DNA of 64,000 nucleotides from Acetobacter cibinongensis (GTDB lineage: Bacteria; Pseudomonadota; Alphaproteobacteria; Acetobacterales; Acetobacteraceae): contig NZ_BAMV01000018.1 in NCBI RefSeq assembly GCF_000963925.1, positions 62,001-126,000 on the forward strand. Reading direction: 5' to 3'. The notes below the pieces were generated by a model. The model worked only from the letters and a program-made list of their open reading frames with translations. It had not been told where the DNA came from and ran no database searches. Of this stretch, positions 1 through 64,000 are shown piece after piece; position 1 is the stretch's first letter; each line of letters starts with the position of its first letter. A program made the position numbers and the translations under genes.

Positions 1-347
1 ACAGCCGGGTCATTTTCTTGAGCCAAAGCCTGCTGCATACGCAGCTTGATAAGCTGCCACCGGGGCCACACCGGACGCGAGTTAAGAAAGTCAGCATAGT
101 CCTGTGCTGGGGCATGGCTTGTACCAACAAGCTTGAGCCATACAGCCAGTCGGTCCTGAACGGACCCGCCAGCCTGTGACACAGGCATAGTCACCCCTGA
201 GGGTTGGGTTCCCGCAACCGTCTGCTCAGGGGAACTTATGGAGGATTGTGAGGCATCCGGTGGGGATGAGCAGGCACTCAAAAAGAGTACGGAGGACAGT
301 AAGGCACCGTTCAAGCGGCTCACGGACGAGGAAAAATGCTTAGCCAT
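1..347 (-). CDS. Lytic murein transglycosylase, N-terminal part (truncated by window edge)
   Basis: The minus strand is open from an ATG at 347 to base 1 (about 115 codons). It begins with a short basic stretch and a hydrophobic segment ending in a lipobox, LSAC, with the acceptor Cys at residue 26, so it is predicted to be a lipoprotein. A Ser/Pro-rich linker follows, then a helical stretch near residues 88-105 containing FLNSRPVWPRWQLIKLR, which resembles the start of the superhelical domain of alphaproteobacterial Slt-type soluble lytic transglycosylases. These cleave peptidoglycan to 1,6-anhydromuropeptides in the periplasm. The catalytic SLT domain lies outside the window, so the family call is an inference from the N-terminal region only. 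Confidence 0.6.
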   Translation of the reverse strand, partial: MAKHFSSSVSRLNGALLSSVLFLSACSSPPDASQSSISSPEQTVAGTQPSGVTMPVSQAGGSVQDRLAVWLKLVGTSHAPAQDYADFLNSRPVWPRWQLIKLRMQQALAQENDPA

Positions 348-421
348 AAAATAAGCTTTAGCCATCCGTCACCGCCTGACAAGCCGTCTTATGCCGTCAG
401 GAAAATACTGTCGGTTATCTC

Positions 422-441
422 CCTGCCATTAATGTGGCAGG
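422..441 (-). terminator. Hairpin across the terC stop codon
   Basis: CCTGCCA (422-428) and TGGCAGG (435-441) form a perfect 7-bp stem with a 6-nt loop at the 3' end of terC, overlapping its TAA. No clear U-tract follows, so it may be an RNA-stabilising or weak termination structure. Confidence 0.3.
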
Positions 442-1040
442 TGCCCCCAGATTTCTCCACCGCCTTTAACAATCAGCTCAATGGCAACAGCCAGAACTAT
501 CAACAATCCTACCCATGAGATCCATTTATACCGCTCAAGCAAACGGGCAATGAACGATGCAGCTATACCCATGAGCAAAACGGACAAGACCAGCCCCATG
601 ACAAGAATGCCGGGATGTTCTGATGCTGCACCAGCCACAGCAAGCACGTTATCAAGGCTCATGGAAATATCAGCCAGCAGAATACGCAAAACGGCCTTAC
701 CAAAGCTGCCCGGTGTCGGCTGAGCACCTTCAGGAGCATTATGCTCATCCCGCATTTCGCGGTACATGCGCCAGCAGACCCATAACAGTAACAGGCCGCC
801 AGCCAGTGTCAGACCCACTATGGCCAGCAGCTTAACGGCAACCAGCGCCAACAGAATACGCAGAACGGCAGCAATACCAATGCCGGTAAAAATAGCCTTC
901 TTACGATCCTGTGGAGAAAGCGATTTGACGACAAGCCCGATGACAACAGCGTTATCGCCTGCCAATGTTACGTCAATCAGAACGACCTGCAAAAACGCAA
1001 TAACCGCCTGCACACTAAAACCGTCAAGCAAACCGTTCAC
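429..1040 (-). CDS. TerC family integral membrane protein
   Basis: A 203-residue polytopic membrane protein starting with GTG at 1040, with GGAG six bases upstream. It carries the two hallmark acidic motifs of the TerC/YjbE family: LAGDNAVV with D29/N30 and SLDNVLAV with D130/N131, each inside a hydrophobic segment. The loop near residues 92-112 is charged and probably cytoplasmic. TerC-like proteins are linked to metal handling (manganese export in Alx/MntP-type systems) and to metalation of exported enzymes; the substrate here is unknown. It is transcribed divergently from purB across a 159-bp gap. I looked for a manganese (yybP-ykoY) riboswitch in that leader and could not recognise one. 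Confidence 0.85.
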   Translation of the reverse strand: MNGLLDGFSVQAVIAFLQVVLIDVTLAGDNAVVIGLVVKSLSPQDRKKAIFTGIGIAAVLRILLALVAVKLLAIVGLTLAGGLLLLWVCWRMYREMRDEHNAPEGAQPTPGSFGKAVLRILLADISMSLDNVLAVAGAASEHPGILVMGLVLSVLLMGIAASFIARLLERYKWISWVGLLIVLAVAIELIVKGGGEIWGHLPH

Positions 1041-1199
1041 AAAAACTCCGATTCGACTGTCTGAAAATGAAAGGAACGCAGACCGAACTTCCCCAAAGTA
1101 GGGGCCAAGTCAAAGTTTTATTCGTTCACGGGCAGACGCCGCCCCTGAAATCAGCTAGAGAAGCCCGCATTATCCCGCTTTCTGGAGGAATGCCGCGTT

Positions 1200-2549
1200 A
1201 TGGTGCCGCGCTATACTCGTCCCGTTATGGCCGCTATCTGGTCCCCTGAAAACCGCTATCGTATCTGGTTTGAGATCGAGGCCTTAGCCTGCGAAGCCAT
1301 GGCCGAGTATGGCGATGTTCCAAAAGAAGCCGCTAAAATTGTGCGCGAAAAAGGCGACGCCGCCCTTGCTGCATTCTCCGATGCCGACCTCGCGCGCATT
1401 GATGAAATTGAAGCCGAAACGCGCCACGATGTTATTGCCTTCCTGACCTGGCTTGCGGAAAAAGTCGGGCCGGAAAGCCGTTTCGTTCATCTGGGCATGA
1501 CCTCTTCAGACATTCTGGACACCTGCCTTGCTGTACAGCTTGTTCAGGCCACAGACCTGCTTTTGAAAGATCTGGACGATGTTCTGGCCGCGCTGCGTGC
1601 CCGTGCTTTTGAGCATAAACACACGCTGACCATTGGCCGCAGCCACGCCATTCATGCTGAGCCAACATCCTTCGGCCTCAAGCTGGCAGGGCATTACGCA
1701 GAGTTTGCGCGGAATAAAGCACGCCTAGAAGCAGCACGCGCTGAAATTGCAACCTGTGCCATTTCAGGAGCAGTGGGCACCTACGCTCACCTGGATATTC
1801 GGGTTGAGAGTTTTGTGGCAGAGCGCCTTGGCCTGAAGCCTGAGCCTGTATCCACGCAGGTTATTCCCCGTGACCGTCATGCAGCCTATTTCTGCACACT
1901 GGCTGTTATTGCCAGTGGCATTGAGCGGCTAGCTATTGAAGTCCGCCATCTTCAGCGTTCTGAAGTGCGTGAAGCAGAAGAGTTTTTCCACCCCGGACAG
2001 AAGGGGTCATCTGCCATGCCGCATAAACGCAACCCTGTGCTGACCGAAAACCTGACGGGTCTGGCGCGCCTTGTACGCTCCGCCGCCATTCCTGCTCTTG
2101 AGAACGTGGCCCTGTGGCATGAGCGCGACATCAGCCACTCCTCTGTAGAACGGAACATTTGCCCGGATGCCACAATTGGGCTGGACTTTGCTCTGGCGCG
2201 CCTCTCAGGCATGATCAGCAAGCTTGTTGTCTACCCCGAGCGGATGGCTGCCAACATTGAAAGCCTTGGTGGGGTTGTGCACTCGGGCGAAGTGCTTCTG
2301 GCACTGGCGCGTGCTGGCATGTCCCGTGAGGACGCGTACCGGATTGTGCAGAAAAATGCGATGGCCACATGGACCAAGCTGGGCACACCAGAAGGGAAAA
2401 CCTTCCGGGAAAATCTGGCTATTGACCCGGAAATTTCCGGCCGCATTCCTGCTGACGTGCTTGATGCTGCCATGGATAGCCGCCAGCACCTGAAGGCAAT
2501 TGACGCACTGTACGAAAAAGTATTCGGGGAAGCCGGCCCAGCACAGTAA
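1200..2549 (+). CDS. purB: Adenylosuccinate lyase
   Basis: PurB catalyses two beta-eliminations releasing fumarate: SAICAR to AICAR in de novo purine synthesis, and adenylosuccinate to AMP. The 449-residue protein has the fumarase/aspartase superfamily signature GSSAMPHKRNP at 269-279, TSSD at 101-104 and the catalytic-region histidines H149 and H152 in GRSHAIHAEP. The ATG at 1200 is supported by GGAGGA at 1184-1189, and the N-terminus MVPRYTRPVMAAIWSPENR fits the short bacterial PurB type. It sits 126 bp ahead of purC, so purine genes are clustered, though the gap leaves room for a separate promoter. Confidence 0.97.
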   Translation: MVPRYTRPVMAAIWSPENRYRIWFEIEALACEAMAEYGDVPKEAAKIVREKGDAALAAFSDADLARIDEIEAETRHDVIAFLTWLAEKVGPESRFVHLGMTSSDILDTCLAVQLVQATDLLLKDLDDVLAALRARAFEHKHTLTIGRSHAIHAEPTSFGLKLAGHYAEFARNKARLEAARAEIATCAISGAVGTYAHLDIRVESFVAERLGLKPEPVSTQVIPRDRHAAYFCTLAVIASGIERLAIEVRHLQRSEVREAEEFFHPGQKGSSAMPHKRNPVLTENLTGLARLVRSAAIPALENVALWHERDISHSSVERNICPDATIGLDFALARLSGMISKLVVYPERMAANIESLGGVVHSGEVLLALARAGMSREDAYRIVQKNAMATWTKLGTPEGKTFRENLAIDPEISGRIPADVLDAAMDSRQHLKAIDALYEKVFGEAGPAQ

Positions 2550-2675
2550 GTGGGTCGCTATTTCTTCAATTTCTTAACCCTGCTATGACGGCATTTTGGT
2601 GGGAAGGGCTGTATACTCCCTTCTCATCAGGCCGAACGCAGTAACCGGCTTCCAGCAAGACAGGTAAGGATGACC

Positions 2676-3443
2676 ATGGCCCGTCGTCGCCAGCTTTACG
2701 AAGGTAAGGCTAAAATCCTTTTTGAAGGTCCCGAACCGGGCACCATTGTCCAGTATTTCAAGGATGACGCTACCGCAGGTAACGGCGCCAAAAGTGGTGT
2801 GATCACCGGCAAGGGTGTGCTGAACAACCGTATCAGTGAGCACCTGATGCTCCGGTTGCAGGAAATCGGCATCCCCACGCATTTCATACGCCGCATCAAC
2901 ATGCGTGAGCAGTTGGTCAAGGAAGTGGAAATTATCCCCCTTGAAGTGGTCGTTCGTAATATTGCGGCTGGCAGCATTGCCAAAAGGTTCAATATTGAGG
3001 AAGGCACACGCCTACCGCGTGCCATTGTAGAATTCTACTACAAAAACGATGCGCTGGGTGACCCACTGGTCTCTGAAGATCACATTATCGCCTTTGGCTG
3101 GGCCTGCCCACATGACCTTGAGGAAATGACCGGTCATGCCATGCGGGTGAATGACTTTCTCTGCGGCCTTTTCGCTGGCATTGGCATCCAGCTTGTTGAC
3201 TTCAAGCTTGAGTTTGGACGTCAGTGGGATGGTGATGACAGCCACATTGTGCTGGCCGATGAAATATCGCCTGATAACTGCCGCCTGTGGGATACCCACA
3301 CCAGTGAAAAACTGGACAAGGACCGTTTCCGCCGTGACATGGGAAGCGTGAAGGAGGCTTATCAGGAAGTCGCCCGTCGTCTTGGTATTCTGCCGGAAGA
3401 AGGCAATGGCTCTGACCTTAAGGGTCCAGAGGCTGTTCAGTAA
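2676..3443 (+). CDS. purC: Phosphoribosylaminoimidazole-succinocarboxamide synthase (SAICAR synthetase)
   Basis: PurC joins CAIR and aspartate with ATP to make SAICAR. The start of the protein, [16 protein letters not shown], and the internal [13 protein letters not shown] and the segment around [10 protein letters not shown] are typical of the family. Two in-frame ATGs lie at 2670 and 2676. I prefer 2676 (255 residues, [10 protein letters not shown]) because AAGGA at 2666-2670 is then 5 nt away, whereas the first ATG overlaps that sequence. It opens the run purC-purS-Rap1a-like-purQ-purL. A small hairpin (GAAGGG 2603-2608 with CCCTTC 2618-2623) lies in its leader, of unknown significance. 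Confidence 0.97.
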
Positions 3444-3480
3444 TTATCTGCCCACACGCAAAAAACAGGACTATAATCCG

Positions 3481-3723
3481 ATGAAGGTGCGCGTAACCGT
3501 CATGTTAAAAGAAGGTGTGCTTGACCCGCAGGGTAAAGCCATCGGCCACGCTTTGCAGACCCTGAACTTCCCCGGCGTTGGGGACGTTCGTGTTGGCAAG
3601 ATCATTGAACTGGACGTGGACGGAACAGACCGCGCTGCTGTTGAAAAACAGGCTGAAGCCATGGCGCGGGATCTTCTGGCCAATCTGGTTATTGAAGACT
3701 TCAGCGTTGAGGTCGTGGCATGA
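3481..3723 (+). CDS. purS: Phosphoribosylformylglycinamidine synthase subunit PurS
   Basis: An 80-residue subunit of the three-part FGAM synthase, in which PurS bridges the glutaminase PurQ and the small synthetase PurL. The sequence MKVRVTVMLKEGVLDPQGKA followed by VGDVRVGKIIEL matches PurS. A longer reading frame extends upstream, but family length and the conserved first residues fix the start at ATG 3481; AGGA at 3467-3470 lies 10 nt before it. The 3' end overlaps the next gene by 4 nt (ATGA), implying translational coupling with a gene that is not a purine enzyme. Confidence 0.95.
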   Translation: MKVRVTVMLKEGVLDPQGKAIGHALQTLNFPGVGDVRVGKIIELDVDGTDRAAVEKQAEAMARDLLANLVIEDFSVEVVA

Positions 3724-4094
3724 AACGTGTTGCCTGCCTTGTGCTTGGCGCAGCCATTCTTGCCCCCGCAGGTTTAGCCCATGCACAGCGCGTCTCAACC
3801 CTCCAGACGGGAAACTTCGCGCGGATTTGCAGTCGTCCAGCAGGAACCAGTGTGTGTGATGCTTATATCACCGGCATGGCTGATGCGGGCGCCCTTGCCA
3901 AAATCAATGACAAAAATGAAGGCGATGCTTCTGCACCGGCTGGGTTCTGTATTCCGGCAACGGAAAACGCAGCCTCCATGCGTGGCAAAGTTCTGGCGTG
4001 GCTGAAAGGCCACTCAGACAGCCTGTCCAAGCCGGTTGGCGAGAGCGTCTTCCGGGCCTTACATGACTCTTACCCGTGTAGTGCCAGCAAATGA
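3720..4094 (+). CDS. Exported Rap1a/Tai-like small protein inside the pur operon
   Basis: A 124-residue protein with a clear Sec signal peptide (positive MKR, hydrophobic core, likely cleavage after AHA at residue 22). The mature part has four cysteines (C37, C46, one in AGFCIPA and one in SYPCSAS), suggesting two disulfides. The layout of an early CxxxxxxxxCxxYIxGM segment followed by a central FCIP resembles Rap1a/Tai-type immunity-like domains (PF18602); that is recognition from memory, not a search. It is joined by 4-nt overlaps to purS upstream and purQ downstream, so it is translated with cytosolic purine enzymes although it is predicted to be periplasmic. Function unknown; no cognate toxin is nearby. 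Confidence 0.8.
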
Positions 4095-4792
4095 AATCAG
4101 CGATTGTCGTTTTTCCGGGCACCAATCGTGAGCGTGATATGGCTATTGCGCTCAAGCGTGTTACCGGAAAAGCTCCCACCATGGTCTGGCATCGGGACAC
4201 GCAACTGCCCGATGCTGACCTGATTGTTCTTCCCGGCGGCTTTAGCTACGGCGACTATCTGCGCTGTGGGGCCATGGCTGCCCATTCCCCCATTATGGCG
4301 GAAATTCGTGCTTTTGCACAGAAAGGTGGCCATATTCTGGGGGTCTGTAACGGTTTCCAGATTTTGACAGAAACGGGAATGCTACCCGGCGCACTGCTCC
4401 GGAATGCTAATCTGCGCTTTCTGTCTCAGGACTGCACTTTGCGTGTTGAGCGCGATGACACCCCCTATACCCATAAATGGAAAAAGGGTGATGTTTTCCG
4501 CACACCATTAGCCCATGGCGATGGCAACTATACTGCGGATGCAGAGACATTGGCGCGCCTGGAAGGTGAGGGACGTGTGGCGTTCCGGTACGCATCCCCG
4601 GACGGAAAAGTGCAGAACGATGATTTTGCAACAAACCCGAACGGCAGCGTAAATAGCATTGCCGGCATCCTGAGCGAAAACGCCCGTATCTGCGGTATGA
4701 TGCCTCACCCGGAAGACCTGGTCGATCCACTTATGGGTGGGGAAGACGGGCTGCCGTTGTTTGAAGGCCTTGTGGAGGCAATAGTCCGGTGA
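4091..4792 (+). CDS. purQ: Phosphoribosylformylglycinamidine synthase subunit PurQ (glutaminase)
   Basis: PurQ hydrolyses glutamine and channels ammonia to PurL. This 233-residue class I glutamine amidotransferase shows the nucleophile Cys86 in GVCNGFQ and the His206/Glu208 pair in MMPHPEDL, so the catalytic triad is complete. [13 protein letters not shown] at 48-60 is the usual oxyanion-side motif. It starts 4 nt inside the preceding Rap1a-like gene and ends overlapping the GTG of purL by 4 nt. Confidence 0.97.
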
Positions 4793-6987
4793 AAAAAACC
4801 GTAGATGAAGCACTGGCCCGCGAATTTGGCCTGACATCTGAAGAATATGCCCGCGTTCTCAGCATTATGGGCCGCACGCCCAGCCTGACAGAACTTGGCG
4901 TTTTCTCCGTTATGTGGTCGGAACACTGCTCTTACAAGTCGTCCCGCAAATGGCTCAGAACCCTGCCGACAAAGGCACCCTGGGTTATTCACGGCCCCGG
5001 TGAAAACGCCGGTGTTGTGGACGTTGGTGAGGGCTATGCTGCCATCTTCAAGATGGAAAGCCACAACCACCCATCTTTTATTGAGCCATATCAGGGGGCC
5101 GCTACAGGCGTTGGCGGTATCCTGCGTGACGTATTCACCATGGGTGCCCGCCCCGTTGCCAACCTGAACGCCCTGCGTTTTGGCAGCCCGGAAACGCCGA
5201 GAACCCGTCAGATTATTGATGGTGTTGTTCGTGGTATTGGCGGATATGGCAACTGTGTTGGCGTTCCCACTGTTGGGGGGGAAATTAACTTTCACCCAGC
5301 CTATGATGGCAACCCGCTTGTCAACGCCATGACTGTTGGTATTGCCCGCAAAGACCGCATTTTCCTGTCCGCAGCCGCGGGCATTGGTAATCCGGTTGTC
5401 TATGTTGGCTCCCGCACGGGTCGTGACGGCATTCACGGGGCGACAATGTCGTCCGCCGAGTTTGACGAGAATGCTCTCGCCAAACGCCCAACCGTACAGG
5501 TTGGCGACCCCTTCATTGAAAAGCTTCTGATTGAAGCTTGCCTTGAACTGATGGCGACGGATGCCATTGTTGCCATTCAGGATATGGGCGCGGCTGGCCT
5601 GACGTCTTCTTCCGTTGAAATGGCAGGCAAAGGCGGCGTTGGGATCGAATTGGATCTGGATGCAGTTCCTCAGCGCGAACCCGGCATGACAGCTTATGAA
5701 ATGATGCTGTCTGAAAGCCAGGAGCGCATGCTCATGGTACTGAAGCCTGAACGGACGGAAGTGGCTCGTGCCATTTTTGAGAAGTGGGAACTCGATTTCG
5801 CAATCATCGGGCACTTGACCGAGACCGGGCATATTGTTGTTAAGCACAAAGGGCAGGTGGAAGCCGATATTCCGCTCGACCCATTGGCAGAACAGGCTCC
5901 GATCTATGATCGTCCTGCCAGCGCCCCAGTCGTGCCGCCAGCACTTGAAAACGTGCATGCACCGCTTTCCCTCGATGCCATGCTGCTTAAACTGGTTGGT
6001 TCACCTGACCTTGCCTCCCGTGCATGGGTCTGGAACCAGTATGACAGCACGGTTGGTGGGCAGACCGTACGCCGCCCAGGCGCTGCCGATGCCGCGATTG
6101 TAAAAATTGAAGATACGACCCTTGGCCTCGCCCTGACTACAGACTGCACGCCACGCTACTGTCAGGCTGACCCAAGAACAGGCGGGGCACAGGCCGTTGC
6201 GGAAGCATGGCGCAACATCACGGCAACGGGCGCCCGTCCTCTCGCCGTGACGGACAACCTCAATTTCGGCAATCCTGAAAAACCGGAAATCATGGGGCAA
6301 TTTGTTGCCGCCATTGAAGGCATGGGCGAAGCCTGCCGCGTTCTGGACTTCCCGGTCGTGAGCGGCAATGTGTCTCTGTATAATGAGACACGCCAGCCTG
6401 ATGGAACCACCATGGCTATTCTGCCAACACCCGCTATTGGTGCCCTTGGTGTTCTGGACGATGTGTCAAAAGCTGTTGGCCTGAGTATGGTTGATAATGC
6501 CGACATCGTACTGATTGGTGAAACCAAAGGAGAACTTGGGCAGTCTATCTGGCTCCGTGAAATTCTTGGCCGGGAAGAAGGCGCACCGCCACGCGTTGAT
6601 CTGAGTGTTGAAAAACGCAACGGTGACTTTGTACGGAACGAAATTCAGACTGGCACTGTCAAAGCTTGCCATGACGTTGCTGATGGCGGCATTCTTGTTG
6701 CTGTGGCAGAAATGGTCATGGCCAGCCGTATTGGCTGTGAGCTTGAAAGCCCGACTTCTGGCATTCGTCCGGAAGCATTCTGGTTTGGGGAAGATCAGGC
6801 CCGGTATATTGTCTGCGTGCCCAATGCTGCGGATTTCTGTGCCCGTGCGGAGCAATCCGGCGTACCAGCCAGACTATTGGGGCGTTCAGGTGGGCGTGAT
6901 TTGATTTTGCCAAGCGGCGTTACCATATCTACAGCGCGCCTCGTCACCACGAACGAAGCTTTCTTCCCCAGCCTGATGGCAAACTGA
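4789..6987 (+). CDS. purL: Phosphoribosylformylglycinamidine synthase subunit PurL (small form)
   Basis: At 732 residues this is the small PurL, the ATP-dependent synthetase converting FGAR to FGAM with ammonia from Pur[12 protein letters not shown] around H46 and [10 protein letters not shown] and KMESHNHPS are characteristic. It starts with GTG at 4789, overlapping the purQ stop (GTGA). A long open frame on the opposite strand (4705-5958) is a codon-bias shadow. bolA follows 24 bp downstream and may be cotranscribed. Confidence 0.97.
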
Positions 6988-7011
6988 AAAACCAAACCGG
7001 AGTTCTACTAC

Positions 7012-7242
7012 ATGGCCATGTCTGTTTCTGAGCTTGAAACCTACCTGCGGGAAGCGTTTCCTGATGCTCAGATCAACATCACTGATCTGGCCGGAGACGG
7101 TGACCATTACTCTTGCGCCATAACGAGCGAGGCCTTCCGGGGCCTTTCTCGGGTCAAGCAGCATCAACTTGTCTATCAGGCGTTGCAGGGTCATATGGGG
7201 GGTAAGCTTCATGCCTTAGCCCTTCAGACTTCCGCTCCCTGA
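7012..7242 (+). CDS. BolA family protein
   Basis: A 76-residue BolA/IbaG-type protein with the class II KH-like fold pattern; the region SRVKQHQLVYQALQGHMGGKLHALAL at the C-terminal half carries the conserved His (H70-area) used with a glutaredoxin Cys to bind a [2Fe-2S] cluster. GGAG at 6999-7002 precedes the ATG at 7012. It lies 26 bp upstream of a CGFS monothiol glutaredoxin, the known physical partner of BolA proteins, so the pair probably acts in Fe-S cluster trafficking or iron signalling. Confidence 0.93.
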   Translation: MAMSVSELETYLREAFPDAQINITDLAGDGDHYSCAITSEAFRGLSRVKQHQLVYQALQGHMGGKLHALALQTSAP

Positions 7243-7268
7243 ACTTCAGTTTTTAAAGGACCAACTCA

Positions 7269-7607
7269 ATGTCTGACACAATCAAACAGCACATTCAGGC
7301 CGAAATTGACAATAACGCTGTCGTTTTGTTCATGAAGGGTGATGCTGATTTCCCCCAGTGCGGCTTCTCTGCCCGCGTTGTCCAAATCCTTTCCCACATT
7401 GGCGTGCCTTTCAAAGCCATCAATGTGCTGGCAGATGCCAATATCCGTCAGGGCATCAAGGATTTTTCCAACTGGCCAACCATCCCCCAGCTTTACGTCA
7501 AGGGTGAATTCATTGGTGGCTGTGACATCGTGATGGAAATGTTCCAGTCAGGAGAGCTGCAAAACCTCCTAAAGGAAAAAAATATTCCAACAACCGCTGA
7601 ATCCTGA
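7269..7607 (+). CDS. grxD: Monothiol CGFS glutaredoxin (Grx4 type)
   Basis: A 112-residue single-domain glutaredoxin with the CGFS active site at residues 31-34 (FPQCGFSARV), the WPTIPQLYVKG segment and GGCDIVMEM, all diagnostic of the Grx4/GrxD class. These dimerise around a glutathione-ligated [2Fe-2S] cluster and hand it to BolA or apo-proteins. AAAGGA lies upstream of the ATG. Placement directly after bolA supports the functional link. Confidence 0.96.
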   Translation: MSDTIKQHIQAEIDNNAVVLFMKGDADFPQCGFSARVVQILSHIGVPFKAINVLADANIRQGIKDFSNWPTIPQLYVKGEFIGGCDIVMEMFQSGELQNLLKEKNIPTTAES

Positions 7608-7620
7608 TTTTTTCGGTTGT

Positions 7621-7658
7621 CAATACTCAGGTGGGCTGTGTAGTCTGCCTGAGTGTTG
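7621..7658 (+). promoter_or_regulatory. Long leader hairpin between grxD and the small exported protein gene
   Basis: The arms 7621-7636 and 7643-7658 form a 16-bp stem with a 6-nt loop when read as plus-strand RNA; five pairs are G-U wobbles, so the stem is good only on the plus strand. No U-tract follows and the next gene's AAGGA begins 10 nt later. It may be a terminator-like end of the grxD message or a 5'-UTR element of the downstream gene. Confidence 0.5.
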
Positions 7659-7678
7659 AAATGCGGCAAGGACTTTAA

Positions 7679-7987
7679 ATGATGCGGCTTCCGTTCATGC
7701 GTTGTGCTTTTGCTCTCGTTGGCATGAGTGCTGGTGTTATGACCACTGGTGCTTCTGCTCATGCAGAACGTATCATTTCTGACCTTGAAGCAAGCAAGCT
7801 GACTTTTGCCTCCTTGACTGCAGCACCGCCTCCAGTTGTGCATGTTCATCATGTAGCGCATGTCACATCCATGCACCGCCAAATTGCCAGTGCAAAAATC
7901 AAGCCAACTCATGGTTTGGTGCATCTTGTTTCTTACCCAAGCAAACATAGTGCTCTGCCACATGCCGTAAAGCGTCACCGTACCTAA
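7679..7987 (+). CDS. Small exported His-rich protein of unknown function
   Basis: A 102-residue protein starting at ATG 7679 (a second ATG follows directly at 7682) with AAGGA at 7668-7672. The N-terminus is a signal peptide with likely cleavage after AHA at residue 29. The mature 73 residues are basic and contain a His cluster, VVHVHHVAHVTSMH, and further histidines near the C-terminus, which ends KRHRT. No known domain recognised. The composition could suit metal binding or acid buffering; this is speculation. It lies behind a long leader hairpin and ahead of another inverted repeat, so it may form its own transcription unit. Confidence 0.65.
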   Translation: MMRLPFMRCAFALVGMSAGVMTTGASAHAERIISDLEASKLTFASLTAAPPPVVHVHHVAHVTSMHRQIASAKIKPTHGLVHLVSYPSKHSALPHAVKRHRT

Positions 7988-8010
7988 TCTGGTCTGGTAT
8001 AAGCGCAGTT

Positions 8011-8059
8011 AGAGTTTTTAAGACTTTATGCTCATTGGGTAGAATGTCTTAAAAGCTCT
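8011..8059. terminator. Inverted repeat between convergent small-protein gene and yraN
   Basis: TTTTAAGAC (8016-8024) and GTCTTAAAA (8046-8054) are perfect complements, extended by AGAG/CTCT across one G-U, giving a 14-bp stem with a 21-nt loop. It lies between the 3' ends of two convergent genes, where a bidirectional terminator is expected. Confidence 0.4.
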
Positions 8060-8086
8060 CAAAACGTCCAAGAAACTCTGCACATT

Positions 8087-8443
8087 TTACATCTGCCTTA
8101 AGATGTCTTCCAGCCACGTAGTTTTTCCTGCCGCGTCCACGGTTACTAAATCAAAGCGCATTTGGTCGTAGGACCAAGTGGGGTGCTGAGCCAGAAGGCA
8201 CTCTGCCGCGTTGTACAGGCGCTTTTGTTGCGCAGGCCTTAGCGCAAACAGGGCCTCAGATGTTGTTTGTCTGCTTTTGACCTCAATAAAGCATAAGATT
8301 GATTCCTTAGACGCGACCAAGTCTATTTCGCCCCGCTTTGTCCGGGCTCTCTCCAATAAAATTTGCCAACCGCTTTTTAAAAGCATGGTTTTTACACGCG
8401 TCTCAGCATCTACACCCACCTGATAAGCTTGAGATCCTCTCAT
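8087..8443 (-). CDS. YraN family (UPF0102) protein
   Basis: A 118-residue protein with the UPF0102 nuclease-like core: GVDAETRV, then RTKRGEIDLVA and FIEVKSRQ, which place the E-xn-D-x-ExK restriction-endonuclease-type motif (D and ExK) in the usual spots. Function in cells is unsettled; a role as a Holliday-junction or repair nuclease has been suggested for the fold. The reading frame stays open far upstream, but family length and divergence from cls favour the ATG at 8443. Start confidence is moderate because the nearest GAGAGAGG is about 16 nt away. Confidence 0.85.
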   Translation of the reverse strand: MRGSQAYQVGVDAETRVKTMLLKSGWQILLERARTKRGEIDLVASKESILCFIEVKSRQTTSEALFALRPAQQKRLYNAAECLLAQHPTWSYDQMRFDLVTVDAAGKTTWLEDILRQM

Positions 8444-8536
8444 TTCACGGAGCTGCAGGATCCTCTCTCTTTGCTTGGTATTTTTGTCCGGTAGCGTGTA
8501 CAAGATCTCTATTCCTCTCCCGGATAAAGGCAAATC

Positions 8537-9961
8537 ATGCCATTTGATATTTTGCCGCATCTTCCTGTTCTGACAGTAACAGTTATCCGCTTTATTCTGG
8601 TCACAACAGTTTCTTTGCATATCCTCCTTACAAAAAGAAATACGGCTTCCGCTATTGGCTGGATTGGGGCCTGTTTCCTCATGCCTGCTCTGGGTACAAT
8701 TTTGTACCTGATGTTTGGTATCAACCGTGTACGGCGTCTGGCAAAGCGCCTTGTTAGCGGGCGGTCGCCTCACAGACCCGCAACACATGATTCCTCCTGG
8801 AACCGTGAGCTGGAGGGGCAGTTTGCTCCCCTTGCTTTGATGGTGAGTAAACTAACAAGCCGTCCATTGGTCGGCGGTAATGAACTGACTTGCCTGCATG
8901 ATGGGGATGGCGCTTATCCGTTGATGTTGGAGGCCATCAAGAATGCCGAAAAAACGATTTTATTATGCTCCTATATTTTCAGAAACGATGAAATCGGTCA
9001 GGATTTTATTAGGGCTTTAATTGCGGCCCATAAGAGGGGCGTAAAAGTACATGTGCTGGTCGATGGTATTGGAAGCGGTTATTTTGTTTCCGGCGTATAC
9101 CGTCAGCTTAAACGGGCAGGGGTACCTTGTGCGCGTTTTATGCACTCCATGCTTCCGTGGCGCATGCCCTTCATAAACCTCCGTAACCACAAGAAAATTC
9201 TCGTTACGGATGGCACTATAGGGTTTATGGGTGGCCTTAATATTGCGGACGAAAACCGCGTCGCCCAACACCCTTCCCACCCTGTGTCAGACACGCATTT
9301 CAAACTACAAGGTCCAGTTGTCCGCCAGTTAGCTGAAGCAATGGCATGGGATTGGTATTTTGCGACACGGGAGTTGCTGGCTGGTTCTGAGTATTTTCAG
9401 GAACATGATTCGTCAGGCAATTCTGTGGCACGCATTGTAACTGCCGGCCCCGACACAGATCTGGAGAAAATAGAATTCACCATGCTGCAGGCCATTACTC
9501 TGGCGCGCAGACAAATCCGCATTATGACGCCTTATTTTATACCGGGGTCTCGCGTCATGTCAGAACTCGCTCTGGCCGCTTTACGGGGCGTTCAGGTTGA
9601 TCTGATTATCCCCCAAAAAAGTAATCACCCACCACTCGACTGGGCCTGCGCTGCCAACATCTCACCATTGCTGGACGCAGGGGTACGGGTCTGGTTGGTT
9701 GCACCACCATTTAACCACTCCAAGCTTATGGTTGTTGATCGGGCATGGTCTTTCGTTGGCAGTTCAAACCTTGATATTCGTAGCTTACGTCTGAATTTTG
9801 AAATTAATCTGGAAGCCTACGACACCACGTTTGCAGGCAGACTGGATGATTTCATGAGTGAAAAGCGTAATAGCCGCCTCACACATCATGACCTTGATAA
9901 ACGTAACCTGCTCATAAAAATCAGGGATGCCGCAGCGCGTTTGTGCATGCCTTATCTGTGA
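8537..9961 (+). CDS. cls: Cardiolipin synthase (phospholipase D family)
   Basis: A 474-residue membrane enzyme condensing two phosphatidylglycerols (or a related donor) into cardiolipin. Two N-terminal hydrophobic segments (about 10-30 and 38-62) are followed by two HKD motifs: H218-K220-D225 in NHKKILVTD and H394-K396-D401 in NHSKLMVVD. Both are complete, so the enzyme should be active. AAAGG upstream of ATG 8537 supports the start. The 3' end overlaps the convergent endonuclease/phosphatase-family gene by 10 bp. Confidence 0.93.
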   Translation: MPFDILPHLPVLTVTVIRFILVTTVSLHILLTKRNTASAIGWIGACFLMPALGTILYLMFGINRVRRLAKRLVSGRSPHRPATHDSSWNRELEGQFAPLALMVSKLTSRPLVGGNELTCLHDGDGAYPLMLEAIKNAEKTILLCSYIFRNDEIGQDFIRALIAAHKRGVKVHVLVDGIGSGYFVSGVYRQLKRAGVPCARFMHSMLPWRMPFINLRNHKKILVTDGTIGFMGGLNIADENRVAQHPSHPVSDTHFKLQGPVVRQLAEAMAWDWYFATRELLAGSEYFQEHDSSGNSVARIVTAGPDTDLEKIEFTMLQAITLARRQIRIMTPYFIPGSRVMSELALAALRGVQVDLIIPQKSNHPPLDWACAANISPLLDAGVRVWLVAPPFNHSKLMVVDRAWSFVGSSNLDIRSLRLNFEINLEAYDTTFAGRLDDFMSEKRNSRLTHHDLDKRNLLIKIRDAAARLCMPYL

Positions 9962-10656
9962 CGTTTTGACCCTATAGCCGTCAGATCAGGAATAAGACGG
10001 ACCAGAATAGGACGATGATCTGAGGCAAAAATCGGTAGCACACGGGCTTCTACGCAGCGCATACCGCGTACAAGGCAGCGATCAAGACGAATAGGCACGA
10101 CATCTACCATTTTGTGCGTAGTACCTTTTGGCCCGACATCCTGAAAACCCGGTACAAACGCTGGCCCAACAAGATTGAAGTCGCCCAGAATGGCACAGGG
10201 AGTTGGAATAAGTGCCGCAATACGGCGCAACTGCCGCCTGTTCAGCATTTGCCCATGTGACAAATGCACATTGGCGAGTGAAAATGTTCCACTCTCAATA
10301 ATCTGCACATGTCGTTTCACGACCGCGCCCGAAGGAATAGTGCATGCGCGTGGCGGCCGCGCAAATTCGTAACGGCTCCAGCAGGCAACCCCGTGAATAC
10401 GGCCGGGAAGAGGGGCTCGTGCGTAATATCCCCCCATCAGTTCCGGCAGTAAATCTATTTCCTCCGTTGCCTCCTGCATCAGGAGAATATCCGGTTGCTC
10501 AGCTTCCATAAGCGCAACCACATCATGCACTGTGGCCCCTGTCCTGCGGAGCAGGTTCCAACTGATGATCTTTGTGCTTTCAACGTCACGAACAAGAACA
10601 GGCTTTTTCTTTCTGGCTACCGCCTCGTTAAAAATGCGCAGAACGTGACGTTTCAT
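9952..10656 (-). CDS. Endonuclease/exonuclease/phosphatase family protein
   Basis: A 234-residue EEP-fold hydrolase. Motifs seen: SWNLLRR (N34), LMQEATEE (E62, metal ligand), a central NVHLSHGQ, ILGDFNLVGP, and the C-terminal SDHRPI with catalytic H214. No signal peptide is evident, so it is probably cytoplasmic. The substrate (nucleic acid, phosphoinositide-like or phospholipid) cannot be told from sequence. It follows the AI-2E family permease gene with a 4-nt overlap and is convergent with cls, hinting at a link to membrane lipid metabolism. Confidence 0.82.
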   Translation of the reverse strand: MKRHVLRIFNEAVARKKKPVLVRDVESTKIISWNLLRRTGATVHDVVALMEAEQPDILLMQEATEEIDLLPELMGGYYARAPLPGRIHGVACWSRYEFARPPRACTIPSGAVVKRHVQIIESGTFSLANVHLSHGQMLNRRQLRRIAALIPTPCAILGDFNLVGPAFVPGFQDVGPKGTTHKMVDVVPIRLDRCLVRGMRCVEARVLPIFASDHRPILVRLIPDLTAIGSKRHR

Positions 10657-11744
10657 GAGGATATGCTTCTGTTGTTTTCTGTTTGCAGCAGGTCAGACTG
10701 CCCGCGTCCGGCGTACTCGACAGTCAAGGTAAAGCCAACGGCCAGCAAAATAGGTCCGAGGAAAATACCTAAACCACCAAATGCCAGCACACCACCAATA
10801 ACACCCAGTACCGTCAGTAAGTAAGGAAGCTTACTACCACGCGCAATAAATAAAGGCCTGATGATATGGTCCGCCCCTGAAATGAAAATAATGCCGTACA
10901 GCAGCAAAGCTATTCCACGCCAGATCTGATGATCAACCAGCAACCATAGTGCTGCAGGAACCCAAACGAGCGGTGCGCCCACAGGCAGAACAGCAAGAAA
11001 TGATGCAAGTACCCCAAAAAGAACTGGTTCTGAAAGGTGAGTAAACCAGAAGCCCAAGCCTGTCAGAAGCCCTTGGATAATTGCGGTTCCTAAAATGCCA
11101 TACACCGTGCCACGAACAGTTCCACCAATCAGATGCAGATGCCGCCCTGCATGAGGACCGGCAATGCGCGTGATCACGGCTGTCAGTGTGTCCACCAAAG
11201 AAGACCCGCTCAGCCAGAAGAAAAAAGCAATGAACAGCGCCATAACAAGGTGGAGAGCGCCGTTGGCTATCTGCATCACCAATACAAGGAGAGATTGTGC
11301 AATATCACCTGCATAGGGCCGTATTTCTGTCCCGATGTGATCCACATTATGGAGCACATGGTCCCATTTTGAGGCAAGTTCCTGACCGAACATTGGTAAA
11401 GCAACCAGCCAGTGAGGTGGGGGAGGCAGGTCATGCGGCATACTAAGGAGCGCATTGAGTCGTACAGCCCAGCGCGGCCCTGCAGACACAGTTGCTGACG
11501 CCAGAAACGCCAGAGGGATCACAAAGCCCACCGCACAGAGCATCGTCATGATCATACTGGCGGTCACGGCGCGCATACGCCTGCGTAGATGCAGAAAAAC
11601 AGGCCAGGTCGTGTAAGTCACCACAGCCGCCCACATCAGGGCTGAGTAAAATGGGGCCAGAACCACAACACATCCGTAGGCTATGCCACACAGCAATAGG
11701 CCCAGTAGAATACGCTCAGTCGTGATACCGCTCTGGTTTTTCAT
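10653..11744 (-). CDS. AI-2E family (UPF0118/PerM) transporter
   Basis: A 363-residue polytopic membrane protein with paired N-terminal hairpin helices, a soluble middle region around residues 100-150 and a C-terminal bundle including VLGVIGGVLAFGGLGIFLGP, the conserved signature of the UPF0118 family. Members include TqsA (AI-2 export) and Na+/H+ antiporters; the substrate here is unknown. First gene of a two-gene minus-strand unit with the EEP hydrolase, divergent from sseA over 226 bp. Confidence 0.88.
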   Translation of the reverse strand: MKNQSGITTERILLGLLLCGIAYGCVVVLAPFYSALMWAAVVTYTTWPVFLHLRRRMRAVTASMIMTMLCAVGFVIPLAFLASATVSAGPRWAVRLNALLSMPHDLPPPPHWLVALPMFGQELASKWDHVLHNVDHIGTEIRPYAGDIAQSLLVLVMQIANGALHLVMALFIAFFFWLSGSSLVDTLTAVITRIAGPHAGRHLHLIGGTVRGTVYGILGTAIIQGLLTGLGFWFTHLSEPVLFGVLASFLAVLPVGAPLVWVPAALWLLVDHQIWRGIALLLYGIIFISGADHIIRPLFIARGSKLPYLLTVLGVIGGVLAFGGLGIFLGPILLAVGFTLTVEYAGRGQSDLLQTENNRSISS

Positions 11745-11970
11745 ACTGTCACTTAACCACGATTTTTTTGTTTTGTCTGGCTACTATAAGACTTTTTACA
11801 GGCTCCCTCTCTCGTTGAATGTCTTACTCTTGGTTGAGGCTGCCTCACTCCCGCCAATGCTGGTTCATTAGCGCATCAAATATTTTTTCTTGTTGGCTAC
11901 CCGATGTCGGGTCATCTTACTCTGACTTAGAATAGTGCTTCTATTCGTTTCGTATTGGAGAAGTTTGCGC

Positions 11971-12816
11971 ATGTCTCCCCTGCTATCCGTTCCCGGCCTT
12001 AAAAAGCTTCTCTCACATACGGACACTGTACGTATTCTGGATGCAACAGCCCTACTTCCGGGCGAAAGTACCAACCCCAAGCTCGGTTTCCAACGCGGCC
12101 ATATTCCCACCAGCGCGTACTTTGATATTGATGTTTTTTCCGACCCGGAAAGCAGCAAACCTCATACTGTACCCACACCCGCCCGCTTTGAGCGCCTCTT
12201 TGGGGCACTGGGTATTGCCAATTCAGACACGGTCGTATTTTACGATCAGGGGAACAGTGCCTCATCATGCCGCGGTTGGTGGCTTGCGCGCCTGTTTGGC
12301 CATGAAAATGTTTACGTTCTGGATGGTGGGCTGCCGGAGTGGCTGCGCCAAGAGGGCAGCGTAGAGCAGGGAGACGGTGTCAGCGCTCCGGCAGTGCTCT
12401 ATGTCAGCCACCCCTATTATGCCCGCCTCAAAGGTTTGGGGGATATGCTCGCCTGCGTTCAGAGTGGTTCAAATCCGATTATCGATGCCCGCTCGGCAGA
12501 CAGATTTTATGGACGCGTTCCAGAGCCACGCCCAGGCCTTGCGTCTGGACACATGCCAGGCGCCGTCAATATTCCCTTCAAACGTTTGCTAGACCCTTCT
12601 GGGCGTTTTTTGAGCGCAGACACTGTAAGACAGATTTTTGAAAGTCATGGAATTACGTCAACAAAACATGCCATTACCACATGCGGCTCAGGTATGACCG
12701 CGAGTGTTCTCAATGTCGGGCTTTGTCATGCTGGCTTCCCGGAAGGCGCATTGTATGACGGATCCTGGGCAGAATGGGGTGCCCAACCCAATACTCCTGT
12801 TACGAAGGAAGACTAG
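11971..12816 (+). CDS. sseA: 3-mercaptopyruvate sulfurtransferase
   Basis: A 281-residue protein with two rhodanese domains. The active-site loop in the second is CGSGMTA with Cys238; CGSG(V/M)T marks mercaptopyruvate sulfurtransferases rather than rhodaneses (CRKGVT). It transfers sulfur from 3-mercaptopyruvate to thiols or cyanide. The frame opens earlier, but TTGGAGAAG at 11955-11963 and the family N-terminus support ATG 11971. It is 7 bp upstream of metC, so two cysteine-sulfur enzymes form one unit. Confidence 0.92.
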   Translation: MSPLLSVPGLKKLLSHTDTVRILDATALLPGESTNPKLGFQRGHIPTSAYFDIDVFSDPESSKPHTVPTPARFERLFGALGIANSDTVVFYDQGNSASSCRGWWLARLFGHENVYVLDGGLPEWLRQEGSVEQGDGVSAPAVLYVSHPYYARLKGLGDMLACVQSGSNPIIDARSADRFYGRVPEPRPGLASGHMPGAVNIPFKRLLDPSGRFLSADTVRQIFESHGITSTKHAITTCGSGMTASVLNVGLCHAGFPEGALYDGSWAEWGAQPNTPVTKED

Positions 12817-12823
12817 AACTATT

Positions 12824-14038
12824 ATGACATCAGGCAATCAGGTCGCCCGCGGTTGGCAAAAACTGTCTTCCACTCTCGTCAGTCAGGCGCGGCCTGCTGG
12901 CCAAAAAGGTGGCACATCCATCAATTACCCGCTCACCCGTGGCTCAACTGTAGTTTTCCCCACTTTGGAAGATTTTCGCCATAAGGGCAGGGAGCGCTAC
13001 AACCATGAATATATTTATGGCGCTATGGGCACGCCAACCCAGCATGAGCTTGAAAAAGCCATAGCAACGCTTGAAGGGGGAAAAGACTGTCAGGTCGTCA
13101 GCTCCGGTTTAGCAGCCTGTACCGTTCCATTACTGGCATTCATGAAAGCAGGTGACCACCTTCTGCTACCCGATAGTGTTTATAGCCCTACGCGCCGTTT
13201 TGCAGAAAACACCCTGAAACGCTTTGGTGTTGAAACAACCTTTTACCCGCCTCAAGCTGACAGCAAAACTCTTCAGGCTTTGTTTAAGCCCACCACACGT
13301 ATCCTGTTTACCGAAAGTCCTGGTAGCCATACTTTTGAGGTTCAGGACATTCCTATGCTGGCGCGTCTGGCGCATGAAAATGATGCTTTACTGATGCTCG
13401 ACAATACGTGGGGTTTTGGCATTTTCGCCCCATTTGAGCACGGGGTTGATGTTTCCATTCAGGCGCTGACAAAATATGCCTCCGGCCATTCGGACGTGAT
13501 TGCAGGGGCCATCACCGTAAATACGACAGAACATTGGCATGTGTTGAGAGATGCCGCGATAGAACTTGGCCAGCTAGCGGGCCCAGATGACTGCTGGCTT
13601 ACTCTACGAGGCCTCCGCACAATGGGAGTACGGTTGGCACATCAGTCCCAAGCTGCACTTCAACTTGCTGAATGGCTGCAAACCCGCCCGGAAGTAGAAA
13701 CGGTTTTACACCCAGCCCTGCCCACATGTCCGGGCCATGAACTCTGGAAACGTGACTTTACCGGAGCAGGGAGCCTGTTTGGGGTCGTGCTCAAAGCCGG
13801 ATATACTCAGGAAAGCATGGAGACAATGATTGATGCGCTCCAGTTCTTTGGCATCGGTGCGTCCTGGGGCGGGTATGAAAGCCTGATTTTGCCAACATCC
13901 GGCAGCCTGACGCGGACCCACGAAGCCTCGACAGACGGAGCCGGGCCTTCATTCCGCCTACAGATTGGTCTTGAAAATCTGGAAGATCTACAAGCCGACT
14001 TGGAGAAGGCCTTCAGTCACCTGTCTTTAAAACGGTAA
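12824..14038 (+). CDS. metC: Cystathionine beta-lyase
   Basis: A 404-residue Cys/Met-metabolism PLP enzyme. Lys217 in ALTKYASGHSDV is the PLP lysine; D193 in LMLDNTWGFG contacts the pyridine nitrogen; the YGAMGTPTQHELE segment (65-77) matches the MetC branch. It splits cystathionine into homocysteine, pyruvate and ammonia. The frame extends 120 nt upstream into sseA, but the short gap and family N-terminus favour ATG 12824; AAGGA is 14 nt upstream, a rather long spacing. The 3' end is 17 bp from the convergent comM. Confidence 0.93.
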   Translation: MTSGNQVARGWQKLSSTLVSQARPAGQKGGTSINYPLTRGSTVVFPTLEDFRHKGRERYNHEYIYGAMGTPTQHELEKAIATLEGGKDCQVVSSGLAACTVPLLAFMKAGDHLLLPDSVYSPTRRFAENTLKRFGVETTFYPPQADSKTLQALFKPTTRILFTESPGSHTFEVQDIPMLARLAHENDALLMLDNTWGFGIFAPFEHGVDVSIQALTKYASGHSDVIAGAITVNTTEHWHVLRDAAIELGQLAGPDDCWLTLRGLRTMGVRLAHQSQAALQLAEWLQTRPEVETVLHPALPTCPGHELWKRDFTGAGSLFGVVLKAGYTQESMETMIDALQFFGIGASWGGYESLILPTSGSLTRTHEASTDGAGPSFRLQIGLENLEDLQADLEKAFSHLSLKR

Positions 14039-14055
14039 AACCCACAGCCTGTACG

Positions 14056-15558
14056 TTAGGCCTGCCCTGCACGGAGGCGGTAAGTAGCCGCCTCCGCTAC
14101 ATGTGCCGAGTCAATATGGTCGCTTGCAGCAAGATCAGCTATGGTACGTGCTACGCGTAACAACCGCGTGTAGCCTCGGGCAGAAAAACGAAAGCGCGTG
14201 GCTATTTTCTGCGCCATCTCTTCTGCTGCCTGTGATATCCGCAAAACGTCTAACGAGGCCTCGGCATTCCTAATGCCATTTTGCCGGGCATATTGTCGGC
14301 TACGTGCCTCTTGCACACGCTGGGCAACAGGCGCGCTTGGCTCTCCGCCCGCCTCGGTCATATAGCTCAAAGGCGTGAAGGGTTGCATGGCAAGGCTGAT
14401 ATCTATTCTATCCAACAACGGCCCAGAGATCCGTGCCGCATAGTCTTCACCGCATCGAGGGGCTTTTTTACACTCCCTTGTAGCATCGCCTAAATATCCA
14501 CACCGACAGGGGTTCATGGCAGCCACAAACTGGAAACGGGCAGGGTAGGTTACCCGCGCCATGGCGCGGGCTATACTGACCTGGCCAGTTTCCAAAGGCT
14601 GGCGCAAAGCCTCCAAGGCTGCCTTTGAAAATTCAGGCAATTCATCCAGAAACAAAACCCCGTGGTCTGCAAGACTGATTTCACCTGGCCGTGCCTTGGC
14701 GCCGCCCCCTATCAAAGCAGCCTGACTGGCTGAATGATGAGGCTCACGATACGGCGGTCTGCGGAGCGGCTTACCATCCTTGAGCAAACCGGCTGCGCTA
14801 TATATGCGCGATACCTCCAAGCTTTCACGGTGAGTAAGGTCAGGCAAGAGACCGGGAAGGCGTGCGGCAAGCATGGATTTACCGGTACCGGGAGGCCCGG
14901 ACAGCAAAAGGGAGTGCCCTCCTGCTGCTGCCAGTTCCAGAACTCGGCGTCCTGTTTCCATACCTTTAATATCAGCAAGATCAGGAGTTGCCACGAGGGG
15001 CACAGAGCTTGTATCCACCGCCGAAAAGTCAGGCGGTGTTAGAATCTGTACACCGTTGAAGTGGTTGATAAGCGATAGCAAATCTGGGCTGGCCAAAATG
15101 GCAATGTCACCGCCACACAGGGCTTCTTCTCCCTGCGCTTGAGGGCAGACGAGGCCCATCTTCATAGTGGCTGCCTCAATAGCGCATGAGAGCACACCAG
15201 CGACCGGGTTGAGGCGACCATCCAGCGAGAGTTCACCGACTGCGGCAAAGCGCGCCACCGCCTCAAACGGAATGACCGCCATAGCAGCCAAGAGGGCCAG
15301 CGCTATCGGAAGGTCAAAATGAGAACCTTCCTTGGGAATATCGGCAGGAACCAGGTTGACGACTATTCTTTTGGCCGGGAGAGCGAGCCCGATAGACGTA
15401 AAAGACGCCCTTACACGCTCACGGGCTTCACCCACCGCCTTATCCGGCAAACCAACGATAAGAAACGCCGGTAAGCCTGAAGAGATCTGAACTTCAACCC
15501 ATACAGGCCGCGCCTCAATCCCTGCAAAGGCAAAACTGCGGATACGAGCGTTAATCAT
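14056..15558 (-). CDS. comM: YifB/ComM family Mg-chelatase-like AAA+ ATPase
   Basis: A 500-residue protein with an N-terminal Lon-protease-like ComM domain, Walker A GPPGTGKS at 221-228, Walker B VLFLDELPEF, and a C-terminal Mg-chelatase segment with SARGYTRLLRVARTIADL. ComM is a hexameric helicase that promotes branch migration during natural transformation; a role in DNA uptake here is inferred from the family. A CxCG..C cluster (CRCGYLGD and CKKAPRCG) between Walker B and sensor motifs is normal for the family. It lies 27 bp downstream of serA. Confidence 0.93.
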   Translation of the reverse strand: MINARIRSFAFAGIEARPVWVEVQISSGLPAFLIVGLPDKAVGEARERVRASFTSIGLALPAKRIVVNLVPADIPKEGSHFDLPIALALLAAMAVIPFEAVARFAAVGELSLDGRLNPVAGVLSCAIEAATMKMGLVCPQAQGEEALCGGDIAILASPDLLSLINHFNGVQILTPPDFSAVDTSSVPLVATPDLADIKGMETGRRVLELAAAGGHSLLLSGPPGTGKSMLAARLPGLLPDLTHRESLEVSRIYSAAGLLKDGKPLRRPPYREPHHSASQAALIGGGAKARPGEISLADHGVLFLDELPEFSKAALEALRQPLETGQVSIARAMARVTYPARFQFVAAMNPCRCGYLGDATRECKKAPRCGEDYAARISGPLLDRIDISLAMQPFTPLSYMTEAGGEPSAPVAQRVQEARSRQYARQNGIRNAEASLDVLRISQAAEEMAQKIATRFRFSARGYTRLLRVARTIADLAASDHIDSAHVAEAATYRLRAGQA

Positions 15559-15585
15559 CTCTCTCGTATCCTAAATCAACCCGTC

Positions 15586-16839
15586 TTATTTACCCTTATA
15601 AATCAGGCGGGCACGAACAGTCCCTTCCAGATTACGCAGGGCTGCAAGGATACGGTCATCAGCCTCAACGCTGTGGCCTGTATCTGCTTCCACAACCACG
15701 TACCCAATTTCACCATCAGTCTGGAGAAACTGCGCGGTCACGTTGCAGGTTTCCTGAAGGAAAATCTCGTTCAGCCGCATCATCATGCCTGGCACGTTAT
15801 GATGCACATGCATGAAACGTGTACCACGCGGGCTTTGCGGAAGCTGCACACCTGGGAAATTGACAGACCCAAATGTTGAACCAACATCTGAATATTCCAC
15901 CAGTTTCCGTGCTACCTCAACACCAATACGTTCCTGAGCTTCCGCTGTGGAACCACCGATATGGGGGGTCAGGATAACATTGTCCAAACCCTTCAGAGGC
16001 GTTTCAAGCTTGTCTCCCGCACCTTTTGGTTCCTTGGGGAACACGTCAATAGCAGCGCCAAGAAGGTGGCCGTCCTTCAGGGCTTCAGCCAGCGCATCCA
16101 GATCCACCACGTTGCCACGGGCGTTATTGATCAGGAAGGAGCCCTTTTTCATTGCCCTGATCTGCGCAGGACCCATCAAGTTTTCGGTGGTTGGGAGCTG
16201 CGGCACATGCAAGCTGACAACATCACTCTCGGCCAGCAGTTCTTCGAGCGTATCAATTGACCCGGCATTTCCGTGGCCCAGCTTATCGACCACGTCAAAA
16301 TACACCACACGCATCCCAAACGCTTCTGCCAACACAGAAAGCTGGGAGCCAATTGAGCCGTAACCCACAATCCCCAGCGTCTTACCGCGTACTTCCCAAC
16401 TGTTGGTTGCAGACTTGTTCCACTCCCCAGCGTGGCATGCAACGGAACGTGGGAAAATACGACGCATCAGCATCACAATTTCGCCCATCACAAGCTCAGC
16501 GACAGACCGCGTGTTGCTGTAAGGTGCGTTGAATACCGGAATGCCGTTCATGCGGGCGGCTTCAAGGTCTACCTGGTTTGTACCAATGCAGAAGCAGCCA
16601 ATAGCAACCAAGCGGTCTGCTGCCTCAATAACCTCTTTGGTCAATTGGGTGCGAGACCGGATACCAACGATATGAACACCTTCAAGCGCCTTTTTGAGGG
16701 CATCGCCTTCCAGCGCTCCCCTGTGGCGAACTACGTTTTCGTAACCGCTGGCTTTGAGCAGTGCGACGGCACTGTCGTGAATGCCCTCCAGCAGCAGAAT
16801 GCGGATCTTGTCCTTGGGGAGAGACAGTTGCGTGCTCAT
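15586..16839 (-). CDS. serA: D-3-phosphoglycerate dehydrogenase
   Basis: First step of serine synthesis: NAD-dependent oxidation of 3-phosphoglycerate. The 417-residue protein has the E. coli-type layout, with an NAD-binding GYGSIGSQ motif, the catalytic His in TPHIGGSTAEAQ and a C-terminal ACT domain (about 345-417) that in relatives mediates serine feedback. The N-terminus MSTQLSLPKDKIRILLLEG matches that class. Upstream in the same direction is hisN (87-bp gap). Confidence 0.96.
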   Translation of the reverse strand: MSTQLSLPKDKIRILLLEGIHDSAVALLKASGYENVVRHRGALEGDALKKALEGVHIVGIRSRTQLTKEVIEAADRLVAIGCFCIGTNQVDLEAARMNGIPVFNAPYSNTRSVAELVMGEIVMLMRRIFPRSVACHAGEWNKSATNSWEVRGKTLGIVGYGSIGSQLSVLAEAFGMRVVYFDVVDKLGHGNAGSIDTLEELLAESDVVSLHVPQLPTTENLMGPAQIRAMKKGSFLINNARGNVVDLDALAEALKDGHLLGAAIDVFPKEPKGAGDKLETPLKGLDNVILTPHIGGSTAEAQERIGVEVARKLVEYSDVGSTFGSVNFPGVQLPQSPRGTRFMHVHHNVPGMMMRLNEIFLQETCNVTAQFLQTDGEIGYVVVEADTGHSVEADDRILAALRNLEGTVRARLIYKGK

Positions 16840-16926
16840 ATCGGATGACCATACCTGTTGTGCCGAAGCGCAGGCCTATCGCAAAAAACAGAAAATTCCT
16901 AGATCTTGCACACAATAATCTCGGTT

Positions 16927-17733
16927 TTAGAGGGCCTGAGCCTTGCCGGATTGCAAGGTTGCAACGGCTTCAGCATGTAGCGCGGCATCGCCCACAGCAA
17001 GCACTGTACGGTCTCCGTCTGCGCGTAAGGGACTGCCATCCCATGCCGTTATTCTGCCCCCTGCGCCTTCAATGATAGGCACAAGAGCAGCCCAGTCCCA
17101 TGGGTTCATGTCGCATTCGGCGATAATATCTATCTGGCCTGCCGCGAGCAGACCATACGCATAACAGTCTCCACCCCACGTCATACGTTTGGTATGCTTT
17201 TTGAGCGCCTTCCAACCGTCATGAGGAGCCATTTCAAGCATTTCGGGAGAAGTGCAGGAGAGCTCTGCCTGAGCCAAGGCCGGGCAGGCCCGCGTTTTTG
17301 CCTCTCCACTCAGAGGAGACGTAAGGCTTGTCAAACGACCGGCCACACCAACCCATCTTTCCTGAGTCACGGCCTGATCAATAATCCCAAGGACAGGAAC
17401 ACCGTCTTCAAGCAACGCAATCAGCGTCCCGAACGTTGGACGACCCGTTACAAAGGCACGGGTTCCGTCTACCGGGTCCAGGAGCCAGCGATAGCGGGAC
17501 TGTTCGTTCTGGATGCCAAACTCTTCTCCAAAAATACCATGTTCGGGCAAACGCTCCGCCAGAATAGCCCGCATAACACGCTCTGCTGTTCGGTCCGCCA
17601 AGGTTACGGGGCTTTGGTCCTCTTTATCCACCACGGCCAAAGGAGCCCTGAACCAAGGCCTGATGACGCAACGTGCAGCGTCCGCCATCATGGTTGCAAC
17701 GCTCAGACACAGGTTCAGGTCTTCTTGATTCAT
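16927..17733 (-). CDS. hisN: Histidinol-phosphatase (inositol monophosphatase family, HisN)
   Basis: A 268-residue Mg-dependent phosphatase of the inositol monophosphatase superfamily. Metal ligands are in GEEFG (E70/E71) and LDPVDGTRAF (D86, D89), with the late NPWDWAAL motif holding the third Asp. The alphaproteobacterial HisN branch, which dephosphorylates histidinol phosphate, typically starts like this one and has ITAWDGSPL near the end. Its ATG overlaps the stop of the cytochrome gene upstream by 4 nt. A second family member lies at 32849-33646. Confidence 0.87.
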   Translation of the reverse strand: MNQEDLNLCLSVATMMADAARCVIRPWFRAPLAVVDKEDQSPVTLADRTAERVMRAILAERLPEHGIFGEEFGIQNEQSRYRWLLDPVDGTRAFVTGRPTFGTLIALLEDGVPVLGIIDQAVTQERWVGVAGRLTSLTSPLSGEAKTRACPALAQAELSCTSPEMLEMAPHDGWKALKKHTKRMTWGGDCYAYGLLAAGQIDIIAECDMNPWDWAALVPIIEGAGGRITAWDGSPLRADGDRTVLAVGDAALHAEAVATLQSGKAQAL

Positions 17734-18242
17734 TGGGAGTTTTTTCCTGCGGGTAAGGGTGCGGTAAGCGTGTGAAGATACGCTATAATATCTGCTCTCT
17801 GCGTCACAACGGGTATGCCCATGAGGGACATGCGTGTACCCGGTGCGAAATGTGCCGGTGCCGTCAGCCAGTCAGATAAATTTTGATCTGTCCAAGAATG
17901 GTTCTGCAAAGAACGAAGAGAGGCCGAATAAGAATAGGAGGTGACTGAGGCGATAGGACGGCCCACAACACCAGACAGATTTGGGCCAACCCCGTTTGAC
18001 GCACCCCGTTTGAAAGCATGGCAACTGGCACAAATTTGCCGTGCCAGTTCAGCACCACGGCTCACACTCGCTTGAGCGAGATAAGGCTGTATTGATACAT
18101 TCTCCAAACCGGGCAACGAAAAAGCCGGTTTTGCAGGCGCAGTATGTGGCACCACAACGTCACTCACGACATGACTGAACCACGCAACACCTACGCTCAT
18201 GACAATTGCCAAAGCCGCTTTATTGAGAAACACGCTATTCAT
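17730..18242 (-). CDS. Membrane-anchored c-type cytochrome (CycM/c552-like)
   Basis: A 170-residue protein with an uncleaved N-terminal hydrophobic anchor (about 7-25), a Pro/Ala linker and a class I cytochrome c domain. Heme is attached at CASCH (71-75); GPNLSGVVGRP and the late APGTRM (Met near 144, probable sixth ligand) follow the class I pattern. Such anchored cytochromes pass electrons from the bc1 complex to a terminal oxidase in alphaproteobacteria; acetic acid bacteria often rely on quinol oxidases, so its partner is unclear. It is translationally coupled to hisN. Confidence 0.87.
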   Translation of the reverse strand: MNSVFLNKAALAIVMSVGVAWFSHVVSDVVVPHTAPAKPAFSLPGLENVSIQPYLAQASVSRGAELARQICASCHAFKRGASNGVGPNLSGVVGRPIASVTSYSYSASLRSLQNHSWTDQNLSDWLTAPAHFAPGTRMSLMGIPVVTQRADIIAYLHTLTAPLPAGKNSQ

Positions 18243-18391
18243 ACTACCAGCCTGTTCCCCCTGTTGCGTTTAAGTTACAGCTTTCCTAGACTGCACGCCG
18301 CTTCCCCTGAAGCAAACGACCACCGCACATCGGTTTTTGTATCCACTGCGTTTCCAAGGCTATATTCCGTGCCTGATTGCCGAGCAAGTCG

Positions 18392-19135
18392 ATGACTGCC
18401 CCTTTAGTCATTATCCCCGCCAGACTGGCCTCTACCCGCCTGCCAGGCAAACCTCTTGCTGACATCGCAGGCAAGCCCATGATTGTGCATGTGCTTCATG
18501 CCGCACAGGCTGCGCAGATAGGCAGGGTAGTTGTCGCCGCTGCTGATCAGGAAATTTGCGACGTTGTCAAAAACGCCGGGGGAGAAGCTGTCTTGACCGA
18601 CCCTAATCTGGCGTCCGGTTCAGACAGGGTTTGGCAGGCAGCGCACCATCTTGACCCGACAGAAAAGCATGATGTGCTGATTAACCTGCAAGGAGACCTT
18701 CCAACATTCCCCCCAGACTATCTGCATACACTTATGCAGACGATGGAAGACACATCCTTCGACATTGGCACCCTTGTTGCGCCCGTCACAACGGACGCGG
18801 AAAAGCACGCGGCTTCTGTAGTAAAGGTCGCGTGTCATTTTTACGGAAACGCTCCGACTACCCCGGCCCTTTATTTTTCAAGATCCGTCATCCCGTGGGG
18901 GGAGGGCCTCACATGGCATCATGTCGGAATCTATGGCTGGAGACGGGACGCGCTCCGAAAGTTCGTCAGTCTTCCCGAATCCGGGCTTGAGCAACGCGAA
19001 AAACTTGAGCAGTTACGCGCTCTTGAAGCAGGCCTGCGTATTGGCTGCGCCCATATTAAAACTGCGCCCTTCGGTGTGGATACACCTGAAGATCTAGAAC
19101 GTGCGCGTCAGGCAGTAGGGAGGGCATCGTTATGA
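18392..19135 (+). CDS. kdsB: 3-deoxy-manno-octulosonate cytidylyltransferase
   Basis: KdsB activates Kdo with CTP to CMP-Kdo, the donor used by WaaA (fused gene at 35683-37695). The 247-residue protein begins APLVIIPARLASTRLPGKPL, the nucleotide-binding signature, and contains INLQGDLP and WGEGLTWHHVGIYGWRRDAL. A TTG at 18377 is in frame, but ATG 18392 fits the family; there is no strong ribosome site. It ends overlapping pheA by 4 nt. Confidence 0.95.
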   Translation: MTAPLVIIPARLASTRLPGKPLADIAGKPMIVHVLHAAQAAQIGRVVVAAADQEICDVVKNAGGEAVLTDPNLASGSDRVWQAAHHLDPTEKHDVLINLQGDLPTFPPDYLHTLMQTMEDTSFDIGTLVAPVTTDAEKHAASVVKVACHFYGNAPTTPALYFSRSVIPWGEGLTWHHVGIYGWRRDALRKFVSLPESGLEQREKLEQLRALEAGLRIGCAHIKTAPFGVDTPEDLERARQAVGRASL

Positions 19136-20028
19136 GCCAGAAAATCATAGCCTTTCAGGGAATGCCGGGGGCGTATTCTGACCTTGCTTGCAGAACGGCT
19201 CGACCCGGCTGGCAGACATTGCCGTGCAAAACTTTTGCCGGAGCCATAGAGGCTGTTCATCAAGGCAAGGCGGACCAAGCCATGCTGGCCTGCGAAAATA
19301 GTTTGGCAGGCCGAGTGCCGGATATTCATACACTTTTACCAAATGCAGGTTTGCATATTGTTGGTGAGCATTTCCAGCGGGTTGAGCATTGCCTTCTTGC
19401 CATTCCCGGCACGCGCATAGAGCAGATCAAGCGGGTTCATACCCACCCCGTTGCCATGGGGCAAATCAGCACGTTGTTGGCTACCTACAATTTTGCGCCG
19501 GTCGTTGAGTTCGATACAGCAGGAGCAGCCGAGTTGGTGGCGCTCTGGAAAAGCCATGAAGAGGCAGCCGTTGCCTCCGAACTTGCTGCAGAATTAAACG
19601 GCCTGACCATACTCAAACGGAATGTGGAAGACGCAAAACATAATACAACGCGCTTCTATATCGCATCGCAAACGGCTGAACGTCCTGAGCGTGATACACC
19701 CGATGTCATGACAACGGTTATTTTCAGCGTCAAAAACAGTCCTGGTGCACTCTACAAAGTGCTTGGCGGCTTTGCGACAAACGGCGTTAACATGACACGC
19801 CTTGAAAGCTATATGACGGGCGGTGGTTTTGCTGCCACCCGCTTTCTTATGGATGTTGAAGGCCACCCAGAAAATACGCAACTTGGCAAGGCGCTTGCGG
19901 AACTTGAATTTTTTTCCGAAGACGCCACTATTCTTGGTGTTTACAAACAGTCGCCCTTCAGGCGGCAAATGACCGGCTCATGCGCTGAAGCTCTTCCTTC
20001 AGCCCCTACAGATGCCCTTGCAGGATAG
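19132..20028 (+). CDS. pheA: Prephenate dehydratase
   Basis: A stand-alone 298-residue prephenate dehydratase making phenylpyruvate for phenylalanine. FQGMPGAYSDLA, ACENSLAGRV and the HNTTRFY triad region define the catalytic domain (about 1-190); the C-terminal ACT domain with SPGALYKVLGGFATNGVN and LESY is the phenylalanine-sensing module. No chorismate mutase domain is present. It overlaps kdsB by 4 nt and is 10 bp before dapA. Confidence 0.95.
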   Translation: MSQKIIAFQGMPGAYSDLACRTARPGWQTLPCKTFAGAIEAVHQGKADQAMLACENSLAGRVPDIHTLLPNAGLHIVGEHFQRVEHCLLAIPGTRIEQIKRVHTHPVAMGQISTLLATYNFAPVVEFDTAGAAELVALWKSHEEAAVASELAAELNGLTILKRNVEDAKHNTTRFYIASQTAERPERDTPDVMTTVIFSVKNSPGALYKVLGGFATNGVNMTRLESYMTGGGFAATRFLMDVEGHPENTQLGKALAELEFFSEDATILGVYKQSPFRRQMTGSCAEALPSAPTDALAG

Positions 20029-20038
20029 ACGACAGCTC

Positions 20039-20929
20039 ATGTCTGATACACGTTTTACCGGATCCATCACGGCCCTCATTACCCCCATGAACCATGACGG
20101 CAGTCTGGATTTTGAGTCTTTTGAAAAGCTGGTAGGCTGGCAAATAGAGGAAGGGACATCCGCGCTCTGCGCCATGGGCACCACGGGGGAAAGTCCGACT
20201 CTGTCCCACACTGAGCACCATGCTGTCGTTGAACGGGCCATCAAAGTGTCTGCTGGCCGTGTGCCAGTGATAGCCGGTGCGGGCTCAAACAGCACATCAG
20301 AAGCCATCGACCTTGCCAAACATGCGGAAAAAGCTGGTGCATCCGCAGTTCTTGTTGTCACGCCTTACTACAACAAGCCAACGCAGGAAGGCCTGTATCG
20401 GCACTTCATGGCTATTGCGGATGCCATTACTATTCCCGTTATTCTTTATAATATTCCAGGGCGTTCCGTAGTCGACATTAGTGTGGATACCACGGCGCGC
20501 TTGGCCAAACATGGCAATATTATTGGCGTAAAAGATGCCACAGCAAACCTTTTACGCCCTCTTCAGGTACGGCGAGCAGTCAGCAAACACTTCAACCAGC
20601 TTTCAGGCGAGGATGGTACAGCTGTTGCCTTTCTGGCCGCTGGTGGTGATGGTTGCATTAGTGTGACTGCTAATGTTGCACCTGCTCTGTGTGCGGCGGT
20701 ACAAACCGCGTGGCAAAGAGGCCAAGCCTCTGAAGCCATTGCACTACAGGACCGACTGTTACCCTTGCATGACGCGCTTTTTTGCGAGAGCAACCCTGCG
20801 CCAGTCAAATATGCTGCAAGCTTGTTAGGCTTGGCAGGGGAGACCACACGCCTTCCACTTGCTCCCTTGTCTGATGTCTCTCGCGCAAAGGTACGTCAGG
20901 CACTTGTTGATACTGGATTGTTAAATTAA
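20039..20929 (+). CDS. dapA: 4-hydroxy-tetrahydrodipicolinate synthase
   Basis: DapA condenses pyruvate with aspartate semialdehyde, feeding lysine and peptidoglycan diaminopimelate. In the 296-residue protein Lys165 in GVKDATAN forms the Schiff base, Tyr137 sits in YNIPGR and the GTTGE loop is at 47-51. An ATG at 20012 lies inside pheA without a ribosome site; ATG 20039 (MSDTRFTGS) fits the family. The TAA overlaps the smpB ATG by 1 nt. Confidence 0.96.
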   Translation: MSDTRFTGSITALITPMNHDGSLDFESFEKLVGWQIEEGTSALCAMGTTGESPTLSHTEHHAVVERAIKVSAGRVPVIAGAGSNSTSEAIDLAKHAEKAGASAVLVVTPYYNKPTQEGLYRHFMAIADAITIPVILYNIPGRSVVDISVDTTARLAKHGNIIGVKDATANLLRPLQVRRAVSKHFNQLSGEDGTAVAFLAAGGDGCISVTANVAPALCAAVQTAWQRGQASEAIALQDRLLPLHDALFCESNPAPVKYAASLLGLAGETTRLPLAPLSDVSRAKVRQALVDTGLLN

Positions 20930-21426
20930 TGGCCCAAAAACCACGCAAAACAACCATGATTTCTCATGGTATTGCTGCACAAAATCGTAAGGGCCGGTTT
21001 AATTACAGCATCAAAGAAACGGTTGAAGCCGGGATTGTCCTCAAAGGCGCTGAAGTAAAAAGCCTGCGTCTTGGCCGTGCCATGATTACAGAGGCCTATG
21101 CTGGCGAACGAGATGGAGAGCTGTGGCTTTTTAACAGCTACATTCCTGAATATCAGGGAGGTGTTCTGTCTCGCTTTGACTCCCGCGCACCCCGTAAACT
21201 TCTCATGCATCGCAAACAGATAGAAAAATATCTGGGTGCCATTGCTAAAGAAGGCGCAACCCTTGTGCCGCTGGATATTCACTTTAACCCTCGGGGCGTT
21301 GCCAAAATTACGTTAGGTCTGGGCGAAGGCAAGAGAAACGTTGATAAACGGCACGCCATTGCCGAACGAGACTGGCAAAGGGACAAAGCCCGCCTTATGC
21401 GAGATAAGGGGCGCGGCGACTACTAA
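20929..21426 (+). CDS. smpB: SsrA-binding protein SmpB
   Basis: SmpB binds tmRNA for rescue of stalled ribosomes. At 165 residues it has the OB-fold motifs NRKGRFNYSIKETVEAG, GAEVKSLR and NSYIPEY, and the basic C-terminal tail (RDWQRDKARLMRDKGRGDY) that enters the mRNA channel. It is the last gene of kdsB-pheA-dapA-smpB, followed by an intrinsic terminator at 21483-21513. tmRNA itself is not in the window. Confidence 0.97.
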   Translation: MAQKPRKTTMISHGIAAQNRKGRFNYSIKETVEAGIVLKGAEVKSLRLGRAMITEAYAGERDGELWLFNSYIPEYQGGVLSRFDSRAPRKLLMHRKQIEKYLGAIAKEGATLVPLDIHFNPRGVAKITLGLGEGKRNVDKRHAIAERDWQRDKARLMRDKGRGDY

Positions 21427-21482
21427 GAATTACAAGCCTAGCCGCTATTGTTTTTTTATTTTTCCAAGAAAGTGCATAAAAA

Positions 21483-21513
21483 AAAAGCCCCGCCTTTATA
21501 AGGCGGGGCTTTT
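21483..21513. terminator. Strong bidirectional intrinsic terminator
   Basis: GCCCCGCC (21487-21494) pairs perfectly with GGCGGGGC (21502-21509) around a 7-nt loop, flanked by an A-run on the left and TTTT on the right. It can end smpB transcription on the plus strand and the cold-shock gene on the minus strand. Confidence 0.9.
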
Positions 21514-21538
21514 CGTTACTGCCGTAGCAATAACTTAA

Positions 21539-22255
21539 TCAGGCAGGGTCAACCTGAGCTGCTTCTGGACCTTTCTGGCCCTGAACAACTTTCACGTTGG
21601 TTGACTGACCTTCGTTGAGGCTGGACAGACCGGAACGTTCCAGAGCTGATGCGTGAACGAAAATGTCCTTGCCGCCACCATCTGGCGTAATGAAACCAAA
21701 GCCTTTGGTTGCATTGTACCATTTGACAGTACCGCGAATTTCTTCAGCGCCAGACATGTCAGGAGCAGGGCGAGGAGCGCGACCGCCACCAAAGCCACCA
21801 GCACCACCACGTGGAGCAGAATTAAACCCGCCAGAAGAACGAGGACGTTCTGGCTGAGCAGTGCTTTCGTCTACGGAGATGACTTCTGCAACCTGACGGC
21901 CTTTTGGGCCCTGGCCAATGCGCACAACCAGTGTCGCGCCGGGGCTTACGCCATCCTGACCGATCTGGGAGAGAGCGTTGGCATGCAGGAATACGTCACC
22001 AGACCCATCAGCGAGTTCAACAAAGCCGTAGCCTTTTTCACCGTTGAACCATTTGACTGTCGCCCCGATTTCCGGACCGGAAGCAATAACCTGCGGCCCA
22101 CCAGCGGGAGCACCACCAGCAGGTCTACGCGGTGCAAAACCGCCACGGTCACCAAAAGAGGGACGTTCGCCATAAGAGGGCGTTGACATAAAATCGTCGT
22201 CAAATCCGCCGCGGCGCGGAGAACGAGAGCTGCGGTCGGTCCTGTTACTTCTCAA
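21539..22255 (-). CDS. Tandem cold-shock-domain protein
   Basis: A 238-residue protein with two CSDs. The first (about 63-130) has [18 protein letters not shown] and DVFLHANAL; the second (about 173-238) has [17 protein letters not shown] and [12 protein letters not shown]1- and RNP2-like motifs are intact in both. The N-terminal tail and the 40-residue linker are Gly/Arg/Pro-rich, as in RNA-binding proteins. No ATG precedes the arginine-rich start: the best start is TTG at 22255, with AGGA 9 nt upstream; ATG at 22189 (MSTPSYG) is the alternative. The leader contains a perfect hairpin. Likely an RNA chaperone. Confidence 0.9.
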
Positions 22256-22621
22256 CGGTCTTGATCCTGAAGCATGGAGAAGGTTATGCCTTCTCCAGAT
22301 ATTAAAAAATGGGCAGATTGCGAAGCTAACAGGTTTTTTTGCTCACTTTGAAACAAAATCCTGCCACCTCCTCTAGAGCTGCAACCACGCCCATGTGTTT
22401 TCAGTAGCACACCGGGTGTAGTGTCGCTATAGAAAAGCACGAAACCTGACCGCTTTTCATCTTTTTTCATCTCAATAACTATTTTGTGATAAACGTATAA
22501 ATACGTCAGGCTGGTATTCGCTCAGCACCTAGAGAGCCTGCGCCAAATGAGGCTTTCTTGTCAGGCCCTGTTCCAGTAAAGAAGAGCTCAAACCTGCCCG
22601 TTGCAGAATGAGAGGATAAAT
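22256..22621. other. Intergenic leader region between cold-shock gene and lpxR-like gene
   Basis: This 366-bp divergent gap must hold the promoters of both flanking genes. The only structure I can point to is the hairpin at 22276-22296. The stretch 22300-22480 has several A/T tracts but no convincing gene. Confidence 0.5.
22276..22296 (-). promoter_or_regulatory. Leader hairpin of the tandem cold-shock gene
   Basis: GGAGAAGG (22276-22283) and CCTTCTCC (22289-22296) form a perfect 8-bp stem with a 5-nt loop, 21 nt upstream of the TTG start and just before its AGGA. It could influence translation initiation, possibly with temperature; that is inference. Confidence 0.5.
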
Positions 22622-23683
22622 ATGTCTGCTGTCGTTAACTCACCACGCGTTCGGCACAAGACTGCCAAAGCTCTTCTCGTAACGGGAGGATTATGTATGG
22701 CGCTTTCAACTGCGCACGCAACTCCTCTGCAAGACAAGCAAGGGACCTGGACACTTCAGGGCGAAAACGATGCGGTTTCAACCCTCAAGAGCACGTCAGA
22801 CCAATATTATACCAGCGGCTTGCGCCTGAACTGGACATCCGGGACAGATACGCTGCCAACGCCCATCGCGGCCATTAATAAAGCCATCTGGGGCGAAGGC
22901 GTGCAGCGCATAAGCATGGGCTTGCAGCAGATGATTTTCACGCCGAGGGATACACAGTCAGCCAGCCCGTGGGGGCCTGGCCCGCAGAAATCGAGCCTTT
23001 TGCGTGACCGCCCGTATGCTGGCGTTCTGCTTGGCACGATCAACCTGATTAACGATACAGACCTGTCACGCAGCGTTCTGGGTATTCAGGTTGGTGTTAT
23101 GGGGCCAGCAGCACTGGGCCGCCAACTCCAAAACGGCTTCCACGGCGCTATTGGGGATACAAAGAATCTGGGCTGGGGCCACCAGTTGCAGAACCAACCC
23201 ATCTTTCAGGTTCAGGGTGGCCGCACATGGCGCCTCCCACTGGTCAACGTCGCTGGCATTGAAATGGACATGCTGCCATCTGTGGCAGCCGCCGCCGGTG
23301 ACTACCAGATCTATGGCCGCATCGGGGACATGATCCGCATAGGGCAGGGGCTGAACAGTGACTTCGGCACCCCCACCATTAACGCAGCAGGTACGGATGG
23401 CACGGACGCTTATAAAGCGACCCGTCCGTTCGCCTGGTATCTGTTTGGTGGCGTGACTGGCCAGGCCGTTGGCTATGATGCCTCCCTGCAAGGCAACACA
23501 ATGCGCACCAACTCCCTGCACGTTGATAAGCGGTGGGATGTAGGCGAAATCCATGCGGGCCTTGCCATCATGTTCTACGGGCTACGCGTTTCCTACAGTC
23601 AGGTTTGGCAGACTCAGCAATTCAAAGGCGCGAAGTCCGGCCTCTTCAATTACGGTTCGCTCATGGTTTCAGCAAAGTTCTAA
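22622..23683 (+). CDS. LpxR-like outer-membrane lipid A 3'-O-deacylase (DUF2219)
   Basis: A 353-residue exported beta-barrel protein. Start ATG 22622 is set by AGAGGA 5 nt upstream; the signal peptide ends at AHA (residue 33). The mature N-terminus has the LpxR signature GENDAVS (N49, D50) followed by DQYYTSGLRLNW, then RPYAGVLLGT (130-139) and GWGHQL with H187, equivalent to the catalytic-site region. LpxR removes the 3' acyloxyacyl group of lipid A. After GWGHQL the sequence reads QNQP; relatives usually have an acidic residue there as I recall, so activity should be checked. A terminator follows. Confidence 0.85.
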   Translation: MSAVVNSPRVRHKTAKALLVTGGLCMALSTAHATPLQDKQGTWTLQGENDAVSTLKSTSDQYYTSGLRLNWTSGTDTLPTPIAAINKAIWGEGVQRISMGLQQMIFTPRDTQSASPWGPGPQKSSLLRDRPYAGVLLGTINLINDTDLSRSVLGIQVGVMGPAALGRQLQNGFHGAIGDTKNLGWGHQLQNQPIFQVQGGRTWRLPLVNVAGIEMDMLPSVAAAAGDYQIYGRIGDMIRIGQGLNSDFGTPTINAAGTDGTDAYKATRPFAWYLFGGVTGQAVGYDASLQGNTMRTNSLHVDKRWDVGEIHAGLAIMFYGLRVSYSQVWQTQQFKGAKSGLFNYGSLMVSAKF

Positions 23684-23716
23684 CTTTAATCCTGCTAAAA
23701 TTTGTTCAGTTGCACA

Positions 23717-23764
23717 AAAAACAGGCTTATATTTTTGCCACATGGCCTGTTTTTGTGTTTTTTT
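23717..23764 (+). terminator. Intrinsic terminator after the lpxR-like gene
   Basis: AAAAACAGGC (23717-23726) pairs with GCCTGTTTTT (23745-23754), an 18-nt loop between them, followed within a few bases by a run of seven T (23758-23764). Confidence 0.8.
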
Positions 23765-23894
23765 AGCAACTTGGTAAAGTTTGTGCCTCTTTCTGAGGCT
23801 TAAATTGAACATTGCGTCTTGGCATACGGGAAATGACCATTTTACAGTCAGCACCAGAGAGCCCCTCTGATGTCTGAAGGGAATGGAAGACCCG

Positions 23895-24251
23895 ATGCCC
23901 CACCTGAACGAAGCACTGCCGACCTGCAAGATCATTCCGTTCCAGATGGAACTGCTGTCTCGCCACCGGGAATATCTGTCTCGCTGGGTTGAAGCCGGGC
24001 ACCCCATGGGAGTGTGCGACGCAGACGTTTTTTCAGCTCCAGAGCGCCAGTCTGGCCTGTCTTCTGAATATGTTGTGATCTGGGTGCGGGAAACGGCAGA
24101 CCCCGCATACAAAATTTATTCCCGTGGTAATAAATGGGTCGTTATGGATGCCATCCGCGAAAATCAGCTCGGGCTTTTTGCTTCTTTTGCCGATGCCCTG
24201 AACATGGTGCGTCCCGTGCTGCCACTTCCCGGCAAAATTGTAGCCGCCTAA
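23895..24251 (+). CDS. Hypothetical protein, 118 residues
   Basis: Start ATG 23895 is favoured over 23883 because GGAAG (23885-23889) then lies 5 nt away. The protein is soluble-looking, without signal peptide or membrane segment. It reads as one small alpha/beta domain: an amphipathic helix around QMELLSRHREYLSRWVEAG, a strand YVVIWVRETADPAYKIY, then NKWVVMDAIRENQLGLFASFADALNMVRPV. I do not recognise the family. It stands alone between the lpxR terminator and the leader of the OpuAC-like gene. Coding potential is supported by consistent codon use, not by homology. Confidence 0.65.
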   Translation: MPHLNEALPTCKIIPFQMELLSRHREYLSRWVEAGHPMGVCDADVFSAPERQSGLSSEYVVIWVRETADPAYKIYSRGNKWVVMDAIRENQLGLFASFADALNMVRPVLPLPGKIVAA

Positions 24252-24345
24252 CGGATTACTTTATATAACAGCCCACACTAGGCCCACGCAGCCTTATAGC
24301 ACTGCTTCATAGCCTAAATGCTCTTCCAGGCAGGCTGTGTTTTCC

Positions 24346-24378
24346 CATAATAGCTGCCGCGTCTACGCAGCTATTATG
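24346..24378. promoter_or_regulatory. Perfect 12-bp inverted repeat upstream of the OpuAC-like gene
   Basis: CATAATAGCTGC (24346-24357) and GCAGCTATTATG (24367-24378) are exact complements around a 9-nt centre, 78 bp before the ATG at 24457. No U-tract follows on the plus strand. It could be an operator, a leader hairpin, or a terminator for the preceding gene. Confidence 0.5.
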
Positions 24379-24456
24379 CATTTCTGGGATTGCATCTTCG
24401 TCTATCTCCTGCTGCAAGGGCTCATATTGCGCAGCCTTGCCGGTTAGGAAGAAAAG

Positions 24457-25206
24457 ATGACGACACTCACAATTGCCCATCCAGACACAACCATTCACGA
24501 GGCAACCGCTGCGGCAATTATACGCGTTCTTGAAGCAAATGACGTTGAGCCAGAAATTACGATTGGTCCCAAAGGCGCCCTACGTGACATGCTTAGCGCC
24601 GGAGAGGTTGATCTTTACGTTTCTGCCTGGCTTCCGGAAGATGCAGCGTTTCTTACACCCGGGGTGACGTCATTGGGCGTTCTGTTTAACCCCAGTGTAA
24701 GCTGCTGTCTTTCTCAGGAACACAACGCTACCCTGACATCTCTGTCCAATCTGGCGCAAGCAGGCTCAGAACTATCACGTGACGTTATCGTGCCGGAAAC
24801 TCTGCTGCACCACGCAGAAGCAATGTTTTCAGCTTACGCTCTGCAAGAAGCAGGTTTTACTCTGCGCGCCCTTCCTGACGAGGAAGCTTTAGCTACTTTT
24901 AGCGCATCACTTGCAAAAGAGCAGCTCGTTCTGACCGTGTTGGCACAGCCTTGCTACCTTTTTCATCAGGGAGGGTTCCGCATCCTGCAAGATCCGAAGG
25001 AAACACTAGGGCTGGAAATGACTGCACACATCCTCCTCCGGCCCGGTCTAGCGGACGAGATGGATCGGGACTTGTATGATGAGCTGGATGAACTCATGCT
25101 CAGCACCAAAGTGATCAGTGCTATGGACTACGCCATGCGGGCAGAAGGATTAAGCGCAGATGATGCCGCAGAGTCCTGGCAGCGCGGCAAGCTGCTCCCT
25201 CGCTGA
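24457..25206 (+). CDS. OpuAC/ProX-like substrate-binding-fold protein without signal peptide
   Basis: A 249-residue protein resembling the glycine betaine/choline-binding OpuAC domain: LTIAHPD at the start, then MLSAGEVDLYVSAWLPE (W58) and a late two-lobe pattern. Canonical family members are exported or lipid-anchored; this one starts directly with the fold's first strand (MTTLTIAHPD) and has no signal peptide, and no ABC permease or ATPase gene is adjacent. It may act in the cytoplasm as a binding or sensor protein. AGGAAGAAAAG lies upstream of the ATG. The methyltransferase gene follows 25 bp later. Confidence 0.75.
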   Translation: MTTLTIAHPDTTIHEATAAAIIRVLEANDVEPEITIGPKGALRDMLSAGEVDLYVSAWLPEDAAFLTPGVTSLGVLFNPSVSCCLSQEHNATLTSLSNLAQAGSELSRDVIVPETLLHHAEAMFSAYALQEAGFTLRALPDEEALATFSASLAKEQLVLTVLAQPCYLFHQGGFRILQDPKETLGLEMTAHILLRPGLADEMDRDLYDELDELMLSTKVISAMDYAMRAEGLSADDAAESWQRGKLLPR

Positions 25207-25231
25207 CACGTATCTGAGGAAGGCTTGCAGC

Positions 25232-26491
25232 ATGTCTCCATCATCTGAGCTTGACCGGCACGATGCTGGCCTTGCCGCCCAGTACGAAACTTTCCCGTAC
25301 CCTGAACGCACACCTCAGGACGAAAGCAAACGGCTGCTGATAGGCAGCCCAAGCCATTTGCGCGAAATCGATTACTGGGTGTTCAAAGCCAAGCGGCCAA
25401 GACATCTGCCTTTACGGGTGCTTGTTGCTGGATGCGGTACAGGTGATGGTGCCATCATGCTGGCCACGCATATGGCCCGATCAGAACGCGTCGGCGAGGT
25501 TATCTGCCTTGATCGCTCTTCAAAAGCGCTTTCCATTGTGAAAGAGCGGGCAGCCGTGCGTAATCTGACAAATATTCAGTATGTTGAAGGCTCACTGAAT
25601 AATCTGACAGCTCTTAACCTTGGCTCATTTGACTATATTGACTGCTGCGGTGTGCTGCACCACTTGCCAGATCCGCTGGCAACATTGCGTGATCTTGTAA
25701 ACCATCTTGCACCGGGTGGGGGTATGGGGCTCATGGTCTACGCCCCATACGGACGAACAGGTGTTTACATGGTGCAGGAGGCCCTTCAGCATCTAGCACC
25801 ACTGCAGGACTCTCCAACATCCCGGCTGGATATTGCCAAACGTGTCATGCGTACACTGCCAGCCACGGCCTGGCTCCGCATGAATGGTAATTTTGGTGAC
25901 CATTTGAGTGGCGGGGATGCGGGCCTTTACGATCTGCTCCTAAACCCAAGAGATCGTGCCTACACCGTGCCAGATTTTTTGGAACTGCTGGATGCTGCGG
26001 GGCTGGAGGCTTCGTGCCTGATGGAACCAGCACGCTACAATCCATCGCTTTTTCTTCCTGATCCCAAACTCCGCGCACGACTGGATGTATTGGACTGGAA
26101 GGAAAAAGCAGCAATTGCAGAGTCCTTAACGGGAAATATGGCCACGCATGTCGCTTACGTTGTGAAAAAAGGTGAGGAGCAAACGCCACCAGACTTCATG
26201 GACGAAGCCGCAATTCCCGTAATGCGCGAGATACCGGGTATAGAATTAGCCAAACAAATGCTGCCAAACCACACACTGCCGTTTTCTTTTGGCACTTTGG
26301 TTGTGCCCATTCCGTTGCCAGCGCAAGCCCGTGGCCTTTTGCCGCTTATAGATGGGAGTCGTACGGTAGGAGAACTGGCTGATATTCTGAGCAGCAGAGG
26401 CGTTCCCAAGGATAAATTCTGGGGCATCTGGAAAGAAACTTTTTCTACCCTGGAACAACTGAACCGCGTCCTCCTGCAATCTCCAGCGTAA
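25232..26491 (+). CDS. Class I SAM-dependent methyltransferase with C-terminal extension
   Basis: A 419-residue protein. N-terminal YETFPYPERTP and GSPSHLREIDYWVF precede the Rossmann methyltransferase domain: motif I VAGCGTGDG at 65-73, the acidic D94 region ICLDRS, and DCCGVLHHLPDP around 138-148. The region after about residue 290 is an extra domain with LPLIDGSRTVGELADILSS, a winged-helix-like or PqqD-like segment near the end. Start ATG 25232 is fixed by GAGGAAGG 8 nt upstream. The substrate is unknown. It sits between the OpuAC-like and YdcF-like genes in one apparent operon. Confidence 0.85.
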   Translation: MSPSSELDRHDAGLAAQYETFPYPERTPQDESKRLLIGSPSHLREIDYWVFKAKRPRHLPLRVLVAGCGTGDGAIMLATHMARSERVGEVICLDRSSKALSIVKERAAVRNLTNIQYVEGSLNNLTALNLGSFDYIDCCGVLHHLPDPLATLRDLVNHLAPGGGMGLMVYAPYGRTGVYMVQEALQHLAPLQDSPTSRLDIAKRVMRTLPATAWLRMNGNFGDHLSGGDAGLYDLLLNPRDRAYTVPDFLELLDAAGLEASCLMEPARYNPSLFLPDPKLRARLDVLDWKEKAAIAESLTGNMATHVAYVVKKGEEQTPPDFMDEAAIPVMREIPGIELAKQMLPNHTLPFSFGTLVVPIPLPAQARGLLPLIDGSRTVGELADILSSRGVPKDKFWGIWKETFSTLEQLNRVLLQSPA

Positions 26492-26507
26492 ATAAGGAGA
26501 GGGAGCT

Positions 26508-27035
26508 ATTCAGCATCAGACGGAAAACTCCAGCATTATTCTTATTTTTGGTGCGGCACTTAGACCGGATGGGACACCCAGCCCTTCGTTATGCAATCGG
26601 GTGAGCGCTGCGGTATCTTTCGGCCAGAACGCGGCTCGGCCCCTCTATCTTGTTACGGGTGGGGTGCCAAAAAACGGCCAGACAGAAGCCTCTGTCATGG
26701 CCGACCTCCTCCTTCAGGCAGGAGTAGAGAGCAAAAACATCCTTCTGGAACCTACTGCGTCAGATACAGCCGCATCTATTAAAGCTTGCTCCGTTGTCCT
26801 GCGGCAGATCGGGCACGACAAGAGCTCGCCCATTCATTTTTGCACCAGCACTTACCATATTCCGCGTTGTGCCTTGCTGTTACGCCTTGCAGGGTGGGTG
26901 CCTGAAAAAATTCCCTATCCTTTTTCCATATTTCCTTCACGGAACATTTTCCGCAACATGCTTATTGTAGGTCACGAAGCCATCGCCAGCCTATGGGATG
27001 GGCTGCTCGTGCTTATCTGGCGTATTGTGCGCTAG
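26508..27035 (+). CDS. YdcF/DUF218 family protein with probable ATT start codon
   Basis: DUF218 begins with a conserved strand and GAAL-type loop. Here that motif, ILIFGAALRPDGTPSP, lies upstream of the first conventional start (GTG 26601). The frame is open from TAA at 26493, and between it and 26601 there is no ATG, GTG, TTG or CTG. ATT at 26508 is preceded by a perfect AAGGAG (26494-26499) with 8-nt spacing, giving a 175-residue protein. Later motifs VTGGVPKNGQTEA and STYHIPRCA are typical of the family, and the C-terminus (about 150-172) is hydrophobic. DUF218 proteins are membrane-associated and implicated in envelope polymer transfer; the role here is unknown. Confidence 0.75.
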   Translation: MQHQTENSSIILIFGAALRPDGTPSPSLCNRVSAAVSFGQNAARPLYLVTGGVPKNGQTEASVMADLLLQAGVESKNILLEPTASDTAASIKACSVVLRQIGHDKSSPIHFCTSTYHIPRCALLLRLAGWVPEKIPYPFSIFPSRNIFRNMLIVGHEAIASLWDGLLVLIWRIVR

Positions 27036-27240
27036 AGCAGGGCAGCGTATCTTTTGCGCCTCCTTGCTGGAATTTACCCCGCTCTTATGCGGGTGAACAC
27101 TGTGACGCATGTACTCGCCAAGGGCTTTAGACACTCTGACAGCTCTCACTAGGCATGTGTCTGCTTAACACCTTAACTCCAGCAGTTTTTGATAGTGCGG
27201 GCGCAACCTCGTGCTAAAACTTTTAGAAACAGTAGGTAAA

Positions 27241-28185
27241 ATGGCAGTTTACGCTTTTGTTTTCCCCGGACAAGGCAGTCAGTCCGTTGGTATGGGAGCA
27301 GACCTCGCTCAGGCATTCCCGGCAGCCCGTGCTGTGTTTCAAGAAGTTGACGACGCCCTTGGCGAGCATCTTTCAAAAATCATTTTTGAAGGACCACTTG
27401 ATACATTAACCAGCACAGAAAACGCTCAGCCAGCCCTGATGGCCGTTTCCATGGCAGTACTGCGTGTACTTGAAACGGATGGAGGCCTTGATCTGGGCGC
27501 AAAGGCAACACTGCTTGCCGGCCACTCCCTGGGTGAATACGCAGCCCTCGCTGCTGGTCGCTCCTTCGGCATTACAGAAGCAGCGCGACTGCTACGCTTA
27601 CGCGGGCAGGCTATGCAGAAAGCCGTTCCAGCTGGCGAAGGTGGCATGGCCGCCATAATTGGTGGCACCCTTGCTCAGGTTGAAGAAATCTGTGCCACGG
27701 CAGGCAAAGGAAGTGTGCTGGAGATAGCCAATGATAATGGCGGTGGTCAGATTGTCATTTCCGGCAAGATGGACGCGATTGATCAAGCCATTGCGCTTGC
27801 AAAAGAAATGAAGATCAAACGGGCGCTTAAGCTTCCCGTATCTGCACCGTTCCATTGCTCTCTGATGCGTCCCGCCGAAGATATCATGGCTGAGGCGCTG
27901 GAAAAGGCGGATATTGCGGCGCCCATCGTGCCCGTTATTGCGAACGTAACCGCCGAGAAAGAAACGGACGCTGATGCGATTCGGTTAAACCTGACGCGTC
28001 AGATCACAGGTCGTGTACGCTGGCGTGAAAGCGTGCAGGCCATGTCTGGCATGGGGGTAGATACCTTCGTTGAAATTGGCGCAGGGAAAGTACTCTCCGG
28101 CCTTGTCAAACGGATTGACGGTGAAGTGGCAACGCTTTCCATCAACACACCAGCAGACATCGAAGCCTTTCTGAAAACTCTATAA
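27241..28185 (+). CDS. fabD: Malonyl-CoA:ACP transacylase
   Basis: FabD loads malonyl from CoA onto ACP. The 314-residue protein has FPGQGSQSVGMG at 8-19, the nucleophile Ser96 in GHSLGEY and the catalytic His in APFHCSLM. A frame start at 27211 is possible, but ATG 27241 (MAVYAFVFPGQ) with AGTAGG upstream is the family start. It opens the fatty-acid cluster fabD-fabG-acpP-fabF. A short GC hairpin (27078-27093) lies in the 205-bp upstream gap. Confidence 0.96.
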   Translation: MAVYAFVFPGQGSQSVGMGADLAQAFPAARAVFQEVDDALGEHLSKIIFEGPLDTLTSTENAQPALMAVSMAVLRVLETDGGLDLGAKATLLAGHSLGEYAALAAGRSFGITEAARLLRLRGQAMQKAVPAGEGGMAAIIGGTLAQVEEICATAGKGSVLEIANDNGGGQIVISGKMDAIDQAIALAKEMKIKRALKLPVSAPFHCSLMRPAEDIMAEALEKADIAAPIVPVIANVTAEKETDADAIRLNLTRQITGRVRWRESVQAMSGMGVDTFVEIGAGKVLSGLVKRIDGEVATLSINTPADIEAFLKTL

Positions 28186-28205
28186 AATCATCTGGATTCA
28201 TCACT

Positions 28206-28949
28206 ATGTTCAAACTTGATGGTAAGGTCGCTCTGGTTACCGGAGCTTCAGGCGGTATTGGCGGGGCAATTGCCGCCACACTGCATGCTCAAGGCGCTCA
28301 TGTCGTTCTCTCAGGTACGCGTGAAAATGCACTTCAGGAGCAGGTAAAGGCTCTGGGCGGAGAACGCGTCGATTACGTTGTCGCCAACCTCTCCAACCCG
28401 GCAGAAGCTGATGCTCTTATTGCAAAAGCAGAAGAAAAAGCCGGTGCCCCGGTTGATATTCTTGTCAATAATGCCGGCCTGACACGCGACATGCTTGCCC
28501 TGCGCATGAAAGACGAGGACTGGGATCAGGTTCTGAATGTTGACCTCTCATCCCCGTTCAGACTCTGCCGTGCAGCGCTCAAAGGCATGCTTCGTCGTCG
28601 TGCTGGCCGTATTGTTAATATTGCCTCTGTCGTTGGTGCTACAGGCAATGCTGGGCAGGCTAACTATTCAGCCGCCAAAGCTGGCATGGTCGGTATGAGC
28701 AAGTCTCTGGCGCAGGAAGCAGGCTCACGCGGCGTGACGGTAAACGTTGTTGCACCAGGCTTTATTGTCACACCCATGACAGACGTGCTCCCCGATGCGC
28801 AGAAAGAAAAACTGCAAAGCCAAATCCCTCTGGGCCGCCTTGGCAAGCCAGAAGATATTGCCGCTGCGGTCCTGTATCTCTGCTCGGAAGAAGCAGGGTG
28901 GGTAACCGGTTCAACGCTGCACGTTAATGGCGGCATGGCTATGATCTGA
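28206..28949 (+). CDS. fabG: 3-oxoacyl-ACP reductase
   Basis: NADPH-dependent reduction of 3-oxoacyl-ACP. The 247-residue SDR has the cofactor motif TGASGGIGGA at 12-21, NNAG at 88-91, the catalytic Ser141, Tyr154 and Lys158 in the NYSAAKAG region, and the C-terminal GGMAMI typical of FabG. It lies 20 bp after fabD. The 271-bp gap that follows separates it from acpP and presumably holds an acpP promoter. Confidence 0.96.
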   Translation: MFKLDGKVALVTGASGGIGGAIAATLHAQGAHVVLSGTRENALQEQVKALGGERVDYVVANLSNPAEADALIAKAEEKAGAPVDILVNNAGLTRDMLALRMKDEDWDQVLNVDLSSPFRLCRAALKGMLRRRAGRIVNIASVVGATGNAGQANYSAAKAGMVGMSKSLAQEAGSRGVTVNVVAPGFIVTPMTDVLPDAQKEKLQSQIPLGRLGKPEDIAAAVLYLCSEEAGWVTGSTLHVNGGMAMI

Positions 28950-29220
28950 CCGGTTACGGTCCGATAACGCACAACAGGTCGTGCAAAATACTTGCAGATG
29001 TGGCAGATAAACTGCATCACAAGCCTCAATCCGGCCGCGCAGGACATATCCATGGGCGGCTGGTGTTGGCTTGGACTAAAAAAACGTGCTATGCGCCCAC
29101 AGTCTTGTTGCATGTACAAGAGCTGATAGCTCATTTCATGCCTGCACCAAGAACGCTGGCGAATGGAGCGCCTAGATAACTTGCCCCTCTTTTTACCGGG
29201 CATACAGGAAGCAGAGACAG

Positions 29221-29460
29221 ATGAGCGAAATCGCTGATAAGGTTAAGAAAATTGTCGTCGAGCATCTCGGCGTTGAAGAAAGCAAGGTCACACCCGAAGC
29301 GTCGTTCATCGACGATCTGGGCGCAGACAGCCTCGACACCGTGGAACTCGTGATGGCTTTTGAAGAAGCTTTCAACGTAGAAATTCCGGAAGATGCAGCC
29401 GAAAAAATCGCAACCGTCAAAGACGCGATCGACTACATCGAAAAGCAGAAAGCTGCCTAA
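29221..29460 (+). CDS. acpP: Acyl carrier protein
   Basis: A 79-residue acidic four-helix protein. Ser37 in ADSLDTVEL is the phosphopantetheine site. It carries growing acyl chains for FabD, FabG and FabF next door, and for lipid A enzymes (LpxL-like at 33774). A long upstream gap and two stem-loops downstream suggest its own, abundant transcript. Confidence 0.98.
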
Positions 29461-29461
29461 T

Positions 29462-29514
29462 CAGGCTTTATGCCTGTAGGTTAGTTTTATCGGGTCCCTC
29501 GTTCATGAGGGACC
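29462..29514 (+). promoter_or_regulatory. Two stem-loops between acpP and fabF
   Basis: CAGGC/GCCTG (29462-29476) is a 5-bp stem directly after the acpP stop, and GGTCCCTC (29493-29500) with GAGGGACC (29507-29514) is a perfect 8-bp stem with a 6-nt loop. Neither is followed by a U-tract. They may stabilise the acpP message end or reduce read-through into fabF. Confidence 0.5.
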
Positions 29515-29546
29515 AAACAGACTCATAGAGCGGGGAGCGGGCTGGT

Positions 29547-30833
29547 TTGTTGCAGTCGGCCGGAGCAAATTCGGGCCGGAGACGCGTTGTCGTCACCGGT
29601 ATGGGCATGGTGGGGCCGCTTGGCCTCGGTGTCGAAAACGTATGGTCACGTCTGATCGCTGGTGAAAGCGGGATTGGCCGAATTACACACTTTGATCCGA
29701 GTGATCTGCCTGCTCAGGTAGCAGGACAGGTTCCAGAAGGCCCAAAGACTGAAGGAAAGCTCACGCTTTCTGAGTGGGTGCCGGTCAAAGATCAACGCAA
29801 GATGGACCGCTTCATTCACATGGGGCTGGTTGCCGCAACCGAAGCAGTTGAGGATTCCGGTTGGAAACCCCAAACTGAAGAAGACAAATGCGCAACAGGC
29901 GTCATGATCGGCTCAGGCATTGGTGGTCTTCAGACCATTTATGATGCCTCCATTACCGTGCATGAAGGCCGGGCAAAGCGTCTCTCGCCGTTCTTTATCC
30001 CCTCAGCCCTGATCAATCTTGTCTCCGGGCATGTATCAATCAAATACGGCTTTCAGGGACCCAATCATTCCGTAGTGACAGCCTGCGCTACCGGCGTGCA
30101 TGCCATTGGTGACGCAGCCCGCCTGATTATGTTTGGCGATGCAGACGTGATGGTTGCTGGCGGTGCTGAAGCAACAGTATGCCCCTTGGGTATTGCCGGC
30201 TTCTGCTCAGCTCGTGCGCTCTCTACCGGCTTTAATGATACACCCGGTAAAGCCTCCCGCCCTTGGGACAAAGACCGTGATGGCTTTGTTATGGGTGAAG
30301 GTGCTGGCGTAGTCGTGTTGGAAGAGTACGAACACGCAAAAGCCCGCGGTGCCAAAATTTATGCTGAAATTGTCGGCTACGGTATGTCCGGTGATGCCTA
30401 CCACATCACGGCACCCGCAGAAGGCCATTATGGTGCCTATCGTGCCATGGGTGCTGCACTGAAAAGTGCGGGGCTGACGCCTGCTGATATTGACTATGTC
30501 AACGCGCACGGCACATCCACCATGGCTGATGACCTTGAGTTGGAAGCTGTGGAACGCCTCTTTGCAGATGACGCCAAGAAACTGGCCATGTCTTCTACAA
30601 AATCTGCTACCGGGCACCTGCTCGGCGCTGCCGGTGCTGTTGAAGCTATGTTCTGCATGCTCGCCATTCGGGACAATGTGGCACCGCCCACATTGAACCT
30701 TGATAACCCATCTCGTGAAAGCGTGATTGACCGCGTGGCGCATACAGCGCAACAGCGTAAAATCAATGTTGCATTGTCCAACAGCTTTGGGTTTGGCGGC
30801 ACAAACGCCAGCCTTCTTGTGCGCGGCATCTGA
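29547..30833 (+). CDS. fabF: 3-oxoacyl-ACP synthase II
   Basis: KAS II condensing enzyme. In the 428-residue protein the Cys-His-His triad is complete: Cys180 in TACATGVHA, His in NAHGTSTMADD and His in KSATGHLLGAAG. There is no upstream ATG; translation must begin at TTG 29547 (or TTG 29550), with GGGGAG 9 nt before. RRRVVVTGMGMVGPLG then falls at residues 11-26, a normal position. A hairpin follows before mltG. Confidence 0.96.
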   Translation: MLQSAGANSGRRRVVVTGMGMVGPLGLGVENVWSRLIAGESGIGRITHFDPSDLPAQVAGQVPEGPKTEGKLTLSEWVPVKDQRKMDRFIHMGLVAATEAVEDSGWKPQTEEDKCATGVMIGSGIGGLQTIYDASITVHEGRAKRLSPFFIPSALINLVSGHVSIKYGFQGPNHSVVTACATGVHAIGDAARLIMFGDADVMVAGGAEATVCPLGIAGFCSARALSTGFNDTPGKASRPWDKDRDGFVMGEGAGVVVLEEYEHAKARGAKIYAEIVGYGMSGDAYHITAPAEGHYGAYRAMGAALKSAGLTPADIDYVNAHGTSTMADDLELEAVERLFADDAKKLAMSSTKSATGHLLGAAGAVEAMFCMLAIRDNVAPPTLNLDNPSRESVIDRVAHTAQQRKINVALSNSFGFGGTNASLLVRGI

Positions 30834-30842
30834 TAAAATCTT

Positions 30843-30866
30843 TTATTCCTTCTTATGAAGGAATAA
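30843..30866 (+). promoter_or_regulatory. Perfect 10-bp hairpin between fabF and mltG
   Basis: TTATTCCTTC (30843-30852) and GAAGGAATAA (30857-30866) enclose a TTAT loop. The right arm holds GAAGGA, 13 nt upstream of the mltG ATG, while AGAGG lies only 2 nt from it. The structure may tune mltG translation or fabF mRNA stability. Confidence 0.5.
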
Positions 30867-30875
30867 ATAGAGGCT

Positions 30876-31859
30876 ATGCGCAAGACACTCTTTTTTCTGC
30901 TCCTTTTCCTCTTTTTTGGGGCAGGGGGCGCAAGCTTGAAATTGTGGACCGACTATACAAAAGCCGGTCCACTTTCAGCCTCTGCTGACATAGTCATCCC
31001 TCACGGTAACTATCTCAGTACGATCCATACTTTGCAGGACGCGAACGTCCTTCCAAAAGGGTATTACGCAGAGCGCGTTACGCTACTTGCCATTGGTCTG
31101 ACCAGAAAAGATGGTCAACTCCATGCTGCGGAACTCCATTTCCCCGCTCATGCTTCTATAGAACAAGCACTCACTGTGCTGCGCCACGGCAAGCCGGTCA
31201 TGCATAAGCTGACAATTCCGGAAGGGTTGTCTGCTGCACAGATTGAAGCCCTCATCAACGAAGACGATCTGCTCACCGGTACGCTCCCTCACATTCCTGA
31301 GGGCAGTGTTATGCCGGAAACCTACAGCTACATACGCAACACATCGCGTGCCGATTTTCTTACACGCACACAATCAGCCATGCAGCAGGCCGTTGCAAAA
31401 ATTTGGCAAGAACGAGCCGCGTCACCTGAAATTCCTGACCCGCACGCGCTCGTTACCTTAGCCTCGTTAATAGAAAAAGAAACCGCACTGCCTGATGAGC
31501 GGCCATTAGTCGCACGGGTGTTTCTTAACCGCCTTCAGAGCGGGATGAAGCTACAAACGGACCCGACTGTCATCTATGCCCTGACAAACGGGGCAACCCC
31601 ATTAGATCGTCCCTTGACGCATTCAGACCTACATACCGCAAACCCGTACAACACCTATATGTATGCGGGGTTACCGCCAAGCCCTATATGCGCGCCAAGC
31701 CTCAGTGCTCTCACGGCTGCCGCTCATCCAGCAGAGGGGGATGTTCTGTACTTTGTTGCAGACGGGACGGGTGGTCACAAATTTTCTAAAACGTTGGGCG
31801 ACCATAATAAAAACGTCTCAGATTTTCGTAAGACACAGCAAAATTCCAACGATAAGTAA
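30876..31859 (+). CDS. mltG: Endolytic transglycosylase MltG
   Basis: A 327-residue YceG-like protein. An N-terminal hydrophobic anchor (about 5-22) is followed by a LysM-like subdomain and the catalytic region: LASLIEKETALPDER with the expected catalytic Glu200, then QTDPTVIYAL and AGLPPSPICAPS. MltG cleaves nascent glycan strands at the membrane and is thought to set their length. Position after the fab cluster is the usual alphaproteobacterial arrangement. Confidence 0.94.
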   Translation: MRKTLFFLLLFLFFGAGGASLKLWTDYTKAGPLSASADIVIPHGNYLSTIHTLQDANVLPKGYYAERVTLLAIGLTRKDGQLHAAELHFPAHASIEQALTVLRHGKPVMHKLTIPEGLSAAQIEALINEDDLLTGTLPHIPEGSVMPETYSYIRNTSRADFLTRTQSAMQQAVAKIWQERAASPEIPDPHALVTLASLIEKETALPDERPLVARVFLNRLQSGMKLQTDPTVIYALTNGATPLDRPLTHSDLHTANPYNTYMYAGLPPSPICAPSLSALTAAAHPAEGDVLYFVADGTGGHKFSKTLGDHNKNVSDFRKTQQNSNDK

Positions 31860-31864
31860 GTCAA

Positions 31865-31890
31865 AAGGAAGAGCAGAAATGCTCTTCCTT
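31865..31890. terminator. Bidirectional terminator between mltG and SYLF gene
   Basis: AAGGAAGAGC (31865-31874) and GCTCTTCCTT (31881-31890) are a perfect 10-bp stem with a 6-nt loop between convergent genes. On the minus strand it is followed by a short run of U (TTTTGA). Confidence 0.7.
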
Positions 31891-31899
31891 CTCTACAGA

Positions 31900-32754
31900 T
31901 TATCGCTTTCCTGTGGAGGACGTCAGAGGAGCCAAGCTTTCATGCTGCACGGCATTAGACGTTGCTGTGCCTTGATAATTGGGCACCGTATCAGACGCCG
32001 GAACGGATGCCGCCGTTGTACTAGTAGAGTGTGCTGTGGTGGGCGTTGCGCCAGATAGCTTGCTATACCGCATGAGCACGCTTCTAAGCGGATCGGCCCC
32101 CGGATTGTTAACCCGCATTGTCACTACAATTTCTTCCGGGCCAACAGTCTGAGAATAATATTTGCGGTTAATGTCGCTGTTAACCGTTAATTTCGTTCCA
32201 CCTAATGCAGCACCGGCAAACAAGCCCTGCGCCTTCTGTGCAACTAAAATGTCAGTATTCTTGGCACCAGCATTTCCACGTTCCACACTGCTGCTCAAGG
32301 TTGCGAACGACACACCAGCATTAGCTCCAAACTGGAACTGACTATCCAGCAAGGCCTGCAAGCCACGATCTGTCATGACAAAGAACATGGCAGACGAGCT
32401 TTCTACACCCAACTGGATACCAAAAGATGCCGTGCTGAGTGTGTAAAATGCCGGGTCAGACCATGAACCACGGGCATCCCGGGCGAGCAATACGCACCCA
32501 CCACCGGCACCACCAAACACAATGGACATCCGAAAGATGGATGGGCACACCATGACAGCCCGCGCCTTGGCGAGATTAACGGCGACTTTGCTTGTTGCTG
32601 TTGCCCCTACAAACATGTCCTGCACGGTGAGCGCTGCTTTATCAACAATCGTCTGCCCGCTGTCAGCAGCCTTGGCGCTTTGTGGTGTGCACAAAAGGGT
32701 TGCAGCCACCCCCAGGGCAAGAGAACACGAAGTAAAGCGGTAAATTGACCGCAT
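31900..32754 (-). CDS. Exported SYLF-domain lipid-binding protein
   Basis: A 284-residue protein with a signal peptide (cleavage near AKA-A, residue 29). The mature part is a SYLF/Ysc84-like domain: an N-terminal helix AALTVQDMFVG, a Gly-rich FGGAGGGCVLLAR, SFGIQLGVESSSAMFFVMTDRG and AGVSFATLSS. SYLF domains bind phosphoinositides in eukaryotes; bacterial members are periplasmic with unclear function. ATG 32754 is preferred over 32784 because AGGGAGA lies 6-7 nt upstream. The C-terminal 40 residues are Ser/Thr/Ala-rich and disordered-looking. Confidence 0.85.
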   Translation of the reverse strand: MRSIYRFTSCSLALGVAATLLCTPQSAKAADSGQTIVDKAALTVQDMFVGATATSKVAVNLAKARAVMVCPSIFRMSIVFGGAGGGCVLLARDARGSWSDPAFYTLSTASFGIQLGVESSSAMFFVMTDRGLQALLDSQFQFGANAGVSFATLSSSVERGNAGAKNTDILVAQKAQGLFAGAALGGTKLTVNSDINRKYYSQTVGPEEIVVTMRVNNPGADPLRSVLMRYSKLSGATPTTAHSTSTTAASVPASDTVPNYQGTATSNAVQHESLAPLTSSTGKR

Positions 32755-32848
32755 GGTTGGGTCTCCCTGTAAGCCGAGCGGCAAAGTAAGAACAAAACAG
32801 AACTTTATGATGAGAGAATGGCAACGACCGGTTGCGTCTTAAAAACGT

Positions 32849-33646
32849 TTACTTCAACGGAATGGAGACTGCCGCAGACAGCGCCTCTGCAATATGTGGG
32901 TTTGCTGCCAGAATAGTTGCTGGTCCCGTCAGTCCGCCATTTGCCAGAAAAGGCGATACGCTCGCTCCGACCTCTGCCAGCAAGGGGAGGGCTGCCGCCA
33001 CATCCCACAGGTTAATAACAATTTCGATGTAACCATCCAGCCGGCCGCAGGCAACATCTGCCAAAGCCAACGCACCTGATCCACCAGAGCGTGGCATGGC
33101 ACCAAGCCGCATAATGGCATCCATTTTTTCCATGAAGACTTCACGGGGCACTCTGTTGCTCCACCCCATTTCAATCATGGCGCTGGCAGGTTCTTTGACG
33201 GGGGATACCTGAATAGGTTTGCCATTGAGAAAAGCACCATGGCCAACGTGCGCCGTATAAACCTCGCCTAGTGCAGGAGCTTCTATAACGCCTGCAACAG
33301 GCTTATCTCCATCCAGCAGCCCTAAAGACACACACCACCTGTTACGGCCGCGAGCATAGTTGGATGTTCCGTCTATAGGGTCCACAACCCAACGGAGTTG
33401 TCCATCCCGCGCTACGCCGCCTTCTTCACCCTGAAAGCCATCTTCAGGAAAAAGCGTTTTCATTCGGTCGGCTATGAAAGCCTCAACAGCACCGTCAGTT
33501 TCTGTCAGCCAGTCCTGTGCGGATTTTTGCGTACCTGCCGGACCGCCTGGTGCCGGGCGCATAGCCATGGCAAGTTGCCCGGCATCCCGCACCACAGACC
33601 GCGCTGCTTCCAGACGATAGGCAATAGCAGAACTGTGAGATGACAT
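32849..33646 (-). CDS. Inositol monophosphatase family protein (SuhB/CysQ-like)
   Basis: A 265-residue Mg-dependent phosphatase. Metal ligands lie in QGEEGG (E74, E75) and VDPIDGTSNYARG (D89, D92), with the late NLWDVAAALPLL Asp. It lacks the HisN features of the paralogue at 16927-17733. Possible substrates include inositol phosphate, fructose bisphosphate or 3'-phosphoadenosine phosphate; given the neighbouring CysNC and Cys genes, a pAp-phosphatase (CysQ-like) role is conceivable but not shown by motifs. Confidence 0.82.
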   Translation of the reverse strand: MSSHSSAIAYRLEAARSVVRDAGQLAMAMRPAPGGPAGTQKSAQDWLTETDGAVEAFIADRMKTLFPEDGFQGEEGGVARDGQLRWVVDPIDGTSNYARGRNRWCVSLGLLDGDKPVAGVIEAPALGEVYTAHVGHGAFLNGKPIQVSPVKEPASAMIEMGWSNRVPREVFMEKMDAIMRLGAMPRSGGSGALALADVACGRLDGYIEIVINLWDVAAALPLLAEVGASVSPFLANGGLTGPATILAANPHIAEALSAAVSIPLK

Positions 33647-33773
33647 GCGGCTTGCTCCAATACTCAGATCACATTCAGAATGTCGCTACCATAGTCACAA
33701 GGCAGCCCGAAGGCGACACTCAGCATTCATAAAGTAGCAAACCATTCTGCATAAGCTTTAATGAACTATGGTG

Positions 33774-34694
33774 TTATTGATCGCTTTTATAGAAAGACTT
33801 GGGCCATCTTTTATGAAGCCACAGCCAGCTTTCCGGTTTTTGTCTAATCCACACTTCCAGTTGGTCATTCACCATCTGAACAAGACGCGCCATATCCTGC
33901 TGCTTGTTGCCCGTTTGTGGCAAAATGAGAGGTGGCTCCACGATAATCCGCAAACGAGCTGGCCCCAAACGCTCAACATGCCCAGGAATGACCGTACAGC
34001 GATATTTTAAAGCCATAGCCGCAAGGGCAGGGGCTGTCATGGCGGGGAGGCCAAAAAACGTTGCTTCAACACCGTCATTCATTTTCTGGTCAACAAGCAT
34101 ACCTAACCGGCCACCTTTGGCCACGTAAGAGAGTGCTTCCCGGGCCCCCCTCGCTCCCTTCGCAAAAAGAGGCATAGGCGTGGGTGCCATAGCATCATCA
34201 CGCAGACGCCGGATCATGGCATCAATCAACGGATTGGCAGCAGCCCGGTAGAAAGAGGCAAAAGGAGCACCATGACGGGCAACAGCGGGCGGAAGCATTT
34301 CCCAATTGCCAATATGCCCGGACAGGAAAAGAACGGGACCGCCTTGTTCCACCTGATCACGCAGGTAGTCAGCCCCCTGCACCTCAAAACCCGGACCGCT
34401 GGGTGTGTTTTCCTGCAAATTCGCCAAATGGGGCAATTCGCCGACTGTGCGCCCAAGGTTTTCCCACACTCCTTTTACGATAGCTCGGCGCTGGAGGCGC
34501 GTGAGGTGAGGGAGGGCTATTTGCAGGTTGCGGTCAGCCGTTTTGGAGACAGGCAAGAGCGGACCCGCCGTCCTGCAAAAGCGCCCACCCAGATTTGAGG
34601 CTTTTACAGGGCCTAAACGCTTGAAAAACCCTAGTAGCTTTTTGGCAGCAAATGCCTCAACGCGCATGGGCCATTTTACAAGAGACTGTGTCAT
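33774..34694 (-). CDS. Lysophospholipid acyltransferase family protein (LpxL/HtrB-like)
   Basis: A 306-residue late acyltransferase of lipid A synthesis, which adds a secondary acyl chain to Kdo-lipid A from acyl-ACP. The catalytic H127-x4-E132 is in SGHIGNWEM; LGMLVDQKMNDGVEATFFG is the usual downstream block. It overlaps lpxK by 4 nt and is last in the run fusion WaaA-lpxK-lpxL-like, matching the pathway order Kdo transfer, 4'-phosphorylation, late acylation. Confidence 0.88.
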   Translation of the reverse strand: MTQSLVKWPMRVEAFAAKKLLGFFKRLGPVKASNLGGRFCRTAGPLLPVSKTADRNLQIALPHLTRLQRRAIVKGVWENLGRTVGELPHLANLQENTPSGPGFEVQGADYLRDQVEQGGPVLFLSGHIGNWEMLPPAVARHGAPFASFYRAAANPLIDAMIRRLRDDAMAPTPMPLFAKGARGAREALSYVAKGGRLGMLVDQKMNDGVEATFFGLPAMTAPALAAMALKYRCTVIPGHVERLGPARLRIIVEPPLILPQTGNKQQDMARLVQMVNDQLEVWIRQKPESWLWLHKRWPKSFYKSDQ

Positions 34695-35686
34695 ATTCTC
34701 GGTTTGCTCATAAGAGTATGAAGCAAGTTTTCTGGCGCAGACAGATCATCCCAGCTCAAAGCCACATTAACAACCTTCACACGTTGCCTAAACCAGTTTG
34801 GCAGGCGAACAGCATCCTTAGGTGTGGTCACCAACTCAGCATGATGCGTCTCAGCAAGAGAGAGCAGGTATTTCATGTCCTTTGACCGGTAACGATAGTG
34901 GTCCGGGAACGCTATTGCCTTTAACACCTGAATACCAGCGCCGCGTAAGCCGTCAAAAAATTTGCTTGGTCGCCCTAGGCCGGCAAACGCAATATAAGGA
35001 CCGGCTTTGTTGGGCAGCAAGTCTGACACCATGGTTTCAAGGGTTGCCGTATACACACTCTTTGGGGGGAGGTGGTCTGCATAACGTTCCAGAAATCCTG
35101 TCTGGTCTTTGCCAATAACCAGCACTGCTGAGGCACTCTTCAAGCCTGCTGTTATCCCCTCACGCAAGGGTCCAGCCGGCATGACATGTCCATTACCCAG
35201 TCCGACAGCGCCATCCACAACAAGCAAGGAGAGCGTTTTGTGTAGCGTGGGATTCTGAAAGCCATCATCCATAATCAGGCATTGAGCACCAGACTTAACA
35301 GCCGCTTGGGCAGTTGCAGCACGGTCTCCGCCCACCCATGTTGGGCCCTGATGGGCTAGAAGGAGTGCTTCATCTCCTACATCCCGAGCGGTATGGTGGG
35401 GTGTTACTCTGACAGGCCCCTTCAACCGGCCCTTATAGCCACGGGTCAGCACATGCACATCAATATCTTGCGCCTGAAGCCTTGTCATAAGATCCAACAC
35501 AACTGTGGTCTTGCCTGTCCCGCCTGTGGTCAGGTTGCCGCAACAGAGTACCGGAATAGGCGCTAACCATCCTGCACGCTGCTGACGTTTGGCAGCACAG
35601 TTAGCAACCACTTTAGCAAGAGGGGTTAGCAACAAGGGCAGAAAACGTGCATCCGGCCTAAGCCAGAAACGGGGAGGCAAACTCAT
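34691..35686 (-). CDS. lpxK: Tetraacyldisaccharide 4'-kinase
   Basis: LpxK phosphorylates the 4' position of the lipid A disaccharide. The 331-residue protein has the P-loop CGNLTTGGTGKTT near 49-61, the membrane-facing N-terminal FWLRPDARFLPLLLTPLA, and LIMDDGFQNPTLHKTLSLL, the DDGxQ block of the family. It overlaps both neighbours by 4 nt. Confidence 0.95.
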   Translation of the reverse strand: MSLPPRFWLRPDARFLPLLLTPLAKVVANCAAKRQQRAGWLAPIPVLCCGNLTTGGTGKTTVVLDLMTRLQAQDIDVHVLTRGYKGRLKGPVRVTPHHTARDVGDEALLLAHQGPTWVGGDRAATAQAAVKSGAQCLIMDDGFQNPTLHKTLSLLVVDGAVGLGNGHVMPAGPLREGITAGLKSASAVLVIGKDQTGFLERYADHLPPKSVYTATLETMVSDLLPNKAGPYIAFAGLGRPSKFFDGLRGAGIQVLKAIAFPDHYRYRSKDMKYLLSLAETHHAELVTTPKDAVRLPNWFRQRVKVVNVALSWDDLSAPENLLHTLMSKPRI

Positions 35687-37695
35687 GCTGTGCCAAGCAT
35701 CATGATTTTTTTTGCCAGACTATCCAACTGATTAGCGTGTTGTTGGATAATGTCCTGCGCACGTTTAACCTGCTCTGCGCTTCTGCCAGGTTCCGCCACC
35801 TGAGACACCACCCACTCTGCAATGTCCTTTTTTGTAGTGAGAACAGGTACTACGGTTTCCAACTGTTTAAAAATCTCGGAAAAATTATGTGTGCACGGGC
35901 CGGTGGAGGCAGCGCACCCTAGCTTTATTGGCTCAAACGGATTGTGCCCGCCACCGCCATTCTGTGCTGACGGCAAACTGTTCCCAATAAACGTGCAAGT
36001 GGCGAGCGTATAAAACAGCCCGAGCTCTCCCAGTGTGTCACAAATCCATAATGTGTCTGAACCCTGTGGCCACTCATTCAAAGAGCGCCGCGGTGCGCCT
36101 GACGCAAGCGCGGAAATATCTGCACCGCGCTCCGGATGCCGTGGCACGATGAGTGTGAGCAAGTCAGGCACTCTTTTACGCGCAAGAGCTGCTGCCTGCA
36201 CTATGGTTTCGTCTTCACCCGAATGCGTGGAAGCCGCCAGAAAAACCGGCCGCTGACCAATATGCCGCTGTAGCGCTTTTAAACTCTGTTCATTAACAGG
36301 CAAAGGTTGCGCATAGGCCTTGATATCCCCTGTGGGCTCCAAACTATTGCAGCCCAAGGCTTTGAAATGGCCCGCATCAGCTTCAGAACGAGGCGCAATC
36401 CAACTAAAGGAAGCCATAAGCCGCTTCGCTACTCGGGGTGCTTTCTGCCACGCCTTGAAAGAGGATGCCGACATTCTACCATTCACCAAGGCCACAGGAA
36501 TTTGGTGCGCACGACACTGGCCAATAAGGTTGGGCCAGAGTTCGCTCTCGGTAAAAACAGCGGCGTGGGGAGACCAGTATTCCAGAAACCGTTTACCCCA
36601 GCGCGGCACATCAAGCGGTACAAACTGATGAATAAGACGCGTGTTTTCAGCATGATTAGCCTGATACTGAGCCACAATGCGAGCACCCGTTACAGATCCT
36701 GTCGTGACCAACGCGGTACTCCCTGCGTCTTTCTCCAACCAAGCTGTGATGAGTGGCAAAATGGACAGAACCTCACCAACACTGGCAGCATGAAACCAGA
36801 CAAGTTTGCCCCTAGGCCGCGTACGAGACGCGAACCCCATTTTTTCACGCACTCTGTCCGGTAGTTCCTTTCCCTGACGTTGGCGGGACCGCAATAAAAA
36901 GGGCAGGGATGGCGCTATAAGAGTGGCTACGCATGCCCAAATTTTTGACGGCGCAATGCTCTGCGATGGCATCGCCCACTGGAATACGTGATAGGCATCC
37001 GTTGTGGTATCCGGACCATCAGTTGCTTCCCGCATTTGCTGTGTCAGCGTCTCAGCCAAAAGCACCGTGCTGTCTGGATTATTTTTTCGAATCTCAATGG
37101 GGTTTCCGCATACAAACCGTCCTTTACCGAAGGGAAGCGGGATGACCATTTTGTCCCATGAATTGAGCTGTAAACCTGAGTAATAGGCGCCCACAGGAAC
37201 AACGGGTTTGCGCACGGCAGCAGCAAGGGCCGCCATTCCAGGCTGCGCCATGCGTCTTGGGCCCCGCGGCCCATCAGGCGTAATGACAACCTGCTCCCCT
37301 GCAAGCAGGGCCTTGCACATTTGACGGAAAGCCGCAGCTCCCCCTTTATTTTTACCTCGTGTATTCGAAGATCCCGCAATGGTGCCAATACCCCATGGCG
37401 CAATAATATCGGCAATCATCCGCCCATCCCGGTTGCGGCTTATCAGGACTTTCACGCGCAAACTGGGGGTAGCGTTCTTGGCCCATAAGCAGAGCACAGG
37501 CGTGGCTGGCAAGATTTCATGCCAGAACGCCATAATCCCATTTGTACCATTCCGGCCGATAAGAAGGGGAAAAGCCTCAGGGGTTATATAAAATGTCCAG
37601 CGTGTTGTACGCAGCGCGAACCGCAAATAGGACCGCACCAAACTGACGCAAGCCCGTTGCAAAGAAGAGCGGGGAGATAGGCCCAAACGTGCCAT
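35683..37695 (-). CDS. waaA: Fusion of DUF374 acyltransferase-like domain and Kdo transferase (WaaA/KdtA)
   Basis: One 670-residue frame encodes two proteins that are usually separate. Residues 1 to about 235 are DUF374: MAFWHEILP (H59) and TPDGPRGPRR at 139-148, as in LPLAT-like proteins next to kdtA. From about residue 250 comes a full WaaA: a membrane-anchor-like segment IWACVATLIAPSLPFLLR, then WFHAASVGE at 300-308 with the probable catalytic Glu308, LVTTGSVTGARI, and a C-terminal GT-B domain with the FIGNSL and GGHNPFEP donor-binding blocks. WaaA transfers Kdo from CMP-Kdo to lipid IVA. No stop or frameshift separates the halves. Starts 18 bp after DUF934. Confidence 0.92.
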   Translation of the reverse strand: MARLGLSPRSSLQRACVSLVRSYLRFALRTTRWTFYITPEAFPLLIGRNGTNGIMAFWHEILPATPVLCLWAKNATPSLRVKVLISRNRDGRMIADIIAPWGIGTIAGSSNTRGKNKGGAAAFRQMCKALLAGEQVVITPDGPRGPRRMAQPGMAALAAAVRKPVVPVGAYYSGLQLNSWDKMVIPLPFGKGRFVCGNPIEIRKNNPDSTVLLAETLTQQMREATDGPDTTTDAYHVFQWAMPSQSIAPSKIWACVATLIAPSLPFLLRSRQRQGKELPDRVREKMGFASRTRPRGKLVWFHAASVGEVLSILPLITAWLEKDAGSTALVTTGSVTGARIVAQYQANHAENTRLIHQFVPLDVPRWGKRFLEYWSPHAAVFTESELWPNLIGQCRAHQIPVALVNGRMSASSFKAWQKAPRVAKRLMASFSWIAPRSEADAGHFKALGCNSLEPTGDIKAYAQPLPVNEQSLKALQRHIGQRPVFLAASTHSGEDETIVQAAALARKRVPDLLTLIVPRHPERGADISALASGAPRRSLNEWPQGSDTLWICDTLGELGLFYTLATCTFIGNSLPSAQNGGGGHNPFEPIKLGCAASTGPCTHNFSEIFKQLETVVPVLTTKKDIAEWVVSQVAEPGRSAEQVKRAQDIIQQHANQLDSLAKKIMMLGTA

Positions 37696-37713
37696 GAGGC
37701 AATAATGCCTAAA

Positions 37714-38205
37714 TTACGAGAACAAACGCCGCCTTAGCGCAAATCCTTCCTTGGCTTCATTCTGCACAGAAGGCTGATAGGCAACGGTAAAGGCTTTATG
37801 CGCGCGCTCCCAGACGGACACATCTGTGCCTTCGGGAACCACAATGTCTGTTACACCACACCGCAGCAAAAACTCATACTGGTCAGGCAAAACATGACCA
37901 CCAACACGTATAATACCGTCAAATTTCAGATGTTCACGCAAGGCGCGGGCCTGTGTGAACGCCCGTCCATCCCGAAAAATAGGAAGCGTCAGTTGCACGG
38001 CCTCCAGTCTGTCCAACACGTCACTCAGGCCATCCACCGCCTCGTCCGGGGCCAGAACAACACCGACCCGGCCTTCTGTATTCCGGGCAAAGCCTTCCGC
38101 CAGCCGGGAAAGTGGTAGCAGAACATCTCCGGCAGGTACGGCACCTCCGTCTTGTACGACCAGCCATGTATCGTTCTTAATCTGGCCGTTCTCAAGCAGT
38201 GGCAT
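37714..38205 (-). CDS. DUF934 protein of the sulfite-reductase operon
   Basis: A 163-residue soluble protein of the DUF934 family, recognisable by LPIFRDGRAFTQARALRE and IRVGGHVLPDQYEFLLRCGV. The family occurs next to sulfite reductase or CysH genes in alphaproteobacteria, but its biochemical role is not established; an accessory function in assimilatory sulfite reduction is inferred from context. Its ATG lies 14 nt inside the cysI 3' end. A tiny hairpin (AGGCA/TGCCT) sits between its stop and the next gene's ATG. Confidence 0.88.
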   Translation of the reverse strand: MPLLENGQIKNDTWLVVQDGGAVPAGDVLLPLSRLAEGFARNTEGRVGVVLAPDEAVDGLSDVLDRLEAVQLTLPIFRDGRAFTQARALREHLKFDGIIRVGGHVLPDQYEFLLRCGVTDIVVPEGTDVSVWERAHKAFTVAYQPSVQNEAKEGFALRRRLFS

Positions 38206-39886
38206 ATGCGGCTTCCTTGAAGGGTGTTGTGCCTATCCGGCGGCAGGTCTGTATAAAATGCTCGCCCTGATCCCGTCTTGCAAGATAAGTGTCGATAATA
38301 CGAGCAACGGCGTCAACAGTCTCATTCTCCGAAAGTGCTGAGCCGATAATTTGACCTACAGATACCGTATCTTGGTCAGATGCACCACCAAGCGTAATCT
38401 GGAACGCTTCTTCCCCGCGCTTGTCCACCCCCAGAATACCAATATGCCCCGCATGATGGTGACCGCAGGCATTGATGCAGCCGGAAATATTCAGGCGTAA
38501 AGGGCCAATTTCCCGTTGCAGGTCAGCGCTGCCAAAACGCTCGCTTAATTTTTGCGCAATGGGCAGCGAGCGTGCATTGGCTAATGCACAGTAGTCCAAC
38601 CCAGGGCAGGCAATAATATCTGTAATAAAGCCCACATTTGCCGTGGCCAGATCGTACTGCTCCAGAACCTGCCACACAGCGTACAAGGCATCTTGCCGAA
38701 CATGACCCAGGACAACATTTTGTAAGTGCGTAACCCGCAACTCACCAAAACTATATTTTTCAGCCAGATCAGCCAGAACATGCATCTGCTCTGTTGTTAC
38801 ATCCCCCGGTATGCCGCCTACAGGCTTGCAGGAGATCGTAACAGATGAGTAGCCAGCCTGTTTGTGCGCATGGGTGTTGGTTTGCACCCAGTAATTGAAA
38901 GCCGGATCCGCCAACCGCTGTTGCGCCAGCTTTTCTGCGGCCTCGTCAGCAGGCAGAAAATCAGGCTGCCCAAAGCGGGCTCTAATTTCTTCTACAATTT
39001 GGTGTGGCAGTTGATATTTGGCACGATCCATGGCGGCAAACTCTGCGTCCACTTGCTCCCGGAAACTCTCAATTCCCAAAGCCTGAACCAGTATCTTGAT
39101 CCGCGCTTTATAGATGTTATCCCGCCGACCATAAGCGTTATAGACACGCAAAATCGCTTCCAGATACGCAATCAGGTCAGATTCCGGCAGGTCTTTCTGT
39201 ATGCTGGTCCCGACAATTGGTGTGCGGCCCAACCCGCCACCAACATAGACCTCAAACACCGGACGCCCATGGGGGCCCATGCGTGCCATAAGCCCAATGT
39301 CATGAAAGCGGGCTGCTACGCGATCCTTGGGGCTACCTGAAATTGCAATCTTGAATTTACGTGGCAAAAACGTGAACTCAGGATGCAGGGTAGACCATTG
39401 GCGCAAAATTTCTGCATAGACACGCGGGTCAAGCACTTCATCCGCCGCAGCGCCAGCAAACTGGTCTGCCGTCACGTTCCGGATGCAGTTACCACTCGTC
39501 TGAATGGCGTGCATCTCTGCTTCGGCCAGAAGGTCAAGAATATCAGGAGTATCTTCCAGCTTGATCCAGTTGAACTGTATGTTCTGGCGGGTTGTGAAAT
39601 GCCCGTACCCACGGTCATATCGTTGCGCAATTAACGCCAGGGTGCGCATCTGGCTGGCACTTACTATGCCGTACGGAATGGCAACACGCAGCATGTAAGC
39701 GTGCAACTGGAGGTACAGGCCGTTCATCAGCCGTAGCGGCTTAAACTCTTCTTCCGTCAGGGAGCCAGAAATTCGGCGTTCAACCTGATCTTTAAATTGC
39801 GCCACGCGCTGCTTGAGGAATGTTTTGTCCACGGCATCGTACGCGTAACGCCCGACAGGCAATATGTGCTGAGAGGTGTGAGGCAT
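38192..39886 (-). CDS. cysI: Sulfite reductase hemoprotein (nitrite/sulfite reductase family)
   Basis: A 564-residue siroheme/[4Fe-4S] enzyme reducing sulfite to sulfide. Cluster and siroheme ligands are Cys427 and Cys433 (CPGLDYC) and Cys470 and Cys474 (CINAC), the CX5C and CX3C pattern. Substrate-binding Arg/Lys-rich blocks such as FTTRQNIQFNW and VTHLQNVVLG are present. No flavoprotein CysJ is adjacent, so electrons probably come from ferredoxin or another reductase. It lies between DUF2849 and DUF934. Confidence 0.92.
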   Translation of the reverse strand: MPHTSQHILPVGRYAYDAVDKTFLKQRVAQFKDQVERRISGSLTEEEFKPLRLMNGLYLQLHAYMLRVAIPYGIVSASQMRTLALIAQRYDRGYGHFTTRQNIQFNWIKLEDTPDILDLLAEAEMHAIQTSGNCIRNVTADQFAGAAADEVLDPRVYAEILRQWSTLHPEFTFLPRKFKIAISGSPKDRVAARFHDIGLMARMGPHGRPVFEVYVGGGLGRTPIVGTSIQKDLPESDLIAYLEAILRVYNAYGRRDNIYKARIKILVQALGIESFREQVDAEFAAMDRAKYQLPHQIVEEIRARFGQPDFLPADEAAEKLAQQRLADPAFNYWVQTNTHAHKQAGYSSVTISCKPVGGIPGDVTTEQMHVLADLAEKYSFGELRVTHLQNVVLGHVRQDALYAVWQVLEQYDLATANVGFITDIIACPGLDYCALANARSLPIAQKLSERFGSADLQREIGPLRLNISGCINACGHHHAGHIGILGVDKRGEEAFQITLGGASDQDTVSVGQIIGSALSENETVDAVARIIDTYLARRDQGEHFIQTCRRIGTTPFKEAAYATA

Positions 39887-39907
39887 GGGGGCGACCTTAC
39901 GTGAAAT

Positions 39908-40252
39908 TTAAGCTGTGACCGTTGAGCCAGTTTTCTGCCATGTCGGGACAAAGTCAGGGTGTATGCTGGGCCCCTGCGCACGAATCTGCTCCCGGCTGGT
40001 TACGGGTGTAATGCGGCCTGCATCAGTGTGTACCTGTACACCATAAACCCCCACCAGTCCCTCCTGCTGTGCTTTGGCTGCGTGCTCAGAAAGTTTTTCC
40101 TCTATTTCTGTATTAGGAAAAACCTGCGCGTGGCTGAGGAGTATTTGCCATGTGTTGTCAGCTGCCAGCCAGACAATACGACCATCCAGCAAACGGTTTG
40201 CCGTCAGAACGCTGTGGCCTTCTGTATCCCGGCGGCTATTTCTGCGGTCCAT
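39908..40252 (-). CDS. DUF2849 protein of the sulfite-reductase operon
   Basis: A 114-residue protein of the DUF2849 family (VLTANRLLDGRIVWLAADNTW near the start, then VYGVQVHTDAGRITPVTSREQIRAQGPS). Start ATG 40252 is supported by GAGGTGG about 5 nt upstream. In alphaproteobacteria DUF2849 precedes cysI; its function is unknown. It is the first gene of the apparent DUF2849-cysI-DUF934-waaA fusion-lpxK-lpxL-like unit. Confidence 0.85.
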   Translation of the reverse strand: MDRRNSRRDTEGHSVLTANRLLDGRIVWLAADNTWQILLSHAQVFPNTEIEEKLSEHAAKAQQEGLVGVYGVQVHTDAGRITPVTSREQIRAQGPSIHPDFVPTWQKTGSTVTA

Positions 40253-40323
40253 ATTTCCACCTCGCAAAGCACATTTACTTAACGTATTTTCTCATAAAAT
40301 TACGGTATAATCAACACAACGTC

Positions 40324-40329
40324 ATTATA
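40324..40329 (-). promoter_or_regulatory. Candidate -10 box upstream of DUF2849-cysI
   Basis: The minus strand reads TATAAT here, in a markedly AT-rich 127-bp gap between cysA and DUF2849, about 72 bp before the start codon. I see no good -35 hexamer at the expected distance, so an activator-dependent promoter is possible. Confidence 0.3.
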
Positions 40330-40379
40330 ATTCAATCAGAGAACTTGCGCGTCACCTTAATTTAACGATTTCTTGTAGT

Positions 40380-41432
40380 TTAATTTGCACGAGTTCCATT
40401 CCTGAAAATACGGGCATTCTGAATATTTAAATGCGCACAACCGGTCTTGATATGCGCGCCACCAGACGTTTCAGGGACAAAAACGGGAACAGCACGGCCA
40501 GCCAAAGTGGCGGAATAATGCCTGTAACCGTTACTTTTACCATGAGTAGCAAGGGGGACCGCTGCCTCTCCCTCATCCTGCAGCATAATCTCAAACGGAC
40601 GAATCATCGCGTCTGCACGACCTTCCGATATGTGGGTGGGAAAGGACGCAACGTGCGCCTCGTCCGGCACAAAATACCCGTTTTTTACCTGCCCCTTGAA
40701 GGTCACGGCTTCTCCTAAAAATTCCATGACAAAAGAGGTTTGGGGCTTCTCATCCAAATCAGTGGGAGACGCATCCTGCACAACACGACCATTCTGCATC
40801 ACCACAATGCGGTCCGCGACTTCCAGAGCTTCCTCCTGATCATGAGTCACCAGAATAGTCGTCAGGCCCAATTGATCGTGCAGTGTACGCAACCATGTCC
40901 GAATTGTACGTCGTACAATGGGGTCGAGTGCGCCAAAGGGCTCATCCAGCAGAAGGAGTGTCGGGCCTGTTGCCAAGGCGCGTGCCAAAGCCACCCGTTG
41001 CCGTTGTCCGCCAGACAGGCGGGCAGGGTATGCCTCTGCCAAAGCGGGTATTTGCATTAACTCCAATAACTCTTTGACGCGATTGGCAATCTCTGTAGGG
41101 GAAGGACGTTTCCCTCGTGGGAGAACATCCAAACCAAAACTGATATTCCGCGCCACGGTCATGTGTGGGAATAACGCGTAGTTTTGAAACACAAACCCTA
41201 TTTTACCGGCTCTATCCTGTAAGGTTTTCAGGCTGTTACCGTTCAGCGTCAGGGTGCCTTCCTCACACTGGTCCAGCCCGGCAATCGCCCTTAAAAGCGT
41301 AGTTTTCCCAGCGCCTGAAGGGCCAACCAACGCCACAAACGCACCGGTGGGGAAAGTAAGAGTAATGTCATCCAGCAGTTTACGCTGACTTGCCGGGGCA
41401 TAACGGGTCAGATTTTCAACATGCACGCTCAT
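40380..41432 (-). CDS. cysA: Sulfate/thiosulfate ABC transporter ATP-binding protein
   Basis: A 350-residue ABC ATPase. Walker A GPSGAGKTT at 37-45, signature LSGGQRQRVALARAL near 139-153, Walker B LLLLDEPFGALD and the H-loop VTHDQEEA are intact. The C-terminal third is a TOBE-like regulatory domain. It overlaps cysW by 4 nt, and with CysT and CysW forms the importer of sulfate and thiosulfate. Confidence 0.94.
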   Translation of the reverse strand: MSVHVENLTRYAPASQRKLLDDITLTFPTGAFVALVGPSGAGKTTLLRAIAGLDQCEEGTLTLNGNSLKTLQDRAGKIGFVFQNYALFPHMTVARNISFGLDVLPRGKRPSPTEIANRVKELLELMQIPALAEAYPARLSGGQRQRVALARALATGPTLLLLDEPFGALDPIVRRTIRTWLRTLHDQLGLTTILVTHDQEEALEVADRIVVMQNGRVVQDASPTDLDEKPQTSFVMEFLGEAVTFKGQVKNGYFVPDEAHVASFPTHISEGRADAMIRPFEIMLQDEGEAAVPLATHGKSNGYRHYSATLAGRAVPVFVPETSGGAHIKTGCAHLNIQNARIFRNGTRAN

Positions 41433-42232
41433 TTAGGCACTTCCCGACTACGCCATAAAAAGGCTGGCGCATAACGTAATAAAACCGTGGCCAACGCCAT
41501 GCAGGCCAGAAGAGCAGCCATAGTGAAAGCCGCTACAGTCTGGTAACCGTTATAGAGGCTTTCTATATGCAACGGCATGGTTTCGGTCAGGCCGGGAATA
41601 TGTCCGGAGACGACCGACACTGCGCCAAACTCCCCCATTGCACGGGCCGTTGTCAGCAAAATACCAGATACCAGGGCAATCCGGGCTCCCGGCAAAGTAA
41701 CCCGCCAGAGTATTTGCCAAAACCCGGCACCTGCCAGAGCTGCTGCTTCCTCTGTATCCCGCCCTTGTTGCTCCATGAGTGGCACCAAAGTACGCACAAC
41801 GTAGGGCAGCGTAACAAAGACCGTTGCCAATATAATACCCGGAATAGCGAAGGCTATATGAATGCCTGCCTCTTCCAACGCAGGCCCCCACCACCCCTGT
41901 GCTCCAAACAGCAGAAGCCAGACCAGACCGGACACAACCGGAGAAATACTGAGCGGCAATTCAACCAGAACGAGCAGAGAGGTACGCCCCGGAAAGCGGT
42001 ATTTGGTCAGCAGCCAGGCAGCCGCAATGCCAAACAGCGTGTTGGCAATGACCGCAATGGTGGTTACTTCAACTGTAAGCCAGAGTGCTGCAATGCCGTC
42101 CGGGTCCTTGAGCGTCTCGAGAGCCGGACCGAAACCATTTTTCAGTGCCTCTGCCAGAACCACGGCAAGCGGCATGATGAGCACAAGAATAATGAGCGCC
42201 CATGCGGCCACCCAAAGGCCACGCCTCATCAT
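41429..42232 (-). CDS. cysW: Sulfate ABC transporter permease CysW
   Basis: A 267-residue inner-membrane permease with about six transmembrane segments and the EAA loop region DTEEAAALAGAGFWQILWRVTLPGAR that docks on CysA. The frame extends upstream, but ATG 42232 gives the usual 4-nt overlap with cysT (ATGATG across the cysT stop). The CysW type is indicated by GEFGAVSVVSGHIPG. Confidence 0.92.
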   Translation of the reverse strand: MMRRGLWVAAWALIILVLIMPLAVVLAEALKNGFGPALETLKDPDGIAALWLTVEVTTIAVIANTLFGIAAAWLLTKYRFPGRTSLLVLVELPLSISPVVSGLVWLLLFGAQGWWGPALEEAGIHIAFAIPGIILATVFVTLPYVVRTLVPLMEQQGRDTEEAAALAGAGFWQILWRVTLPGARIALVSGILLTTARAMGEFGAVSVVSGHIPGLTETMPLHIESLYNGYQTVAAFTMAALLACMALATVLLRYAPAFLWRSREVPK

Positions 42233-43080
42233 GCCCCGACACTCCATGCCGAAATTCTTCTTCTCAGAACACCAAGACAAACCAGAACGGAAAGAGAAGC
42301 CAACAGCAAGATCAGGGCAATTGCTGTCGCTCCGGGGTAATCAAACTCCTGTAGCCTTACAACAATCAGCAAAGGGGCAATTTCACTTTTAAAAGGCTGG
42401 TTGCCTGCAATGAAAATAACAGAGCCATATTCCCCAACGCCGCGGGCAAAGGCCAGACCAAAACCAGTGAGAAGAGCAGGGCGCAAGGGCGCAATAATCA
42501 CACGGGTTATAATCTGCCGTGGCCGTGCCCCCAAAAGTTTGGCGGCTTCCTCCAGCTCCTGCGGCAAGTTTTTCAAGACCGGTTCCACCGTTCTCACCAT
42601 AAACGGCAGCCCTACAAACATAAGGGCCAGAACGATACCAGAACGCGTATAGGCAACTGATATACCCAGTTTGGATAGAGGATAACCCAGCCACCCCTGA
42701 GGGCTGTATAATGTGGCAAGCGTAATGCCAGACACTGCCGTGGGCAGTGCTAAAGGGATATCTATGAGGGCATTGGCAATATGTCGGCCAGGAAGGTCGC
42801 CCCGCACCAGCATCCACGCAAGAAAAAGCCCGAGTGGAATATTGAGAAATGCAGCAACGGCAGCAGTGGAAAAACTGGTCCAGAGTGCCGCAAACATGCG
42901 GGCATCATGCAGTTCTGCCACCACAGGACCAACACCATCCTGCCAGGGGCGGATGATGAGGGCACAGAGCGGCAGAATAATAAAAAAACCTGTCCAGAAG
43001 ACTGTAAACAAGAGTGAAAAACGGTAGCCGGGCAAGGCAGAATATCCGCCACGCCAGAACTGTGTAAAAGCTCGCTTCAT
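42229..43080 (-). CDS. cysT: Sulfate ABC transporter permease CysT (CysU)
   Basis: The second permease subunit, 283 residues from ATG 43080 (MKRAFTQFWRGG); an upstream in-frame extension to 43146 has no support. EAA loop: ELEEAAKLLGARPRQIITRVIIAPLRP; then GVGEYGSVIFIAGN. No gene for the periplasmic sulfate-binding protein lies next to this cluster. Confidence 0.92.
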   Translation of the reverse strand: MKRAFTQFWRGGYSALPGYRFSLLFTVFWTGFFIILPLCALIIRPWQDGVGPVVAELHDARMFAALWTSFSTAAVAAFLNIPLGLFLAWMLVRGDLPGRHIANALIDIPLALPTAVSGITLATLYSPQGWLGYPLSKLGISVAYTRSGIVLALMFVGLPFMVRTVEPVLKNLPQELEEAAKLLGARPRQIITRVIIAPLRPALLTGFGLAFARGVGEYGSVIFIAGNQPFKSEIAPLLIVVRLQEFDYPGATAIALILLLASLSVLVCLGVLRRRISAWSVGA

Positions 43081-43180
43081 GCTACCATCGACCACCAGAA
43101 TGCAGAACGCGTGATACTGCCCGGCGGCACCGTTGAAAGCACGCACACAGGCAGTATCTCGCTATTCCCGAAAGCGCAGA

Positions 43181-45061
43181 TTAAGACTGTAGCCGCGCCG
43201 GACGAGCAAATCGGACAAAGCCCTTAACAAAATCTGCCAGACTGTTCGTTGCCGAATCAACATTATTCGCACTGGTTTTCAGATGCAGGGCAGGAGCATG
43301 CGGTGCTTCGTAAGGCGCATCAATTCCCGTAAAGTTCGCAATCTTTCCCTGCCGTGCCGCAGCATAAAGCCCTTTGGGGTCGCGTTGCTCACACACAGAA
43401 AGATCGGCATCGACAAACACTTCCTGAAAGCCTTCGCCTATGATCTGCTTTGCAAGCAAACGGTCTGACTGGAGGGGTGAAATCAGAGCCACCAACACAA
43501 CCTGCCCAGCGTCTTGCAGAATCCGCGCGACTTCTGCGGCACGACGGACGTTTTCGGTACGGTCTGCTTCGCTAAAGCCAAGATCCTTGCACAGACCGGC
43601 GCGAAGTGTGTCACCATCCAGCACACTCACATTGAGCCCTTGCGCAAAAAGCTGCGACTCAGCGCTCCGTGCCACTGTGCTTTTCCCGGCGCCAGACAGC
43701 CCTGTAAGCCAGAATACAGCCCCTTTGTGCCCATGAGACCGTGTGCGGTCTACGGCACTGACATGGCTGCCAGTGGGGTGGATAACGGTCTCTCCCGCTT
43801 GCGTTAGAGCCGCACCAATAAGCGGTGCGCCACCTACAATACGCTGGTGCCGGTCAACAAGCACACCGCGACCATCCGCAGTGCCGGGTGCAAAAGCATC
43901 AAATTGTATGGTTTCGGAAGCAGCCAGCGTAATTTCAGCAAAGCCTTCAGCCGCCACTTCGTCTCCCTGATGGGCTGTCAGGTTTTCAAGGTCCAGCACA
44001 GTATCAATGGACGCAACGGTTACCGTATGTTCTGCCGTTGCCAGACGGAGCTTGAATGTCTCCCCAACGCGCAAGGGTTCCTGACGCAACCAGAACAACC
44101 GTGTTTTAACCCGAGCCGCTTCAACAGGTGCGTTGTCCGGAAGATACAAAATGTCCCCCCGGTCAGGAATGACGTCTGGCTCCAGAGTGATGGCAACAGA
44201 CTGGCCCGCAACAGCCGAGATCTGCGGTGCTGTATGCCAGCTTTCGACAGATGCAATACGGGCACGGGTTTTCTGTGTGCCTATAACGATAGTGTCTCCA
44301 ACACGGACACACCCGCGCTCTATGCGCCCGGCGACATAACGCTTGTCACCAAAACGATAGACATCTTGCACTGGCAGGCGCAGCGGCAGTTCTGTGCGGG
44401 ATTCAGGTGAGGGGACCTGTGCCAGAACTTCCGTCAGGGTCGGCCCTTTATACCAAGCTGTCCGCTCAGAGCGCGTTGCAATATTATCGCCATCCCGCGC
44501 AGAGGCTGGAACAAATACAGCCGCCTTAAGATCAAGCTTTGCCAGAAGCTCCCCGACAGAATCTTGCACGGCCTCAATCTTTTGCTGGTCAAAGTCCAGC
44601 AGGTCCACCTTATTGAGCAGAACAATAACGTGCCGAATACCAATCAAATGCAGCAGCATGGCGTGGCGGCGCGTCTGCTCACGCGCACCCTCAGCAGCAT
44701 CGACGACCAAAACGGCGGCTTCCGCATCTGCAGCACCGGTGATCATATTCCGTAAAAACTGCCGATGCCCGGGAGCGTCTACAATCACGAACTCACGCTG
44801 GCCAAGCTGGAAAGGGATACGGGTGGAATCAACCGTAACGCCTTGATCACGCTCAATCTGCAATGAATCGAGCAGGAAGCTCCACTCTATTTTCAAACCA
44901 CGTTTTTTGGAGGACTCAATAATCTGGGCAACTTTGCCGTCCTGAAGATTGTCCGTGTCGTGCAGCAGACGCCCTATGAGGGTCGACTTACCATGGTCCA
45001 CATGCCCGACAATCACGATAGGAGTGGCGGCCTCGTGAGATTTTAAAGAACTTTGTGTCAT
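43181..45061 (-). CDS. cysNC: Bifunctional sulfate adenylyltransferase subunit 1 / adenylylsulfate kinase (CysNC)
   Basis: A 626-residue fusion. The N-terminal CysN GTPase has GHVDHGKST at 19-27, DAPGHRQFL and NKVDLLD, and with CysD makes APS from sulfate and ATP. The C-terminal CysC kinase begins about residue 450, with P-loop GLSGAGKST at 454-462, DGDTLRAGL and the phosphorylated-type Ser in LISPLQSDR, and makes PAPS. ATG 45061 is chosen over an earlier frame start because it fits the family and directly follows cysD by 25 bp. Confidence 0.94.
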
Positions 45062-45086
45062 TGTCTCTTTTCCCAGTCCGCAAATC

Positions 45087-45881
45087 TCAGAGGTAGCCAG
45101 CAACGCGCAAGCGTTCGAACGCATCTTCAGACTCATGGTCCATGGCCCGACCAGACCGCTCAGATGTACGTGTGGTTTCGAGTTCCGCAATCACTTCAGC
45201 GAGCGTTGCGGCATTACTCTCAACAGGGTTTGTAATGTCCTGATCGCCCAAAGAGCGGTAGCGCTTGCCATTTTTGGCAAAATACAGGTCAACCAGCGGA
45301 ATACCCTCGCGCTCTATGTAGCGCCAGATATCAATTTCACGCCATGAAAGGAGCGGGTGCACACGAATATGCATACCTTCTTCGTGAGGCGTTGCGTACT
45401 GGTCCCAAAATTCGGGCGGCTGATTTCGGATATCCCATTTATGGCTGGCTCCGCGAGGGCTGAAAACACGCTCTTTCGCCCGTGTTCCTTGCTCATCCCG
45501 TCGAATACCGGCGATAACACCTTGCAAGCGATGCTTCTCGATCATGGCAGCAAGGCCTGCTGTCTTACGGGCTGCGGACCGGGCAGCGGGTGGCAGAGAC
45601 GGGTCCATTTCCTCTACGGGCGGGCAATCGCCAAGCAACAACTCAAGATCCCATTTCTTGGTGTATTCGTCACGGAACTGGTACATTTCCGGAAACTTCT
45701 TGCCGGTATCCACATGCATGACGGGGAAGGGTACGCGGCCAAGAAACGCCTTTTTAGCCAGCCAGACCATCACGTTTGAATCTTTCCCCAAGGACCACAG
45801 CATGGCCAGTGGGCGGAGCTTGCGATAGGCCTCGCGCAGAATGAAAATACTTTGCGCTTCAAGCTGATCAAGATGGTCCAT
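45087..45881 (-). CDS. cysD: Sulfate adenylyltransferase subunit 2
   Basis: CysD is the PP-loop ATP sulfurylase subunit that works with CysN. The roughly 264-residue protein starts [19 protein letters not shown], has the PP-loop [21 protein letters not shown], and [24 protein letters not shown] at 45893 is in frame; ATG 45881 is the family start. It lies 49 bp after cysH. Confidence 0.95.
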
Positions 45882-45930
45882 GGTATATTTCAAACCTGTG
45901 TTGGTAATCAGTGATAGTCGTTATGCAAGG

Positions 45931-46617
45931 TCAGCCTGCGGTATGAATGCCACATTCTGTTTTGGACAAACCCGTCCAGCGGCCTGACCGGGCATCCTGA
46001 CCGTTTTCCACGGGCCGGGTGCACACCGCGCAGCCTATGGAAGGATAGCCATGTTCCACCAAGGGGTGCGGCGGTAGGCCTCTACGCTTCATTTCAGCCG
46101 TAATCTGATCAGCCGTCCAATGAGCAAGGGGGTTCAAACGAAGTTGCCCGTCGGGTTTTTCTTCTACAACTTGCAGCGTTGTCCGGGTTGATGCCTGAAC
46201 ACGCTTCCGGCCTGTGACAAGGGTCGAAAAAGGTTGCGTTGCGGCCTTCAGGGGCTCCACCTTGCGCAGAGCACAGCATGCATCCGGGTCAAACGCCCAG
46301 AGTTCACCCATTGGGTCCCGGTCTGCAAGTTGTGAGGGTTCGGGGGCCACATCAATGACGTGTCGCAAGCCAAGAAAACGGGCCAGTTCAGCACGATACA
46401 GCAAGGTTTCGGGAAAATGCTTTCCAGTTTCCAAAAACAGCACAGGAAGATCAGCATTGGCTTCTGCAACAAGCGCCAGCAACAGCGCTGACTCAGCGCC
46501 AAAAGAAGACAGCACGGCGATGTCATCAGGCAACAGCCTAGATGCGCGCTCCAGAAGGCTTACTGGATCATTTTCTACAGACCGTAACTGTACTATGATT
46601 TTCTCGTTACTAGACAT
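45931..46617 (-). CDS. cysH: Adenylylsulfate (APS) reductase, thioredoxin-dependent CysH
   Basis: A 228-residue PP-loop reductase. The pair Cys114-Cys115 in CCALRKVEPL and Cys196/Cys199 in GCAVCT are the [4Fe-4S] ligands that mark APS reductases rather than E. coli-type PAPS reductases; Cys222 in TECGIH is the catalytic cysteine. It yields sulfite from APS with thioredoxin. It is the first gene of the cysH-cysD-cysNC-cysTWA run, downstream of a 521-bp AT-rich region. Confidence 0.93.
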   Translation of the reverse strand: MSSNEKIIVQLRSVENDPVSLLERASRLLPDDIAVLSSFGAESALLLALVAEANADLPVLFLETGKHFPETLLYRAELARFLGLRHVIDVAPEPSQLADRDPMGELWAFDPDACCALRKVEPLKAATQPFSTLVTGRKRVQASTRTTLQVVEEKPDGQLRLNPLAHWTADQITAEMKRRGLPPHPLVEHGYPSIGCAVCTRPVENGQDARSGRWTGLSKTECGIHTAG

Positions 46618-46820
46618 TTACGACCCATAGCCGTGGAAAACAGAAACTTTCTAAGCCACACATATAAGCGTGATATAATTATTTCAATAGCACTAAATAT
46701 CACAAAAATTGTTATTCCGGTCAGAATACACCCCAAACAGCACGAAATAAGAAAGTGGCATGCCTTCATATTTTCTACGATATCTTTGCGCAATTATATC
46801 AAAAATTACATATACGCGCA

Positions 46821-46863
46821 GTAGAGTGCAGGGCTGCATCCCGGTTGCTGGTTCAAATCTGGT
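46821..46863 (+). pseudogene. Decayed tRNA-like fragment (D-arm remnant to T-arm)
   Basis: GTAGAGTGCAGGGCTG (46821-46836) looks like the 3' part of a D-arm and an anticodon arm, and GCTGGTTCAAATCTGGT (46847-46863) contains the exact T-loop consensus GTTCAAATC. The T-stem keeps only two Watson-Crick pairs plus three G-U, the anticodon stem is broken, and no acceptor stem matches. It cannot be a functional tRNA. A relic of a tRNA or of an element's attachment copy is the simplest reading. Confidence 0.4.
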
Positions 46864-47063
46864 GAACTTACGCGGCACCGTTATGGGCCGTTACGCAGCT
46901 ACGCGCTCCAATCCGTCCGCCCAAACAAACAACTCGGCCTGAATTCTGATATGCGTTTACAATTATTGTTCGACTGTCTTAGCGGCGCGCCAGTAGAAAA
47001 CTCCAAGCCAACATCCAGGCTGCGCAAGGAATGGCAAATCCCGGCGTCACGTTATTTAGTTGG

Positions 47064-47079
47064 CATAATATATATTATG
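47064..47079. repeat. Perfect 16-bp AT-rich palindrome
   Basis: CATAATATATATTATG equals its own reverse complement. It lies 60 bp beyond the 3' end of the DUF333 gene; its role is unknown. Confidence 0.45.
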
Positions 47080-47098
47080 GGATTTTTATTGCAGCCAG

Positions 47099-47124
47099 TG
47101 CAGGGAACCTTAAAGCTCCCTGCA
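47099..47124 (-). terminator. Hairpin downstream of the DUF333 lipoprotein gene
   Basis: TGCAGGGA (47099-47106) pairs perfectly with TCCCTGCA (47117-47124) around a 10-nt loop, 15 bp past the minus-strand stop. No immediate U-tract, so termination is plausible rather than certain. Confidence 0.5.
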
Positions 47125-47138
47125 TGCGCTCGGCTGTC

Positions 47139-47423
47139 TTATCCGTTTGATGGTTTGGGGTTGTCTCTGCGAAAGAGCGCCCATTCTTCGCTAACAGACC
47201 CATCCGGCAAGCGGCAGAAATTGACCTGCCCCTTTTTGTCCTCATAGCGCGTCTCTATTTTCCCGCCCTTTTTGACGCAATATAATGTTGCGGGATTGGG
47301 CATACGGATCGGCCTTACACGCTGTGTAGAGCGATCTTCTTGCGTGTGGCTACATGCAGCCGCCGTCCCGAGCAAAGTGAGCATCATAGCTCCCTGAGCA
47401 AATCGAGTTACTATTTTCGCCAT
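47139..47423 (-). CDS. DUF333 small putative lipoprotein
   Basis: A 94-residue protein with a hydrophobic N-terminus ending TAAAC (Cys24, a slightly atypical lipobox) and a DUF333 domain: NPATLYCVKKGGKIETRY followed by CRLPDGSVSEEWALFR, with the two conserved cysteines. DUF333 proteins are small envelope proteins, sometimes labelled putative hemolysins without good evidence. AAGGAG about 8 nt upstream supports the ATG. It is divergent from bioB across 174 bp. Confidence 0.85.
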   Translation of the reverse strand: MAKIVTRFAQGAMMLTLLGTAAACSHTQEDRSTQRVRPIRMPNPATLYCVKKGGKIETRYEDKKGQVNFCRLPDGSVSEEWALFRRDNPKPSNG

Positions 47424-47597
47424 CAGGCTTACTCCTTAAATTCAGTCTATTTTTCTCTGCTCAGTGTAATCTTATTTTACGTTCAATGTCATCTTGTCCT
47501 ATAGCGAGCGTAGATGACGCATACTGTCTGGCATTTATGCTGCAAAAGACGTATGCTCATAGTATTCCTGTTTTCATCAAAAGTTCGGTCCCGCCCC

Positions 47598-48608
47598 ATG
47601 CCTGATGGTTCATCTCCTGTCGCTCGCCCCTCTTCCAGTGTCGAAGTCCGTAATGACTGGACCGTTCCTGAAATTCAGGCGCTTCTTGATCTGCCTTTTC
47701 CTGAACTGATGTTCCGGGCTCAATCTCTTCATCGTTTGTCCTTTGACCCGACAGATATTCAGATCTCCACCCTGCTTTCCATCAAAACAGGTGGCTGCCC
47801 GGAAGACTGCGCTTATTGCCCGCAAAGCGCACGCCATGAAGATAGCGTTAAAGCTGACCGCCTGATGGCCGTGGAAAAAGTTCTTACGGAAGCAAAAAAG
47901 GCTCGTGATGCAGGCGCTAGCCGTTTCTGCATGGGTGCCGCCTGGCGCTCTCCGAAAGACCATGACCTGGAGACGGTCTGTGCCATGGTGGAAGGCGTCA
48001 AGGGACTGGGGCTGGAAACCTGTGTCACGTTAGGCATGCTGGACGCCGGTCAGGCTGGCCGCCTGAAGGACGCCGGTCTGGATTACTATAATCACAATCT
48101 TGATACCTCCCCCGAATATTACGGCGAGATTATCACCACACGGACATACCAAGACCGACTGGATACCCTCTCCAATGTTCGCGATGCTGGTATCAATGTT
48201 TGCTGTGGTGGCATTGTCGGAATGGGTGAAAATGAAACAGACCGTGCTGGCTTGATTGCTGCATTGGCCACGCTGCCTACTCACCCGGAGAGCGTTCCCA
48301 TAAATCTTCTGGTGCGCGTAAAAGGTACACCTTTGGGCGATGCGGAAGAAATTGACCCGCTTGACTTCGTTCGCATGATCGCAGCGGCACGTATTACCAT
48401 GCCAAAAAGCCGCGTTCGTCTGGCCGCAGGGCGCGAGAACATGAGTGACGAAACCCAGGCTCTTTGCTTCCTGGCTGGTGCAAATTCCATTTTCTATGGG
48501 GAACGCCTTCTGACCACCCCCAACCCGCAGGCGCAGCGGGACCGTAACTTGCTCGATCGTTTGGGAATGCATACGACAGGTATTGGGCTTGACGCTGTTC
48601 AGGCCTGA
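47598..48608 (+). CDS. bioB: Biotin synthase
   Basis: Radical-SAM enzyme inserting sulfur into dethiobiotin. The SAM-cluster motif is Cys67, Cys71 and Cys74 ([13 protein letters not shown]); later [18 protein letters not shown] and AAGRENMS are typical BioB blocks. From ATG 47598 ([11 protein letters not shown]) it has 336 residues. Upstream in-frame starts (47514, 47553) are possible but give an unusual hydrophobic extension; none has a strong ribosome site. queE follows after 28 bp. No other bio genes are in the window. Confidence 0.93.
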
Positions 48609-48636
48609 GACACTCCTGCAAATAACAACCTGACAC

Positions 48637-49272
48637 ATGACATATTCTGTTAAGGAAGTGTTCCTCACGCTTCAGGGTGAAGGGGGACAAGCTGGCCGCG
48701 CCGCTATATTCTGCCGTTTTACAGGGTGTAACCTCTGGTCCGGTCGTGAGGCTGATCGCGCTACCGCCATATGCCAATTCTGTGACACTGATTTTATCGG
48801 GACAGATGGTGACGGTGGCGGCAAGTTTCCGACGGCTGATGATCTGGCCGCCCACATCAATGCGTTATGGCCGCAGTCAGACATAGACCATAAGTTGGTT
48901 GTTTTTACGGGTGGTGAACCCCTGCTCCAGCTTGACGACACGCTCATTCAAGCCATGCATCAGGCTGGCTTCAAAATCGCGGTTGAAAGCAACGGGACCG
49001 TTCAGGCGCCAGAGGGTATTGACTGGCTTTGTATCAGCCCCAAAGCGGGTGGAGAGCTTGTTCAAACTCAGGGCACGGAACTTAAATTGGTCTATCCTCA
49101 AAGCGGCATAGACCCGGCCTCACTCGAAACTCTGGATTTTCAGCAGTTCTGGCTACAACCTATGGATGGTCCCAATCAGGCAGATAATCTGCAGGCCGCC
49201 ATTCGTTACTGCTTAAAGCACCCTAAATGGGGCCTCTCGCTCCAGACACATAAACTCACTGGTATTCCCTAA
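48637..49272 (+). CDS. queE: 7-carboxy-7-deazaguanine synthase
   Basis: Radical-SAM ring contraction from 6-carboxytetrahydropterin to CDG in the queuosine pathway. The 211-residue protein shows FLTLQGEGGQAGRAAIFCRFTG, and the cluster cysteines C31, C46 and C49 spaced CX14CX2C, the QueE variant with an insert in the usual CX3CX2C motif. It starts the queE-queC-queD set. Confidence 0.94.
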   Translation: MTYSVKEVFLTLQGEGGQAGRAAIFCRFTGCNLWSGREADRATAICQFCDTDFIGTDGDGGGKFPTADDLAAHINALWPQSDIDHKLVVFTGGEPLLQLDDTLIQAMHQAGFKIAVESNGTVQAPEGIDWLCISPKAGGELVQTQGTELKLVYPQSGIDPASLETLDFQQFWLQPMDGPNQADNLQAAIRYCLKHPKWGLSLQTHKLTGIP

Positions 49273-49275
49273 GTT

Positions 49276-50013
49276 ATGGCCTTTCCAGAACACGCACAAA
49301 CGGAATCAGCTCTTGTTCTCTTCTCTGGTGGGCAGGATTCCGCGACATGTCTTGCTTGGGCACTTGCTCGGTTTGGTCGGGTTGAGACCTTGGGTTTTGA
49401 TTATGGGCAACGCCACGGCATAGAGTTGACCTGCCGGGAAACGCTACGAGAGGGTTTGAAGACTCAGAATGCACTATGGGCCGACAAGCTGGGCATGGAC
49501 CACACGCTTGCTCTGGATGCTCTTGGGCAAGTTTCGGAAACAGCACTGACCCGTGATGCTGAAATTGCGATGGCAGACGGAGGGTTACCCAATACGTTTG
49601 TACCCGGCCGGAACATTATTTTTCTCACCTTTGCCGCAGCGCTGGCTGCCAGGCGGGGTATTCGGCACATCGTGACGGGTGTGTGTGAGACAGATTATTC
49701 CGGTTACCCAGATTGTCGGGATGACACAATAAAAGCGGTACAGGTTGCTCTCAACCTTGGCATGGATACACGGTTTGTCCTGCATACCCCTCTTATGTGG
49801 ATCAATAAGGCTGAAACATGGGCGTTAGCGGAAGAACTGGGCGGGGATGATCTTGTGACCCTAGTTAACCGGGAAAGCCACACCTGTTATCTTGGGGACC
49901 GCACAACGCCTGTTCACCCATGGGGCCATGGATGCGGCCACTGCCCAGCCTGTGAGCTGCGGCGGGCTGGCTGGGAAGATTATTGCGCCAAAAAGGCTGG
50001 CCAGCATGCCTGA
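49276..50013 (+). CDS. queC: 7-cyano-7-deazaguanine (preQ0) synthase
   Basis: QueC converts CDG to preQ0 with ammonia and ATP. The 245-residue protein has PP-loop SGGQDSAT at 17-24, PGRNIIFLT, and a zinc site with Cys204, Cys220, Cys223 and Cys226 near the C-terminus (CGHCPAC). It starts 3 bp after queE and overlaps queD by 8 nt. Confidence 0.96.
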
Positions 50014-50539
50014 CCTGGTTTTTACCCGGCGCTTTTCCATGGGCCACCGCTTGATTCATGGCGCGAGCGAGACCTGCGCCCTGCCCCATGGCCACAACGA
50101 ATTTGTAACTGTTAAACTGTCTGCGACAAACCCCGTACGGTTGGATGGGCATGGCAACATGCCGGTATCTTTCCAGCGGGCAAAGTCGACCTGGCACCGT
50201 TTTGTAGATGAAAAACTGGACCATGCACTGCAACTTGCCGAGGATGATCCTCTGCTGGAGTGGTTTAGACAGCATGAACCCGAGCGTGCGCGCCGCATTG
50301 TGGTAACGCCAGGTGACCCTACAACCGAGCTCATGGTCTGCCTGCTTATGGCAAAAATAAACGCATTTTTGCTGGCGGATGAAAACCTACTGAAATGCGT
50401 AGAAGTTTCTTTGCAGGAAACCCCGACAAACACTGTAACTTTTAGCGGAAATCCTCAGGACTTCCTGCCTAGCCCGCGGCCATCCGCACTGTGCTGGTGG
50501 TATCGCCCAGACATGTCGATCTCTGACTTTACACAATAA
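50006..50539 (+). CDS. queD: 6-carboxytetrahydropterin synthase
   Basis: QueD makes 6-carboxytetrahydropterin from dihydroneopterin triphosphate, the step before QueE. Zinc ligands H14 (SMGHRL), H28 and H30 (PHGHNEF) and catalytic C24 are present. At 177 residues it is longer than the roughly 120-residue E. coli form, with inserted sequence in the middle and at the C-terminus. ATG 50006 lies inside queC; the frame is open further upstream but the family N-terminus fixes the start. Confidence 0.92.
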
Positions 50540-50551
50540 CACTTGGTTGTT

Positions 50552-50576
50552 TGTGCGGCGCTTTATTCGCCGCACA
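50552..50576. terminator. Terminator-like hairpin between queD and mqo
   Basis: TGTGCGGCG (50552-50560) and CGCCGCACA (50568-50576) form a perfect 9-bp GC-rich stem with a 7-nt loop between convergent genes. U-tracts on either side are weak. Confidence 0.65.
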
Positions 50577-50595
50577 TTACCTTTAATGAGACTGC

Positions 50596-52095
50596 TTACA
50601 GATCTTGCAGTTTCAAAGTCTGCGTCGTTTTGTCGCGCAGCGTCTTACACAAATCCAGATTATCCGACAGTTTTTGACCATATGACGGGACCATAGCTTT
50701 CAGCTTTGGCTCCCACTCAGCCAGTTTGCTGGCAAAGCATTTCTCTAGAACTGTCAGCATAATTGGGGCTGCGGTGGAGGCGCCCGGTGACGCTCCCAGC
50801 AATGCGGCAATAGAGCCATCTTTGCTGGCGACCACTTCAGTCCCAAATTGCAGGACGCCACCCTTTTTGGCATCTTTCTTGATAACCTGAACGCGCTGAC
50901 CGGCAGTTACCAGTTCCCAGTCTTCCGATTTGGCATCTGGTACAAAATCTCGCAGGGCATTCATGCGCTCATCATTGGACTGCATCACCTGTTGAATCAG
51001 ATAGCGCGTGAGCGGCCAGTTGTCTTTTGCAACGGCCAGCATTGCCCCCAGGTTTCCACCATTGATGGACTTAGGCAGGTCCATCAATGATCCCTGCTTC
51101 AGGAAGCGCGTAGAGAACCCTGCATACGGACCGAACAGTAGAGCCCGTTGACCATTGATAACGCGCGTATCCAAATGAGGAACGGACATGGGCGGCGCAC
51201 CAACTGAGGCCTTGCCGTACACCTTGGCATGGTGTTGAGAAATAATGTCCGGGTTTTTGCACCGCAGGAACTGGCCGCTTACAGGGAAACCTCCAACACC
51301 GCGTGCTTCGGGAATACCGCTTTTCTGTAAAAGGGGAAGAGCGCCACCGCCACCACCAACAAAAACAAATTTTGCTTTCACGGTACGCTGCGTATTCTGG
51401 CGTAAATCCTGCACTTTAACGTGCCATAAACCGTCAGGCTCCTTTTTAAGGTCCAGCACTTCATGGCGTGTATGGAGTGTACAGGCTGGCGTGCTGGCCA
51501 AATATCCAAACAGTAAGCGCGTCAAAGCCCCAAAATTAACATCTGTTCCATTCAGGCTACGCGTCACAGCCAATTTTTGGCCGGGTTTGCGCGCCTTCAT
51601 AACCAGAGGCATCCATTGGGCTAACTGAGCAGGATCTTCCGAATACTCCATTCCTTCAAACAGCGGATGCTGGCTTAACGCTTCATAGCGCTTACGCAGA
51701 AACTCAGTATTCGCGTCCCCCCATACAAAGCTCATATGCGGGACAGGAGTAATGAAGTCACGGGGGTTAGCAACAATCCCGGTTTCAGCGAGATAACTCC
51801 AGAACTGACGGGAGACCTGAAAGGCTTCGTTAACCACAACGGCCTTGCTGATATCAACGTGGCCGTCGGCTTGTTGGGGCGTGTAATTCAGTTCACATAA
51901 GGCGGAATGGCCTGTTCCAGCATTGTTCCACGCATCCGAACTTTCTTCCGCTACGTTATCAAGGCGCTCAAAAATGCTGATGCTCCAGTCAGGCTGAAGC
52001 TGCCGCAAAAAAGCGCCTAATGTGGCACTCATAACGCCGCCGCCAATTAGCACGACATCAGCAGAAGAAGCGGTACCGGTAGTAATGGAACTCAT
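50596..52095 (-). CDS. mqo: Malate:quinone oxidoreductase
   Basis: A 499-residue FAD-dependent peripheral membrane enzyme oxidising malate to oxaloacetate and reducing quinone, a TCA-cycle step that replaces malate dehydrogenase in acetic acid bacteria. FAD motif VVLIGGGVMSATLG near 14-27, WNNAGTGHSALCELNYTP, and the late LLGASPGASTAAPIML are typical. Start ATG 52095 has GGAGACC about 7 nt upstream. It is divergent from osmC over 260 bp. Confidence 0.95.
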   Translation of the reverse strand: MSSITTGTASSADVVLIGGGVMSATLGAFLRQLQPDWSISIFERLDNVAEESSDAWNNAGTGHSALCELNYTPQQADGHVDISKAVVVNEAFQVSRQFWSYLAETGIVANPRDFITPVPHMSFVWGDANTEFLRKRYEALSQHPLFEGMEYSEDPAQLAQWMPLVMKARKPGQKLAVTRSLNGTDVNFGALTRLLFGYLASTPACTLHTRHEVLDLKKEPDGLWHVKVQDLRQNTQRTVKAKFVFVGGGGGALPLLQKSGIPEARGVGGFPVSGQFLRCKNPDIISQHHAKVYGKASVGAPPMSVPHLDTRVINGQRALLFGPYAGFSTRFLKQGSLMDLPKSINGGNLGAMLAVAKDNWPLTRYLIQQVMQSNDERMNALRDFVPDAKSEDWELVTAGQRVQVIKKDAKKGGVLQFGTEVVASKDGSIAALLGASPGASTAAPIMLTVLEKCFASKLAEWEPKLKAMVPSYGQKLSDNLDLCKTLRDKTTQTLKLQDL

Positions 52096-52355
52096 TCTTG
52101 GTCTCCGAATATTCAATTCCGCCCCGTTGCTCAGGCAAAGACTGTGCATGGCTGACTGGAGCCATGCCCCGCTTCACACATACATGCAAGCTGCCAAAAT
52201 GGGAGAACTGCCTGTAGAAGTCCTCTTATGACACAGCTTTGCGGGCACGTTCTCCTCATCTCTCCGAGAGCGCAGCAGCAATGCACTGAACTCTTATCGA
52301 AAAGCAGCGTTATTTTGCACAGTCCAACCTGACGAGCGATAGAGAGGAAGAGAGT

Positions 52356-52787
52356 ATGACCATTCATAAATACGGAACAGCACATTGGGAAGGCAGCATA
52401 AAGGAAGGCAAAGGCACGGTTTCAACAGAAAGCCATGCTCTGGACAATCAACCTTATGGCTTCAACACCCGCTTTGAAGGGAAGCCGGGCACAAACCCTG
52501 AAGAACTTCTGGGCGCTGCACATGCGGCCTGCTTTTCCATGGCTCTGTCGCTCATCTTGGGAGAAGCCAAGCTGACAGCCCAGTCCATAGATACCAAAGC
52601 GGTGGTCAGCCTTGATAAAACAGATGGCGGTTTTGAAATAAGCGCTGTTGCCCTGACACTAAAAGCCAACGTACCAGGTGCAACTCAGGAGCAGTTTCTT
52701 GAACTGGCAAACAAAGCCAAGACGGGCTGCCCTGTTTCTAAACTGTTCAAGGCAACAATCACGCTCGATGCACAGCTTGTGGGCTGA
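52356..52787 (+). CDS. osmC: Osmotically inducible peroxiredoxin OsmC
   Basis: A 143-residue thiol peroxidase reducing organic hydroperoxides. MTIHKYGTAHWEG, PYGFNTRFEG and GTNPEELLGAAHAACFSMAL are close to E. coli OsmC; reactive Cys59 and resolving Cys125 (GCPVSK) are both present. AGAGGAAGAG precedes the ATG. It ends 1 bp from the convergent aroC stop. Confidence 0.94.
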   Translation: MTIHKYGTAHWEGSIKEGKGTVSTESHALDNQPYGFNTRFEGKPGTNPEELLGAAHAACFSMALSLILGEAKLTAQSIDTKAVVSLDKTDGGFEISAVALTLKANVPGATQEQFLELANKAKTGCPVSKLFKATITLDAQLVG

Positions 52788-52788
52788 A

Positions 52789-53859
52789 CTAGCCCACCTG
52801 CCCTCTGTGACGCAAAAGATGGTCTGCCAATACGCAGGCCATCATTGCTTCCCCTACAGGCACGGCACGTATCCCTACGCATGGGTCATGCCGACCTTTG
52901 GTAATAACGTCCTTTTCTTCACCGGCGCTGGTGATGGAAGGCACGGGCGTCAACATTGAACTGGTCGGCTTAACAGCAAAGCGGGCTACAACTGGTTGCC
53001 CACTTGAAATACCACCTAAAATACCGCCAGCATGATTAGCGCCAAAAGCCACATGACCATCCCGCATAAAAAGCGGGTCTGCGTTTTGCACACCAGTCAG
53101 TTCTGCTGAAGCAAAACCATCACCAATTTCAACACCTTTGACAGCATTGATGCTCATAAGAGCGGCTGCGAGGTCTGAGTCCAGCTTGCCATAAATAGGT
53201 GCCCCCAGCCCTGCTGGCACATTTTCCGCAACCAATTCGATGACTGCGCCAATAGAAAGACCATCTTTCCGAATACCGGCAAGATAGTCCTCCCACATAG
53301 GCACGCTTTTGGCATCTGGGCAGAAAAAGGGGTTACGCTCCACCTCATCCCAATCCCACTGCGCACGATCAATTTTATGCGGGCCAAGCTGAACCAGCGC
53401 ACCACGAATAACGATGCCCTCACCCAGTATTTTGCGCGCAACAGCTCCAGCAGCAACCCGACAAGCGGTCTCCCGTGCGGAGGAACGCCCTCCGCCCCGG
53501 TAATCACGAATGCCGTATTTCAGGTCATATGTCAGGTCAGCATGACCCGGTCTGTAAGTCTGGGCGATATCCCCGTAATCGCGGGATCTCTGATCCGTAT
53601 TTTCGATAACGAGGGAGATAGGAGTGCCGGTTGTTTGCCCTTCAAAGACACCGGAGAGAATGCGTACTGCATCTGGCTCTCTCCGTTGCGTGGTAAAAGC
53701 AGATTGCCCCGGACGACGGCGGTCAAGGAATGGTTGAATATCAGCTTCGGTCAGCGGGAGGCGCGGTGGGCAGCCATCAACTACACAGCCGATAGCAGGC
53801 CCGTGGCTTTCTCCCCAAGTGGTTACACGAAACAGGTGACCAAAGCTGTTGTACGACAC
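52789..53859 (-). CDS. aroC: Chorismate synthase
   Basis: Last shikimate step, EPSP to chorismate, needing reduced FMN. The 356-residue protein shows [46 protein letters not shown] and the late FAVKPTSS. It starts with GTG at 53859, AAAGGAA about 7 nt upstream, 10 bp after fabI. It supplies the chorismate branch that ends in pheA at 19132. Confidence 0.96.
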
Positions 53860-53869
53860 GGTAGTTCCT

Positions 53870-54709
53870 TTATTCCCCGACGACGGAAATATCAGGCGCT
53901 GTCGGGTTTTTCATACCAACTGTATGGTACCCGCTATCCACGTGATGCACCTCACCCGTTACACCGGTCGAGAGGTCAGACAGCATGTACAGCCCGGCAC
54001 CGCCCACTTCTTCCAACGCCACATTGCGCTCCAGCGGCGCGTTATACTGGTTCCATTTCAGAATATACCGGAAATCCCCAATACCGCTTGCAGCAAGGGT
54101 CTTGATAGGCCCGGCTGAAATAGCATTCACGCGGATAGAATCTTTACCAAGGTCAGCAGCCATATAGCGCACTGAAGCTTCCAGAGCAGCTTTTGCGACA
54201 CCCATCACATTGTAATGCGGCATAACACGCTCTGCGCCAAGATAGCTCAAGGTCAGGAGTGAGCCACCTTTTTTCATCAACTTTGCAGCGCGCTGGGCTA
54301 CGGCTGTGAAAGAATAGCAGGAAATATCAAGGGCCGTCAGAAAGGCATCACGCGGGGTGTCAACGTACCGTCCGCGCAGGTATTTTTTGTCTGCCCACCC
54401 AATAGCGTGCACAACAAAATCTATCTCACCCCATTCCTGCTCAAGGCGCTCGAACACTGCGTCAATTTTAGCATCGTTGGATACATCACAGGGGAGGACG
54501 AGAGATGAGCCAACGCTCTCTGCCAAAGGCTTTACCCGTTTACCCAAGGCCTCTCCTTGATAAGTAAACGCTAACTCACCACCCTGAGCAGCAACGGCAC
54601 TGGCAATACCCCACGCGATAGACCGGTCATTGGCAACACCCATTACCAAGCCTTTTTTGCCCTGCATGAGTGTTCCACGGACTGGTAATGTGGTGTCCTG
54701 AGACGACAT
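53870..54709 (-). CDS. fabI: Enoyl-ACP reductase (NADH)
   Basis: Final reduction of fatty-acid elongation. The 279-residue SDR has [13 protein letters not shown] at 24-36, and the FabI triad Tyr156, Tyr166 and Lys173 in [19 protein letters not shown], aligning with E. coli Y146, Y156 and K163. Start ATG 54709 follows GAGG by about 8 nt; the frame extends to 54880 without support. First gene of fabI-aroC. Confidence 0.95.
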
Positions 54710-54991
54710 GTGCGAACCTCGCGCTGATCTGACATGAAACATGAATATAAAGAACTTCAGGGGTTGGTCGCATACCACAGCGATTGAGACAAGACCCCTC
54801 CCCCCTTTACCGCGGAAAACTGACAGATTTACGCCATTCATCGCCACAGTGCAGGCATGATGGAGTTGCACTTCCCACAATTTGTGAAACCGCGTTCAGG
54901 CAACCACTCCCCTTTGTCAGGTGTTAGGGATATGCTGCATGGGCAATGGGCTGCTCCTAACGGCAGCTCGGACGTTGGAAAGACCTGAGGC

Positions 54992-55630
54992 ATGACTGAG
55001 CATTCCCCTTCCCACCTGCATGAGATGGACCACAACAAGACCCTGATTGATCTGGCGGCAGATCCTTTTGTTCTGTTCTCCGTCTGGATGAGCGAAGCGG
55101 AAAAAAGCGAGCCCTCCGACCCCAACGCCATGACGCTGGCAACCAGCACACCTGAAGGTCATCCGTCTGCACGGATTGTGCTTTTAAAGGGTGCTGATCG
55201 TAACGGCTTTGTTTTCTACACGAACCAACATAGCCGCAAGGGCGAGGAACTGGCTCAAAACCCTCATGTTGCCCTCCTTTTTCACTGGAAAAGCCTGCGC
55301 CGCCAAATTCGTATTGAAGGCACGGTTAGTCCGGTGACGCCAGAAGAAGCGGATGCTTATTTTGCGAGTCGTAGCCGCGTATCCCGTCTTGGAGCCATTG
55401 CTTCAGACCAGTCACGCCCTTTGCCTGACCGAGCGATATTTGAAGCACGCGTTAAGGAGGCGGAAGAACGTTACCCCCACGGCGAGATACCACGTCCGGC
55501 CAATTGGTCCGGCTACCGTGTGACCCCTGCTGCTTTTGAATTCTGGCAGGAGCGGCCGTACCGCCTGCATGATCGGGCACGATGGACGGCTGACCAGGAA
55601 TCATGGTCAGCAACCCGCCTGTATCCGTAA
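54992..55630 (+). CDS. pdxH: Pyridoxamine 5'-phosphate oxidase
   Basis: FMN enzyme oxidising pyridoxine or pyridoxamine phosphate to PLP. The 212-residue protein has SARIVLLKGADRNGFVFYTN, SRKGEELAQNPHVALLFHW and the C-terminal signature ending WSATRLYP. PLP is used by metC in this window. A 282-bp gap upstream, divergent from fabI, shows no further gene. Confidence 0.95.
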   Translation: MTEHSPSHLHEMDHNKTLIDLAADPFVLFSVWMSEAEKSEPSDPNAMTLATSTPEGHPSARIVLLKGADRNGFVFYTNQHSRKGEELAQNPHVALLFHWKSLRRQIRIEGTVSPVTPEEADAYFASRSRVSRLGAIASDQSRPLPDRAIFEARVKEAEERYPHGEIPRPANWSGYRVTPAAFEFWQERPYRLHDRARWTADQESWSATRLYP

Positions 55631-55673
55631 AAGTTTATCTCAGCGTATCGTTATTGATTAAGGGAAAAATACA

Positions 55674-56552
55674 ATGAAAGACGTAAGAAAAATTCTGCTT
55701 CCCTTGCCCAGCGTTTCCAATGCTGAAGCGGCCCTGACACGGGGATATAATTTTGCAAAGCGCTTTGGGGCACATCTTGCCGTGCTGCATGTACGCCCAG
55801 ATGGTCGGGATATTGCTCCCATGGCCGGAGAAGGCCTGTCTGGCGCCATGGTGGAAGACCTTATGCGCTCCGCAGAACATGAAAGCGCTCACCATGCGCA
55901 TGAAGTCCGCAAGCTGTTTGAGCGCTTTGCCGCAACTCATACAGACATAGAAGTTGTGCCGCCGCGTGCGCCTTTCCCATGGGACACGGCAAGCATGAGC
56001 TTTAACATTCTCTCCGGCGCTGAAAGTGAGATCATTCCGTCTCACGCACGTCTGTCTGACTTCACCCTCGTTCCTCACCCCGACTCAGGTGAAGACGTGT
56101 CTTCTTCCGAAACCCTGCATGCAGTTTTGTTTGATAGTGGGCGGCCTGTGGTCATTGCTCCGCAAACCCTCCCCAAGGGGCTTATCAAGCGCGTGTGTAT
56201 CGGGTGGAACGGCACAGCAGAGTCTTCTTCCGCCCTCCGTGGCGCACTTGCCTGGGCGCTGACTGCGGAAGCAGTCCGTGTTCTGCATTGTGAGGATTAT
56301 CAGCGCCGTGGGCCGAAAGCGCGCGATGTTGTGGATTATCTTGCTTTACACGGTATCAAGGCTGACGCCGTTGCATTCAGCCCCGTTGACCGCGATGTCG
56401 GCAAAGGGCTGATTACTGCCTGTAAGGATTTTGATGCGGACATGCTAGCAATGGGCGCTTACTCCCATTCCCGCCTACGTCAGCTTATTCTGGGTGGTGT
56501 GACACGCCATGTGCTCGAACACGCCGATCTGACTGTTCTGATGAGCCGTTGA
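55674..56552 (+). CDS. Tandem universal stress protein
   Basis: A 292-residue protein with two UspA-like halves. The first (about 1-140) begins ILLPLPSVSNAEAALTRGYNFAKRFGAHLAVLHV; the second (about 155-290) has RVCIGWNGTAESSSALRGALAWAL and ends with MGAYSHSRLRQLILGGVTRHVL, the G-2x-G-9x-G(S/T)-like ATP-binding region, followed by ADLTVLMSR. Likely a cytoplasmic stress protein; the trigger is unknown. AAGGGAAAA precedes the ATG. Confidence 0.9.
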   Translation: MKDVRKILLPLPSVSNAEAALTRGYNFAKRFGAHLAVLHVRPDGRDIAPMAGEGLSGAMVEDLMRSAEHESAHHAHEVRKLFERFAATHTDIEVVPPRAPFPWDTASMSFNILSGAESEIIPSHARLSDFTLVPHPDSGEDVSSSETLHAVLFDSGRPVVIAPQTLPKGLIKRVCIGWNGTAESSSALRGALAWALTAEAVRVLHCEDYQRRGPKARDVVDYLALHGIKADAVAFSPVDRDVGKGLITACKDFDADMLAMGAYSHSRLRQLILGGVTRHVLEHADLTVLMSR

Positions 56553-56562
56553 TTTTACAGAA

Positions 56563-56586
56563 ATGGCCGTAGCATCCTGCGGCCAT
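56563..56586. terminator. Terminator-like hairpin between usp and MBL gene
   Basis: ATGGCCG (56563-56569) pairs with CGGCCAT (56580-56586), a 7-bp stem and 10-nt loop, between convergent genes; a T-rich stretch follows on the plus strand. Confidence 0.5.
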
Positions 56587-56597
56587 CTTCTCCTAGC

Positions 56598-57383
56598 TTA
56601 TAGAGTGAACGTCATTCCGTCCCATGCGGGCTCAACACCTTCTGGCAAATGATCGATCATCCATTGCCAGTCCATATCTGTACCCATATGGGTGAGAATA
56701 ATACGTTTGGGTTGGAGCCTTTGCTTCCATTCCAGCACACGATCAAGCCAGGCATGGGCGCAATGGGGGGCTCTCTGAAAACAGTCAACTATCCAAGTTT
56801 CTACGCCGGACAGGGCGTTTAATGCCGTGTCATCCAACTCAACGGCGTCAGTGCTGTAGGCAAAATTACCGTACCGCAGCCCACTTGACATGATACGTCC
56901 ATGCCCTTGCTGGAATATGGTGAACGTATAGCCCGCCATTTCGAACTGCCCGACCTGCGGTAAAGGAGAGGCTTCAACTATAGCTCTAAAAAAGCTCGGC
57001 CCGGTCCATGGCTTGAACACATAATCAAATCTGGTCTGTATTTCAGCGAGAACATCTGGGCAACCGTATGCAGTGATCGGACCTTTTATAATCCGATTAA
57101 TACCCCTTACCTCATCAAGCCCAGCGATATGGTCTGCGTGTGCATGTGTGTAAAAAATAGAACGGAACTGAGTTATACCGTTTGCCAACAACTGCGCACG
57201 GATGTCCGGCCCGGTATCAACCAGAATATTCTCACCATTCGGCATTTCCAGAAAAATAGAGGCGCGGCTCCTCCGGTTTCTTGGTTCAGACGGGTCACAA
57301 TTTCCCCAAATACCGTGGCCTTCTTCGCCCCCAAGCATGGGCACACCAGCAGACCCACCGCACCCAAGAATGGTGACTTTCAT
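56598..57383 (-). CDS. MBL-fold metallo-hydrolase (PhnP-like)
   Basis: A 261-residue metallo-beta-lactamase-fold hydrolase. The metal motif is THAHADH (H80, H82, D84, H85), with GCGGSAGVPMLGG at the start, LVDTGPDIR and the late LTHMGTDMDW. This resembles PhnP-type phosphoribosyl cyclic phosphodiesterases or RNase Z relatives and is regularly placed after tatD and metG in alphaproteobacteria. Start ATG 57383 has GGAG 5 nt upstream. Its substrate is not defined. Confidence 0.9.
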   Translation of the reverse strand: MKVTILGCGGSAGVPMLGGEEGHGIWGNCDPSEPRNRRSRASIFLEMPNGENILVDTGPDIRAQLLANGITQFRSIFYTHAHADHIAGLDEVRGINRIIKGPITAYGCPDVLAEIQTRFDYVFKPWTGPSFFRAIVEASPLPQVGQFEMAGYTFTIFQQGHGRIMSSGLRYGNFAYSTDAVELDDTALNALSGVETWIVDCFQRAPHCAHAWLDRVLEWKQRLQPKRIILTHMGTDMDWQWMIDHLPEGVEPAWDGMTFTL

Positions 57384-57401
57384 AAACACTCCGTGCTGCT
57401 A

Positions 57402-58196
57402 TCAGGCAGCCTTTCTGAATAACCGGAAAAAATTGTCTGTTGTCGTTTGCGTAAAGTCTTCCAGACTTTGCCCCCGCTCCTGTGCAAGACAGGCTGCCGT
57501 ATAGGCAACATAAGAGGGTTCGTTACGCTTACCCCGTTTTGGAACCGGAGCAAGATAAGGCGAGTCCGTTTCCACCAGAATGCGTTCTAACGGCAACGCA
57601 CGTGCAACGTCACGAAACTCACCACATTTAGGAAATGTCGCAATGCCGGAAAAACTGACATATCCGCCCAGTTCAACCACGCTCTGCGCCAAAGCGGCAC
57701 TTGATGCAAAACAGTGGAGAAGAATAGGGAAAGGCCCTCTGGCCACCTCTTCCTGCAAGATACGCGCTACATCTTCATCTGCTTGTCGCGCATGAATAAT
57801 TATAGGGATATTCAGTTCCCGCGCCGCATCAATATGCCGACGAAAACTGTCCTGCTGAAGCGGACGAACGGCCTCAGCGCCATGGAAATAATCCAGACCG
57901 CTCTCACCTATCCCAACCACTTCAGGCGCTTGCGCGATCTCGGCAATAGTTTCGACTGACGGGAGAGGCGCTTCTTCCACATGATCTGGGTGTGTACCAA
58001 CCGTACACCATACACGCACATCCGGGCTGGAATAACGCGTCAAGGCTTTCTGCTGATGAGCACGGGCCAAGCGGGTGCCGATCGTCACCATACCGGTCAC
58101 CCCGCCCGCCTTCGCGGCTGCCAGCAGAGCAGGGATTTCTTCATCCGTGAAATGATCAAGATGGCAGTGTGAGTCGATCAGACCCTTTTCTGGCAT
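57402..58196 (-). CDS. TatD family metal-dependent hydrolase
   Basis: A 264-residue TIM-barrel hydrolase; metal ligands include H10 and H12 (DSHCHLD), the Glu in GIGESGLDYF, and late ETDSPYLAP. TatD-type enzymes are 3'-5' DNA exonucleases or D-aminoacyl-tRNA-like hydrolases; the name does not imply Tat secretion. ATG 58196 with AGGA 7 nt upstream is preferred to GTG 58202. It lies between metG and the MBL gene. Confidence 0.92.
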   Translation of the reverse strand: MPEKGLIDSHCHLDHFTDEEIPALLAAAKAGGVTGMVTIGTRLARAHQQKALTRYSSPDVRVWCTVGTHPDHVEEAPLPSVETIAEIAQAPEVVGIGESGLDYFHGAEAVRPLQQDSFRRHIDAARELNIPIIIHARQADEDVARILQEEVARGPFPILLHCFASSAALAQSVVELGGYVSFSGIATFPKCGEFRDVARALPLERILVETDSPYLAPVPKRGKRNEPSYVAYTAACLAQERGQSLEDFTQTTTDNFFRLFRKAA

Positions 58197-58213
58197 AACC
58201 ACGTCCTTAAGCC

Positions 58214-59752
58214 TCAGGCAGTCTGTTCTTCAACATAACGCGGGAAAATACCCTGCGGCGCAGGGAGTTCCCGCCCGGCAGGCAGGAGCGTTTCCAGTGC
58301 GGCAAAGCTGCGTTCACTGTCCGTCACACCAAGCTGAGTGAGCATACGCTCCATGCTATGCGGCATGAACGGCTGCAGAACAGTTGCTATACCCCGCAAA
58401 ACATCCAGCAACACACGTAGCACATCGTTCATGCGCTCTGGATCGGTCTTCTTGAGGGCCCAGGGGGCCTGATGGTCAATATACGCATTCCCGGCACGGA
58501 TAACCTTCCAGACATCTTCCAGCGCGTCTGTCAGAGCACAGCGCTCCATTTGCGTGGCCATGAGGGAAGGCAGAAGGGCAACCTGACCGAGTATCTGGCT
58601 GTCTTCGTCCGTCAGGGTGCGGCGTTCTGGCACGATACCGCCACAGTTACGCGCGACCAGAGACAGGGTGCGCTGACAAAGATTGCCAAGGTCATTGGCC
58701 AACTCAACGTTGTTCCGCATGATCAGGGACTTGCGTGACAGGTCACTATCCCCGCCAAACGGCACTTCACGCAACAGAAAGAAGCGTACGGCATCCAGCC
58801 CGAATTCTTTAACAAGATCGCGCGGGTCAACAACATTACCCAAAGATTTGCTCATTTTCTGGCCCTCTACGGTCCACCAGCCATTCGCAAAAATCTTTTT
58901 AGGCACCTCAATGCCAGCAGCCATCAGGAAGGCTGGCCAATACACGGCATGGAAGCGCGCAATATCTTTACCAACCAGATGCAGGCTCGCGGGCCAAAAA
59001 GCGGCTTTGGGTGCATCTGTATTCGGGTAGTCCAGCGCACTCAGATAGTTTGCCAGAGCATCAAACCACACATACATCACATGTGCTTCGTCACCCGGAA
59101 CGGGGATGCCCCATTTGAAGCTGGTGCGGCTGACTGAAAGGTCCCGCAGCCCCTGCTTGACGAAACTGATGATTTCCCGTCGCGCCCCGGTCGGGCCTAG
59201 AAATTCTGGGTGTGCCTCGTAAAGAGCCAACAGCTTGTCCTGATAGTCAGACAGCTTAAAGAAGTAGGAAGGCTCCTTCACCCACTCTACAGGCGCACCT
59301 GTCGGTGCGACCTTATTACCCTGCGCATCGGAAACAAGTTCATCTTCACCGTAGAAACACTCATCGCGCAGTGCATACCAGCCTTCATAGGCCCCCAGAT
59401 AAATTGCGCCGCTTTCTGCAACTTTTTCCCAGAGGGCTTGGGCTGATTTGATATGCCGTGGCTCGGTCGTACGAATGAAGTCATCGTAGGATATGGCCAT
59501 GCTGTCTGCCATATCCCGGAAATTGGCAGAGATGGTGTCAACAAAAGCCTTTGGCTCAACACCTGCTGTCTGGGCAGCCTGTTCTACTTTCTGACCGTGC
59601 TCATCCGTACCGGTCAGAAAAAATACATCATGCCCTGACAGGCGATGGAAACGTGCCAGAACATCCGCGGCGATAGACGTGTAAGCATGCCCGATATGGG
59701 GCGCACCATTCACATAATAGATGGGGGTCGTAACATAAAAACGGGCGGTCAT
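58214..59752 (-). CDS. metG: Methionyl-tRNA synthetase
   Basis: A 512-residue class I synthetase charging tRNA-Met. HIGH motif PHIGHAYT (near 18-25) and KMSKS at 299-303 (QKMSKSLGN) are intact. It is the short form without the C-terminal tRNA-binding domain, and the CP region lacks a recognisable four-cysteine zinc knuckle. Its ATG overlaps the holB stop by 4 nt. Confidence 0.96.
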   Translation of the reverse strand: MTARFYVTTPIYYVNGAPHIGHAYTSIAADVLARFHRLSGHDVFFLTGTDEHGQKVEQAAQTAGVEPKAFVDTISANFRDMADSMAISYDDFIRTTEPRHIKSAQALWEKVAESGAIYLGAYEGWYALRDECFYGEDELVSDAQGNKVAPTGAPVEWVKEPSYFFKLSDYQDKLLALYEAHPEFLGPTGARREIISFVKQGLRDLSVSRTSFKWGIPVPGDEAHVMYVWFDALANYLSALDYPNTDAPKAAFWPASLHLVGKDIARFHAVYWPAFLMAAGIEVPKKIFANGWWTVEGQKMSKSLGNVVDPRDLVKEFGLDAVRFFLLREVPFGGDSDLSRKSLIMRNNVELANDLGNLCQRTLSLVARNCGGIVPERRTLTDEDSQILGQVALLPSLMATQMERCALTDALEDVWKVIRAGNAYIDHQAPWALKKTDPERMNDVLRVLLDVLRGIATVLQPFMPHSMERMLTQLGVTDSERSFAALETLLPAGRELPAPQGIFPRYVEEQTA

Positions 59753-60696
59753 GCTTTACTCGCGATGGTCATGGCTTCGAGAAGAGTTTCCTGTTTATCG
59801 AGATTGAAGCGTTCCGTCTCGCTCTGAAGGCGCATAATGGCCTCCCATGCCTGAGCAAAACGGGCAGCTTCAGCGTTGCCCCTTCGGGCCGCAGTTCGAG
59901 CACACTCTTGAAGTGTGTCTGATAACAGGCTGAAAAATAAATTAAAACCGTCTTCCTTACGCAAAACAGTTTCAGCAATATCGTAAGACTGGCCGACAGA
60001 AACACCGGAAAGAATTTTCTCGACCAGTGCGGCCATACGGCCTCCCTCGTCCGCTAACAGAGCCAAAGCTCTCCCGACCGCACCGTGTGCTCCGGCTACA
60101 CTCCGTTGCAACTCATCGTCCGCGATATCTGGGACAGCCTGCCTTACAATATGCCGAACATCTTCCGTACTCAGGGGAGCAAGTTCCAATCGGCGGCAGC
60201 GGCTTCTGATCGTTGGCAGCAGGCGGCCGGGGGCGGAAGACGTCAGCAACAATACGGCCTTGGGCGGTGGTTCTTCCAGAATTTTCAACAACGCATTGGC
60301 GGCGCTGCGGTTAAGCCATTCTGCACCATCAATTATGACAACGCGCCACCCGCCTTCAGCCGCAGTCCGGTGCAGGAAAGCCGTGATAGGCCGAACATCG
60401 TCGGCCACAATCTCCCCTCTGTAGCGCTGTCTTTTTTCATCGTAACTGCGTTGAACCACCAGAAGATCGGCATGAGTTGCAGCCGAAATGCGCCGCCCTT
60501 CTGGGCTTGAAGGGTCTTCTCCGCCCAAAACTGCTCGCGCAAGACGAAAGGCAAAAGTTGCCTTTCCTATTCCCGGAGCGCCTGTAATCAGCCAAGCATG
60601 TGGCAAGCGCCCTGATGCCAAAGCGGCACGAAAAACACCTGATGCGGCCTGATGCCCCCGGAGGGCAAGAGAAGCAATCCTTGGGTCTTGCTGCAT
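59749..60696 (-). CDS. holB: DNA polymerase III subunit delta'
   Basis: A 315-residue AAA+ clamp-loader subunit. The P-loop GAPGIGKAT (39-47) has a non-canonical Ala after the Lys, SAANALLKILEEPP is the conserved sensor/SRC region (SNA/GILKTLEEPP type), and RSRCRRLELAPL follows. It lies between tmk and metG, its usual place in alphaproteobacteria. Confidence 0.92.
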   Translation of the reverse strand: MQQDPRIASLALRGHQAASGVFRAALASGRLPHAWLITGAPGIGKATFAFRLARAVLGGEDPSSPEGRRISAATHADLLVVQRSYDEKRQRYRGEIVADDVRPITAFLHRTAAEGGWRVVIIDGAEWLNRSAANALLKILEEPPPKAVLLLTSSAPGRLLPTIRSRCRRLELAPLSTEDVRHIVRQAVPDIADDELQRSVAGAHGAVGRALALLADEGGRMAALVEKILSGVSVGQSYDIAETVLRKEDGFNLFFSLLSDTLQECARTAARRGNAEAARFAQAWEAIMRLQSETERFNLDKQETLLEAMTIASKA

Positions 60697-60699
60697 GAC

Positions 60700-61338
60700 C
60701 TAACCCGACTGAAGACGCTGGCGAATCTCTTTTACGATAAGGCTATTTATCTCTTCTGGAGACACCCCGTGCGCCTTAATGCGCTTCACACGGTGTGGAT
60801 TTTGTTCGGCTATTGTCTGAAACCCATGCAGCACACGTGCATGAAACGCCTCATCTGACTGCTCATAGCGGTCTGTCGGTGCGCCGCGTGCAGCCAACCG
60901 CAGCCGGGCAACATCTCGTGGGGCCTCAAGCAGAAAGGTAAGGTCTGGGTCGCGCCCCAGATGAGCCTGCAAGGCGTTGATTAAATCCAGTGTCTCCGCG
61001 TGCCCATTGGCACGCCCGTAGCCTTGGTAAGCCATTGTCGAGTCTGTAAAGCGATCACAGATAACAACCGTGCCTGCTTCCAGCGCGGGGTTAATGACCT
61101 GGTCAATGTGATCATACCGTGCAGCAAAATGTGTCAGGATTTCCGACCGCTGAGAGAGCGGATGTTTGCCAAACAGCAAAACCTGCCGCAGATCTTCAGC
61201 ACCGGGGGAGCCTCCTGGCTCCCGCGTTGTCAGAACAGTGACACCCAAAGACTGCAATGCTGACTGAAGGAGCTTGAGCTGAGTGGACTTTCCAACCCCC
61301 TCTCCCCCTTCCAGCGTAACGAATAAACTTTTCTGCAT
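60700..61338 (-). CDS. tmk: Thymidylate kinase
   Basis: A 212-residue kinase phosphorylating dTMP. P-loop EGGEGVGKST at 10-19, TREPGGSPGAEDLR, and DRFTDSTMAYQGYGR are all typical. Three bases separate it from holB and from dac on either side. Confidence 0.96.
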   Translation of the reverse strand: MQKSLFVTLEGGEGVGKSTQLKLLQSALQSLGVTVLTTREPGGSPGAEDLRQVLLFGKHPLSQRSEILTHFAARYDHIDQVINPALEAGTVVICDRFTDSTMAYQGYGRANGHAETLDLINALQAHLGRDPDLTFLLEAPRDVARLRLAARGAPTDRYEQSDEAFHARVLHGFQTIAEQNPHRVKRIKAHGVSPEEINSLIVKEIRQRLQSG

Positions 61339-61341
61339 GGT

Positions 61342-62562
61342 CTAGAGGTGCAACCGGCGCGCAGCCCGACCAAGCAGGCCCAGTGCTGGAACATCCTGCC
61401 CTACAACAACGGGCAGAGACGCCTGCCGCCCTCCGGGCAATGTCACCGTCACCTGCCCCACGGATTGACCTGCCTTGAGAGGAGCCGCGAGTGGCCCCTG
61501 ATAATCGAGGGCAACATGTGTGCCACTCCGCCAGCCATGTGGCAGCAGCATCGTCAGGTCCTGTGACACCACCAGAGGGACTGTCTGGCTTTGCCCCATC
61601 CACACGGGAGCCTGCTCTATGACATCGCCCTTATTAAGAATTTTTGCAGATTCAAAATTGGCAAATGACCACCCAAGCAGACGCTCACTTTCACGCGCAC
61701 GGACGTGGTCGGAGGGCATGCCGTTCAGCGCCATAACAATACGCCGCCCGTCACGCAGGGCAGACGCACACAGGCCAAACCCACCCGCATCTGTATGACC
61801 AGTCTTGAGGCCATCAGCCAGACCTTTAACAACCAGAGAGTTCCGGTTTTCCTGACGGATCTTGTTAAAGAAAAACTCTTTTTCAGAGAAGTAGTGGTAA
61901 TATTCTGGAAAGTCATGAACCAGACGCAGCGCCAGATAAGCAACGTCCCGCGCGCTCATGTAATGATTATCAGCAGGCCAGCCTGTTGCATTCATGAAGT
62001 GTGTATTATGCAGGCCTAGCTTGGCTGCCGTGTCATTCATGACCGCAACAAACTGCTCTTCAGACCCTGAAATACCTTCGGCCAGAACAATGCAGGCATC
62101 ATTCCCGGACTGGATAACCGTACCCTGAATAAGGTCCTGAACCGGCACACTCTGCCCTAGGGGCACAAACATGCGTGACCCTTGCATACGCCATGCTTTT
62201 TCACTGACCGGCAAAGCCTGATCCAGCTTCAGGCGGCCAGCACGCAACATTGAGAAGGTGACATACGCCGTCATCATCTTTGTTAACGATGAAGGAGGCA
62301 TACGCTCATCTGCTGCTTTTTCCAGCAATGTGGCACCGCTGTTATAATCCAGGATGCATGCCCAGCGTGCAACAGTATCAACCGGACCGACCGGCGTAGA
62401 TGCCGGGGCGTCTGCCACGGTGGACGCTGCCGCAGGGGGAGCAGCAGCCGCAGCTACAGGATGCGCCGGAGCTTTATGCCCTTTACGGGCATAAGCTGTC
62501 AGAGCAGAACCACTGGAAACAAGGGCAGCGCCCCCTGCAAGAAGAAACCGGCGAGTGTGCAC
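61342..62562 (-). CDS. D-alanyl-D-alanine carboxypeptidase (PBP5/6 type)
   Basis: A 406-residue penicillin-binding protein trimming the terminal D-Ala of peptidoglycan stem peptides. SLTK at 92-95, SGN at 152-154 and the KTG in LKTGHTDAGG complete the active site; a C-terminal beta domain follows. The N-terminus TRRFLLAGGAALVSSGSA looks like a Tat-type signal with an Ala/Pro-rich linker behind it, unlike the usual Sec signal. The C-terminal amphipathic anchor is short (LLGRAARRLHL). Confidence 0.92.
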   Translation of the reverse strand: MHTRRFLLAGGAALVSSGSALTAYARKGHKAPAHPVAAAAAPPAAASTVADAPASTPVGPVDTVARWACILDYNSGATLLEKAADERMPPSSLTKMMTAYVTFSMLRAGRLKLDQALPVSEKAWRMQGSRMFVPLGQSVPVQDLIQGTVIQSGNDACIVLAEGISGSEEQFVAVMNDTAAKLGLHNTHFMNATGWPADNHYMSARDVAYLALRLVHDFPEYYHYFSEKEFFFNKIRQENRNSLVVKGLADGLKTGHTDAGGFGLCASALRDGRRIVMALNGMPSDHVRARESERLLGWSFANFESAKILNKGDVIEQAPVWMGQSQTVPLVVSQDLTMLLPHGWRSGTHVALDYQGPLAAPLKAGQSVGQVTVTLPGGRQASLPVVVGQDVPALGLLGRAARRLHL

Positions 62563-62570
62563 GTTCTTTC

Positions 62571-63455
62571 CTATTCAACGACGATATGAGATCCGGTCAA
62601 ACCAGCAGCAAGAGAACGCTTCAGGGCCGCATCCGCCTCGCTTATAGTCGCAAAAGGGCCGTGCCGCACAGCCCACATTTTTTCTTGACCAACAAAAGCA
62701 GCCACAACCGTGGCGCCCTCACGCGCGGCTTCCCTTGCTGCTGTATAGCGTGAGGTAAAATCTGTCGTTTCAACCCACAAATGGGTCTGCCTTGGCATAC
62801 CCTGCCGCCACGTAGCTGGCAGATCCGCAAGCAACTGGGACGCATCGGCTGTAGCGCCGGAGGTTTCTTGCACTGGGGTTGAAGCGCCACCTTGCCCCGC
62901 AGCCATATGCGCCTGCGGACCGGTCAATTGAGTCTGCTGAACCTGCTCCAGCGGCGCTGTATTGATTTGCAATACCGGGCCACCGGGGAGCAATTCCGCC
63001 AGATGTCGGCTCGCAAGCTCATCCACGACAATGCTGACGCGTGCCGGGCCAGCCCCCATTCCAAGCAAGTCCGCCACTTTGGGGGTCACGCCAAGAATAC
63101 GACCAGACTGGGATGGGCCACGGTCATTTATGCGCAGCCTGACCTCCCGACCGTTTTCAAGGTTGGTCACTGTTACAAGGGCAGGCAATTGAAGTGTGGG
63201 ATGGCTTGCCGTCATGCTGAGAGCACTACGTACCTCTCCGTCAGTCGTGAGAGGCGCAGCCTTCTTTATTGGCGGCTGCCTGACTGCAAGGCCTGTTGCC
63301 TGGTAAGAAAAATCCTCGCGGGGATAGACCCAGATGCCATCGCTCTGTTGCCACGCCTGCCCCACCACATAATGCGGTGCAGGCTTAACTTTATTGGGCG
63401 CAGGAGGGGAGCACGCAGCAACCCCCAGGCAGCAGAAAAGAACAGCCTTTTTCAC
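62571..63455 (-). CDS. rlpA: RlpA-like septal lytic transglycosylase / SPOR lipoprotein
   Basis: A 294-residue lipoprotein: lipobox VAAC with Cys15, then a double-psi beta-barrel RlpA domain (about 85-170) with LRINDRGPSQSGRILGVTP, a Gln/Ala-rich linker, and a C-terminal SPOR domain (about 215-294) that binds denuded glycans at the septum. The expected Asp of RlpA is in NDRGP. GTG start at 63455 overlaps the mltB stop by 4 nt. Confidence 0.9.
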   Translation of the reverse strand: MKKAVLFCCLGVAACSPPAPNKVKPAPHYVVGQAWQQSDGIWVYPREDFSYQATGLAVRQPPIKKAAPLTTDGEVRSALSMTASHPTLQLPALVTVTNLENGREVRLRINDRGPSQSGRILGVTPKVADLLGMGAGPARVSIVVDELASRHLAELLPGGPVLQINTAPLEQVQQTQLTGPQAHMAAGQGGASTPVQETSGATADASQLLADLPATWRQGMPRQTHLWVETTDFTSRYTAAREAAREGATVVAAFVGQEKMWAVRHGPFATISEADAALKRSLAAGLTGSHIVVE

Positions 63456-64000
63456 ACTATGGCACTTCCCAGAAGACCCACACCCAACGCGTAGAAATCG
63501 GAGGGATTGTAACGACGGATCACGTTAAAATTGTGGTAAACAAGATAGGCCTCACCGTCTATGCCATCCGGGCATATCACTGCGCCGTCCATATCGGCAT
63601 GACCAAACTGCCCACCCAGAACAGGTTGAACGCCAATCCCGGCCCAGTAAGACACAGGCTTAACAACTGTACGCCCAATCTGCCCAACAGTCAGAGCCGC
63701 AGGAACCCGAACTGCCTCCCCCCATGGCTCTCCGGCACGCCACCCACACTTTGCAAGGTAATTGGCGATAGACGCAAAGACATCAGGCTCGTTTGTCCAG
63801 ATGTCACGACGGCCACCGGCGGGATAACTGGCGGCGTACCGCTCATAAGCGCTGGGCATAAATTGTGGCTGCCCCATAGCGCCAGCATAACTGCCCAACA
63901 TACCGGCTGGCGTAATATCACCCTGATTGAGAATATGGAGGGCTTTGAACAACTCTGAACGGAAAAACGCCGAGCGGCGACCATCATAGGCCAGCGTGGC
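63452..64000 (-). CDS. Membrane-bound lytic transglycosylase B-like protein, C-terminal part (truncated by window edge)
   Basis: The frame is open to the window end and gives at least 182 residues of an MltB-family enzyme: GSYAGAMGQPQFMPSAYERYA is the family signature, followed by DIWTNEPDVFASIANYL and GEAYLVYHNFNVIRRYNPSDFYALGV. The catalytic Glu and the N-terminus lie beyond base 64000. First visible gene of the mltB-rlpA-dac-tmk-holB-metG-tatD-MBL run. Confidence 0.93.
   Translation of the reverse strand, partial: ATLAYDGRRSAFFRSELFKALHILNQGDITPAGMLGSYAGAMGQPQFMPSAYERYAASYPAGGRRDIWTNEPDVFASIANYLAKCGWRAGEPWGEAVRVPAALTVGQIGRTVVKPVSYWAGIGVQPVLGGQFGHADMDGAVICPDGIDGEAYLVYHNFNVIRRYNPSDFYALGVGLLGSAIV

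Follow-up and report, generated by a model that had tools for sequence, protein, structure and literature searches.

An ATT codon behind a strong Shine-Dalgarno sequence is probably a rare, weak start of ydcF in Acetobacter cibinongensis

Where does translation of the ydcF gene of Acetobacter cibinongensis begin, given that its frame offers no conventional start codon ahead of the conserved domain? We analysed a stretch of 64,000 nucleotides of the genome (hereafter the window), and all coordinates below are positions within it, on the + strand unless marked. The genes follow one another on that strand in the order methyltransferase (25160-26491), ydcF/DUF218 and fabD (27241-28185), and the methyltransferase gene also neighbours ydcF in 23 other loci of the genus. 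fabD, identified by its Pfam Acyl_transf_1 domain, lies 205 nt 3' of ydcF; its longest frame opens at GTG 27211, and relatives place its start at ATG 27241. Beyond fabD stand genes that resemble fabG, acpP and fabF.

The ydcF frame is closed on its upstream side by a TAA (26493-26495), after which it reads GGA GAG GGA GCT ATT (26508) CAG CAT CAG ACG GAA AAC TCC AGC ATT ATT CTT ATT TTT GGT. An AAGGAG Shine-Dalgarno (SD) sequence (26494-26499) precedes ATT 26508-26510 with a spacing of 8 nt, and this ATT, 16 nt 3' of the methyltransferase stop codon TAA (26489-26491), is the sole start-like codon at the usual SD distance. Begun there, the coding sequence would comprise 175 codons and a stop (26508-27035). 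The first canonical in-frame codon is GTG 26601-26603, residue 32 as counted from ATT, and no ATG, GTG, TTG or CTG occurs in frame between the upstream TAA and this GTG. Direct reading thus bore out both the SD with its spacing and the lack of canonical codons, as given in the first-pass annotation. From 26489 up to ATT 26508, ATG, GTG and TTG were absent from all three + strand frames. Other codons considered as starts, namely ACG 26520 and ATT 26535, 26538 and 26544, were set aside as too distant from the SD or located within the first predicted β-strand. A frameshift or fusion with the methyltransferase gene was also rejected, as TAA 26493 closes the ydcF frame and no other + strand open reading frame of at least 20 residues spans the junction. 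A promoter scan around ydcF found none.

To gauge the SD, we computed how strongly the 20 nt upstream of each candidate start pair with an assumed anti-SD octamer; a 16S 3' end was looked for and not found. The duplex energy amounts to -8.2 kcal/mol at ATT 26508 vs -0.7 kcal/mol at GTG 26601. An SD as strong as that of ATT was found at only 2 of 30 hand-picked window genes (3 of 30 when the best nearby start was counted) and at 1.8% of 3000 positions drawn at random from the + strand. The SD before ATT therefore ranks among the best of the window, beyond chance. RNA folding over the start showed possible pairing of this SD with UCUCC 26480-26484, which belongs to the final codons of the methyltransferase gene (region 26480-26500). 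The resulting hairpin is predicted to mask the SD in part and is no better than chance, since 118 of 200 shuffled sequences fold equally well.

The protein itself indicates how much of its N-terminus is needed. The Pfam DUF218 profile matches at 67.6 bits, well over the cut-off of 27.6 (E 1.3e-18), from position 2 to 131 of 133, and the match begins at residue 10 from ATT (26535). The DUF218 opening motif accordingly lies 5' of every conventional start, as had been annotated. The product from GTG 26601 matches the profile only from position 28. The structural model has a mean pLDDT of 83.5, with ten-residue means of 88-98 over residues 11-130, and places strand 1 at residues 10-14 and helix 1 at residues 26-39. 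Its best structural match, well above the next ones, is Escherichia coli YdcF (PDB 3CA8), with a Z score of 14.9 and an rmsd of 3.4 over 147 residues (model residues 7-165). The predicted fold thus resembles that of the E. coli protein, from which the window YdcF differs by its low identity (14% over the alignment) and its shorter chain (3CA8 has 261 residues). A sequence search of the PDB returned nothing at E 0.01, whereas the structural search did find YdcF, and a search of NCBIfam gave a weak ElyC match only, far under the cut-off of that entry. S-adenosylmethionine binding is reported for E. coli YdcF (PMC12176290). The window genome encodes a second DUF218 protein (L127; G000:C113:249147-249548, - strand) with a probable N-terminal membrane segment, by which it looks like a different, ElyC/SanA-like type.

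These data bear directly on GTG 26601, from which a shortened protein might be translated. It is the first canonical codon in frame, and its product still exceeds the Pfam cut-off (59.5 bits vs 27.6). However, it has no SD, it lies within predicted helix 1, and a protein begun there would lack strand 1 and half of helix 1, along with 9 of the 44 residues that are invariant among 23 genus relatives, all 9 of which precede residue 32. In addition, a canonical codon lies upstream of the motif in all usable relatives (see below). The N-terminal strand and helix, the invariant residues, the beginning of the Pfam match and the missing SD at GTG together argue for an evolved start upstream of 26601. 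We consider initiation at this GTG very improbable, and the doubt already cast on it by the first-pass annotation is well founded.

We then compared the start region across relatives. ydcF matches were found in 39 of the 49 genus genomes, the window genome included, the nearest relative being 59% identical. The start scan covered 39 other genus loci (from 38 genomes) and 26 loci drawn from the 103 matching genomes of other genera; one locus (L095), with a 24% match in which the motif was not found, was left out of the count. An in-frame ATG, GTG or TTG precedes the motif in 64 of 64 usable relatives, all of other species, a count of available codons rather than of codons in use, whereas the window has none. 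Retention of a non-canonical codon across species, a mark of genes starting at AUU, AUA or AUC, is thus lacking from our sequence comparison, in which ATT is known from one genome. Two other marks of such genes are present, as no canonical start would yield the conserved protein and a strong SD stands at the usual distance. Over the stretch that would set ATT against the ATG of the nearest relative, the alignment is heavily gapped. An SD as strong as that of the window ydcF occurs at some candidate start in 4 of 38 genus relatives. Three closely related loci (L016, L017 and L022) have in common a single ydcF start site, whose SD is very strong (-10.8) and which carries TTG, GTG and ATG among the three, indicating that the start codon of this gene drifts. 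The position of the start drifts among relatives as well.

Constraint on the protein appears intact. The window YdcF keeps 44 of the 44 invariant residues, and its frame contains no internal stop, frameshift or other disabling change. In a tree of 24 loci, its terminal branch measures 0.256 substitutions per site vs 0.575 for the nearest relative, and relative to two flanking genes its ratio is 0.59, the third lowest of 24. The lesions or relaxed constraint of a pseudogene were therefore not observed, nor was any acceleration. Full-length YdcF thus was made until recently or still is. By a rough estimate that assumes a neutral divergence of 0.3-1.0, any neutral period would be confined to no more than the final 4-25% of the branch when indels are counted, or 21-69% with stops only.

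Such constraint does not, by itself, tell a working ATT from a canonical start lost very recently. The latter explanation, which the first-pass annotation did not raise, holds that, in this strain or species, the original start codon changed to ATT, leaving YdcF at trace levels or nil; the gene would then be a weak allele or a pseudogene at an early stage, within a genus where it is frequently lost. The ATT occurs only once among the 64 usable relatives and the window, and a simple model of random ATG loss does produce ATT, in about 8-14% of cases. The genomic record also gives this explanation substance, as 10 of the 49 genus genomes have no ydcF match. Among these are two small genomes (1.5 and 1.7 Mb) and one with a completeness of 86%; a methyltransferase match is missing from one of the ten, and another has no fabD beside the methyltransferase gene. 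In eight gene-less genomes, the methyltransferase-fabD gap measures 104-381 nt, vs 745 nt in the nearest relative with ydcF. Two of the eight (G008 and G015; best E values 9e-44 and 7e-39) retain the 3' end of the gene together with the spacer, while the other six have no recognisable remnant.

On a midpoint-rooted methyltransferase tree of 33 loci, from which 6 loci with ydcF but no nearby methyltransferase gene were left out, the nine gene-less genomes that could be placed form four groups: L080/L082/L083/L085, L081/L084, L077/L079 and L078. L077 and L079, the two with ydcF remnants after the methyltransferase gene, are sisters and probably reflect one shared loss. L078 falls beside the window genome; support for the group, which includes the nearest relative, is weak (63). 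Judging from these sequences, ydcF is dispensable and was lost in about four separate lineages of the genus, one of them perhaps near the window genome. Start loss is thus a credible first step of ydcF decay, and the position of L078 shifts the odds slightly away from use of ATT. Repeated loss is the strongest argument against the view of the first-pass annotation. Against a recent loss stand the absence of any stop, frameshift, invariant-residue change or acceleration, and the short neutral period estimated above, although a very recent event would be compatible with them. We regard recent start loss in a dispensable gene as the main rival, serious but the less probable of the two. In one 86% complete genome (L085 and L086; G027), the methyltransferase gene is split and fabD frameshifted, perhaps through assembly errors.

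The window sequence might likewise be in error, the true codon being a canonical start misread or altered during sequencing, assembly or propagation of the stock. ATT is one base away from ATG, the genome is a 3.1-Mb draft of 120 contigs, and no second sequence of the species was found in the databases searched: a 29-base pattern had no exact match in viral_contigs, megablast gave no match in plasmids, and a scan of genome_contigs, which may leave out records near the window, yielded 15 distant loci at 28-34% identity. However, the frames are intact on both sides of the start and the assembly has a completeness of 100 and a contamination of 0.1. Single-base errors are rare in finished contigs. 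An error of this sort appears quite improbable.

Whether ribosomes of this genus use codons of the ATH type (ATT, ATA or ATC) was addressed with infC, which served as a control gene. It was read in 30 genus loci, in the window genome (L126; G000:C115, about 67438) and in the nearest relative (L096-L125 and L128 for the other loci). In every one of the 32 genomes, the window genome included, an ATA follows AGGAG at the same position. Among the 29 loci for which codons were listed, 22 have no canonical codon upstream in frame, and the 7 others have one farther upstream. In the window genome, no canonical codon lies 5' of the ATA, but a CTG stands two codons before it, directly after AGGAG. This analysis suggests that infC in the genus begins with ATA; the conserved AUA is likely to go together with autoregulation by IF3. 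By comparison, the window genome probably uses an ATH start, and ribosomes of the genus apparently accept such starts. Elsewhere, infC has an AUU start in E. coli, an AUC start in Streptomyces (PMC5472188) and an AUA start in Staphylococcus aureus (PMC13009471).

Taking these observations together, the best reading is that YdcF is translated at full length from ATT 26508, by weak initiation aided by the strong SD and probably also by ribosomes finishing the methyltransferase gene; we assign it a probability of roughly 0.54. We infer the following course of events. The strong and well-spaced AAGGAG would hold the 30S subunit over ATT 26508, where the initiator tRNA would pair with AUU at two positions and start at a fraction of the AUG rate. 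IF3 would reject most of the AUU complexes, so that the output of YdcF would be low. Ribosomes ending at TAA 26489 may re-initiate 16 nt downstream and supply part of the initiation events, and a terminating ribosome would open the pairing of the SD with UCUCC 26480-26484. Partial re-initiation is made probable by the relatives, as in 10 of the 23 with an adjoining methyltransferase gene a canonical codon overlaps the methyltransferase stop by 4 nt. In E. coli, extra IF3 inhibits re-initiation, and does so to a lesser degree if there is an SD (PMC2268962).

The proposal that YdcF begins at ATT therefore stands as the best reading, with recent start-codon loss as its serious rival. A used ATT is favoured by the constraint that the protein retains, by the strong SD and by the choice of ATT among the possible outcomes of random loss; its presence in a single genome and the repeated loss of ydcF favour decay. 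Prior odds do not favour AUU, as reconstructions recovered an AUG-to-AUU switch in 1 of 61,358 cases (PMC5622118). In our judgement, the loss of a start codon with nothing else damaged is also rare. The first-pass annotation further evoked control through IF3, as for infC or pcnB, an idea that derives from published work on other genes. This suggestion finds no comparative support, with a canonical codon in 64 of 64 relatives and the gene lost in about four lineages; the putative regulatory codon of infC is conserved, in contrast to the ATT of ydcF. We consider it unlikely that AUU is fixed and selected in this lineage and couples the amount of YdcF made both to IF3 levels and to the translation of the methyltransferase gene, with the SD freed from UCUCC by the terminating ribosome. 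In that case, a DUF218 protein beside fab genes would be tuned by initiation-factor availability.

The assignment has practical consequences. Gene finders limited to ATG, GTG and TTG would truncate ydcF by 31 codons, with loss of its first strand, or overlook the gene altogether. If ATT is used, the gene adds one more lineage-specific case to the short list of natural AUU starts; if not, it offers a clean view of the first step of loss in a gene that disappeared about four times in the genus. The ATT of the window ydcF is probably a rare, weak start.

Among known systems, infC resembles ydcF in that an ATH codon follows an SD and no better start is available nearby, but the codon of infC is the same in all 32 genomes read while the ATT of ydcF was seen once. 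The AUU start of E. coli pcnB, reportedly described by Binns and Masters in 2002, likewise belongs to a chromosomal gene and limits output; unlike that of ydcF, it was tested experimentally, and the two genes are not homologous. In S. aureus, strong SDs direct initiation at the AUU of cvfC1 and the AUA of ccpN, as we propose for ydcF, but those starts, which are conserved, have been mapped by ribosome profiling and with reporters (PMC13009471). In the same study, reporters with AUU or AUA behind a strong SD reached ~10% of AUG levels in poor medium, and one such start up to 30% in rich medium (PMC13009471). The closest parallel is the AUA of citZ in the S. aureus NCTC 8325 lineage, a non-canonical start that is also confined to one lineage; it is common to all strains of that lineage and was measured with reporters, whereas the ATT of ydcF is known from the sequence of one genome (PMC13009471). 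The literature search for Acetobacter with the wording 'noncanonical start codon', from which subscription papers were largely absent, retrieved none. AUU starts behind strong SDs are an already known kind, to which ydcF would belong.
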